NCBI GenBank assembly: GCA_027021615.1
Contig: JALUTY010000056.1
Location: 1 to 38,050, forward strand
Origin: a bacterium
GTDB taxonomy: Bacteria; Desulfobacterota; Deferrisomatia; Deferrisomatales; Deferrisomataceae
Direction: 5' to 3'
Length of the DNA stretch: 38,050 nucleotides
This document shows, piece after piece, positions 1 to 38,050 of the stretch. The notes beneath the pieces were generated by a model. It saw only the letters and a list, made by a program, of their open reading frames with translations. It was not told where the DNA came from and ran no database searches. Positions within the stretch are counted from its first letter, which is position 1. Each line of letters starts with the position of its first letter. The translations under genes were made by a program, and so were the position numbers.

Positions 1-775
1 GGGTCTTGCCGCAGCCCGAAGGCCCCGCCACGATCCGGTGGCCGCCGTCCCACCGCCGGGCCAGGCTCTCCTGGTTGTGGTCGAGGAGCCGAAGCCGCTC
101 CCGGTCCTCCCCGGGCGCGGGCGGCCGCACGGCCGGGATCCGCACCTCGGGGAAAAGGACCTGCCGCACCCGGCCCTGCTCGCGGCCCGTGAGCCGACAG
201 GGAAAGAGCGGCCGGAACGAGGCCTCGAGCCGCTCGCGGAACTTGCGGCCCGACGGGTCGGTGAACAGATCGCCCTGGGGGTGGAGGTCGTCCCAGAAAA
301 ACGAAAGGCCCGACGGAATCACCCGGCCGAGCCCCTTCTCCTCGTACTCGTGGCGGTTGATGTTCGCGAACACCACCCCGGCCGCCACCGGCACCTTCAC
401 CTTGTGCGGGTCGTCGGCCAGGCACAGGGAGCGTTCCCGCCGCAGGCGCTCCAGGATCTGGTTCTTGTACTCCCGGGCCTGACGCAGGGGGTTCGGCCGG
501 GCCTCCTCCCGGTCGGTCACCTCGATCACCCAGTCGTGGGGGTTGGCCCTGCGAACCTGATGAAGGGCCCAGTCCTTGACCTCGAACACCACGAGCCCGA
601 ACTCGGGGTGGAACAGCACGAAGTCCGGCTCCCGGCCGTCCACGTCCGGGGTGTACCAAGCCACGAACTCCCTGTCGGGCCGGGCCACCTGCTGGAGAAA
701 CCGGTAGAACCTCCGCTCCCCTTCGGTGTGGAACGCCTCCACCCCTTCCGGAATTTCCGGAATCATTGTGGCCAT
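1..775 (-). CDS. NERD-domain nuclease/helicase, 3' end outside window
   Basis: The 258 visible residues start at an ATG (773-775) behind a GGGGAGG-type ribosome-binding site. Residues about 30-130 have the NERD (nuclease-related) pattern: an Asp before FVLFHP and then an E-V-K segment (FEVKDW), the D...ExK arrangement of restriction-like nucleases. Near the window edge come a Q-motif-like DHNQESLARRW and a Walker A motif GPSGCGKT, so an ATPase domain of the UvrD/SF1 kind begins just where the window ends. NERD-helicase fusions are known and are assumed to process DNA; none of their substrates can be read here. The gene lies 53 bp after the HNH endonuclease on the same strand, so the two are probably cotranscribed. 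An internal ATG three codons in is an alternative start. The reading frame is still open at the left edge. Confidence 0.85.
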   Translation of the reverse strand, partial: MATMIPEIPEGVEAFHTEGERRFYRFLQQVARPDREFVAWYTPDVDGREPDFVLFHPEFGLVVFEVKDWALHQVRRANPHDWVIEVTDREEARPNPLRQAREYKNQILERLRRERSLCLADDPHKVKVPVAAGVVFANINRHEYEEKGLGRVIPSGLSFFWDDLHPQGDLFTDPSGRKFRERLEASFRPLFPCRLTGREQGRVRQVLFPEVRIPAVRPPAPGEDRERLRLLDHNQESLARRWDGGHRIVAGPSGCGKT

Positions 776-828
776 GGGCCCCTCCCCTCTTTGCTCGTTT
801 AGGTTCCCTGGCTGGAACCACGCGCCCG

Positions 829-1821
829 TTACTGACGCCGGAAAATCTCCCGCCGGTGCCACGCCACGGCCTCGGTCGCGGGCCAAAACGCCTCGTCGGC
901 GGGTCCGAGAAGCGTCCTGCCGCCCAGGGCGCCAAGGTGTGCCGGGAGGTTCGAGTTCCGGGAAAGCTGCGGGGAGGTCCGGATGCGGCAGTCCGCGTCG
1001 AGCCCCAACAGCCCCTCGTCGAAGCTCCAGTGACACAGCCGGCACAGGCCGAGGCCGTTCACCACCCGGTCGTCGCCCGAAACCCTCCACGGAACGATGT
1101 GGGCCGCCTCGACCGCGGTGTGCCCTTCGGGCGTGATCACCCGGATGCCGCAAAACCCGCATCGGTGCTCGTAAGCCCGAACCACGGCCCGCCGAAACCC
1201 CTGATCCCGGGCGCGGGGTTCGACCTCGCCGGCAAGCGCCCTCACCGGACCGGCCTCGCGGCCGGCCTTCAGGAGGACCTCGCTGTACCGGTATGCCTCC
1301 TGGTTCACCACACATTGCTCCAGGAGCGCCGGGTGGAGTTCGGGCTCGAAATACGTCTCCAAGAGGACCTGGCGCAGGGCCTCCCGGGCCGAAACGTCTT
1401 GGAGCAGAGCAAACAGGGGCTCGTCCAACCTTGCCCCGAGCACGAGGCTCCTAAGCCGCGGCAGGGAGTCCACGCGTCTGGCGGCCGCGAGCTGTGCCTC
1501 CTTCCCCGGCACCGGCACCAGGTGCCAGAACCCTTCGCTGCGGAGGTGGAAGAACGGGAGCGCCACGATCCCGCGCCGGTCCGGCGGCATCGCCCGGGAC
1601 CAGTAGAGGGCGAACAACTCCACCAGGTCGGCACCGGGCTCGAAGAAGTTCTCGGTCACGGCGCCCTCGGCCACGAGGTCCATGACACACAGGAGCAAGA
1701 GCGGCTTGTGGGGCGCCCCATGCCGGGTGGAAGCCGGGTAGTGCGCCCGACTTCGGTCGGTGCGAAGCCGCCGGAAGCGGTCGGCATACTGTTCCAACAC
1801 GCTCCCTGCGCCGGACGGCAT
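829..1821 (-). CDS. HNH endonuclease (predicted restriction-type)
   Basis: 330 residues. The C-terminal third is a clear HNH domain of the HNH_2 kind: CGFCG (C221, C224), EAAHIVPW (H241), NGLGLCRLCHWSFDEG (N255, C260, C263, H264, D268). The His-Asn-His triad and all four zinc-type cysteines are present, so it should be an active metal-dependent nuclease. The N-terminal 200 residues contain a segment HKPLLLLCVMDL typical of predicted restriction endonucleases of the COG3440 type; I do not recognise its specificity. The ATG at 1819-1821 follows AAGGA at about 9 nt. It is followed at 53 bp by the NERD-helicase gene, which suggests a two-gene nucleic-acid-processing or defence unit. The leader contains a terminator-like hairpin, so expression may be limited by attenuation. 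Confidence 0.88.
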   Translation of the reverse strand: MPSGAGSVLEQYADRFRRLRTDRSRAHYPASTRHGAPHKPLLLLCVMDLVAEGAVTENFFEPGADLVELFALYWSRAMPPDRRGIVALPFFHLRSEGFWHLVPVPGKEAQLAAARRVDSLPRLRSLVLGARLDEPLFALLQDVSAREALRQVLLETYFEPELHPALLEQCVVNQEAYRYSEVLLKAGREAGPVRALAGEVEPRARDQGFRRAVVRAYEHRCGFCGIRVITPEGHTAVEAAHIVPWRVSGDDRVVNGLGLCRLCHWSFDEGLLGLDADCRIRTSPQLSRNSNLPAHLGALGGRTLLGPADEAFWPATEAVAWHRREIFRRQ

Positions 1822-1887
1822 CAGCCAGGTCCTTTTCCCGGCTCAGGAACGCACAGACTTCCCGCGGCACACCGGCGCAAACGGCCT

Positions 1888-1935
1888 AAGAAAAAAACGG
1901 CCACCGGGGGCGCCAAGGCGCCGCGGTGGCCGTTT
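1888..1935 (-). terminator. Strong intrinsic terminator, minus strand
   Basis: A perfect 12-bp outer stem (AAACGGCCACCG at 1895-1906 with 1924-1935) continues through a small internal bulge into a 6-bp GGCGCC/GGCGCC stem with an AA loop. Read on the minus strand the hairpin is followed by seven T residues (1891-1897). No protein gene ends just upstream of it. It lies 66 bp before the HNH gene start, so it either ends a small RNA or attenuates the HNH-NERD operon. Confidence 0.85.
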
Positions 1936-2021
1936 GGATTCCCGGTTGATCGTCCCGCCCGATTGCCCCGCCATGGGTCTCCCCTCCCTCATGGATGGCC
2001 GTTGCCCATGGTAGGGGAATC
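1936..2021 (-). ncRNA. Candidate structured RNA ahead of the terminator
   Basis: On the minus strand, GATTCCC-type arms at 2015-2021 and 1937-1943 are perfectly complementary (7 bp) and enclose a second perfect 7-bp stem, 2005-2011 with 1971-1977 (CCATGGG/CCCATGG). The strong terminator follows directly. A closing stem, an inner hairpin and a terminator is the layout of a riboswitch or a stable sRNA. I compared it with the cobalamin, TPP, GEMM, fluoride, ZTP and Moco motifs as I remember them and found no match. Possible promoter pieces are a GATAAT -10 (2024-2029) and TTGCAC (2032-2037)/TACCAT (2008-2013); the start of the transcript is unresolved. Next gene on the strand: the HNH endonuclease. 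Confidence 0.4.
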
Positions 2022-2372
2022 AGATTATCTCGTGCAAGATTTTGTGACCCGAGGCAGATGCCCGGCGGTCAGATCCTGTCCAACGACGGCCGGAATACCG
2101 AAAACGCCTACTCAGGCCAAGTTGCGCTCAAACAGAGATCCATCCGGCGGCCAGGGACGAGGCTCAGGCGGTCCACTCCGCCACCCCGAACCGGGGAAGC
2201 CCCACCATGCCCGACCGCCGGAAGGCCCGGTCGCCTCCCCGGCCCCGGAGCGATCGCTCTGAGCCGGCATGCCACGATCCCTCCCGGAAGGGTGTAAGAT
2301 GGCAACCACGGGCAACAATCGACCAGGTCACAGCGGCGACCGCTTCCAATGCGAGCCCTCGGGAGGACCCCC
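2022..2372. other. Intergenic leader of threonine aldolase gene
   Basis: I see no convincing gene here. The last 20 bases hold the ribosome-binding site of the aldolase gene (GGGAGGA). The short open frames on both strands have no start signal and no recognisable product. Confidence 0.5.
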
Positions 2373-3416
<1,044 letters not shown>

Positions 3417-3496
3417 TCCCTCTTCCGGGGCTCGGCCGGAGACAGGTCCCTTGCCCCTCTGCTCAGGGGGCTGATGGCTTTGCATGCAACTTGGTA

Positions 3497-3781
3497 TCAG
3501 AGACTCGCCGCGAGGAACTCGGCAGGGGTCAGGGCCGAGGGACCGGTCCGCGGGAAGTCGCCCACATTACGGGTCACGATCGCTTCGGCACCCATGTGCT
3601 GGGCGGAGAAGTACTGGATCACGATGTAGACGTTGTTGAAGCGGATCGCCGAAACCCAAGCGTCCAGGCGCCCGATCTCGGCCAGGGTCCACACCCTCGC
3701 TGAGTCCGGCCAAAACGGCTCCCCTCGCCCCAGCACGTCAAGCAGCACGTTCGTGTCGACCAGCACGCGCACCCGCTTCAC
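3497..3781 (-). CDS. PIN-domain toxin with internal deletion
   Basis: 94 residues. The N-terminus (VRVLVDTNVLLDVLGR, D9) and the C-terminus (GAEAIVTRNVGDF, D75) are those of a PIN-domain ribonuclease of a VapC-like pair. Relatives are about 130-140 residues, with a helical middle and a D-F-E-D-A motif before the C-terminal part. Here the sequence passes from FNNVYIVI (to about residue 55) straight into QYFSAQHMGAEAIVTRN, so about 40-45 residues are missing, including the acidic DxED site. The frame is intact. The start is GTG, overlapping the antitoxin stop by 4 bp (GTGA), which shows translational coupling. It probably cannot act as a normal nuclease; it may be a decaying toxin or a remnant kept for complex formation. 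Confidence 0.8.
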   Translation of the reverse strand: MKRVRVLVDTNVLLDVLGRGEPFWPDSARVWTLAEIGRLDAWVSAIRFNNVYIVIQYFSAQHMGAEAIVTRNVGDFPRTGPSALTPAEFLAASL

Positions 3782-4029
3782 CCCCCCTTGGCTCGGAGCA
3801 GTGCTTCGGCCAGTAGCTCCTGATCGTCTCGGTCCGGGGGCAACTCAACGACACCCAGGGCCTGACGCGTAAGCGCGCCCAAGGGCTCTTGGCCGTTTTC
3901 CTGGCGGATGAGCAGCCGCATGTACCGGTGGAACATGGCAGAGAGTGTAGTCCCTTTGCGGCGGGCCAGTTCCTTCGCTTGACGCACCAGCTCGCGGTCG
4001 GTACTCAAGGTCAACTTGGTGGTCGGCAT
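3778..4029 (-). CDS. RHH-type antitoxin, DUF6364-like
   Basis: 83 residues opening with KLTLSTDRELVRQAKELARRKG, then TLSAMFHRYMRLL: the beta strand plus two helices of a ribbon-helix-helix DNA-binding protein, as in the DUF6364 family that pairs with PIN toxins. It should bind its own promoter and the toxin. The C-terminal half (about residues 50-83) is acidic and would wrap the toxin. It is the first gene of the pair and its TGA overlaps the toxin GTG. The upstream 50 bases are unusually AT-rich for this genome and hold two TGCGTAT direct repeats, a likely operator. Confidence 0.8.
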   Translation of the reverse strand: MPTTKLTLSTDRELVRQAKELARRKGTTLSAMFHRYMRLLIRQENGQEPLGALTRQALGVVELPPDRDDQELLAEALLRAKGG

Positions 4030-4075
4030 CGAAAGCCCCCAGAAATACGCATTGTTTTCTTAGCGATATACGCAG
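4030..4075 (-). promoter_or_regulatory. Probable antitoxin operator/promoter
   Basis: On the minus strand this AT-rich stretch holds two direct copies of TGCGTAT about 24 bp apart, separated by TATCGCTAAGAAAACA, just before the antitoxin ATG. Direct half-sites ahead of an RHH gene fit autoregulation; the exact -35/-10 cannot be fixed. Confidence 0.4.
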
Positions 4076-4160
4076 GCCGACAGGACTCCAACCCATGCTC
4101 ACCCCGGCCCGGGCTCGGCCACCGGGCCCTTCCGAATTTCGGTGGACAACACCTTCATTT

Positions 4161-4184
4161 TGTCGCCCGCTCCTGCGGGCGTCA
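4161..4184. repeat. Small GC hairpin near REPIN
   Basis: GCCCGC, TCCT loop, GCGGGC, with a flanking GTCG similar to the neighbouring REP-like hairpins. It may be a third, degenerate REP unit in this 406-bp gap. No gene is seen in 4076-4435. Confidence 0.35.
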
Positions 4185-4226
4185 ATGCGGAACCCGCCTG
4201 GAGGAACTTGCATCGGGGCCGCTGGT

Positions 4227-4305
4227 GTAGGAGCGACCTCCTGATCGCGATCCCGGGCCGCAGGGCCCGGCAGAGTTCTTGTCGCGGCCTGGAGGCCGCT
4301 TCCAC
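4227..4305. repeat. REPIN-like inverted pair of REP hairpins
   Basis: GTAGGAGCG...CGCGAT (4227-4251) and, in opposite orientation, TTGTCGCGG...CGCTTCCAC (4279-4305) align well when one is reverse-complemented. Between them is a CCCGGGCC/GGGCCCGG hairpin. GTAGGAGCG...CGCGA is the core of REP sequences mobilised by RAYT transposases in gammaproteobacteria. No RAYT gene lies in the window. Confidence 0.6.
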
Positions 4306-4377
4306 CCGTAGGGGTCGGCGTGGTCGCCAGTAGACGAGAACCACCGACTACCACAGTAGGATGTAAGAGTTCTTTGG

Positions 4378-4408
4378 CCTGCCAGCCTTCCAGCGGAACC
4401 GGCAGGCT
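4378..4408 (-). terminator. Weak terminator-like hairpin after fabH-like gene
   Basis: GCCTGCC and GGCAGGC arms enclose a smaller TTCC/GGAA stem, 28 bp past the stop codon of the ketoacyl synthase gene on the minus strand. There is no clear T tract, so this is only a possible end of transcription. Confidence 0.3.
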
Positions 4409-4435
4409 CCGGCAGCTCCCCCAGACCCAGCCAAC

Positions 4436-5545
4436 TTACTTGGGCGTTCCTCGGCCCCGCAGGGGCTTGGGGAGGCTTCCCAGGTAGTACTCGATGCTGG
4501 GGCCCATGATCTCCAGGGCGGACTTGTCGCAGGGGGGCAGCTCGGCGTCGGACCGGGACAGGGGCTCGACCCGGCTGCCCCACCGGATGAGCCCCGCGCC
4601 CCACACCAGGCCGGCCCCGAACACGGTGGTCAGCACCAGGGCCTCGGGCTTCACCCGGCCGGCCTCCAGGGCGTCGCACAGGGCCACGGGGATCGATGCG
4701 GCCGAGGTGTTGCCGTACTCCTGGATGCACACCATGACCCGGTCGGAGGGGATCCCGAGCTTGTCGGCCACCAGGTTCAGGATGCGCATGTTGGCCTGGT
4801 GGGGCACGAACAGGTCCACGTCGCCCTCGGTGCGGCCGCCGGCCCGGAGCACGTCCTGGCAGGCCTCGGTCATGGCCCGCACGGCGTGCCGGAAGATCTC
4901 GCGGCCCTCGAACCGCAACGACAGGTGGACCCGGTTGTCGGTGAACCGGTCGAAGCCGTGGCCCCAGTTGGGCATGTGCAGGGTGTGGCGGGTGTCGGGC
5001 ACGCACCCCAGGCGCGAGGCGACGAGGCCGGTCTCTCCTTCGGCCGCCTCGACCACGACGGCGCCGGCGGCGTCGCCGAACAGCACGGCCGACTCCCGGC
5101 GGGTCCAGTCCATGAGCCACGAGGCCCGCTCCGCCCCGATCACCAGGGCGGTGCGAGCCGTGCCCGCCCGCACCATGTCGGTGGCCACGCTGAGCCCGTA
5201 AAGGAAGCTGGCACAGGCCGCGTTCAGGTCGAAAGCGGCGGCGTTGCTCGCGCCCAGTTGGTTCTTCAGCTTGGAGGCGGTGTTGGGGATGATCTCGTCC
5301 GGGGTGGTGCTGCCGAACACGATCAGGTCCAGGTCCTCGGCCGTGCGACCGGCCGCGGCCAGGGCGTGCTCGGCCGCCACCCGGGCCATCTCGCAGGTGG
5401 TCACGTGGCTGTAGTGGCGCCGCTCGATCCCGGAGCGGGTACGGATCCACTCGTCCGAGGTGTCGACGAAGGTGGCCAGGTCGTCGTTGGTCATGACGGC
5501 CGGGGGCACGCACTTGCCCCAGCCGGTGATCTCGGCGTGTCGCAT
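4436..5545 (-). CDS. fabH: 3-oxoacyl-ACP synthase III family protein
   Basis: 369 residues of the FabH/KAS III thiolase-fold family, which condenses an acyl-CoA with malonyl-ACP to start or extend acyl chains. The catalytic triad is complete: C111 in NAACASF, H249 in FVPHQANMR and N279 in EYGNTSAASIP. The opening ITGWGKCVPP and DTSDEWIRTRSGI are typical. It is about 50 residues longer than standard FabH; the extra part is C-terminal (after GAGLIRWG, about residue 323 onward), so substrate or partner may differ from housekeeping FabH. ATG at 5543-5545 behind GGAGAC. It follows the NQR operon on the same strand after 125 bp and may have its own promoter. Confidence 0.88.
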   Translation of the reverse strand: MRHAEITGWGKCVPPAVMTNDDLATFVDTSDEWIRTRSGIERRHYSHVTTCEMARVAAEHALAAAGRTAEDLDLIVFGSTTPDEIIPNTASKLKNQLGASNAAAFDLNAACASFLYGLSVATDMVRAGTARTALVIGAERASWLMDWTRRESAVLFGDAAGAVVVEAAEGETGLVASRLGCVPDTRHTLHMPNWGHGFDRFTDNRVHLSLRFEGREIFRHAVRAMTEACQDVLRAGGRTEGDVDLFVPHQANMRILNLVADKLGIPSDRVMVCIQEYGNTSAASIPVALCDALEAGRVKPEALVLTTVFGAGLVWGAGLIRWGSRVEPLSRSDAELPPCDKSALEIMGPSIEYYLGSLPKPLRGRGTPK

Positions 5546-5670
5546 CCCTGTCTCCGTTCGCGGTTGGAAAAAACGCAGCGCGAAGACTGACAGATCCGGC
5601 CCGCCGGATCAACGGCTCGGGATGGAGCCGCGGAGATGGAGGCGAACCTGGGGAGCCGAAGGGCCGACGG

Positions 5671-6153
5671 CTACGTGACGTCCTCCGGCCCTTTCCCTTC
5701 CATCCCCAGGAACCCCGCCAACCGCTCTGGCTCCAAACGGTAGGGGCTGCCCCGGCCCTGATAGAAACCGTGGGCCCCGATCAGGTGGACCGACAGCGGG
5801 GTCCAGACCAGGGTCTCGCCCGTGTCGAGCCGTCGGCCGTGGACCTCGGCCTTGACGAACAGCCCCGGATGGCCGAAGGGGCACGGCATCCGGCCCATGG
5901 CCTCGACCGAGCGCACCTCGAACCGGTCGTCGATCACCACGGGAGCCCCCAAGTGGGCCAGGGCCGCGTCGGTGAGCCGCTGGAGGGCCGCGGCCAGGTC
6001 GGCGTGGCCGAGGCCCAGCCGCCGCACCCGGCCGTCGTCGTCCTGGAGGATCTCCACGAGGTTCCGGGAGTCGGTGCCCAGGAACCCGTCGCGGGTCAGG
6101 GCGCCGTGGGCCATGCGGGCCTGGGCCTGGGAGAGCTGGGGCGGCTGCTTCAT
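5671..6153 (-). CDS. Uncharacterised protein, last gene of NQR operon
   Basis: 160 residues; I do not recognise the family. It has no signal peptide or membrane segment. Visible features are a helical first half (QLSQAQARMAHGAL, GLGHADLAAALQRLTDAA) and a likely beta-rich middle (VVIDDRFEVRSVEAMGRMPC, LFVKAEVHGRRLDTGETLVW). The start at 6151-6153 follows GGAGG at 6 nt. It begins 17 bp after nqrF, so it is probably translated with the complex. That position suggests a soluble accessory or assembly factor, or an enzyme sharing its control; this is inference from position only. Confidence 0.75.
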   Translation of the reverse strand: MKQPPQLSQAQARMAHGALTRDGFLGTDSRNLVEILQDDDGRVRRLGLGHADLAAALQRLTDAALAHLGAPVVIDDRFEVRSVEAMGRMPCPFGHPGLFVKAEVHGRRLDTGETLVWTPLSVHLIGAHGFYQGRGSPYRLEPERLAGFLGMEGKGPEDVT

Positions 6154-6170
6154 CCGGGCCTCCGGGGGGG

Positions 6171-7271
6171 TCAGGCGAACTTGTCGTAGAAGATGCGGTC
6201 CTCGGCCACGCCCTTGTCCGTGAGCACCCGCACGCAGGCGTCGATCATGCCGGGGCTGCCGCACAGGTAGGCCTCCATGCCCTCCATGGCCCCGTGGTGC
6301 CGGGCCACCACGTCGGTGATCAGCCCGGTCTCGCCCTGCCAGTCGTCCCCGGGGTCGGGGTGGGACAGGGCCGGCACGAACGAGAACCCCGGGAGCCGCT
6401 CGCCGTAGGCGTGGAGCCGCTCCAGGTCGTAGAGGTCCCTGCGGGACACCGCGCCGAAGAACAGGGTGACCTTCTTGCGCACGCCGCGGGCCGCCATGTC
6501 GGCCAGGATGCTCTCGAACGGCGCGAGCCCCGACCCCCCGGCGATGAACACGGCCTCGGCCGGGGTCTCGCGCAGGTAGAAGTCGCCGTAGGGGCCGTTG
6601 ATCCGGAGCCGGTCGCCCACGAGCAGCAGCTCGTGGACGAACGTGGTGCAGATGCCCCGGGGCACCTTGCGGATGATCAGCTCGACAGCGCCGGTGTCCT
6701 GGGGCGGCGAGCTGATGGAGTAGGCCCGGTACACGGGCTCGCCCAGGCCGTCGTAGATGGGGGTCTCGATCTGCACGTACTGGCCGGCCCGGAACCGGAA
6801 CTCCACGCCCGGCCCGAACGCCAGCCGCACGCGGCGGATGTCGTAGGTGAGCTCCTCGATCGCCTCGACCCGGACCTCGTACTCCTCCACCTCCATGAGG
6901 TGGGCCGGGATCTCGATGGCCGTGTCGTCGCGCACCTTGACCTGGCAGGCCAGCCGCACCCGGCCCTCGATCTCATCGGGCAACAGGTGCGGGGTCTCGG
7001 TGGGCAGCACCGAGCCGCCGCCCTCCAGAACCCGCACCTTGCACAGCCCGCAGCTGCCCCGGCCGCCGCAGGCCGACGGCACGAAGATCTTGCGCTCGCG
7101 AAGCACCGACAGCAGGGGCTCGCCGCCCGGCACCTCGACCGGGTCGGCGTCGTTGATGGTGAGCCGCACCGGGCCCGAGTGCACGAGCCTGCGCTCGGCC
7201 ACCACCAGGATCAGAGCCAGGAACGCCCCCAGCCCCACCAGAACCCCTACGGCGGTGAGCACGTCGGCCAT
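6171..7271 (-). CDS. nqrF: NqrF-like NADH-oxidising subunit (2Fe-2S, FAD)
   Basis: 366 residues. An N-terminal membrane anchor (about 4-25) is followed by a plant-ferredoxin-type 2Fe-2S domain with four cysteines (SACGGRGSCGLC and RLACQ), then an FAD domain (RAYSISSPP) and an NAD-binding domain (FIAGGSGLAPFESIL, AYLCGSPGMIDA). This is the electron-input subunit of Na+-NQR: NADH to FAD to 2Fe-2S and then to the membrane subunits. It is some 40 residues shorter than typical NqrF. It starts 11 bp after nqrE. RnfB, the ferredoxin-type subunit expected in an RNF operon, is absent, so this is the main evidence that the complex uses NADH as in NQR. Confidence 0.9.
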   Translation of the reverse strand: MADVLTAVGVLVGLGAFLALILVVAERRLVHSGPVRLTINDADPVEVPGGEPLLSVLRERKIFVPSACGGRGSCGLCKVRVLEGGGSVLPTETPHLLPDEIEGRVRLACQVKVRDDTAIEIPAHLMEVEEYEVRVEAIEELTYDIRRVRLAFGPGVEFRFRAGQYVQIETPIYDGLGEPVYRAYSISSPPQDTGAVELIIRKVPRGICTTFVHELLLVGDRLRINGPYGDFYLRETPAEAVFIAGGSGLAPFESILADMAARGVRKKVTLFFGAVSRRDLYDLERLHAYGERLPGFSFVPALSHPDPGDDWQGETGLITDVVARHHGAMEGMEAYLCGSPGMIDACVRVLTDKGVAEDRIFYDKFA

Positions 7272-7282
7272 GGCCTGCCCGC

Positions 7283-7870
7283 TCACATCGGCACCATGCC
7301 CGAGAACCCGATGAAGGCCAGGGCCATGATCCCGGCCAGGATCACCGTGATGCCGGGCCCCTCGAGGGCCGCGGGCACCCGGGAGCGCTTCATCTTCCTG
7401 CGCAGCCCGGCCATGGCGAGGATGGCCAGCGCCCAGCCCACGCCGCTGCCGGCTCCGTAGGCCAGGCTCTGCACGAACGAGTACTGCCGGATCACCATGA
7501 ACAGGCTCACCCCCAGGATGGCGCAGTTCACCGTGATCAGCGGCAGGAAGATGCCCAGGGCGTAGTAGAGCACGGGGCTCGTGCGCTCGATCACCATCTC
7601 CACCAGCTGCACCGTGGCCGCGATCACCACGATGAACGCGATGTAGCGCAGGTACTCGAGCCCCAACGGCTCCAGCAGGTACGCGTACACCAGGTAGTTC
7701 AGGCCCGAGGTGAGGGTCATCACGAACGCCACGGCCGCGCCCAGGCCGGCGGCCGTGCGCACCTCGCGGCTCACGGCAATGAACGGGCACATCCCCAGGA
7801 AGTTCGACAGGAGGATGTTGTTGATGAAGATCGCCGCGATGAAGATCGTGAACGCGCCCTGGCTGGTCAT
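7283..7870 (-). CDS. nqrE: NqrE/RnfA-like membrane subunit
   Basis: 195 residues with about six membrane helices. The opening FIAAIFINNILLSNFLGMCPF is the family signature, with the conserved Cys (about residue 28) that helps hold the intramembrane iron centre together with NqrD. The second half has VNCAILGVSLF with the second cysteine. It should be an antiparallel partner of NqrD in the Na+ or H+ channel. It is separated from nqrD by 137 bp of tandem-repeat DNA, unlike the overlapping upstream genes, and sits 11 bp before nqrF. Confidence 0.92.
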   Translation of the reverse strand: MTSQGAFTIFIAAIFINNILLSNFLGMCPFIAVSREVRTAAGLGAAVAFVMTLTSGLNYLVYAYLLEPLGLEYLRYIAFIVVIAATVQLVEMVIERTSPVLYYALGIFLPLITVNCAILGVSLFMVIRQYSFVQSLAYGAGSGVGWALAILAMAGLRRKMKRSRVPAALEGPGITVILAGIMALAFIGFSGMVPM

Positions 7871-7882
7871 GGCACCCCTGTT

Positions 7883-7996
7883 GGCTGGAAGGCTAGAAGG
7901 CTAGGAAGCTGGGAAGCTGGGAGGCCGGGAGGCCGGGACGTCCCAACGTCCCAACGTCCCAACGTCCCAACGTCCTAACGTCCTAACATCCCAACG
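7883..7996. repeat. 8-bp tandem repeat array between nqrD and nqrE
   Basis: Two arrays lie back to back. 7883-7937 holds GGCTGGAA/GGCTAGAA/GCTGGGAG-type units. 7939-7996 holds four CGTCCCAA units, two CGTCCTAA and one CATCCCAA. The first array is, in reverse complement, a variant of the same CSTCCYAR theme, so the pair could fold as an imperfect hairpin in mRNA. The 8-bp period argues against coding. Related arrays occur near 20200, 30615 and 35285. Confidence 0.85.
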
Positions 7997-8007
7997 TATC
8001 GCCGTCC

Positions 8008-8631
8008 TCACGCCTCCCTCGGTTTCTGGATGGTCCGGAAGAACCAGATGGCCAGGCCCAGCATGAAGAACGCCCCCGGCGGCATGGCCATGATCGTCCA
8101 CAGGGTCACCCCCTCCGGCAGCACCGGGTAGCCGAACAGGGTGCCGAACCCCAGCAGCTCCCGGAAGAACGCGATGGCCAGCAGCACCAGGCTGTACCCC
8201 ACCGCGCATCCCAGGCCGTCCAGGAACGCCAGGCCCGGCGGGTTCTTGGCGGCGAACGCCTCGCACCGGCCCATGATGATGCAGTTGGTGATGATCAGGC
8301 CCACGTACGGCCCCAGGGCCTCGCTGATCTCGGGCAGGTACGCCTTGAGCGCCAGGTCCACCAGGATCACGTAGGAGGCGATGATCAGCACCTGGGCCAT
8401 CATGCGCACCCGCTTGGGCGTGACGTTGCGCAGCAGGCTCACGGTCCAGCAGGACATGGCCGTGGCGAAGATGAGCCCCAGGTCCATGACCACGGTGTTC
8501 ACCAGCAGGTTCGTGACGGCCAGGGTGGAACAGATGCCCAGGATCTGGCGGTACACGGGGTTGTCGTCCCACACGCCCCGGCGCAGGGTGCTGACGGCCC
8601 GGCTCCGCCGCAACCACAGGGCCGGCCTCAT
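8008..8631 (-). CDS. nqrD: NqrD/RnfE-like membrane subunit
   Basis: 207 residues with about six membrane helices. NPVYRQILGICSTLAVTNLL is the family signature (Cys about residue 34), and the second conserved Cys occurs in GLIITNCIIMGRCEAF. With NqrE it forms the membrane core that binds the intramembrane iron cofactor. The ATG overlaps the nqrC stop (ATGA), showing translational coupling. The N-terminus carries about 15 extra basic residues (WLRRSRAVSTLRRG). Confidence 0.92.
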   Translation of the reverse strand: MRPALWLRRSRAVSTLRRGVWDDNPVYRQILGICSTLAVTNLLVNTVVMDLGLIFATAMSCWTVSLLRNVTPKRVRMMAQVLIIASYVILVDLALKAYLPEISEALGPYVGLIITNCIIMGRCEAFAAKNPPGLAFLDGLGCAVGYSLVLLAIAFFRELLGFGTLFGYPVLPEGVTLWTIMAMPPGAFFMLGLAIWFFRTIQKPREA

Positions 8632-9254
8632 CCGTCGCCCCCTCGCCGGAACACCGGCCGTTGGGGAAGGCCCGCCAGGAACTCGTTCAGGAACCGGCCC
8701 AGGCGGTTGCTGGTCTGGGTGGCGCCGGTGATGGCCTCCACCTCCCGGGGGCCTCGGGGCTTCCGGAACACGAACTCCAGCACCCGGCCGTCGCGCGCCT
8801 CCAGGGACTTGCCCCGGAACTGGTCCCGGAACCAGGCCTCGGAGATCCGGCCCCCCAGCCCGGGGGTCTCCTCGTGGCGCAGGAACGAAATGCCCAGGAT
8901 CGTCTCGGCCCGCACGTCCACGGCCACCACGCCGAAGATCGCCCCCCAGAACCCGGGGGCCTCGAACGGGAACGCGTACCCCTTCACCCGCCCCCTCTCC
9001 CGCAGGGCGTAGTAGGGGCCGACCTCGTCGCGGCCCTCGACCACCCGGGCCTTCCACACCCCGGCCAGGGCCACGGGGTCGGTCGGCGCCTCCACCCCGA
9101 ACGCCTGGAGCACCCGGGCCCGCAGACGGGCCTGCTCGCCCGCCTGCTGCCGGGGCAGGCTGAGCACCTCCACCGTGCTCACCGCGGTCCCGAACACGGC
9201 GGACAGGACCACCATGAACACCACCGGGTACCAGGGCCGATCCTGGATCCTCAT
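8628..9254 (-). CDS. nqrC: NqrC/RnfG-like FMN-binding subunit
   Basis: 208 residues: one N-terminal membrane helix (about 10-28) and a periplasmic FMN-binding domain. The domain has GFWGAIFGVVAVD, the EETPGLGGRI segment and the covalent-flavin motif ITGATQTS, whose threonine carries FMN in NqrC and RnfG. The length lies between RnfG and NqrC (about 210-260). It overlaps both neighbours by 4 bp (ATGA), so it is tightly coupled with nqrB and nqrD. Confidence 0.9.
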   Translation of the reverse strand: MRIQDRPWYPVVFMVVLSAVFGTAVSTVEVLSLPRQQAGEQARLRARVLQAFGVEAPTDPVALAGVWKARVVEGRDEVGPYYALRERGRVKGYAFPFEAPGFWGAIFGVVAVDVRAETILGISFLRHEETPGLGGRISEAWFRDQFRGKSLEARDGRVLEFVFRKPRGPREVEAITGATQTSNRLGRFLNEFLAGLPQRPVFRRGGDG

Positions 9255-10228
9255 GCCGGCTGCCCCCCGGCCCGGCGGGCCTTCCACGCCGACAGGGCCT
9301 CCTCGATGATCGGGCCGAAGGTGTTGCCCAGAAGAATCGCGAACATGGCGCCCTCGGGGAAGTTGCCGAACTCCCGGATCAGCACCGCGGCCGTGCCGAT
9401 CACACACCCGTAAAGCACCTTGCCGGCCCGGGTGCGGTTGGCGCTCACCGGGTCGGTGGCCATGAACACGGCCCCATACAGGATGCCGCCGGCCAGGACC
9501 GCCCGCAGGGGATCGGGGCCGGCCAGCCCGGCCGCCCGCAGCGCCCCGGTCAGCACGGCGAAGCTGCCGAGCATGCTCGCAACGATCTCCCACGCCGCCA
9601 CCCGCCTCCACAGGAGGTAAGCCCCACCCAGCAGCACGGCCGCCTTGCAGGTCTCGCCCAGGCTGCCGGGCATGGCCCCCCAGAACAGGGCCGACAGCCC
9701 GATGGGCGCCCCCTTGGCCAGGATCGGCAGCAGGGTGGCCGAGGTTACGGCGTCCGCCGACGGGGCCCAGGCCGTGAGCCCGCCCACGCCCCCCCAGAAC
9801 GGCTCGGTCCAGGTGCCGGTGATGGCCACGGGGAACGACACGTACAGGAACGCCCGACCCACCAGGGCCGGGTTGTACACGTTGCGGCCCATGCCCCCAA
9901 AGAGTTCCTTGCCGAACCCGATCGCCACCACCGCGCCCACGGCGCACATCCAAAACGGCACGGCCGGGGGCAGCGACAGGGCCAGCAGGGTGCCGGTCAC
10001 GAACGCGGCCGAGGTGACCGGCTCGCCCCGGCGCCGGGTGAACGCGTACTCCGTGGCGAACGCGAACGCGTTGGTCACCGCCACCACGGCCAGGGCCCGC
10101 CAGCCGTAAAAGTACACGGCGGCAAGCCCGGCCGGACCCACGGCCGTGAGTACGGCGACCATGTTCGGTTGCCACCGCAGCAAACGGGGGGAGACACGCT
10201 CGGAGGGGGGCTTCTGTGGGGGGGGCAT
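9251..10228 (-). CDS. nqrB: Short NqrB/RnfD-like membrane subunit
   Basis: 325 residues with about nine membrane helices. Diagnostic pieces are GFGKELFGGMGRNVYNPALVGRAFL, here given as GRNVYNPALVGRAFLYV, the covalent FMN motif VTSATLLP and MATDPVSANRT. NqrB of vibrios is about 412 residues, with an N-terminal quinone-binding extension; this protein lacks most of it and is the size of RnfD. It is the first complex subunit of the operon: there is no nqrA or rnfC in front. The ATG at 10226-10228 has only a weak GAGG upstream, so the start is less certain than for the other genes. It follows the winged-helix gene by 71 bp. Confidence 0.85.
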   Translation of the reverse strand: MPPPQKPPSERVSPRLLRWQPNMVAVLTAVGPAGLAAVYFYGWRALAVVAVTNAFAFATEYAFTRRRGEPVTSAAFVTGTLLALSLPPAVPFWMCAVGAVVAIGFGKELFGGMGRNVYNPALVGRAFLYVSFPVAITGTWTEPFWGGVGGLTAWAPSADAVTSATLLPILAKGAPIGLSALFWGAMPGSLGETCKAAVLLGGAYLLWRRVAAWEIVASMLGSFAVLTGALRAAGLAGPDPLRAVLAGGILYGAVFMATDPVSANRTRAGKVLYGCVIGTAAVLIREFGNFPEGAMFAILLGNTFGPIIEEALSAWKARRAGGQPA

Positions 10229-10299
10229 GGCAGTCGGTTCGCCTCTGCCGGAAACAAGGGTCTCGGAGGAGCCAAAGCTAGCGCCGGCTTGGGACCCCG

Positions 10300-10863
10300 T
10301 CAAGGCGCGTGCTGATCCGACCCCGAGTCGGCCCCGCCCCACGAGGGAGAGACCGCAGGCCCTGGCTCCCCCGCCGGAACGAACAGATGGGGCTCGTGGA
10401 CCCGTCGAGGGTTCGGCACCACCGAGGCGAGCCGTAGACCGAACATGGACTCGAGGACCCGGTCCAACCGATGACCATCCACCACCTCGGGCCGGCGGTG
10501 GCACACATACACCCGCCCGTCGGGGGACAGGCAAAGCCCTTCCAGGGCCTCTGCCCCTTCCTCCCCCAGAAGAGTCCGAGCCACCGAGACCAGGTGTGCC
10601 CCGACACCCGCCTCGGCGGCCAACAGCTGCTCGATCGGCCCAGACAGGAAATGGGTCCGGTTGACGGTGTAGACCCGCCTCCGCCCCCGCCGCTCGGCGC
10701 GGACCAGCCCGGTTTCCACGAGACGCTGCAGGGCGAACAGGGCGGCCGATGGGCGCAGCCCCGCGTCCCTGGCCGCCTCGCTCACGGTGACCCCCGAGCA
10801 CCGGAACAAGGCCCGCAGCACCCGGATCTGGTTTCGAGTTCCGAGAATTTGCTCAAGGAGCAT
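10300..10863 (-). CDS. Winged-helix regulator-like protein
   Basis: 187 residues. Residues 1-75 form a winged helix-turn-helix (LGTRNQIRVLRALFRCSG, VSEAARDAGLRPSAALFALQ, LVETGLVRAERRGRRRVYTVN), of the kind seen in ArsR-like regulators and in front of MNT-type nucleotidyltransferases. The rest has no nucleotidyltransferase G-S...DxD motif and no recognised sensor. The ATG (10861-10863) follows GGAAGGGAACG. It is on the same strand as nqrB with a 71-bp gap, so it probably heads the same transcript and may regulate it. The C-terminal 25 residues are low-complexity. Confidence 0.7.
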   Translation of the reverse strand: MLLEQILGTRNQIRVLRALFRCSGVTVSEAARDAGLRPSAALFALQRLVETGLVRAERRGRRRVYTVNRTHFLSGPIEQLLAAEAGVGAHLVSVARTLLGEEGAEALEGLCLSPDGRVYVCHRRPEVVDGHRLDRVLESMFGLRLASVVPNPRRVHEPHLFVPAGEPGPAVSPSWGGADSGSDQHAP

Positions 10864-10924
10864 CGTTCCCTTCCGGAGACCGGGGATCGTCCTCCCCACC
10901 GCGGGCCGATCCAACTTTTCCACC

Positions 10925-10953
10925 AATATGAAATCGGACGTTGCTTTCGACAA
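10925..10953 (-). promoter_or_regulatory. Predicted promoter of the wHTH-nqr operon
   Basis: On the minus strand TTGTCG (10948-10953) and CATATT (10925-10930) are separated by 17 bp, about 60-90 bp before the winged-helix gene. A large inverted repeat abuts the -35 box. Confidence 0.45.
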
Positions 10954-11004
10954 CCTGGGGGTGGGTCCCAGATCCCCAGTACTGTATCGGAAAGGGACCC
11001 CAGG
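10954..11004. promoter_or_regulatory. Inverted repeat next to nqr promoter
   Basis: Arms of 16 and 11 bases (GTGGGTCCC region and GGGACCCCAGG) with a 24-base centre form CCTGGG/CCCAGG and GGGTCCC/GGGACCC pairing. The position immediately upstream of the predicted -35 suits an activator or repressor site, possibly for the winged-helix protein itself. Confidence 0.4.
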
Positions 11005-11415
11005 GGAAAAACAAGCCGAAAATCAATCGAGTTATGCCCTGCTTCTGTTACAAATATCTGAACATTCGCCCCAAACATCCCGCCCTGATCCCTCTGCTGC
11101 CTAAGCCCAGCGCTATGCTGCGTTCCAGAACTTGAAACATCCATCACCTCGGTAGGGTTCCCCCCTCCTCAAGCCCCCCTGAGGGAACGCCTAATAGAAA
11201 AGACAAAGCCTCCCAACAACAGAGTCCGGGGAACCCGTGGATCGCCCGCCACCCTCCGCCGGCCCGAGCCCGGGCCGAGACGGGTGAGCTACTCCGGGGC
11301 CCGTCGCCGTCCCGCCGGCACTCGCCCACTTCCACCGAGACTCGACCCTTGATCCGTCGTCGAGCCCCTCGGTCACACCGCCGTGCTCGAGCCGCACGAG
11401 CCCCCCTCACCCGGC
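11005..11415. other. Gap between hybrid kinase and wHTH gene
   Basis: No convincing gene is seen. On the minus strand TTGTTG (11214-11219) and TATTAG (11191-11196), 17 bp apart, could be a distal promoter for the nqr operon or for a short RNA. An imperfect GTTCCC/GGGAAC hairpin lies at about 11157-11188. No T tract marks a terminator for the hybrid kinase gene. Confidence 0.35.
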
Positions 11416-13560
11416 TCACGCCGACGCGTCCAAGGTCTCTCGCACCTTCCGTCCGAGGGCCTCGCGGGTGAACGGCTTGTGGATCAGGTGCACGCCTGGG
11501 TCCAGGACCCGCTGATGGACCACCCCATTTTCGGTGTATCCGGTCATGTACAGGACCTTCATGCCGGGGACCCGCTCCCGGATTCGCCGGATCAGATCGG
11601 GTCCGTTCATCCTGGGCATCACCACGTCGGTGAGAACAAGCTCGATCTCCTCGCCGTAATCCTCCACGGCGAGAAGGGCGTCACCCGGCCCGTCGGCCTC
11701 CAGCACCCGAAACCCCTCGGCAATCAGGGCCTCGCGCACCGTGGCCCGGACCTCGGGGCCGTCCTCCACCACGAGCACCGTGGCCGTGGTCCCCGAGCGG
11801 GTGCGCACCCGCTCAGGCCCCGCCTCCTCTTCAACGGGCCGCCCCTCCGCCCGCGGCAGGTAGATCTTAAAGGTCGTGCCCCGGCCTGGCTCGCTGTATA
11901 CCCAGATGTAGCCGCCGCTCTGGGTCACGGTACCGTACACCGTGGCCAGCCCCAGGCCGGTGCCTTTGCCCTTCTCCTTGGTCGTGTAAAACGGCTCGAA
12001 GATACGGGCCTGAGCTTCCGTGTCCATGCCTTCTCCCGTGTCGCTCACCGCAAGCATCACGTAGGAGCCAGCAGGCACCATCCCTTGGTGGGCTTGGCTG
12101 TATGTCTCATCGAGCTCCACGTTCGCCGTCTCGATCGTGAGCACCCCGCCGTGGGGCATGGCGTCCCGGGCGTTCACCGCCAGGTTCAGGATCACCTGCT
12201 CCATCTGGCCCGGGTCCACCCGTACCGGCCACAGGTCGGGAGCGAGCCGGCTTTCGATGCGGATGTGCTCCTCCAGGAGGCGGCCGGCCATTTTCATGAC
12301 CGCCTTGACCACCCCGTTCAGCTCTACCACCCTGGGCTCCAGGACCTGTTTCCGGCTGAACGCCAAAAGCTGCCGGGTTAGGTCGGCTGCCCGGCTCGCT
12401 GCGTCCATGATCTGCTGTACGCGGTCTCGGAGGGAGGGGTCGAGATCACCGCAGGAGAGGAGGAGCTCGCTCTGCCCCAGGATGATCTGGAGCAGGTTGT
12501 TGAAGTCGTGGGCCACCCCCCCGGCCAGCTGCCCCACGGCGCTCAGCCGCTCGGCCTGCTTGGCCCGGGCCTCGGCCCGGGCCAGGTCTTCGGCCGTACG
12601 CGTGGCCCGCAGGGCGTCCGAGAGGGCATCGGCGACCCTCCCCAACAGGTCCACTTCGTCCTCGTCAAAGGCATCTGTCTCGGCGCTGTACACGCCGAGC
12701 ATGCCCACCACCTCGCCCCCGTCCCGAAGGGGCAAGGCGGCGCTGGACCGAAACCCATGGGCCAGGGCCGACCGGCACCAAGGGGCGAACCTCGGGTCTT
12801 GGGCCATGTCTCGGACCACCGCAGGCTTTCCGGTTCGGATCGCGGTGCCGCTGGGCCCCTGTCCCAAGGGGCTTTCGTCCCACCTCACTCGAATCCCGTC
12901 CACGTAGTCCTTCGAGGGGCCGGCCATCGCTAGGGGCCGAACCAGCTTCTGCTGCTGGTCCTTGAGGCCCACCCAGGCCATGGCGTACCCCCCCTCCTCC
13001 ACGGCTACCCGGCAGAAGGCCTCGGCAACGGCCTCCGGGTCGCCATGCTGCTGGATCACACCCTGGCACGCGGCCAGGGTTCGGAGGGCCCGCAGCGTTC
13101 GGCGAAGCCGTAGCTCCACCGCCGTGCGCTCCTGGAGCTCCCTTGCCAGGTCGGCAGCAGCGCTTTCCAAAGCTCTTTGGAGCCGGGCCCGCTCCCCGGC
13201 GTAACGCAGAACTCGCTCGAGGCGCCCCGGCTCGAGCTCGGTCTTGGGCACGAAGTCTTGGGCCCCCGCCCGCAGAGACGCTAGGGCGAGATCGTCCCCC
13301 GGCAGCCCGGTGAGCACCACCACCGGAACGCCGGGCGCCCCGGCAAGAAATCTCTTGACGGTCTCTAGCCCTTGGGCGTCGGGCAGCATCAGGTCCAAAA
13401 GGGCCACGTCGCACGCCCCCGACGCCGCCAGCCGGATCCCCTCGGCCAGGGTGTGGGCGACACCCGAGGAGAAGTCGGCCCCCGACGCGTCGGCAAGGAA
13501 CTCCTGGATCAAGCGGCCATCGGCCGGGCTGTCGTCGATAATCAGAACTCGGGTGACCAT
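11416..13560 (-). CDS. Hybrid kinase: REC-GAF-HisKA-HATPase-REC
   Basis: 714 residues, soluble. Domains in order: receiver (1-120, phospho-acceptor D56 in LLDLMLPD), coiled linker, GAF (about 165-315), HisKA with H351 in GGVAHDFNNLL, HATPase (N-box NLAVNARDAM, G boxes DTGEGMD and GKGTGLGLATV) and a C-terminal receiver (D645 in LTDVVMPRMNG). The GHDFNN-type histidine box is typical of kinases that pass phosphate to their own C-terminal receiver. It has no DNA-binding output. The ATG at 13558-13560 follows GGAGGT at 7 nt; a GTG three codons upstream is less likely. It is 19 bp after the single-domain receiver gene, so they are cotranscribed and probably form one relay with the membrane kinase. 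Confidence 0.9.
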   Translation of the reverse strand: MVTRVLIIDDSPADGRLIQEFLADASGADFSSGVAHTLAEGIRLAASGACDVALLDLMLPDAQGLETVKRFLAGAPGVPVVVLTGLPGDDLALASLRAGAQDFVPKTELEPGRLERVLRYAGERARLQRALESAAADLARELQERTAVELRLRRTLRALRTLAACQGVIQQHGDPEAVAEAFCRVAVEEGGYAMAWVGLKDQQQKLVRPLAMAGPSKDYVDGIRVRWDESPLGQGPSGTAIRTGKPAVVRDMAQDPRFAPWCRSALAHGFRSSAALPLRDGGEVVGMLGVYSAETDAFDEDEVDLLGRVADALSDALRATRTAEDLARAEARAKQAERLSAVGQLAGGVAHDFNNLLQIILGQSELLLSCGDLDPSLRDRVQQIMDAASRAADLTRQLLAFSRKQVLEPRVVELNGVVKAVMKMAGRLLEEHIRIESRLAPDLWPVRVDPGQMEQVILNLAVNARDAMPHGGVLTIETANVELDETYSQAHQGMVPAGSYVMLAVSDTGEGMDTEAQARIFEPFYTTKEKGKGTGLGLATVYGTVTQSGGYIWVYSEPGRGTTFKIYLPRAEGRPVEEEAGPERVRTRSGTTATVLVVEDGPEVRATVREALIAEGFRVLEADGPGDALLAVEDYGEEIELVLTDVVMPRMNGPDLIRRIRERVPGMKVLYMTGYTENGVVHQRVLDPGVHLIHKPFTREALGRKVRETLDASA

Positions 13561-13579
13561 GGGGTCCACCTCCCCTCCA

Positions 13580-14062
13580 TCACCGGCCCGCGGGGCGCCC
13601 CCTCAGAACCGACCCTTCGCTTTCCCTCCTCGCCGGTGGCGCCACGGCCACCCCGAGCCAAAATTCCAAGGTCACCTGCACCGTGCGGAGCAGATCCTCC
13701 CAGGTGAACGGCTTCACCAGGTAAGCGTTGGCGTTGGCCCGATAGCATGCAGCCACGTCTTCGGGAGCCTGGGAGCACGAGAGGACCACCACCGGGAGGC
13801 TCTGCAGGCGGGGGTCTCTCTTGATCCCGACCAGAAACTCCCGACCGCTCTTCCCCGGCAGGTTCAGATCCACGAGAATCAGGGCCGGCCTCTCCTTCGA
13901 CAGGTCAGACAACCGTTCCTCGGCCTCCTCGGCGTTCTTAACCCGTTCGATACGGGCTCTCACTCCGGTCTCCGCCACCGCTGCCGTCAGCAGGCAGGCA
14001 TGGGCCGGATCGTCCTCTACCAGGAGCACCAGCGGATCTCGAGCGCGGTTCGTGTCCTTCAA
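13580..14062 (-). CDS. Single-domain response regulator, Rcp1-like
   Basis: 160 residues. It is one receiver domain with the acidic pocket VEDDPAH, phospho-acceptor D65 in LILVDLNLPGKSG, the switch residues VVVLSCSQ and the conserved Lys in YLVKPFTW. The NLPGKSGREFL form is that of Rcp1-type regulators that pair with phytochrome-like kinases. No output domain follows; the last 20 residues are basic and disordered. The start appears to be TTG (14060-14062) behind GGGAGG at 6 nt; no ATG or GTG fits the conserved N-terminus. It lies between the membrane kinase and the hybrid kinase. Confidence 0.85.
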   Translation of the reverse strand: MKDTNRARDPLVLLVEDDPAHACLLTAAVAETGVRARIERVKNAEEAEERLSDLSKERPALILVDLNLPGKSGREFLVGIKRDPRLQSLPVVVLSCSQAPEDVAACYRANANAYLVKPFTWEDLLRTVQVTLEFWLGVAVAPPARRESEGSVLRGRPAGR

Positions 14063-14282
14063 CAGGCCCTCCCACCACCGGGCTCGCGAGCGAACAATGC
14101 CTTGATCAGCCTCCCCGCACTAAACCGGCGGGTAAACGGGCGCGTTTCCTACCCCGACCGGGGGGCGATAGGCCCGCCCTCCAGCGTGAAACCCACCTTT
14201 TGAACCCCATGCCTCGTCCGGGAGCGTTGGAGCCCTGCACCTTGACCGAAGTTTCTGCTCTGCAAACAGGCCGCCCCGCGGC

Positions 14283-16511
14283 CTAAGGAAGCTGCTGGCT
14301 GCCGTTACCTCTCTCTTCACCCCTGGCCGAGCCCGTGGCACCGCGATCCGCAGCGGGGAGGGTAAACCCCACGCACGTCCCCCCCCCCGCGGCGGGCTCG
14401 ATCCACACCGTTCCGCCGTGGCGCTCAACAATGCGGCGGCAGATCGCGAGCCCCATGCCGCTCCCCGCCGGCCCCTCGGGTCCGTGAAGCCGCCGGAGCC
14501 ACTGGAAAGCCGACTCGGTCCGGTCGGACGGGATTCCCACCCCGTTGTCCCGCACCCGGAACACCCACTCGCCTCCCCTACGCTCCGCACCCACCCACAC
14601 CCGCGGGGGATCCTTGCCCCGGAACCGCACGGCGTTCGAGATCAGGTTCTGGAACACCCGCACGAGTTGGCTGCCGTCGGCAATGACCTGGGGAAGCGGC
14701 TCTCGTTCCACCTGGGCGCCAGCCTCCTCGATCAGCGCAGCCAGGTTGGCCAGCGCCTCGTCCAGACACTCGCCGGCATCCACCAGCCCTGCGGGCCGCG
14801 CCTGGGTGGTCACCCGGGAGTACTCCAAAAGGCCCTCGATCAGGGTCCGCATCCGGTGGACCCCCTCTACGGCAAACCCGATGAAGTCGTCGGCATCCGG
14901 GTCGAGGCGCCCTCGGTACCTCCGGGCCAGCAGCTCCACATAGCTCGCCACCACCCGCAACGGCTCCTGGAGGTCGTGGGAAGCCACGTACGCGAACCGC
15001 TCGAGCTCCCGGTTGCTCTCTTCGAGCCGACGGGCATAGGCGACCAGGGCCTCTTCGGCTCGCTTGCGCCGATCCACGTCCACCACCACTCCCAAGAAGC
15101 TGTGCTCCCCCTGATGGGTGACCACGGGCAAGATGCGAGTATGGACCCAGACGCTCGATCCGTCGGGCCGCACCAGGCGATGCTCGAAGCCACCGGGCCG
15201 GCTCCCGGAGCTCAGCCGCTCCAGCACCCGCCGGGCCACCACCCGATCCCGGGGGCTGAGGCACTCCTCCCACAGGTACGGATCGGCCCGCAGATCGCGC
15301 CCCGACACCCCGAGCCACGTTTCGGCCTGGGGGCTCACATAACGCAGGGCCCACCGGCCGTTCCCTTGCTGCGATCTTCGAATCTCGAACACCACAGCCG
15401 GCCCCCGTTCCACCAGCGTCCGATACCGGGCCGCCAGGGTCTGGATCCGCGCCAGTTGCGTCTCCTGCACCTCGGCCAGACGGTCCAGCACCGAGGCCAG
15501 GTACCCGAACTCGCCCCGCTGCTGGGCCAACGAGGTCAAGACGCTCCGGTCACCCTTTCCCAGCCGCTTGGCCGCCGCCACGAGCCGATCCATCGGCACG
15601 GTGACGCCGGCCCGGGCCGTGGCTGTCGCCATCCCCACGGCGAGGACCAACCCGACCAGCGCGAGCCCGGCGCTTCTCCACAGGCTCCGTCTGAGCCCCA
15701 GGGCTGACGGCTCGGGAGACACGCCGGCCACCGCCCACAGCCAGCCCCCCGGAACGCCGGGGATGAGAACCTTCTCCCACCCGTACACCCGGAGCCGGCC
15801 GTCGAGCCCCGGGACCCGACCGCTTTCCCGCTCGTGGTCCAAGGCCTGACCCAACGGCAGACCGGCCGCCTCCCGGCCCACCCACTCTCCGGTACCGGGC
15901 CACCGAGCCAGCACCGTTTTCTCTGGGCCCATCACCAGGTAAGGGTCGGACTCGGCCTCACTCCTCCTGGGCTCGGTCCGGGGTGCCGCCAGGTCCACCA
16001 CGACCAGCACCGCACCCCGAACCCCCCCGTCCAAACCACGGATGGCTGAAGCGACCGGGACGCCGAAACGGCCAGCAGGGCCATAGCGGACGGGAACGCC
16101 CACGACCGCATCCGAGGCGGACCGAACTCTCCGAAGGTAGTCGGTGCCGGGGACGTGGGACCCACCCGCGAGGAGGCCCCGGGAGCTGCACACCACCCGC
16201 CCCCCGGCATCGACAACGGCAACACAGAGCACCGTGCCCCCGGGCCAGAAAAGCGCGCCCAGCACGCCAGCGCACCGATCGCGCCCGAGGGACAGGAGAT
16301 CGGGAGCCCCGGCCAAAGCCCGGGTCAAAGTCCGAGCGTCGTCCACGGCCTGGCGGATGTGGGCCGCGTACGCTTGGGCTCGGGTCGCAGCCTCCGCCGC
16401 CAGGACCGATGCCATGTCCCTACGCTGTTCCTCCAGGTTCCAAGCGAGGAGTACGAGGAAAGGAGCGACGGAAACGAGGACCAGCAGAACCACCCTGGAC
16501 CGAACAGACAT
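14283..16511 (-). CDS. Membrane sensor kinase: Cache-HAMP-PAS-HisKA
   Basis: 742 residues. A first membrane helix (about 5-22) and a second at about 283-303 enclose a periplasmic Cache-type sensor domain. HAMP, a PAS domain (about 375-500, FEHRLVRPDGSSVWVH) and a kinase core follow. The phospho-acceptor is H512 in YVASHDLQEPLRVV, the box of phytochrome-type kinases that work with Rcp1-like receivers, in agreement with the receiver gene 220 bp downstream. The HATPase has NLISNAVRF, DNGVGIP and GSGMGLAI. ATG at 16509-16511 behind GGAGG. The ligand of the Cache domain cannot be read. Confidence 0.9.
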   Translation of the reverse strand: MSVRSRVVLLVLVSVAPFLVLLAWNLEEQRRDMASVLAAEAATRAQAYAAHIRQAVDDARTLTRALAGAPDLLSLGRDRCAGVLGALFWPGGTVLCVAVVDAGGRVVCSSRGLLAGGSHVPGTDYLRRVRSASDAVVGVPVRYGPAGRFGVPVASAIRGLDGGVRGAVLVVVDLAAPRTEPRRSEAESDPYLVMGPEKTVLARWPGTGEWVGREAAGLPLGQALDHERESGRVPGLDGRLRVYGWEKVLIPGVPGGWLWAVAGVSPEPSALGLRRSLWRSAGLALVGLVLAVGMATATARAGVTVPMDRLVAAAKRLGKGDRSVLTSLAQQRGEFGYLASVLDRLAEVQETQLARIQTLAARYRTLVERGPAVVFEIRRSQQGNGRWALRYVSPQAETWLGVSGRDLRADPYLWEECLSPRDRVVARRVLERLSSGSRPGGFEHRLVRPDGSSVWVHTRILPVVTHQGEHSFLGVVVDVDRRKRAEEALVAYARRLEESNRELERFAYVASHDLQEPLRVVASYVELLARRYRGRLDPDADDFIGFAVEGVHRMRTLIEGLLEYSRVTTQARPAGLVDAGECLDEALANLAALIEEAGAQVEREPLPQVIADGSQLVRVFQNLISNAVRFRGKDPPRVWVGAERRGGEWVFRVRDNGVGIPSDRTESAFQWLRRLHGPEGPAGSGMGLAICRRIVERHGGTVWIEPAAGGGTCVGFTLPAADRGATGSARGEERGNGSQQLP

Positions 16512-16549
16512 GAGCGCCTCCGCCCCCGACCGGGGGGCCCACAGATTCA

Positions 16550-16578
16550 AGCATAATTCGCGCACGAACCGCTCTCAA
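16550..16578 (-). promoter_or_regulatory. Predicted promoter of the sensor kinase gene
   Basis: TTGAGA (16573-16578) and TATGCT (16550-16555) on the minus strand, 17 bp apart, about 40 bp before the kinase ATG, within the most AT-rich stretch of the window (16550-16645). Confidence 0.6.
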
Positions 16579-16761
16579 CTTGACTTTTCGTCTTTTTTTC
16601 ATTTAGTTTTCACAAATTACGATATTTTGAATCGTTGTTTCTCCCCATTCCCTAGGCTGCGAGGATCGGTTCCGGTCTCCATACAACTTGTCGTACGCCT
16701 CCCGTCTCGCGTCGCTCCGGCTCCCCTTTGGGACGGCCTGAACGAGAAAGGGGGAGGGCAT
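16579..16761. other. AT-rich divergent spacer
   Basis: The spacer between the sensor kinase (minus) and rpsU (plus). The left part is markedly AT-rich, the right part returns to genome average. No gene is seen; promoters for both sides flank it. Confidence 0.5.
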
Positions 16762-16790
16762 TTGACAAAACACCCTACCGGTGGTATCAA
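16762..16790 (+). promoter_or_regulatory. Promoter of rpsU
   Basis: A perfect TTGACA (16762-16767), a 17-bp spacer and TATCAA (16785-16790). Predicted start about 16797, giving a leader of about 50 nt before the rpsU ribosome-binding site. Confidence 0.75.
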
Positions 16791-16846
16791 GTGCGCTTCC
16801 CGGCCTGCGGACCGGGAGAATCCAGACGGGAGGAGGTGAATCGCCC

Positions 16847-17062
16847 TTGGCCAGGGAAAGAGAACGCTCGCAGCGGCCCGGCAGCGAGTTCGAGCGGGAG
16901 CTGCGGAAGCTGAAGAAGGACTTCCAGAAGAACGTCCTTCCGGCGGTGAAGCGCCACTCGTTCTACGTGAGCAAGAGCGAGATGCGGCGCATCAAGGAGC
17001 GCAAGGCCGCCCGCCGGCGCCGGCGGCAGCTGCGCAAACTCCAGCGCCTAGGCCGCATTTAG
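16847..17062 (+). CDS. rpsU: 30S ribosomal protein S21
   Basis: 71 residues, small and very basic. The core FERELRKLKKDFQKNVLP, KRHSFYVSKSEMRR and KERKAARRRRRQLRK matches S21, which binds 16S rRNA near the anti-Shine-Dalgarno end and helps initiation. The start is TTG (16847-16849), chosen because a full AGGAGGTGA (16831-16839) lies 7 nt before it; a longer frame from upstream would read through that site. The N-terminal ten residues are not conserved. It has its own promoter and a strong terminator, so it is monocistronic. Confidence 0.85.
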   Translation: MARERERSQRPGSEFERELRKLKKDFQKNVLPAVKRHSFYVSKSEMRRIKERKAARRRRRQLRKLQRLGRI

Positions 17063-17072
17063 GCCCCTCCTT

Positions 17073-17115
17073 CCACCCCTTCCCGGACGCGTCGGGAGGG
17101 GGTGGCCGTTTCTTG
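17073..17115 (+). terminator. Intrinsic terminator of rpsU
   Basis: A 13-bp stem (17073-17085 with 17093-17105, one G-T pair), a 7-base loop and a CCGTTTCTT tail, starting 10 bp after the rpsU stop. Confidence 0.85.
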
Positions 17116-17140
17116 CATCCCCCCTCCTGTTTCCGATACT
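17113..17140 (+). promoter_or_regulatory. Possible gspLMN promoter
   Basis: TTGCAT (17113-17118) and GATACT (17135-17140), 16 bp apart, about 40 bp before gspL and directly after the rpsU terminator. Weak match; supported mainly by position. Confidence 0.3.
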
Positions 17141-17180
17141 GTGGGTGCCTTCGCGAACGCCGATCGAAGGTGCCGTCTCC

Positions 17181-18584
17181 ATGCCAAAATCCGCTTTAGG
17201 CCTTCAGGTCCGAGCCGACCGCGCCGTGGCCGTCCGGGTGAGGGGCGGGTGGAAGGGAGCGGCTGTGGAGCGGGTCTGGGGAGGGCCCCTGGATCCGGAT
17301 CGATCCGTCCCCGGTCTCGAGGCCCTGGGCCTTCCGGCCGAGTCGGTGGTGACCGGGCTCCCGGCCGACCGCCTGTTCGCCCGGACCGTGGAGCTGGCGT
17401 TCACCGACCGCAAGCGCCTCGCCCAAGCCGCACCTCTGGAGGCCGAGGAGACCCTTCCCCTACCCCTGGAGGACCTGGTGTGGGACACCCGAATCCTCGG
17501 CCGCACCCCCGCCGGGTCCCGATGCCTGGTGGTGGCCGCCCCCCAGGACGCGGTGGGGGAACGGGTGGGTCTGCTGGCCGGGGCCGGCCTCCGGGTGGAG
17601 GCCCTGGACGCCGAGCCCCTGGCCCTTGCCGGGCTGTGCCGGGCCGGGGGCCTAGCCCCGGCGTGGGTGTGCGATCTGGGCCCGGACCTGGTGCAGTGGG
17701 CAGCCGTGGGGCCGGGGGATGAGGTGACCTTCGGCTGCCTGCCCGGCCGGGGCACCGACCCCGACCTGCTGGACCAGGTGGCCCTCGCCCTCTCCGCCTG
17801 CCCTCCCCCCTTTTCCGACCCCTCCACCCCCCTCTATGTCAGCGGCCCCCTGGCGCCCGACACCGACCGGACCGAGTGGGCGGAGCACCTGGACCGCACG
17901 GTGGACCTCCTGCCCCTTCCTCCCGGTGTGAGCGCGGCAGGGGCTCCGGACGAGCTGCCGTGGCCCGGTTGGGCGGTGCCTCTGGGCCTGGCCCTTCGGG
18001 AGGCATGGCGGCCCGGCCGGTCCGGCGTGGACCTGCTCCAGGGCCCGTTCGCTCCGGAGGACCGTGGCACCCCGTGGAAGGGGCCCGCGATCCAGGCGGG
18101 GGTGTACGCCGGCATTCTCCTGGGTCTGTGGGGGATCGGAAAGGGTCTCGAGATCGCCTACCTACGGGCCCAGTACGACACCCTGAGCTCGGCCGTGCGG
18201 GAACGGTTCCGGGCCACCCTGCCGGAGGTCACCAACATCGTGAGCGAGGTGGACCAGCTGTCGGCCCGGGTCGACGAGCTCGAGGCCCGGGCCCGCAGCC
18301 TCGGAAGCCTGGTGGACCGGGAGATCTCGCCTCTTCGCCTTCTCCGGGACATCTCCGAGCGGATTCCCAAGGAGATCGAGGTGGAGTTCGAGGAGCTGGT
18401 GGTGGAGGAGAACCGGGTGCGAATCAAAGGCGTCACGGTGAGCTTCGACGCCATCGCCCGAATCGAGGCCGAGCTGGCCAAGCATCCCCGGTTCGCCCAG
18501 GTGGCCGTGAGCAAGGCCGAGACCATGGCGGCCAAGGACAAGGTTCGGTTCAACCTCACCCTCAGCCTGGGGAAGAAAGGATAA
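17181..18584 (+). CDS. gspL: Type II secretion protein GspL
   Basis: 467 residues. The N-terminal 280 residues have the actin-like cytoplasmic fold of GspL/PilM (ALGLQVRADRAVAVRV, TGLPADRLFARTVELAF, PLEAEETLPLPLEDLVWD). A single membrane helix lies at about 303-325, followed by a coiled coil and a periplasmic ferredoxin-like domain (KEIEVEFEELVVEENRVRIKG, given in part). GspL links the cytoplasmic ATPase GspE to the inner-membrane platform. ATG at 17181 behind GAAGGTG. It is followed at 3 bp by gspM. The other gsp genes (C-K) are not in the window. Confidence 0.87.
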   Translation: MPKSALGLQVRADRAVAVRVRGGWKGAAVERVWGGPLDPDRSVPGLEALGLPAESVVTGLPADRLFARTVELAFTDRKRLAQAAPLEAEETLPLPLEDLVWDTRILGRTPAGSRCLVVAAPQDAVGERVGLLAGAGLRVEALDAEPLALAGLCRAGGLAPAWVCDLGPDLVQWAAVGPGDEVTFGCLPGRGTDPDLLDQVALALSACPPPFSDPSTPLYVSGPLAPDTDRTEWAEHLDRTVDLLPLPPGVSAAGAPDELPWPGWAVPLGLALREAWRPGRSGVDLLQGPFAPEDRGTPWKGPAIQAGVYAGILLGLWGIGKGLEIAYLRAQYDTLSSAVRERFRATLPEVTNIVSEVDQLSARVDELEARARSLGSLVDREISPLRLLRDISERIPKEIEVEFEELVVEENRVRIKGVTVSFDAIARIEAELAKHPRFAQVAVSKAETMAAKDKVRFNLTLSLGKKG

Positions 18585-18587
18585 ACG

Positions 18588-19115
18588 GTGAGGCTCACGG
18601 ACCGGGAGAGGGCCGTCATCGGCCTTGGCGGGGCCGCCATCGTGGCGGTGGCGTTCTGGATCGGGGTGTGGGAACCGGTCCAGGCCCGCATCAAGCTGTG
18701 GAAACGCCGGGTCGAGGCGAAGCGGGTGGAGTACCGGAAGGTGGAGGATCTGGCCCAGCGGTACGCCGATCTGCAGACCCGTATCCGGGGGATCGAGAAG
18801 AACCTGAAACGCAGCAAGAAGTTCTCGATCCTCTCGTACCTGGAGAACCTGGCGAAGCGCCAGAGCATCCACGACCGGATCGTGCAGATGAAGCCGAAGC
18901 CTGGCGAGGTCACCCGATACTACCGGGAGAACACGGTGGAGATCCGGATGGAGAGGGTCCGGTTGAACGAGATCGTGCGGTTCTTGTTCCAGGTGGAGAA
19001 CTCGCCCGAGCTCCTTCGCATCAAACAGCTCCAGATCCGACCCCGGTTTGACGACCCCAACCTGTTGGACGTGCGGTTCCAGGTCGCCGCCTACGAGCCC
19101 CTGGAGGGACGGTGA
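18588..19115 (+). CDS. gspM: Type II secretion protein GspM-like
   Basis: 175 residues. A short basic cytoplasmic start (RLTDRERAV), one membrane helix (about 10-28), a coiled coil and a periplasmic ferredoxin-like domain (TVEIRMERVRLNEIVRFLFQ, LLRIKQLQIRPR). This is the layout of GspM, the partner of GspL. Sequence identity to GspM is generally low, so the call rests on topology and position. The start is GTG behind AAAGGA. It overlaps gspN by one base. Confidence 0.82.
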   Translation: MRLTDRERAVIGLGGAAIVAVAFWIGVWEPVQARIKLWKRRVEAKRVEYRKVEDLAQRYADLQTRIRGIEKNLKRSKKFSILSYLENLAKRQSIHDRIVQMKPKPGEVTRYYRENTVEIRMERVRLNEIVRFLFQVENSPELLRIKQLQIRPRFDDPNLLDVRFQVAAYEPLEGR

Positions 19116-19990
19116 TGGCAACGAAGGCCGGGCGGATGTTGGGCCGGGGGGTCGCCTACGCCCTGGTGTTTCTGGGGGCGTTCGGGGTGTCGCTGTGGCG
19201 GTCGCTGCCCTACGATGAGATCGCCTCGGCCGTAGAGACCCGGCTCCAGGCTCAGGGCTTGACCCTGCAGGTGCGGGGGCTCGGCCCCGGCCCTTGGTTC
19301 GGGGTCCGGGCCGAGTCGGTGAAGGTCGAGCCCCCCGGGCTTGCCGTGCGGGTGGGGGTCTCCGGCCTGGAGGTCTGGCCCTCCTGGGCCCGAGCCCTCC
19401 GGGGCCGACCGGCCCTGAGGTTTCGCGCCGCCGCGGCCGGCGGCACGGTGGAGGGCGAGGTGGGGTCGTACGGCCGGGTGCCCCTGGATCTGTCATGGGC
19501 CGACGTGGCCCTGGGGCAGATTCCCAGGCCTCCCCCGTGGAAGGAGCTCCCCCTGGCCGGCCAGACCGACGGCTCGCTGTCGGTGGACGGCCTGAGACAG
19601 AGCGCGCTCGAAGCCCGGGGCCGACTCCAGGCCTCGTTCACCGGGGTCCGCATCGGCCCCGGCAAGGTGCGCGGGGTCCCCGTGCCGGCTGTCGGCTTGG
19701 GCGACGGCGTGCTCGAGGCGACCCTGGAAGGGGGGAGAGCCGAGGTCCGCGAGGCTCGCTTTCGGGGCGGGGATCTGGAGGTCCTGCTTACCGGGGCGGC
19801 GGTGGATCTGCGCCGGCCGCTGGGGCGAAGCCCGATCAAGGGCGGCCTCGTTTCCTTGACCCCCAACCAGAAGGTGCAGGAGGATCTTGCCCTTCTGTTC
19901 GCGCTGTTCCCGGGATCACGGAGTTCCGACGGCCGCTACACCGCGCGGATCCGCGGAACCCTTCAAGCCCCCCGGCTGCTCCGGCGCTGA
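19115..19990 (+). CDS. gspN: Type II secretion protein GspN-like
   Basis: 291 residues: one membrane helix (about 9-26) and a periplasmic AsmA/GspN-type domain rich in short beta strands (AGTVEGEVGSYGR-like, LQASFTGVRIGPGKVRG). The second half ends with LVSLTPNQKVQEDLALLF and RIRGTLQAPRLLRR, as in delta-type GspN. The role in secretion is accessory. The ATG at 19115 overlaps the gspM TGA (TGATG) and follows GGAGG; a GTG one codon earlier is possible. Confidence 0.8.
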   Translation: MATKAGRMLGRGVAYALVFLGAFGVSLWRSLPYDEIASAVETRLQAQGLTLQVRGLGPGPWFGVRAESVKVEPPGLAVRVGVSGLEVWPSWARALRGRPALRFRAAAAGGTVEGEVGSYGRVPLDLSWADVALGQIPRPPPWKELPLAGQTDGSLSVDGLRQSALEARGRLQASFTGVRIGPGKVRGVPVPAVGLGDGVLEATLEGGRAEVREARFRGGDLEVLLTGAAVDLRRPLGRSPIKGGLVSLTPNQKVQEDLALLFALFPGSRSSDGRYTARIRGTLQAPRLLRR

Positions 19991-20263
19991 GCCCCGACCG
20001 GTCGGGCCGATAGGGCCCCCAGGCCCTTGCGAGGCGGGGCAGCCGGAACGGGAGGCTCGCGTGGGTCCAGGGCTTTTGTACGGGGTGTAGGGGCCTGCTT
20101 CGGGCCGCGGGCGGCTCTCCAACAGACCCCATGCCCTCGGCTGTGATGCTGTGACGCAGTGTCAACGCAACCTCTAGGAGATGAAAGAGGTTTTGCCCTT
20201 CTAGCCTCCCAGCTTCCAGCCTCCCATCCTTACGAACCTTCCAGCTTCGACAAGGAGCACTCG
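19991..20263. repeat. Repeat-bearing gap before hisI
   Basis: 20078-20116 is a solo arm (GTACGGGGTGTAGGGGCCTG start) of the ~190-bp palindromic element found at 25011 and 36431. 20200-20245 is a short array of CCTTCTAG/CCTCCCAG/CTTCCAG units, the same family as the arrays at 7883, 30615 and 35285. The hisI ribosome-binding site (AAGGAG) closes the gap. No gene is seen. Confidence 0.65.
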
Positions 20264-20647
20264 ATGGATGCGACCAAGCTCGACTTCGATAAAGCCGGCG
20301 GGCTGGTGCCCGCCGTGGTGCAAGATGCTGACACCGGCGAGGTGCTGATGCTCGCCTACATGAACGAGGAGGCGCTGCGTCGCACGCTGGAGACCGGCAA
20401 GGCATGGTTCTTCAGCCGTTCTCGGAACAAGTTCTGGATGAAGGGCGAGAGCTCGGGCCACGTGCAGGAGGTGCGGGAGGTCCGGGTGGACTGCGACGCG
20501 GACGCCGTGCTCCTGAGGGTCCGGCAGGTTGGAGGCGCTGCCTGCCACACCGGTCACCGGAGCTGCTTCTACCGCCGCGTGGAGAACGGGGCCCTGGTGG
20601 AGGACGAGGGGAAGGTGTTCGATCCCGAGGAGGTGTACGCCCTATGA
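20264..20647 (+). CDS. hisI: Phosphoribosyl-AMP cyclohydrolase
   Basis: 127 residues, third step of histidine synthesis (opens the purine ring of PR-AMP). Conserved parts are [38 protein letters not shown] with SGH, the acidic metal site DCDADAVLL and the C-terminal [11 protein letters not shown]. It is the single-domain form without the HisE pyrophosphohydrolase. ATG behind AAGGAG at 7 nt. Its stop overlaps the hisG start (ATGA), so the two are coupled. The other his genes are elsewhere. Confidence 0.95.
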
Positions 20648-21516
20648 GCCTCCTGAAGCTCGGCATCCCCAAGGGCAGCCTCGAGGACGCCACGGTGGAT
20701 CTGTTCCTGCGGGCGGGGTGGCGGATCCGCCGGAGCTCACGGAACTACTTCCCCACCGTGGACGACCCGGAGCTGCGGCTCTCCCTGGTGCGGGCCCAGG
20801 AGATGAGCCGGTACGTAGCCGACGGGGTGCTCGACGCCGGCCTGACCGGCAAGGACTGGATCCTCGAGAACGACTCGGACGTGGCCGAGGTGTGCGACCT
20901 GGTCTACTCCAAGGCCTCCACCAACCCGGCCCGATGGGTGCTGGTGGTGCCCAACAACAGCCCCGTGCAACGGCCCGAGGACCTGCACGGCAAGGTGGTG
21001 GCCACCGAGCTGGTGAACTTCACCCGCCGGTACTTTGCCGAGCGGGGCATTGAGGTGGCCGTGGAGTTCTCGTGGGGGGCCACCGAGGCCAAGGTGGTGG
21101 AGGGGCTGTGCGACGCCATCGTGGAGGTCACCGAGACCGGCTCCACCATTCGGGCCCACGGGCTCCGGATCGTGGAGACCCTGCTCGTGACGAACACCCA
21201 GCTCATCGCGAACCACGGGGCGTGGGCCGATCCGGCCCGGCGACGGAAGATCGAGCAGGTGGCCCAGCTGCTCCAGGCGGCCCTGCGCGCGGACGGCATG
21301 GTCGGGCTCAAGATGAACGTGCCGGGGGAGCGCATGGAGGACGTGATCGACCTGCTGCCGAGCCTCCAGGCCCCCACGGTGGCACACCTGTTCCGCACCG
21401 ACTGGCTGAGCGTCGAGGCGGTGGTCGAGGAGCGGGTGGTCCGCGATCTGGTGCCGAAGCTGCTGGCCGCCGGCGCCACCGGGATCATCGAGTACCCGTT
21501 AAACAAAATCCTATGA
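20644..21516 (+). CDS. hisG: ATP phosphoribosyltransferase, long form
   Basis: 290 residues; first and committed step of histidine synthesis (ATP + PRPP). It has [16 protein letters not shown], the [10 protein letters not shown] segment, the PRPP-binding stretch [15 protein letters not shown] and a C-terminal ACT-like regulatory domain ([34 protein letters not shown]). The ACT domain marks the long form, normally inhibited by histidine and independent of HisZ. It overlaps hisI by 4 bp. Confidence 0.95.
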
Positions 21517-21615
21517 CAGCCGGTTGCAACTCGGGTCCTCGTCCCATTACAGTTCCGGTCATGGTTTTCCGATAACGAATCATCCCCCTTCACCCCCAAC
21601 GGAGAGAGTCTGGTC

Positions 21616-22005
21616 ATGGAGGCACAGCAAGGACCCGGGGTCGCCCCCCCCGAGGGCGGCCCCCTGTATTCCATCAAGGAAGTGTCGGAGCTCACAGACG
21701 TCCCCGCCCACACCATCCGCCTGTGGGACCGAAAGCTGCCCGGGTTCCTCGCACCCCACCGGACCCCTGGCGGCCAGAGGCGGTTCACGGAGGAGTGCGT
21801 CGAGCGCATCCGTAAGCTCGACTACTACGTGAACCAAAAGGGAATGACCCCGGTGGGCGCCCGGCGGCGCATCGAGGAAGGGATCGGGCCCGACAGCCAC
21901 GAGGCCCAGGAGCTGCGGGAGATCATCCTGGCGGACCGCCGGGTGCGTCAGGCGATCGACGAGATCGTGGAGCTCATTCGCAAGAAGCTTCTGGAAGCCG
22001 TCTGA
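21616..22005 (+). CDS. MerR-family transcriptional regulator
   Basis: 129 residues. The N-terminal winged helix of MerR proteins is clear: YSIKEVSELTDVPAHTIRLW, the PHRTPGGQRRFTEE wing and a recognition helix. A short coiled coil follows (about 90-129, REIILADRRVRQAIDEIVEL). There is no cysteine, so it is not a metal sensor of the MerR type. ATG behind GGAGAGAG. It lies 99 bp after hisG and could be cotranscribed or use a weak TTGCAA/TACAGT promoter in the gap. Confidence 0.85.
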   Translation: MEAQQGPGVAPPEGGPLYSIKEVSELTDVPAHTIRLWDRKLPGFLAPHRTPGGQRRFTEECVERIRKLDYYVNQKGMTPVGARRRIEEGIGPDSHEAQELREIILADRRVRQAIDEIVELIRKKLLEAV

Positions 22006-22026
22006 GCCCCGGGAGGCCGCCCCCTC

Positions 22027-22794
22027 TCACCGGGCCGAGACGTACCCGGTGACCACGGCGGTGAACGGCGCCCCGAGCCCCTTGGGCGCCTCCACCTCCA
22101 CCACAAACGGCCCTCGAAAAGGCACGGGCCGGTTGAGGGAGGCGGTGGGGGCCACCCGGGAGTCCAGCAGGAACAAGGGGACGGCCCCGTCCGCCGCCAC
22201 CTGCCCGTCCACTGCCCGGGCGTCAGCCAGCAGGCGAAGGCGAAGGAACGCGTCGGCCCGGCAGTCGAGGGTCACCCCCGTGGCGTGGAACACCATACCC
22301 TGGGGCGGGGTGAACGTTTCCCGCACTACCCCGCGGTTGCCCCCGAGCACCCCCCGAAACGAGAACACGGCGAACCGCTCCTCGGGCTTGGCCGGCGTCG
22401 GGCTCGGAAGATTGGTCACGAGCACGCGCACCGGTGCCCGGTCATCCACGGTCACGGTACCCTCCACCTCGACCGGCCCCCGCCGGACCGGGGCCGGGTT
22501 GGTCACCTCAACCGGCAGGGGGGTGCTCGCCCGCACCTCCACAGCGCCCTGCACCGAAACCGGGCCGTCCAAGGTCCCGCTGATCACGCGCACGTCCTGC
22601 ACCGCGGGTAGGTTCGTCACCTCCACCGTCCCCTCCACCGGTTGGGTGAGGTAGACCGGTTGGGACGACGGCTCCGTGGGCTGGCGGATCAGGTACTCCT
22701 GCCCCCAGGCAGCCGAGACACCGAGCACGAGCACGAGGGCTGCCGGCAGTGCCCCCAGCCCTGCCCTCCGGGAACGGTCGGTGGGATTCCTCAT
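22027..22794 (-). CDS. Secreted repeat-rich protein of unknown function
   Basis: 255 residues with a signal peptide (basic start, AALVLVLGVSAAWG, cleavage near residue 31). Residues about 45-130 hold short beta-type repeats: VEGTVEVTNLP, VSVQGAVEVRAS, LPVEVTNPAPV, VEVEGTVTVDD, VRVLVTNLP. The rest (about 140-255) looks like one compact beta-rich domain (FRGVLGGNRGVVRETFTPP, VVEVEAPKGLGAPFTAVVTG). I do not recognise the family. It is likely periplasmic or surface-exposed. ATG behind GGAGGTG. It is convergent with the MerR gene. Confidence 0.7.
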   Translation of the reverse strand: MRNPTDRSRRAGLGALPAALVLVLGVSAAWGQEYLIRQPTEPSSQPVYLTQPVEGTVEVTNLPAVQDVRVISGTLDGPVSVQGAVEVRASTPLPVEVTNPAPVRRGPVEVEGTVTVDDRAPVRVLVTNLPSPTPAKPEERFAVFSFRGVLGGNRGVVRETFTPPQGMVFHATGVTLDCRADAFLRLRLLADARAVDGQVAADGAVPLFLLDSRVAPTASLNRPVPFRGPFVVEVEAPKGLGAPFTAVVTGYVSAR

Positions 22795-22888
22795 CGTGGC
22801 ACCTCCGCGTGCGGGCCTTGACCGCGGTGAAGGGGGTTGCTAGCTTGGACGCCTCTTCGACGCGTCCGTTTCTTGAGGGAGGCCGTCC

Positions 22889-23107
22889 ATGCAACGCAGG
22901 CGAAACTATCCCACCCAGTACGTGGGTGATGCAAACCCCAACCGGAAACGCCACGTCCATGACCTGGCCAACGAGAAGCCCAGCTGCGCCGTGCACGCCA
23001 TCGAGTGGGCCCACAACACGGTGACCTTCCGAACAAAGGAAGAGGCGTACGCGGCCGGGTACACCCCCTGCATCTTCTGTATGCCCTACGAACCCGGCGC
23101 GGACTGA
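22889..23107 (+). CDS. Small Ada-type zinc-binding domain protein
   Basis: 72 residues. The pattern C-A-V-H-A-I...NTVTFRTKEEAYAAGYTPC-x2-C-M-P matches the stand-alone form of the Ada methyl-phosphotriester zinc domain (C33, C61, C64 visible, plus His residues in RHVHD). It has no methyltransferase domain and the fourth ligand differs from Ada, so DNA repair is not implied; such domains also occur as small nucleic-acid or zinc proteins. ATG behind GGAGG at 7 nt. It lies 25 bp before yqgE on the same strand. Confidence 0.7.
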   Translation: MQRRRNYPTQYVGDANPNRKRHVHDLANEKPSCAVHAIEWAHNTVTFRTKEEAYAAGYTPCIFCMPYEPGAD

Positions 23108-23132
23108 GCCGCCGTCCCGAGCGAGGTGCCCC

Positions 23133-23684
23133 ATCGACCGCACGATCCTCAAAGGTCACTTCCTGGTGGCCATGCCCCAGCTCTCCGATCCCAACTTCGA
23201 ACGCACCGTGGTTCTGGTGTGCGAGCACACCGAGGAAGGGGCCTTGGGGCTGGTGATCAACCGGCCGACCCCCTTCCTGCTGGGCCAGATCTACGGGGGC
23301 CAGAACATCGAGGGCGAGGGCGGAGCCGACGAGCCCATCCACTACGGAGGGCCGGTCCAACCCGAGATGGGGTTCGTCCTGTACGAAGGGCCGGACTACG
23401 AGGGCTCGGTGGAGGTGCTGGCCGGCCTGAGGCTAGGCACATCCCTGGAGATCCTGAGGGACATCGCCCGAGAGGAGGGGCCGGAGCGGTTCCTGTTCTT
23501 CCTGGGGTACGCCGGATGGGCGCCGGACCAGCTCGAGGGGGAGATCGCCCGCAACGACTGGCTCGTGGTGCCAGCCGAGGCAGACCTGCTGTTTCGCACA
23601 CCGCCCGAGGACCGTTGGGAGCGCGCCATCCGGCTCCTGGGCATCGACCCCCACCTGCTCTCCCAGGGCTTCGGCACGGCGTGA
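23133..23684 (+). CDS. yqgE: YqgE/AlgH family protein (UPF0301)
   Basis: The family core is complete: GHFLVAMPQLSDPNFERTVV, CEHTEEGALGLVINRP, YGGPVQPEMGFVLY, FFLGYAGWAPDQLEGEI and NDWLVVPA. The function is not established; AlgH affects alginate control in Pseudomonas. The start is odd: the conserved segment ILKGHFL lies upstream of the first GTG (23166). The only codon at a correct distance from the ribosome-binding site GCGAGGTG (23121-23128) is ATC at 23133, and no ATG, GTG or TTG exists in frame there. So either a rare ATC start is used, or the GTG gives a protein lacking the first conserved strand, or one base differs. The given start is this inference. Confidence 0.85.
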   Translation: MDRTILKGHFLVAMPQLSDPNFERTVVLVCEHTEEGALGLVINRPTPFLLGQIYGGQNIEGEGGADEPIHYGGPVQPEMGFVLYEGPDYEGSVEVLAGLRLGTSLEILRDIAREEGPERFLFFLGYAGWAPDQLEGEIARNDWLVVPAEADLLFRTPPEDRWERAIRLLGIDPHLLSQGFGTA

Positions 23685-23707
23685 GGGGCCAGGGCGGCCG
23701 GGCCCGA

Positions 23708-23740
23708 GCCGCGCCCGGCCGGAAGCAGGCCCCATGCCCC
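23708..23740. repeat. Solo arm of the ~190-bp palindromic element
   Basis: GCGCCCGGCCGGAAGCAGGC followed by CCCATGCCCC matches the right arm of the elements at 25011-25198 and 36431-36624. It lies between the 3' ends of yqgE and mltD. Confidence 0.6.
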
Positions 23741-23782
23741 AGCGCCGAGACGACGCGTAGATCGGTGCAGATCGCTTTTTCG

Positions 23783-23808
23783 CCGGCAGGCCGCGCGCGG
23801 CCTGCCGG
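23783..23808. terminator. Palindromic hairpin between convergent genes
   Basis: A 10-bp perfect stem (CCGGCAGGCC/GGCCTGCCGG) around GCGCGC, between yqgE (plus) and the transglycosylase gene (minus). Neither strand has a T tract after it, so it is at most a Rho-assisted or RNA-stabilising end. Confidence 0.4.
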
Positions 23809-23812
23809 GGCT

Positions 23813-24889
23813 TCAATCTGTCAGCAGCAGGACCAGGGTCTGGCCGGGGTAGATGGTGGACCGGCGGCTGATGCCGTTCCACTCGCAGATCTCCCCCACA
23901 GTGATCCCGTAACGCCGGGCGATGGCCGTGAGGGTGTCGCCCCGCCGGACCCGATGGTAGATCTGGCGGGGCTCGGGGTGCTCGGCCTCCCACCGGACCA
24001 GCCGCTCCGGGAACTCCGGGGCCTCGCCGGCCGGCACGGTCACCCGATAGGTACCCTTTCCCAGCTCGGTCCCGACGATCCAGGGGTTCAGCTCCACGAG
24101 CCTGCGGAACCCCAGCCCCGCGGCCCGGGCCACCGCCGTCACGGGCAGCCGACGCCGATCGACCCGGAGGGTGACCTTGCGGGTGTCCCAGGCCGACCAG
24201 GTGCGAGCTCCTTCGAGGTCGATACCGTAGCGGTCAGGGTGCTCGAGCACGAGCTTGGCGGCCATGACCCGGAACACGTACCGCTCGGTCTCCCTGGGCA
24301 GACGAAGGTCGTAGAAAGAGGACTCCCCCTGGCTCTCCATGGCGTCGGCCACCCTCCTGCGGCCCGCGTTGTACGCGGCCAGGGCCAAGGGCCACGAGCC
24401 GAACGCTTCCCACAGGTCCCGCAGGTGGGCCAGGGCGGCCCGGGTCGACTTCTCCCAGTCGCGGCGGTCGTCGTATCCATCTCGGCTCTGCAACCCGTAG
24501 AGCCGGCCGGTGGCCCGCACGAACTGCCACGCCCCCACGGCTCCGGCCGAGCTCACGGCCTCGGGCCGCAGGTTGCTTTCGATCACGGCGATGTACTTGA
24601 GGTCCTGGGGCAGCCCCTCGGTCTCCAGGGCCGTCTCCACCGCGGGCAGGTACCGGGGAGCCCGCTTGAACCACAGGGCGGCGCTGACGGGGTCCCCCAG
24701 GACCACCACCAACTCCAGGTCCAAACGTTCCCGCACGTCGGCCCGGTCCAGCGGAACCGGCTCCCCGCAAAACTCCAGCGACGACGGGATCCACAGCCGC
24801 AAGAGATCGTTCACGTCGGCCCGGGCGGTCACAAGCCCCGACCCCAAGAGCACCAGGGCGATGCCGACACACCCTATCCACCCCTTCAT
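23813..24889 (-). CDS. MltD-like lytic transglycosylase with LysM
   Basis: 358 residues with a signal peptide (WIGCVGIALVLLGSG, cleavage near residue 24). The catalytic SLT domain (about 75-200) has IAVIESNLRPEAVSSAGAVG (catalytic Glu in IES), GAWQFVRATGRLYGL and ALAAYNAGRRRV, as in the MltD family, which cuts peptidoglycan to 1,6-anhydro muropeptides. One LysM repeat closes the protein (YHRVRRGDTLTAIARRYG). The cysteine at residue 7 is followed by VGIAL and is not a clear lipobox. ATG behind GGGAGGAGG. Preceded by a 482-bp gap. Confidence 0.88.
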   Translation of the reverse strand: MKGWIGCVGIALVLLGSGLVTARADVNDLLRLWIPSSLEFCGEPVPLDRADVRERLDLELVVVLGDPVSAALWFKRAPRYLPAVETALETEGLPQDLKYIAVIESNLRPEAVSSAGAVGAWQFVRATGRLYGLQSRDGYDDRRDWEKSTRAALAHLRDLWEAFGSWPLALAAYNAGRRRVADAMESQGESSFYDLRLPRETERYVFRVMAAKLVLEHPDRYGIDLEGARTWSAWDTRKVTLRVDRRRLPVTAVARAAGLGFRRLVELNPWIVGTELGKGTYRVTVPAGEAPEFPERLVRWEAEHPEPRQIYHRVRRGDTLTAIARRYGITVGEICEWNGISRRSTIYPGQTLVLLLTD

Positions 24890-25010
24890 CGCCGCGATCC
24901 TCCTCCCGGCCGCACCAATTCGACCGGTCTCCAGTAATTCGGGCCTTGGCCCGACGGGCGGCTAGGCAGCGTGGCGGGCGGCTCCGGAGTCACCGCCAGA
25001 GCTTCCGGGG

Positions 25011-25198
25011 GCGCGGGGTCTGCCGGAGAGCCGGATGCGGCTCCTCTGCTCGCCGTGCAGTGCCTCCGGCATCCGGACCGCGAAACGCACCCATTGCGCG
25101 CACCCGTGACGGCCCCCCCGTGTCTTGTGCCTGCGCGGCGAGTCTCATGCTCGGCTTCGCGCCCGGCCCGGCCGGAGGTAGCCCCCATGCCCCGCACG
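25011..25198. repeat. ~190-bp palindromic repeat element, copy 1
   Basis: The left end (GGGGTCTGCCGGAGAGCCGG, then ATGCGGC and GCTCGCCG) and the right end (GCGCGGCGA ... CGCGCCCGG ... CCCCATGCCCC) match copy 2 at 36431-36624 in order and spacing; the centres differ. The ends are imperfect inverted repeats of about 50 bp. It encodes no protein. It resembles a MITE or large REPIN. Confidence 0.65.
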
Positions 25199-25371
25199 CA
25201 AGGCCCGGACCAAGACGTACGCAAAGTCTGTACGTCGCAAACGGGCCGCCCCGGGTCTTACCGGACCTCTCCCCCCCGGCAACTGTGCTCCTTTTCTTCT
25301 TTCGGCTCGACCGCTGGCCGGCTTGACCCGGTCCGAAGGACTGTAAACCGGGCAAACGAGGATGGAGCGGG
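25199..25371. other. Gap between methyltransferase and mltD genes
   Basis: It contains a GACGTAC (25214-25220)/GTACGTC (25230-25236) perfect inverted repeat with a 9-base centre, possibly an operator or RNA hairpin. I see no gene and no clear promoter. Confidence 0.35.
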
Positions 25372-25992
25372 TCAGGCGGTGGCCGACTCAGGGTTTCGCG
25401 CGACGAACAGCTTGTGGACCCCCAGGTTCACCCGCCGAGCCTCCTCGATCCGGAGCCCGGCCTCCTCCAGCACCGCGGGTACGTCCAGGTCGGTGCAGAA
25501 CCCCACCCGCTCCATTACCGGCGACAGCCTGCATTTGAGAACCCCCCACGCCCCCTCCTCCCGTGTGTTGCTCACCACCACCACTCGGCCCCCAGGCCGG
25601 CACACCCGCCGCATCTCCATGCACAGCCGCGCCGGGTCGCCCACGGTGGTGATCACGTAGGGCGCCAGCACCACGTCGAAGGACTCATCCGGCAGCTCGA
25701 GGGCGGTGGCGTCCATGCACCGCAGCAGGATCCGCGAGCCGTTGCCGTTCACCAAGGCCCGCCACCGGGCCTTGCGGATCATGCGGGGGCAGATGTCGAT
25801 GCCCAGCACCTCACACCCCGACGGGTAGTGGCGCAGGCCGAGGCCGGTACCCACTCCCACCTCGAGCACCCGCTCGCCGGGGCGAACCCGCTGGGCCGCC
25901 TCGCGCCGCCCCTCGTCCATGGTCTTGCCGAACACCCAGTCGTATACCGGTGCAACCTTCTCGTAGAATCGCTTGGAGTAGTCCTGATCCAT
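25372..25992 (-). CDS. SAM methyltransferase, PmtA-like
   Basis: 206 residues, class I Rossmann methyltransferase: motif I VLEVGVGTGLGLRHY, then CEVLGIDICPRMIRKA, MDATALELPDESFDVVLAPY and CRPGGRVVVVSN. The start KRFYEKVAPVYDWVFGKT and GLGLRHYP resemble the Rhodobacter-type phosphatidylethanolamine N-methyltransferase, so a lipid substrate is possible; related quinone methyltransferases cannot be excluded. ATG at 25990-25992 behind GGGAGG. It is divergent from the UvrA gene. Confidence 0.8.
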   Translation of the reverse strand: MDQDYSKRFYEKVAPVYDWVFGKTMDEGRREAAQRVRPGERVLEVGVGTGLGLRHYPSGCEVLGIDICPRMIRKARWRALVNGNGSRILLRCMDATALELPDESFDVVLAPYVITTVGDPARLCMEMRRVCRPGGRVVVVSNTREEGAWGVLKCRLSPVMERVGFCTDLDVPAVLEEAGLRIEEARRVNLGVHKLFVARNPESATA

Positions 25993-26076
25993 GGGCAGGG
26001 CCTCCCTAGGGTTGCCAACCAGCGGGAACGGCCCGGCATTTTACCGGGGAACCCTCGACTCGTCCACCGGCCGGAC

Positions 26077-26105
26077 TTGTGCCACCGGGCGCTGGCCCGC
26101 ATAAT
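26077..26105 (+). promoter_or_regulatory. Promoter of uvrA-like gene, near-leaderless
   Basis: TTGTGC (26077-26082), a 17-bp spacer and CATAAT (26100-26105). The ATG is at 26116, so transcription would start only about 3-4 nt before it. No ribosome-binding site precedes the ATG, in agreement with a nearly leaderless mRNA. Confidence 0.5.
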
Positions 26106-26115
26106 TCCGGTTCCC

Positions 26116-28869
26116 ATGGAACGACCCCTCATCCCCCCTCTCCGCATCGTCGGCGCCCGCCAGAACAACCTGCGGGACCTGACCATCGAGATCCCCCACG
26201 ACCGGTTCGTGGCGATCACCGGGGTGTCCGGCTCGGGCAAGTCGAGCCTCGCCTTCGACACGGTGTTCGCCGAGGGGCAGTGGCGGTTCCTGGAGTCGCT
26301 ACCGACCTACGCCCGGCTCCTCTCGGAGAAGGGCGTGCGGCCCGCTGTGGACGCCATGGACAACGTGCGGCCGGCCGTGGCCCTAGAACAGCGCAACCCC
26401 GTGCGTACGGCCCGCTCCACCCTGGGCACCGCAACCGAGCTCTACGACCTGTTTCGGCTGCTCTACGCCGCGGCCGGCCGGGTGCGGTGCCCCCGGTGCG
26501 GCGAGCCGGGCCGGACCTGGAGCCCCGAGGCCCTGACCCTGCACCTGCTGGAGACCCGGGCCAGGCACAGGGTCACGGTGGAGGTGCCCCTGGACCGCCT
26601 GACCTGGCTACCGAGGGAAGGGTGGGCCCGCCACCTGTCGGCCCGGGGGTTCGCCCGGGTGCGGGTCGAAGGCCGGATCCGGCCCCTGGAGGAGCCGGAC
26701 CTGCCCCGGTGCCCTCCGGCCGACGGCACCCTGGTCCTCGACCGGCTCGTGCTCGATTCGTCCCGCCGCTCCCGGATCATCTCGGCCCTGGAGCAGGGCT
26801 TCTCCCTGGGCCGGGGCCTGGTGTGCGTGACCGGGGACGACGGCGCTCCCGCGCGGTTCAGCACCCTTCGGCGGTGCGACCGGTGCGACCTGGATCTGCC
26901 GGTGCCGCGGCCCGTGCTGTTCAGCTTCAACCACCCCCTGGGGGCGTGCCCCACCTGCACTGGGTTCGGGGCGGTGCTGGAGTGGGACGAGACCAAGGTG
27001 GTGCCCGACCCCGACAGGACGCTGCGCCAGGGCGCGGTGGAGCCGTGGCAGACCCCGGCCAACCGGTGGTGGCAGGAGCAGCTCGTGCGGCACGGACCGG
27101 CGGCCGGGGTTCCCCTGGACACCCCCTGGGCGGAGCTGGATCCCGAGGCCCGGCGGCTCGTGTGGAAGGGCGGCTCGGGGTTCGAAGGGATCCGGGAGTT
27201 CTTCGAGTACCTGGAGGGCAAGCGCTACAAGATGCACGTGCGGGTGTTCCTGGCCCGGTACCGGAGCCCCCGCACCTGCCCCGACTGCGGCGGGTCCCGC
27301 CTCGGGCCCGCCGCCCTGGCCGTCACCGTGGACGACCGGACCATCGCCGACGCGAGCCGGATGGACCTGGCCGCGCTGGGCCGGTGGGTACGGAGCCTGG
27401 GCCCGCTCGTGGGGCCCCGGGGCCAGGCCGTGCTGTGGCGCATCGAGGACCGGATCGGCACCCTGGTCAGGCTGGGGCTCCACTACCTCACGATGGACCG
27501 CCCCACCCGCACCCTGTCGGGCGGTGAGGCCCAGCGGGCCGCCCTGGCCCTGCAGCTCCAGAACCACCTGACCGGCACCACTTATGTCCTGGACGAGCCC
27601 ACCGTGGGCCTGCACGCCCGCGACGTGGACGTGCTCGGCGAGGTGCTGCGGGAGCTGACCGGCCGGGGCAACACCGTCATCGTTGTGGAGCACGACCTCT
27701 CCCTGATCCGCCGGGCCGACTGGACGATCGAGATGGGCCCGGGAGGGGGCCGCCGGGGCGGCCGGGTCGTGTTCCAGGGCCCGCCGCGGGAGCTCGCCCG
27801 GGCTGACACCCCCACCGGCCGGCACCTGGCCCGGCGCGCCGGCGGCCGGCCCTCTGCCGAGCCGAGACGGCCCCGGGGGTTCCTCACTTTGAAGGAGTGC
27901 CGGCTCCACAACCTCCGGGATCTCGAGGTCTCGGTTCCCCTGGGGGTGCTCGTGTGCGTGACCGGGGTGTCCGGGTCCGGAAAGTCCACCCTCGTGGCCG
28001 ACACCCTGAGGCCGCTGCTGGAGTCGAAGGGAGCCCGGGGTCCGGCCCGCCTCGTGCTGCCCTCCGATCCGCCCGTGGAGGGGGTCCGGCTGGTGGACCA
28101 GTCCCCCATGGGCCGCACCCCCCGGTCGATCCCCTTGACCTACGTGGGGGCGTACAAAGCGGTGCGGGACCTGTTCGCGGGCCTCCCCGCTGCCCGCCGG
28201 CTGGGCCTAGGGCCGGCCCAGTTCTCGTTCAACGTGAAGGGGGGGCGGTGCGAGCGCTGCGGGGGCACGGGGTACGAGAAGCTCGAGATGTACCTGTTCG
28301 AGGACCTGTTCGTGCCGTGCCCGGAGTGCGACGGCCGAAGGTTCCGGCCCCGGGTGCTGGCCGTGCGATACCGGGGCCTAACCATCCATGAGGTGCTGGG
28401 CCTCAGCGTGGACGACGCGGCCGGGGTGTTCGCCGACCACGCCGCGCTGGCCCGGGTGTTCGCCACGCTCCAGCGCCTGGGCCTGGGGTACCTGGTGCTG
28501 GGGCAGCCTGCGCCCACCCTGTCGGGCGGAGAGGCCCAGCGTCTCAAGATCGCCTCGGAGCTCCTGGCCCGGCGTCGGCCCCGCAACCTGGTCTACCTGC
28601 TGGACGAGCCCACCACGGGGCTGCACCCCGACGATCAGGACCGACTGCTTGAGGTGCTCCGGGATCTGGTGGCCGAGGGGAACACGGTGGTGGCCGTGGA
28701 GCACAACCTGGAGTTCATCGCCCGGGCCGACTGGGTCATCGACCTGGGGCCCGGTGGGGGCGACGAGGGGGGCCGGCTGGTGGACGCAGGCCCCCCGGCC
28801 GACGTGGCCCGGCGGGCCCTGGGGCCCACCGGCCGGCACCTGGCCCGGTGGATAGAGGGCAGGCCGTGA
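26116..28869 (+). CDS. uvrA: UvrA-family excinuclease ATPase
   Basis: 917 residues. Two ABC ATPase halves: Walker A GVSGSGKSSLAFDTVFAEGQ and GVSGSGKSTLVADTL, signatures LSGGEAQRAALALQL and LSGGEAQRLKIASELL, Walker B YVLDEPTVGLHARD and YLLDEPTTGLHPDD. Zinc modules: CPRC/CDRC, CPTC...CPDCGG and CERCGGTGYEKLEMYLFEDLFVPC (in part). Canonical UvrA finds bulky DNA damage and loads UvrB. Here signature 1 and several linkers diverge from housekeeping UvrA (about 940 residues), so this may be a paralogue of the UvrA2 type with a role in damage tolerance; no uvrB or uvrC is nearby. The ATG has no ribosome-binding site; see the promoter. Its stop overlaps trmL (GTGA). Confidence 0.88.
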   Translation: MERPLIPPLRIVGARQNNLRDLTIEIPHDRFVAITGVSGSGKSSLAFDTVFAEGQWRFLESLPTYARLLSEKGVRPAVDAMDNVRPAVALEQRNPVRTARSTLGTATELYDLFRLLYAAAGRVRCPRCGEPGRTWSPEALTLHLLETRARHRVTVEVPLDRLTWLPREGWARHLSARGFARVRVEGRIRPLEEPDLPRCPPADGTLVLDRLVLDSSRRSRIISALEQGFSLGRGLVCVTGDDGAPARFSTLRRCDRCDLDLPVPRPVLFSFNHPLGACPTCTGFGAVLEWDETKVVPDPDRTLRQGAVEPWQTPANRWWQEQLVRHGPAAGVPLDTPWAELDPEARRLVWKGGSGFEGIREFFEYLEGKRYKMHVRVFLARYRSPRTCPDCGGSRLGPAALAVTVDDRTIADASRMDLAALGRWVRSLGPLVGPRGQAVLWRIEDRIGTLVRLGLHYLTMDRPTRTLSGGEAQRAALALQLQNHLTGTTYVLDEPTVGLHARDVDVLGEVLRELTGRGNTVIVVEHDLSLIRRADWTIEMGPGGGRRGGRVVFQGPPRELARADTPTGRHLARRAGGRPSAEPRRPRGFLTLKECRLHNLRDLEVSVPLGVLVCVTGVSGSGKSTLVADTLRPLLESKGARGPARLVLPSDPPVEGVRLVDQSPMGRTPRSIPLTYVGAYKAVRDLFAGLPAARRLGLGPAQFSFNVKGGRCERCGGTGYEKLEMYLFEDLFVPCPECDGRRFRPRVLAVRYRGLTIHEVLGLSVDDAAGVFADHAALARVFATLQRLGLGYLVLGQPAPTLSGGEAQRLKIASELLARRRPRNLVYLLDEPTTGLHPDDQDRLLEVLRDLVAEGNTVVAVEHNLEFIARADWVIDLGPGGGDEGGRLVDAGPPADVARRALGPTGRHLARWIEGRP

Positions 28870-29330
28870 GCCCGGCTGCCCTCCACGTGGTCCTGGTGGA
28901 GCCCGAGATCCCCCCCAACACCGGCAACATCGCCCGGCTGTGCGCTGCCACTCGGACCCACCTCCACCTGGTCCACCCCCTGGGGTTCTCCACGGACGAC
29001 CGCCACCTCAAGCGGGCCGGGCTCGACTACTGGTCCTACGTGTCGGTGCGCGAGCACCCGAGCCTGGAGGCCGCCCTGGCGACCAGCGGCTCCGGCCCGG
29101 TATTCTACTTCTCGGCCCGGAGCGGCCGGCCCTACGACCGGGCCCCGTTCGCCCCCGGCTGCCGGCTGGTGTTCGGACCCGAGAGCCGGGGGCTGCCGCC
29201 GGCCCTGCTCGACCGGAACCCGGACCGGGTGTTCCGGATCCCGATCTGGGGCCGGGTGCGGAGCCTCAACCTCTCCACGGCCGTGGGGGTGGTGGTGTAC
29301 GAGGCGTACCGGCGGCTGGGAGCGTGGTGA
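28866..29330 (+). CDS. trmL: tRNA (cytidine/uridine-34-2'-O)-methyltransferase
   Basis: 154 residues, a SPOUT (knotted) methyltransferase: HVVLVEPEIPPNTGNIARLC, HLHLVHPLGFSTDDRHLKRAGLDY (in part), LVFGPESRGLP and the knot segment RIPIWGRVRSLNLSTAVGVVVYE. It 2'-O-methylates the wobble base of tRNA-Leu. The length is that of TrmL. The start is GTG (28866-28868), overlapping the uvrA stop by 4 bp, so it is translated by coupling from the uvrA message. Confidence 0.92.
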   Translation: MSPAALHVVLVEPEIPPNTGNIARLCAATRTHLHLVHPLGFSTDDRHLKRAGLDYWSYVSVREHPSLEAALATSGSGPVFYFSARSGRPYDRAPFAPGCRLVFGPESRGLPPALLDRNPDRVFRIPIWGRVRSLNLSTAVGVVVYEAYRRLGAW

Positions 29331-29353
29331 CACGGCCGCTGCAACGGCGCCGG

Positions 29354-29617
29354 TCAGTGGGCCCCGCCCCCTTCTGGCACGGACGCAAGCCAGGACGCGG
29401 ACGAGGGGAACGCCGTTCTCGCCCAGAACCCGAGGAACAATGGCACCAGCTCGGGCCGGCGCGCCAGGGTGAGGCGGGCCCGGCAGCCCTGGCACAGCCC
29501 CGTCTGGCGCACCCGCTCCAAAGCCCAGGGGTTGGGAGCCGGCTCGCGCGTCCCGCACGACGGGCAGGCGAAGGACAGGCCCCCCTCCTGCGGTGGGACG
29601 AGACTCGGAAAGGGCAA
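29354..29617 (-). CDS. Small zinc-ribbon protein after tupA
   Basis: 87 residues from a TTG (29615-29617) with GGAG 7 nt upstream. It has two CxxC knuckles (FACPSCGTREPAPNPWALER and GLCQGCRARLTL), then a hydrophobic stretch ELVPLFLGFWA and a small-residue tail. I do not recognise the family. It lies 74 bp after tupA on the same strand and ends 23 bp from the convergent trmL stop. The start codon and the reality of the gene are less certain than its neighbours; the knuckles and the position speak for it. Confidence 0.5.
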   Translation of the reverse strand: MPFPSLVPPQEGGLSFACPSCGTREPAPNPWALERVRQTGLCQGCRARLTLARRPELVPLFLGFWARTAFPSSASWLASVPEGGGAH

Positions 29618-29691
29618 CGTGGAGCTCCAGACATCGGGGAGGAACGCCGGGACCGGGGACCCCGAAGCCCCCGGTCCCGGAGCCGGGGCGG

Positions 29692-30525
29692 CTACGGGTT
29701 CGGGATGGCGTCGGGGAAGAACAGCTGCTCCCCGCCCTTCTTGAACTGCTTGATGATCCGCTGCCCCCGGGGCCCGGTGATGTACCCGATGAGGCACATG
29801 GCGCCCTCATAGTTGGCGTCCGGGTACCGGGCCGGGTTCACCGCGATGATGCCGTAGGGGTTGGCCAGGGCCGGATCGCCCTCGTACACGATCCGAAGGC
29901 CCAGCTTCTCCCGGAACGCGAGGTACGTGCCCCGGTCCGACAGGGTGTAGGCCCCGAGCTCGTCGGCCATGCGCAGCACCGCACCCATGCCCTGGCCGGC
30001 CTCCTTGTACCAGGCTCCGCCAGGCTCGAGGCCGACCGCGGCCCAAAGGGATTTCTCCTTCTTGTGGGTGCCCGAGTCGTCGCCCCGCGACACGAACGAG
30101 GCCTCGGCCCTGGCGATCCGGCGAAGGGCCTCGGCGGCCGAGCCCGAGCCCCGCACGCCGGCCGGGTCGTCGGCCGGTCCCAGCACCACGAAGTCGTTGT
30201 GCATCACGTCCCGCCGGTTCACGCCGTAGCCGTCGGCCACGAACTTGTCCTCGGCCGGCCGGGCGTGCACCAGCACCACGTCCACATCGCCGTTGGCTCC
30301 CAACCGCAGGGCCTTGCCGGTGCCCACCGCGATCACGTCCACCCTGCACCCCCAGGTCTCCTCGAACGGGGGCAGCAGCCGGGCCAGGAGCCCCGAGTTC
30401 TCGGTGCTGGTGGTGGTGGACATCCGGATGCGGCACTCGGCACCGGCCGAGCCGACCCAGCCGGCGACCAGGGCCAGGGCCAGCACCAGCCCGCTCCAGG
30501 AACGGATCCGTCGGCGGTCTCGCAT
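29692..30525 (-). CDS. tupA: Tungstate/molybdate-binding protein, TupA-like
   Basis: 277 residues with a signal peptide (SGLVLALALVAGWVGSAGA, cleavage near residue 30). The mature start RIRMSTTTSTENSGLLARLL is the oxyanion-binding signature of TupA. It is followed by DVDVVLVHARPAEDKFV, NDFVVLGPADDPAGV, FVSRGDDSGTHKKEKSLW and YTLSDRGTYLAF. TupA binds tungstate very tightly and hands it to the TupBC importer. No tupB permease or tupC ATPase is in the window, which is unusual because they normally follow. ATG behind AAGGAG. It is cotranscribed with the porin gene, 187 bp upstream, under the tandem riboswitches. Confidence 0.92.
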   Translation of the reverse strand: MRDRRRIRSWSGLVLALALVAGWVGSAGAECRIRMSTTTSTENSGLLARLLPPFEETWGCRVDVIAVGTGKALRLGANGDVDVVLVHARPAEDKFVADGYGVNRRDVMHNDFVVLGPADDPAGVRGSGSAAEALRRIARAEASFVSRGDDSGTHKKEKSLWAAVGLEPGGAWYKEAGQGMGAVLRMADELGAYTLSDRGTYLAFREKLGLRIVYEGDPALANPYGIIAVNPARYPDANYEGAMCLIGYITGPRGQRIIKQFKKGGEQLFFPDAIPNP

Positions 30526-30614
30526 GGTTTTCTCCTTTCTTGCTGCTGGAAGCTTCATCAGGCCCATGCGGGGCCCTACAACGCGAAGGGGCACCCCCGT
30601 TGGTCCGGGGGGAG

Positions 30615-30712
30615 CTAGAGACTAGAGACTAGAAACTAGAGACTAGAACGTATGGGAATTCTGGAGGTTTCAAGCGTCCTAGCCTCCCAGCCTCCTAGCG
30701 TCCTAGCGGAAG
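30615..30712. repeat. Tandem repeats between porin gene and tupA
   Basis: 30615-30649 holds five 7-bp CTAGAGA-type units; CTAG is otherwise rare. About 30674-30705 holds CGTCCTAG/CCTCCCAG/CCTCCTAG/CGTCCTAG units, the 8-bp family also found near 7939, 20200 and 35285. The arrays lie in the transcribed spacer of the operon. Confidence 0.8.
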
Positions 30713-31915
30713 TCAGAACGCCACCTGGTACTGGACCCGGAACCGATCCTCGGTCACGGCCGAGCCCGGCCCGTCCTGGTCGCGGATCCGGAACCAGTCG
30801 GCCTGGATCTTGTTGCGGTGGCCGTTGAAGAACACGTTTAAGGCCACCCCGTAGGACTGGGTCAGATCGTCGGAGGCGTCCGTGTTCGGGTCGAAGAACT
30901 CGTACCGGCCGGCTACCTCCACCACGTCCCTCCACACCAGGGCGCCCCCCTGCACGTACAGGCCCGTGGCGGTCTCGTCGTCCACGCCGTCGGCCTTGGG
31001 GTCGATCCGGCGGCGATGGCCCTCGGCCCGGAGCGAGAACCCCCGGTACGCCATCCCCGCGAATCCCCCCACGCTCACCACGTCGCTCGTGCCCAGGGCC
31101 GTGAGCCTTCCGTTCAGGTTCTTGCGGGTGTGGCCCGCCACGTCGTCGTCGTAGGCCACCGAGGCCGCCAGGAACACCTGGGGGCGCTCGGGCCGGTTCA
31201 GGCTCGGCTCCCCGGCCAGGGGGCTTCCGCCCACCGGGGCCCACACGACCCGGCCCACGTACAGGTGACCGTCGCCCGAGTTGTTGCGGTTGCGTCCCTC
31301 GCCGTTGAACACGCCCGCGTCGTAGGACAGCCCACCGGCCAGCTTGCCGTGGACCGTGACGCCCGTGTCCCGGTCGAACCGGAACGTGGCGTCCACCCCG
31401 CTTCGCTCCACGAACTGGAGCTTCGAGGCCGACACGTTCCACTGCACGCCGTAGGGCACCTTGTAGGCCCCGGCCTTCACGGCGAACCAGGGGGCGAACG
31501 CGTAGTCCCCGAAGAAATCGAACAGGTCCGTGCCCTTCTCGTTGCCCGAGTACACGTTCACGTAGACCTTGTACCTGAGGTTCCTGCGAAACGCGTGCCC
31601 CTTGAGCCCCACGCGCGTGCGCTGCACCGAGAAGTTGCTCTGGTTCTCGGCGTCCTCCAGCTCCCGGAACGTGTAGCGCACCTGGCCGTAGCCGTAGATC
31701 CGGCCGGAGAACCGGCCGTCCCGGCTCCGGTAGGACAGGTGGTTCGGGGCCGCGGGCACGGCCGGGGCCTGCTGGGCCTCCAGCTCCTTGCGCTCGGCCG
31801 CCGTGATGATGCCCCTCTGCTCCAGGCGCTCGACCAGGTCGACCCGGGCCCACCCGGGCCGGGCCCCCACCCCCAGGGTCGCCAGTACCGCCAGAACTCC
31901 CATGATCTGCCGCAT
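30713..31915 (-). CDS. OprP/OprO-type anion-selective porin
   Basis: 400 residues with a signal peptide (QIMGVLAVLATLGVGARPGW). A short coiled segment (VERLEQRGIITAAERKELEA) and a 16-strand-type beta barrel of the phosphate-selective porin family follow. Typical pieces are SGRIYGYGQVRYTF, RRNLRYKVYVNVYS, FAVKAGAYKVPYG and the closing strand FRVQYQVAF with a C-terminal Phe, as needed for outer-membrane insertion. OprP-type porins select oxyanions by basic residues in the pore. The position behind Moco/Tuco-type riboswitches and before tupA suggests tungstate or molybdate as the substrate. ATG behind AAGGAGG at 7 nt. Confidence 0.85.
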   Translation of the reverse strand: MRQIMGVLAVLATLGVGARPGWARVDLVERLEQRGIITAAERKELEAQQAPAVPAAPNHLSYRSRDGRFSGRIYGYGQVRYTFRELEDAENQSNFSVQRTRVGLKGHAFRRNLRYKVYVNVYSGNEKGTDLFDFFGDYAFAPWFAVKAGAYKVPYGVQWNVSASKLQFVERSGVDATFRFDRDTGVTVHGKLAGGLSYDAGVFNGEGRNRNNSGDGHLYVGRVVWAPVGGSPLAGEPSLNRPERPQVFLAASVAYDDDVAGHTRKNLNGRLTALGTSDVVSVGGFAGMAYRGFSLRAEGHRRRIDPKADGVDDETATGLYVQGGALVWRDVVEVAGRYEFFDPNTDASDDLTQSYGVALNVFFNGHRNKIQADWFRIRDQDGPGSAVTEDRFRVQYQVAF

Positions 31916-31953
31916 TCGTTCCTCCTTTCCGTGATGGGTGAGCGGCGAATCCT

Positions 31954-31994
31954 CCAAACGAGAAGCGCCCCCTTTCCGGCTGGAAAGGGGGCGC
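31954..31994 (-). terminator. Hairpin between second aptamer and porin RBS
   Basis: A perfect 13-bp stem (31982-31994 with 31965-31977) with a 4-base loop, followed on the minus strand by a T-poor tail (TTCTCGTTTGG). It may be a weak terminator. It also holds CTTTCC, which can pair with GGAAAG of the aptamer or of the porin ribosome-binding site. Probable expression platform of the second riboswitch. Confidence 0.55.
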
Positions 31995-32019
31995 GGGCAT
32001 GCCGGGCGGACCCCGCACG

Positions 32020-32131
32020 GAACCCGTCCGTCGCACCGCCTCCTTTCCAAGCACGGGAGGCCCGGCGGTTTCCCGCCGAACCCGTCGGCCGCGCGCCCTA
32101 GGACGGACCCCGTAGGCGCCACGGCTCGGAG
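32020..32131 (-). ncRNA. Moco/Tuco-type riboswitch aptamer, second of two
   Basis: On the minus strand it opens with CTCCGAGC, has CCTAGGG, then a GGCGG-GAAA-CCGCC hairpin, directly followed by GGCCTCCCG and GGAAAGGAGG. GTCCGTC and GACGGAC arms close the core. These blocks are those of the Moco RNA motif as I remember it (GNRA hairpin, GCCTCCC, AAAGGAG), which senses molybdenum or tungsten cofactor. It shares all blocks, in the same order, with the upstream copy. It lies about 105 bp before the porin start codon. Confidence 0.75.
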
Positions 32132-32140
32132 GCAACACAC

Positions 32141-32173
32141 AAAAAAACCCTCCCCGCGGTCGGACGGGGAGGG
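32141..32173 (-). terminator. Intrinsic terminator after first aptamer
   Basis: A 9-bp stem (CGGGGAGGG at 32165-32173 with 32148-32156), an 8-base loop and seven T residues on the minus strand. It starts about 10 nt after the first aptamer, so it is the expression platform: ligand-dependent termination before the second aptamer. Confidence 0.88.
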
Positions 32174-32183
32174 CGCACAGAAC

Positions 32184-32292
32184 ACCGGTCACCCGTCTCC
32201 TTTCCGAACGCGGGAGGCCGGGGCGTTTCCACCCCGACCCATCGGCGAACCGCCCCTAGGCCGCTGGGGCCGGTAGGTCGGTCCGCTCGGAG
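32184..32292 (-). ncRNA. Moco/Tuco-type riboswitch aptamer, first of two
   Basis: It opens with CTCCGAGC at 32292, then CCTAGGGG, GGTTCGCCGATGGGTCGG, a GGGGTG-GAAA-CGCCCC hairpin, GGCCTCCCG and GGAAAGGAG. The order, spacing (about 109 nt) and GNRA loop match the second copy and the Moco RNA motif. Variants of this motif without one stem are associated with tungsten cofactor genes; I cannot decide by eye which ligand this one binds. The downstream porin and tupA genes favour tungsten. Confidence 0.75.
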
Positions 32293-32296
32293 ACAC

Positions 32297-32355
32297 AAAA
32301 AAGCATATCCGGCCGGCGGCCCCGGGGTCAAGGGGAAACCCCGGGGCCGCCGGCC
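32297..32355 (-). terminator. Intrinsic terminator of paaK
   Basis: A perfect 17-bp stem (32339-32355 with 32311-32327), an 11-base loop and, after GGATATGC, a run of six T on the minus strand. It starts 7 bp after the paaK stop. The distance from stem to T tract is longer than ideal, so some readthrough into the riboswitch operon is possible. Confidence 0.7.
32302..32331 (-). promoter_or_regulatory. Promoter of riboswitch-porin-tupA operon
   Basis: TTGACC (32326-32331) and TATGCT (32302-32307), 18 bp apart, on the minus strand. The predicted start (about 32295) is just before the first aptamer. The -35 and spacer lie within the loop and distal arm of the paaK terminator. Confidence 0.55.
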
Positions 32356-32362
32356 GAGCCGC

Positions 32363-33664
32363 CTACTTCTTGCGCTCGTCGATCACCCGCTTGGCCTTGC
32401 CCTCGCTGCGGGCGATGCTGCCCTGGGGCACGATCTCCACGGGCGCGTGGATGCCGATCACGGCGTGGATGCGGGCGCTGATCCGACGGGCCAGGTCCTC
32501 CAGGGCCTCCTTGCCCTGAGCGTACACCGCGGGCTTGGCCTCGGCCTCCACCTTCATGCCGTCCAGGTGGCCCTTCTTGAACACCCGGATCTGGTAGAGG
32601 GGCTCCATCTCCTCGAACTCCATGATGACCGACTCCACCTGGCTCGGGAACACGTTCACGCCCGAGATGATCAGCATGTCGTCGGACCGGCCGAGAATCT
32701 TGTCCATCACCACGAGGCTGCGGCCGCACTCGCACTCGACCCGCCGCAGGCTCGTGATGTCGCGGGTCCGGTACCGCAGAAGCGGCATGGCCCGGCGCTG
32801 TAGGGCCGTGAACACGAGCTCACCCTTCTCGCCCAGGGGCACGGGCTCCAAAGTGGCCGGATCCACGATCTCCGGGTACACGTGATCCTCGTTCAGGTGC
32901 AGCCGGTACGCCTCGCACGAGAACCCCACGCCGGGGCCCATCATCTCGGTCAGCCCGTAGGCCTCGTGGGCGGTGATACCCATGCGCTCCTCGATCTCCC
33001 TGCGCATCTCCACGGTCCACGGCTCGGCCCCGAACGAGCCCACCCGCAGGGGCAGATCGCGCAGGTCCACCCCCATCTGATCGGCCTTCTCGGCGATCGT
33101 CAGGGCATAGGTGGGGGTGCAGAACAGCACCGTGCTCCCGAAGTCCTGCATGAGCATGATCTGGCGCTCGGTCATGCCCGAGCCGGTGGGCACCAGGCAC
33201 GAGCCGATGGCCTCGACCCCCAGGTAGAAGCCCAGCCCGCCGGTGAAGAGCCCCATGCCGTACGCGTTCTGGCAGATGTCGTCGGGCCGGACCCCCTGGG
33301 CCCACAGGGTCCGGGCCATGCACTCCTGCCACTGGGCCCTGTCCTCGGCCGTGTAGGGACCGGTGATGGGCTTGCCGGTGGTTCCGGAGGAGGCGTGCAC
33401 CCGCACCAGGTCCTTCATCGGCACGGCGCACAGCCCGAAAGGGTAGTTGTCACGCAGGTCGTTCTTGACGGTGAACGGGAGGTGACAGATGTCGTCCAGG
33501 GTGCGGATGTCCTCGGGCTTCACCCCCTTCTCGTCGAGCTTCTGTTTGTAGAAGGGGACCCGTTCGTACAGCCAGGCCACGGTCTCCCGGAGCTTCTGCG
33601 CCTGGAACTCCTGGAGCTGCTCCACCGGCATGGCCTCGAACTTCTCGTTCCAAAATTTCTTCAT
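32363..33664 (-). CDS. paaK: Phenylacetate--CoA ligase
   Basis: 433 residues, the usual length. AMP-forming ligase: P-loop VHASSGTTGKPITGPYT, adenine site GLTEMMGPGVGFSCE, RTRDIT and the hinge GRSDDMLIISGVNVFPSQVE; the catalytic lysine is in IARSEGKAKRVID. It activates phenylacetate (or a related aromatic or short acid) with ATP and CoA. No paaA-E ring-oxidation genes are near, in line with use in anaerobic aromatic breakdown or aromatic amino-acid fermentation. ATG at 33662-33664 behind GGAGGAG. A promoter and an inverted repeat precede it; a terminator follows it. Confidence 0.93.
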   Translation of the reverse strand: MKKFWNEKFEAMPVEQLQEFQAQKLRETVAWLYERVPFYKQKLDEKGVKPEDIRTLDDICHLPFTVKNDLRDNYPFGLCAVPMKDLVRVHASSGTTGKPITGPYTAEDRAQWQECMARTLWAQGVRPDDICQNAYGMGLFTGGLGFYLGVEAIGSCLVPTGSGMTERQIMLMQDFGSTVLFCTPTYALTIAEKADQMGVDLRDLPLRVGSFGAEPWTVEMRREIEERMGITAHEAYGLTEMMGPGVGFSCEAYRLHLNEDHVYPEIVDPATLEPVPLGEKGELVFTALQRRAMPLLRYRTRDITSLRRVECECGRSLVVMDKILGRSDDMLIISGVNVFPSQVESVIMEFEEMEPLYQIRVFKKGHLDGMKVEAEAKPAVYAQGKEALEDLARRISARIHAVIGIHAPVEIVPQGSIARSEGKAKRVIDERKK

Positions 33665-33709
33665 GGCATCTCCTCCGTCAAATGGGTGAACACGGCCCGA
33701 GTTGCAAAC

Positions 33710-33754
33710 ACCATACCAAAACAAACAAGGTTTCCTCAACCGGCCATTTGTTTG
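33710..33754 (-). promoter_or_regulatory. paaK promoter with overlapping inverted repeat
   Basis: TTGAGG (33734-33739) and TATGGT (33710-33715) on the minus strand, 18 bp apart. A perfect CAAACAA (33722-33728)/TTGTTTG (33748-33754) inverted repeat brackets the -35 box, as expected for a repressor such as a TetR-type PaaR; no such regulator gene is in the window. Confidence 0.5.
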
Positions 33755-33845
33755 ATTTTCCCTCCGGGGCTGGACGGGGCTCAAGGTTCACGGTAAGTTT
33801 TCCCCGTTTTGTGAGAAAACCTTATCACGGCCTGCGGAGGGACCC

Positions 33846-35237
33846 ATGAGAAGGGCGAAGATCGTGTGCACCGTGGGACCGGCCAGCTCCGACCCACAGG
33901 TGCTGCGGCGCATGGTAGAGGCCGGCATGGACGTGGCCCGGCTGAACATGAGCCACGGCGACCACTCCACCCACGCCCGCACGGCCGAGTGTGTGCGCGA
34001 GGCTGCCCGGGCCGTGGGCCGACCGGTGGCCCTGCTGCTGGATCTGGCCGGCCCCAAGATCCGGCTCGGCACGCTGAAGAAGCCCCGGGTGGTCCACGCC
34101 GGAGAGGAGATCGTGCTGGCCTCGACCCCAGAGCCGGGGGCCCTGCCCGTGAACTACCCCCACCTGGCCGAGGAGCTCGCCCCCGGCGACCGGATCAGCC
34201 TGGCCGACGGTGCGATCCCCCTGGAGGTGGTCGCCGTGGAGGGGGGGAGGGTGAGGGCCCGGGTGCTCTCGGGCGGGACGGTCACCAGCCACAAGGGTCT
34301 GAACCTGCCGGGCAAGGGCGACGCCCTGCCCGCGGTGTCGGAGAAGGACGCCGACGACCTTCGGTTCGGCCTGCGGTTGGGGGTGGACTGGGTGGCCCTG
34401 TCGTTCGTGCGTAGCCCGGCCGACCTGGACCCGGCCCGGCGGATCATGGAGGAGGAGGGGATCCGGGTGCCGGTGCTCGCCAAGGTGGAGAAGCGCCAGG
34501 CCCTCGACCGCATCGACCGGATCCTGGAGGCGTTCGACGGCATCATGGTGGCCCGGGGCGACCTGGGCGTGGAGATGCCCATCGAGGAGGTGCCGGGCAT
34601 CCAGAAGCGCTTGATCCGCGGGGCCAACCAGCGGGCCAAGCCCGTGGTGACCGCCACCCAGATGCTCTTGAGCATGGTGACCAACCCCCGCCCCACCCGG
34701 GCCGAGGTCACCGACGTGGCCAACGCCGTGCTCGACGGCACCGACGCCGTGATGCTGTCGGAGGAGACCGCCATGGGCCACCACCCGGTGGAGGCGGTGG
34801 CCACCATGGCCCGGATCGTGCGGCGGGCCGAGGCCGACGCCCCGCCGGCCGACAAGTGCCGTCCCCTGGCCGCCCAGGGGCTGCCCGCAGCCATCGCCCG
34901 GGCCACCTGGCACGTGGCCCGGGACGTGGGCGCCAAGGTCATCGTCACTCCGACCCGTAGCGGCTCCACGGGCCGGCTGGTGGCGGCCACCCGCCCCCCC
35001 GTGCCGGTGCTGGCCCTCTCGAGCGACCCCCACACGACCGGCGCCCTGACCCTGACCTGGGGCGTCACGCCCGCCGTAATGGCGCCCGCCCCCACCACCG
35101 ACGCCCTGCTCGGGGCCTGCCGGGCCCAGGTGCTCCGGATGGGCCTGGCCCGCCCCGGGGACCGGGTGGTGGTGACCGCGGGCGTGCCGGTGGACACGCC
35201 GGGCACCACGAACCTGTTGAAGGTGCTGGAGGTGTGA
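33846..35237 (+). CDS. pyk: Pyruvate kinase
   Basis: 463 residues, last step of glycolysis (PEP + ADP to pyruvate + ATP). It has KIVCTVGPASSDPQVLRRMV (in part), GMDVARLNMSHGDH, LLDLAGPKIRLG, the catalytic region VLAKVEKRQALD, GIMVARGDLGVEMP and KPVVTATQMLLSMV, and the DVANAVLDGTDAVMLSEETA stretch. The C-terminal domain is normal, without a PEP-utiliser extension. ATG behind GGAGGGACCC. A GTTTTC/GAAAAC inverted repeat precedes the start at about 33797-33820. Divergent from paaK. Confidence 0.95.
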   Translation: MRRAKIVCTVGPASSDPQVLRRMVEAGMDVARLNMSHGDHSTHARTAECVREAARAVGRPVALLLDLAGPKIRLGTLKKPRVVHAGEEIVLASTPEPGALPVNYPHLAEELAPGDRISLADGAIPLEVVAVEGGRVRARVLSGGTVTSHKGLNLPGKGDALPAVSEKDADDLRFGLRLGVDWVALSFVRSPADLDPARRIMEEEGIRVPVLAKVEKRQALDRIDRILEAFDGIMVARGDLGVEMPIEEVPGIQKRLIRGANQRAKPVVTATQMLLSMVTNPRPTRAEVTDVANAVLDGTDAVMLSEETAMGHHPVEAVATMARIVRRAEADAPPADKCRPLAAQGLPAAIARATWHVARDVGAKVIVTPTRSGSTGRLVAATRPPVPVLALSSDPHTTGALTLTWGVTPAVMAPAPTTDALLGACRAQVLRMGLARPGDRVVVTAGVPVDTPGTTNLLKVLEV

Positions 35238-35250
35238 GGCCGGAGACCGT

Positions 35251-35364
35251 GCGGACGCTGGGACGTGCGGACGAGCGGACGGGACGTCCTACCGTCCCAA
35301 CGTCCTACCGTCCTAACGTCCTCCCGTCCTCCCGTCCTACCGTCCCAACGTCCTCCCGTCCCCG
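35251..35364. repeat. 8-bp tandem array between pyk and MBL gene
   Basis: 35285-35364 holds ten CGTCC-based 8-bp units (CGTCCTAC, CGTCCCAA, CGTCCTAA, CGTCCTCC). 35251-35284 holds GGACG-type units, the opposite orientation. The two can fold back on each other between the convergent genes. The stop codon of the MBL-fold gene (35305-35307) is inside a unit. Confidence 0.85.
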
Positions 35365-36312
35365 CCTGTTCACGGTCCACGTCCCCTCCTGCCCATCCCA
35401 CTCGACCCGACCCTGGTCGGCCAGCAGGTCCAGGTGGCCGACGACCTCGCTCACGGCCAGGAACACCCACCCCGGCTCCACCCCAGGGAACAGGGCGCGC
35501 ACCAGGTCCCAGGGGATGGCGCCCCCGGGAGGGATGCGGCGCAGGATGTCGGCCGCCCGGCGCTCGTGGAACGCCAGCCGCTCGTCGATCAGGCGGGTCG
35601 GGTCGCCCATGGCCTCCCCGTGGCCGGGCAGGACCCGGCGGCATCCCAGTTCCCGGATGCGCCGAAGGCTCGCCACGTAGGCCGGCAGGGTGCGGGTCCG
35701 GAACGTCCCCTGGCCGGGCTCGGTCACCGCGTTGGAGCTGATGTGGGGGATCAGGGTGTCCCCTGAGATCAGGGTGCGCTCCCGGGGATCCCATAGGCAC
35801 ACGGCCCCCCGGGCGTGGCCGGGGGTGTGGAGCACCCGCCAGCACCCCTGATCGGTGCACACCTCGTCGCCCTCGTCCAGGGGCTCCACCTCGTCCAGGG
35901 GCAGGGTGTGACCGCGGAGCCGCTCCATGCTCTGGCGCAGCTCCCGGCGGTACCCTTCGGGCACCCCGGCCCGACGACACACCTCGTCCAGGAATCCCAC
36001 GATCCCCTCCCACACGCCGGGCTCGCCCCGGAGGCGGGCGTGGTCCACGGGGTGGGCGAACACCCGGCACCCGGACGCGTCCCGCACCCGGCGGGCCAGG
36101 CCGGCGTGGTCGTGGTGGGGATGGGTCAGCACCAGCCGATCCAGCTCGGCCAGCCGCACACCCGCCCGGGCCAAACCCTCGGCCAGGGCCTCCCAGGTCC
36201 CGGGCACCCCGGGCCCTGCGTCCACCAGGGTCAGGGGCGAGCCGGGAAGCAGGTAGGCGTTCACGGTGCCCACCGCATAGGGCGTGGGAATCTCGATCCG
36301 GTGCACCTCCAC
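35305..36312 (-). CDS. MBL-fold hydrolase with winged-helix C-terminus
   Basis: 335 residues. The metallo-beta-lactamase core is clear: LVDAGPG, LTHPHHDHAGLA (HxHxDH), HTPGHARGAVCLWD, LISGDTL and VLPGHGEAM. The last part of the core is followed by a small winged-helix domain (AADILRRIPPGGAIPWDLVR, VSEVVGHLDLLADQG), as in LACTB2-like and glyoxalase-II-like hydrolases. The natural substrate is unknown. The GTG at 36310-36312 is chosen because GGAGGAG lies 7 nt upstream; an ATG seven codons earlier would precede that site. The last about 20 residues (after WTVN) are translated tandem repeat and probably not part of the fold. Confidence 0.85.
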   Translation of the reverse strand: MEVHRIEIPTPYAVGTVNAYLLPGSPLTLVDAGPGVPGTWEALAEGLARAGVRLAELDRLVLTHPHHDHAGLARRVRDASGCRVFAHPVDHARLRGEPGVWEGIVGFLDEVCRRAGVPEGYRRELRQSMERLRGHTLPLDEVEPLDEGDEVCTDQGCWRVLHTPGHARGAVCLWDPRERTLISGDTLIPHISSNAVTEPGQGTFRTRTLPAYVASLRRIRELGCRRVLPGHGEAMGDPTRLIDERLAFHERRAADILRRIPPGGAIPWDLVRALFPGVEPGWVFLAVSEVVGHLDLLADQGRVEWDGQEGTWTVNRRGREDVGTVGREDGRTLGR

Positions 36313-36430
36313 GGCAGCACTCCTCCGTACCATATCGACCCGGCGTCAAAACAGGCCCGTTTCCTTGGGAGGCGGGGCAAGGGTTTCAGTAGACAGTATT
36401 GCCAGGCCCGTGCCCCCTTTCCCTTGGGGA
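36313..36430. other. Spacer upstream of MBL-fold gene
   Basis: It contains the ribosome-binding site (GGAGGAG) of the MBL-fold gene at its left end and abuts the palindromic repeat copy 2. I see no gene. Confidence 0.4.
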
Positions 36431-36624
36431 GTACGGGGTGGGGGTCTGGTGGAGCGCCGGGTGCGGCCCCTTAGCTCGCCGCGCCCTCCGAACGTTCGGA
36501 TCCCCTCCGGACTCCGAGGGTTCCGCTATCGTGGCATGGATCGACGCGCAAGCGGCGGCATGAGAAGGCGCGGCGATCGGATGCCGCACTCGCGCCCGGC
36601 CGGAACCAGGCCCCCACCCCGTAC
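36431..36624. repeat. ~190-bp palindromic repeat element, copy 2
   Basis: The ends read GTACGGGGTGGGGGTCTGGT (left) and its near-perfect inverse CCAGGCCCCCACCCCGTAC (right); inner arm blocks GTGCGGC and CGCCGCGCC also pair. The total is 194 bp. It matches copy 1 (25011-25198) in both arms but not in the centre. It has no coding potential. Solo arms occur at 20078 and 23708. Confidence 0.75.
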
Positions 36625-36656
36625 CCTGGCAATACGTTTGAAGGTCCTAGCAACAA

Positions 36657-36690
36657 ACGAACCCCCGCGTCCCGGGGGAGGCGGGGGTCC
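36657..36690 (-). terminator. Intrinsic terminator of the S1-domain gene
   Basis: ACCCCCGC (36681-36688 on the minus strand) pairs with GCGGGGGT (36661-36668) over 8 bp; the minus strand then reads TCGTTTGTTGC. It lies about 27 bp after the stop codon. Confidence 0.7.
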
Positions 36691-36714
36691 GGGGATCCCT
36701 TGGACCGGGCCCGG

Positions 36715-38050
36715 CTACTTCTTGAGCTTGTCCTTGAGCAGATCGCCCAGGGTGCCGAACACCGGCCCCTGGCTCGCCGCAGGGGCCGACTCCCGGAACT
36801 CCCGGATCGCCTGCTGCTCTGCCTGCTCCGACACGGCCTGGCGTGACAGGCGGATCTTGCGGCCGCCTTCCTCCACCCCCAGCACGGCCACCCGCATGGG
36901 GTCGCCGGCCCGGAACGACTTTGCGTGGTCCGAGCCCCGGGGCGTGCCCATCTCGGTGTTGTGCACCAGGCCCACATGGCCCGAGGGCAGCTTCACGAAC
37001 ACCCCGAACGGGGCCACCCTCTCCACCGTGCCCTCCAGGACCTCGCCCGGCTCCGGCACCGGCCCCAGGGACTCCCACAGTCGGTGCTCCAGCGACAGCC
37101 CGATCCGCCGGGCCCCGGGGTCCACGCTCACCACCTCCACCTCGACCGCCTCGCCCGGGCTCACCACCTCGGCCGCGCTCTTGACCCGGCGGCCCGCGCC
37201 CAGGGCCGACACGTGCACCAGCCCTTCCACCCCGGGCTCCAGCTCGACGAACGCGCCAAACGGGGCGATCCGGGTGACCCGACCCTGCACCCGCTGGCCC
37301 GGTCGAAACTTGGCCTCCACGGTCTTCCACGGGTCCTCCTGGAGAGTCTTAAGGGACAGGGTGACCCGATCGCGGTCCCAGTCCACCTCGATCACCTGCA
37401 CCGTGACCTCGTCAGCAGGCCGGACCACCTCGGTGGGGGTCTCCACCCGGCCCCAGCTCATCTCGGACACCGGAATCAGGCCGTCCACCCCGTCCAGGTC
37501 CACGAACGCGCCGAAGGGATGCACGGCCCGTACCCGCCCGATCACCACCGCGCCGGGCCGGAGCACGTCCCGGAGGGCCTCGCGCTTCTCGGCCTGCTCC
37601 TCCTCCAGCAGGACCCGGCGCGACACCACCACGTTGCGGCCGCGGTCCCTGAACTCCAGCACCTTGAAGGCATAGGTCTGGCCGACGTGGACCTCGGGAT
37701 CCTTGGTCCAGCGCAGCCCGATCTGGGAGTGAGGGCAGAAGGCCCTAAGACCGGCCACGCGGACCTCGTAGCCACCCTTGACCACCTTGACCACCTTGCC
37801 CTCCACCGGCACGCCTGAGGCGTGGGCATCGGCGAGCGCGCCCAGGGACAGGTCGCGGGTGGACAGCTTGGTGGTCAGCACCACCTCGCCGGCGCCGGTG
37901 GACGACACGTAGGCCTCCAGCTCCTGGCCCTCGACCGGCACCGCGTCCGCCTCGAACTCCTCCCGGCGGATGCTCCCCTCCTGCTTGCCGCCCAGGTCCA
38001 CGAACACCCACTCGTCGGTGACCCGGGCCACCTTGCACCGGAGCTTGTCC
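36715..38050 (-). CDS. Multi-S1-domain RNA-binding protein, 5' end outside window
   Basis: The frame stays open to the right edge (445 residues visible). Five S1 repeats can be seen: a partial first (VTDEWVFVDLGGKQEGSI), then units starting VEGKVVKVVKGGYEV, VIGRVRAVHPFGAFVDL, VQGRVTRIAPFGAFVEL and LEGTVERVAPFGVFVKL. The PFGAFV strands are the RNA-binding surface. The architecture fits ribosomal protein S1 or a close S1-like protein with 4-6 repeats; the missing N-terminus would be needed to choose. The C-terminus FGTLGDLLKDKLKK is a short helix. A terminator follows the stop. Confidence 0.85.
   Translation of the reverse strand, partial: DKLRCKVARVTDEWVFVDLGGKQEGSIRREEFEADAVPVEGQELEAYVSSTGAGEVVLTTKLSTRDLSLGALADAHASGVPVEGKVVKVVKGGYEVRVAGLRAFCPHSQIGLRWTKDPEVHVGQTYAFKVLEFRDRGRNVVVSRRVLLEEEQAEKREALRDVLRPGAVVIGRVRAVHPFGAFVDLDGVDGLIPVSEMSWGRVETPTEVVRPADEVTVQVIEVDWDRDRVTLSLKTLQEDPWKTVEAKFRPGQRVQGRVTRIAPFGAFVELEPGVEGLVHVSALGAGRRVKSAAEVVSPGEAVEVEVVSVDPGARRIGLSLEHRLWESLGPVPEPGEVLEGTVERVAPFGVFVKLPSGHVGLVHNTEMGTPRGSDHAKSFRAGDPMRVAVLGVEEGGRKIRLSRQAVSEQAEQQAIREFRESAPAASQGPVFGTLGDLLKDKLKK

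Follow-up and report, generated by a model that had tools for sequence, protein, structure and literature searches.

In a bacterium of the Deferrisomatales (Desulfobacterota), the leader of a porin-tupA operon on the minus strand of the window (the whole analysed stretch of 38,050 nucleotides) most probably holds two complete Tuco/Wco OFF riboswitches, placed in series behind one promoter and both acting as transcriptional gates. Tungstate uptake would then probably be shut off when the tungsten cofactor suffices; we infer both the ligand and the gating. A cmscan search of the whole window gave exactly two Rfam matches above the cut-off, both on the minus strand and both to RF01055, the molybdenum/tungsten riboswitch aptamer. 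RNA1 (32304-32181) scored 69.8 bits (E = 5e-15) and RNA2 (32143-32026) scored 71.3 bits (E = 2e-15). The cut-off of RF01055 is 36 bits, and both RNAs matched the model at full length (positions 1 to 135). This covariance-model search is the check that an earlier note on this DNA had named, and it bears out the note's proposal of two Moco/Tuco-family RNAs in one leader. The tandem pair extends over 32304-32026, slightly wider than the 32020-32292 of the note. Sub-cut-off RNA-family matches, such as those of miRNA models on the paaK hairpin, were attributed to chance.

The motifs that the note had listed in order were all present: each RNA carries CTCCGAGC, CCTAGGG, a GAAA-capped stem, GGCCTCCCG and GGAAAGGAG. 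The P1 strands are located at 32294-32289 and 32200-32195 in RNA1 and at 32133-32128 and 32043-32038 in RNA2 (minus strand). In minimum-energy folds at nascent lengths, P1, P2, the GAAA-capped P4 and a small P5 were recovered in both aptamers. In the RF01055 alignment the P3 positions are gaps in both RNAs, and the spacer between P2 and P4 is just 3 nt (GAU/GAC).

The conservation of these stems was analyzed with 34 P3-less aptamers from the Desulfobacterota. Paired cells amounted to 88.4%, compared with 74.3% in column shuffles. The covariation score was 0.413, compared with 0.176 ± 0.012 in the shuffles, and none of the 500 shuffles reached it. Slid-strand controls gave covariation of 0.08 to 0.11; the column shuffles ignore kinship, whereas the slid control corrects for kinship but favours the family-derived structure. 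Changes on both sides were found in 19 of the 29 pairs, with covariation in P1, P2 and P4. Covariation among homologues, on which the earlier note had let its reading depend together with the RF01055 matches, is therefore present. A second covariance model built from the 34 relatives, with both RNAs in its training set, scored RNA1 and RNA2 at about 100 and 99 bits.

The Moco and Tuco subtypes are defined by the presence or absence of P3 (Regulski 2008, PMC2408646), and the P3-bearing RNAs are those tied to Moco genes (PMC2408646). By this published criterion both RNAs of the window are assigned to the tungsten-cofactor (Tuco/Wco) subtype, with tungsten cofactor as the presumed ligand. The absence of P3 as a mark of tungsten specificity is based on correlation (Regulski 2008, PMC2408646), and direct ligand binding was deemed impractical to test by the discoverers (PMC2408646). 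An association with tungsten was found in the genome: tupA lies downstream of the pair, tupB lies behind a third RNA, and the tungsten aldehyde oxidoreductase domain AFOR_N has 10 matches. The third RF01055 RNA (G000:C78:213718-213821) is single and lacks P3; behind it come a terminator and then genes for a TupB-like permease and an ABC ATPase.

The leader is flanked on the minus strand by a phenylacetate-CoA-ligase-like gene (end near 32363) and the porin gene (start 31915). The sequence scan detected a single promoter in 29500-32450, where 0.1 was expected. This is the sigma-70-type TTGACC-18-TATGCT at 32331-32302 (minus strand). Its -10 element ends 10 nt before the TCCGA of RNA1, which would put the start of the transcript practically at P1. 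The promoter occurs at an equal distance in G002 (a member of the same genus) and in G003, which belongs to another genus of the family; in the tupB leaders of G002 and of the window's own genome (G000) the distance agrees to within one base. In G001, a further member of the genus, it was read from the sequence at an equal position. Similar promoter elements occur at other loci of the order. The stretch of about 37 nt between RNA1 and RNA2 contains only a terminator, with no ORF and no promoter, and the best promoter score upstream of RNA2 was only 4 to 5 of 12. This indicates that RNA2 is probably reached only by polymerases that have passed RNA1. The ligase-like ORF is followed by a 20-bp terminator-like hairpin (32356-32310, minus strand), and the promoter of the riboswitch operon overlaps it, lying inside its 3' half (window 32302-32356). 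In G003 a similar promoter is preceded by a different upstream sequence.

Each RNA is followed by a hairpin of its own. The terminator that the note had placed after the first RNA is real: an 11-pair stem (32174-32147) with a T run, together spanning 32174-32141 (minus strand). The hairpin behind RNA2 (31994-31956, minus strand) has the perfect 13-bp stem that had been described (31994-31965), a loop AGCC and the tail TTCTCGTTT, and is a probable weak intrinsic terminator. It had also been said to lie next to the ribosome-binding site, but it is 34 nt away from the Shine-Dalgarno sequence GGAAAGGAGG (31930-31921, minus strand) of the porin gene, whose ATG is at 31915. The tail of hairpin 2 scored -3.6, which is weak compared with -5.8 for terminator 1. 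In G003 the second stem is followed by TTTCTTTTTT, a clear U-tract, and in L059, a distant porin-tupA tandem, both stems have strong U-tracts, with a T6 tail after the second hairpin.

An antiterminator was predicted for RNA2. The conserved 3' strand of RNA2 (P5/P1), GGAAAGGAGGCG (32048-32037, minus strand), can pair with 31993-31982 in the 5' arm of hairpin 2, CGCCCCCTTTCC, with one mismatch. The predicted antiterminator had an energy of -21.7 kcal/mol, compared with -14.8 kcal/mol for shuffled sequences (p = 0.013). In thermodynamic predictions for nascent RNA2, the antiterminated form was 4.3 kcal/mol more stable than P1 as long as the 3' arm of the hairpin has not emerged. For RNA1 the antiterminator was no better than shuffled sequences (p = 0.29), and in the full-length RNA an alternative fold was predicted to beat P1 plus terminator by 4.6 kcal/mol. 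Antiterminator pairing was also considered as a general rule, with mixed results. It stood out at RNA2 and at many Geobacter-like loci, but GC-rich terminators of the RNA1 type were not above shuffles; the overall Wilcoxon p of 8e-6 was computed on related sequences.

Without ligand, the 3' strand of the aptamer (GGAAAGGAG and P1) would help to form an antiterminator, and the polymerase would read through. With ligand, P1 would lock, the hairpin would form and transcription would stop. Since the polymerase must clear both gates, the response should be steeper and the leak lower than with one gate, a behaviour termed pseudo-cooperative. The outcome would be a negative feedback that limits the entry of tungstate. 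The porin may pass the oxyanion across the outer membrane, TupA would capture it, and tungstate would be carried inwards by TupB and TupC, whose genes lie at another locus preceded by one RNA of this type.

The earlier note had also proposed two gates in series, the second of them translational or terminating. The serial part agrees with the separate platform of each RNA and is consistent with steeper OFF control, whereas distance, U-tracts and folding speak against a translational second gate. In such a bi-mechanism arrangement RNA1 would terminate transcription and RNA2 would gate porin translation through the accessibility of the Shine-Dalgarno sequence, and there is something to be said for it. 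The U-tract of hairpin 2 is poor in the genus of the window, the hairpin-2 element CCCCCUUUCC is also complementary to GGAAAGG in the porin Shine-Dalgarno sequence, and CCUCC of P1 can pair with GGAGG. Bi-mechanism tandems are known for SAM riboswitches (PMC9481103), and the second RNA of G268 looks translational. However, 34 nt lie between hairpin 2 and the Shine-Dalgarno sequence, and the homologues of the hairpin in G003 and L059 carry clear U-tracts, which is why two serial terminators fit better than transcription plus translation. Forced sequestration of the Shine-Dalgarno sequence was predicted to cost about 17 kcal/mol above the minimum fold. Its predicted openness was 0.60 in the bound state and 0.31 in the unbound state, the wrong direction for an OFF gate; by folding prediction, then, the site is not hidden when ligand is bound. 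A translational second gate is thus unlikely in the window. In G268 the second RNA has no clear terminator and has a hairpin that pairs with the Shine-Dalgarno sequence instead, so platforms differ between lineages, and the G268 pair is a possible bi-mechanism tandem. In this second RNA (L070/L087), CTTTCCCGG...CCGGAAAGGAGG can mask a sequence resembling a Shine-Dalgarno.

The idea that the pair combines molybdenum and tungsten signals, one RNA sensing each cofactor, could draw on the aptamers being just 66% identical with separate histories, and on modA-like genes in the genome. Two modA matches stand beside the 10 AFOR_N matches, indicating that both metals may be used. Nevertheless, this two-input gate was rejected because P3, the sole feature published as distinguishing the Moco type (PMC2408646), is missing from both RNAs, which belong to one subtype; nor was a P3-type RNA found among the three RF01055 matches of the genome. 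We regard it as very improbable. It is equally improbable that one of the two, RNA2 or else RNA1, is a degenerate or superfluous copy that contributes little to regulation. Single RNAs on the porin or tupA do suffice for relatives in the order, and the tail of hairpin 2 is weak, but both RNAs score about 70 bits with conserved positions intact, RNA2 is 84% identical between genera, and the tandem recurs in other lineages. Two serial transcriptional gates remain the preferred reading.

The tandem occurs with equal spacing in G001 and G002. In G003 it is located directly before tupA, and no porin match was found in that genome. Judging by these homologues, the pair is common to at least two genera. 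RNA1 shares 66% identity with RNA2, 85% with the tupB-leader RNA and 82% with the porin-leader RNA of G007, whereas RNA2 shares 84% with RNA2 of G003. A recent local duplication as the origin of the tandem was rejected on these cross-locus identities, which indicate that the pair is older than the split of the two genera. In contrast, the two copies in G268 are 81% identical and group together.

RF01055 RNAs above the cut-off were found in 62 of the 297 Desulfobacterota genomes sampled. These genomes, together with two weaker matches in G024, comprised 119 RNAs in 110 loci, nine of them tandem. Three tandems belong to the genus of the window, and the others are in G003 (before tupA), G024 (aldehyde oxidoreductase), G080 (porin), G268 (porin-tupA) and G213, which has two; by ORF reading the latter precede molybdenum-hydroxylase-like and moeA-like genes. 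L059 is an additional tandem beyond the nine. The G024 tandem (L035, G024:C28:10087-10400) has two similar platforms and precedes a gene resembling aldehyde ferredoxin oxidoreductase, a tungsten enzyme. In L079 (G112:C121:15584-15958) two RF01055 RNAs form a divergent pair, one on each strand, with about 130 nt between them. Enrichment of tandems at porin loci was weak (Fisher p = 0.002 raw and 0.036 with the genus of the window counted once) and is not claimed.

The tandem arrangement itself is already known, and the window pair is a conserved further example. The earlier note had known of no described tandem of this kind; that claim fails because Regulski 2008 (PMC2408646) and a 2022 survey (PMC9481103) both describe tandem Moco/Wco RNAs. 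The 2008 paper described Moco RNAs in tandem in Syntrophomonas wolfei and Geobacter metallireducens and proposed "digital" control; in S. wolfei three P3-less RNAs stand in a row, and the first and second are each followed by a terminator (PMC2408646). The window pair resembles these cases in its serial P3-less RNAs, in the transport or MPT genes downstream and, for S. wolfei, in the clear terminator after RNA1 and the probable one after RNA2. It differs from the S. wolfei array in that there are two RNAs instead of three, each has a hairpin, and the operon downstream is porin-tupA. The 2022 survey classed tandem Moco riboswitches (13 doublets and 2 triplets) and tandem Wco riboswitches as pseudo-cooperative (PMC9481103). 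The window pair agrees with that class in consisting of independent one-ligand riboswitches, each with its own platform, but the Wco tandems of the survey precede hydrogenase and arsenic-response genes, whereas here porin and tup genes follow. Features shared with the RF01055 family as described (PMC2408646) are the conserved motifs, the P1-P2-P4-P5 layout, the leader position before metal-cofactor genes, the GAAA tetraloop and the receptor-like CCUA/YANGG in P2. The RNAs here stand apart from the family as a whole in being P3-less, and the genes that they would control are tupA and a porin gene; the word "porin" is absent from the text of that paper. The pair adds one well-mapped, conserved case to the short list of tandem Wco riboswitches. 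It also offers a test bed in which a single promoter and two aptamers of separate descent, each with a platform, serve one tungstate-uptake operon, and the genome's own tupB leader, with its one RNA, is an internal control.

The first gene of the operon (31915-30713, minus strand) encodes an outer-membrane porin of 400 aa. It matched Porin_O_P (PF07396) with 59 bits (cut-off, 20.9), and its AlphaFold model, with a mean pLDDT of 77, is a beta-barrel structurally most similar to OprP and OprO. The same two proteins were the PDB matches of a profile made from relatives of the porin. The window porin thus resembles Pseudomonas OprP/OprO in family, fold and best PDB matches by both sequence and fold, but it is only about 17% identical to them and adjoins tungstate genes under an RF01055 RNA, and tungstate is a candidate substrate only. 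The second gene (30594-29692, minus strand) encodes a TupA-type tungstate-binding periplasmic protein of 300 aa. NCBIfam NF041772 was its sole match, with 224.6 bits, under the 400-bit equivalog cut-off, and among solved structures it matched 3lr1 best (E = 1.6e-90), which is a tungstate-binding protein.

A PF07396 gene was located directly downstream of an RF01055 locus (start at most 800 nt downstream, same strand) in 15 of the 62 RNA-bearing genomes, belonging to 13 genera, whereas about 0.01 was expected by chance. Examples are G005:C380, G007:C48, G035:C20, G080:C92, G248:C50 and G268:C8. Four loci found independently via porin homology (L058 to L061) have the RNA-porin arrangement too. 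The gene orders include RNA-porin-tupA(-tupB) and RNA-porin-cytochrome-like gene-small ORF-tupA. In G248 the porin is followed by a ModA-like protein (PF13531; the ModA assignment is a reading), and a tupA or ModA-like gene adjoins the porin in several of the 15 genomes. The link is not universal, as an RF01055 RNA was absent from the porin homologues of Geomonas and two others.

This recurrent link suggests an outer-membrane tungstate or molybdate channel under cofactor control, and with Porin_O_P genes placed after such RNAs, acquisition of these oxyanions would seem to include an outer-membrane step. More specifically, we lean, with some reservation, towards the view that an OprP/OprO-type porin may serve many Desulfobacterota genera as a channel dedicated to passing tungstate (or molybdate) through the outer membrane, with its synthesis gated by the cytoplasmic tungsten cofactor and sometimes preceded by doubled riboswitches for tighter shut-off. 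If true, tungsten/molybdenum uptake would include an outer-membrane step controlled by riboswitches. The recurrent porin link appears to be unreported: no report of it was found in a full-text search of open-licence papers or in the papers checked.

An RNA-porin module with a CxxCH cytochrome-like gene was seen at L083, L086, L081, L082 and L085 (G213, G080, G140, G190 and G275). It continues with a small ORF and tupA in G080, G190 and G213. Elsewhere in the window, ORFs on the minus strand (6171-10175) resemble subunits of the Na+-translocating NADH:quinone oxidoreductase (Nqr) and are ordinary. On the plus strand, a gene for a UvrA-like protein of 929 aa (26080-28869) is convergent to the porin-tupA operon; a gene for a SpoU-family RNA methylase comes after it.
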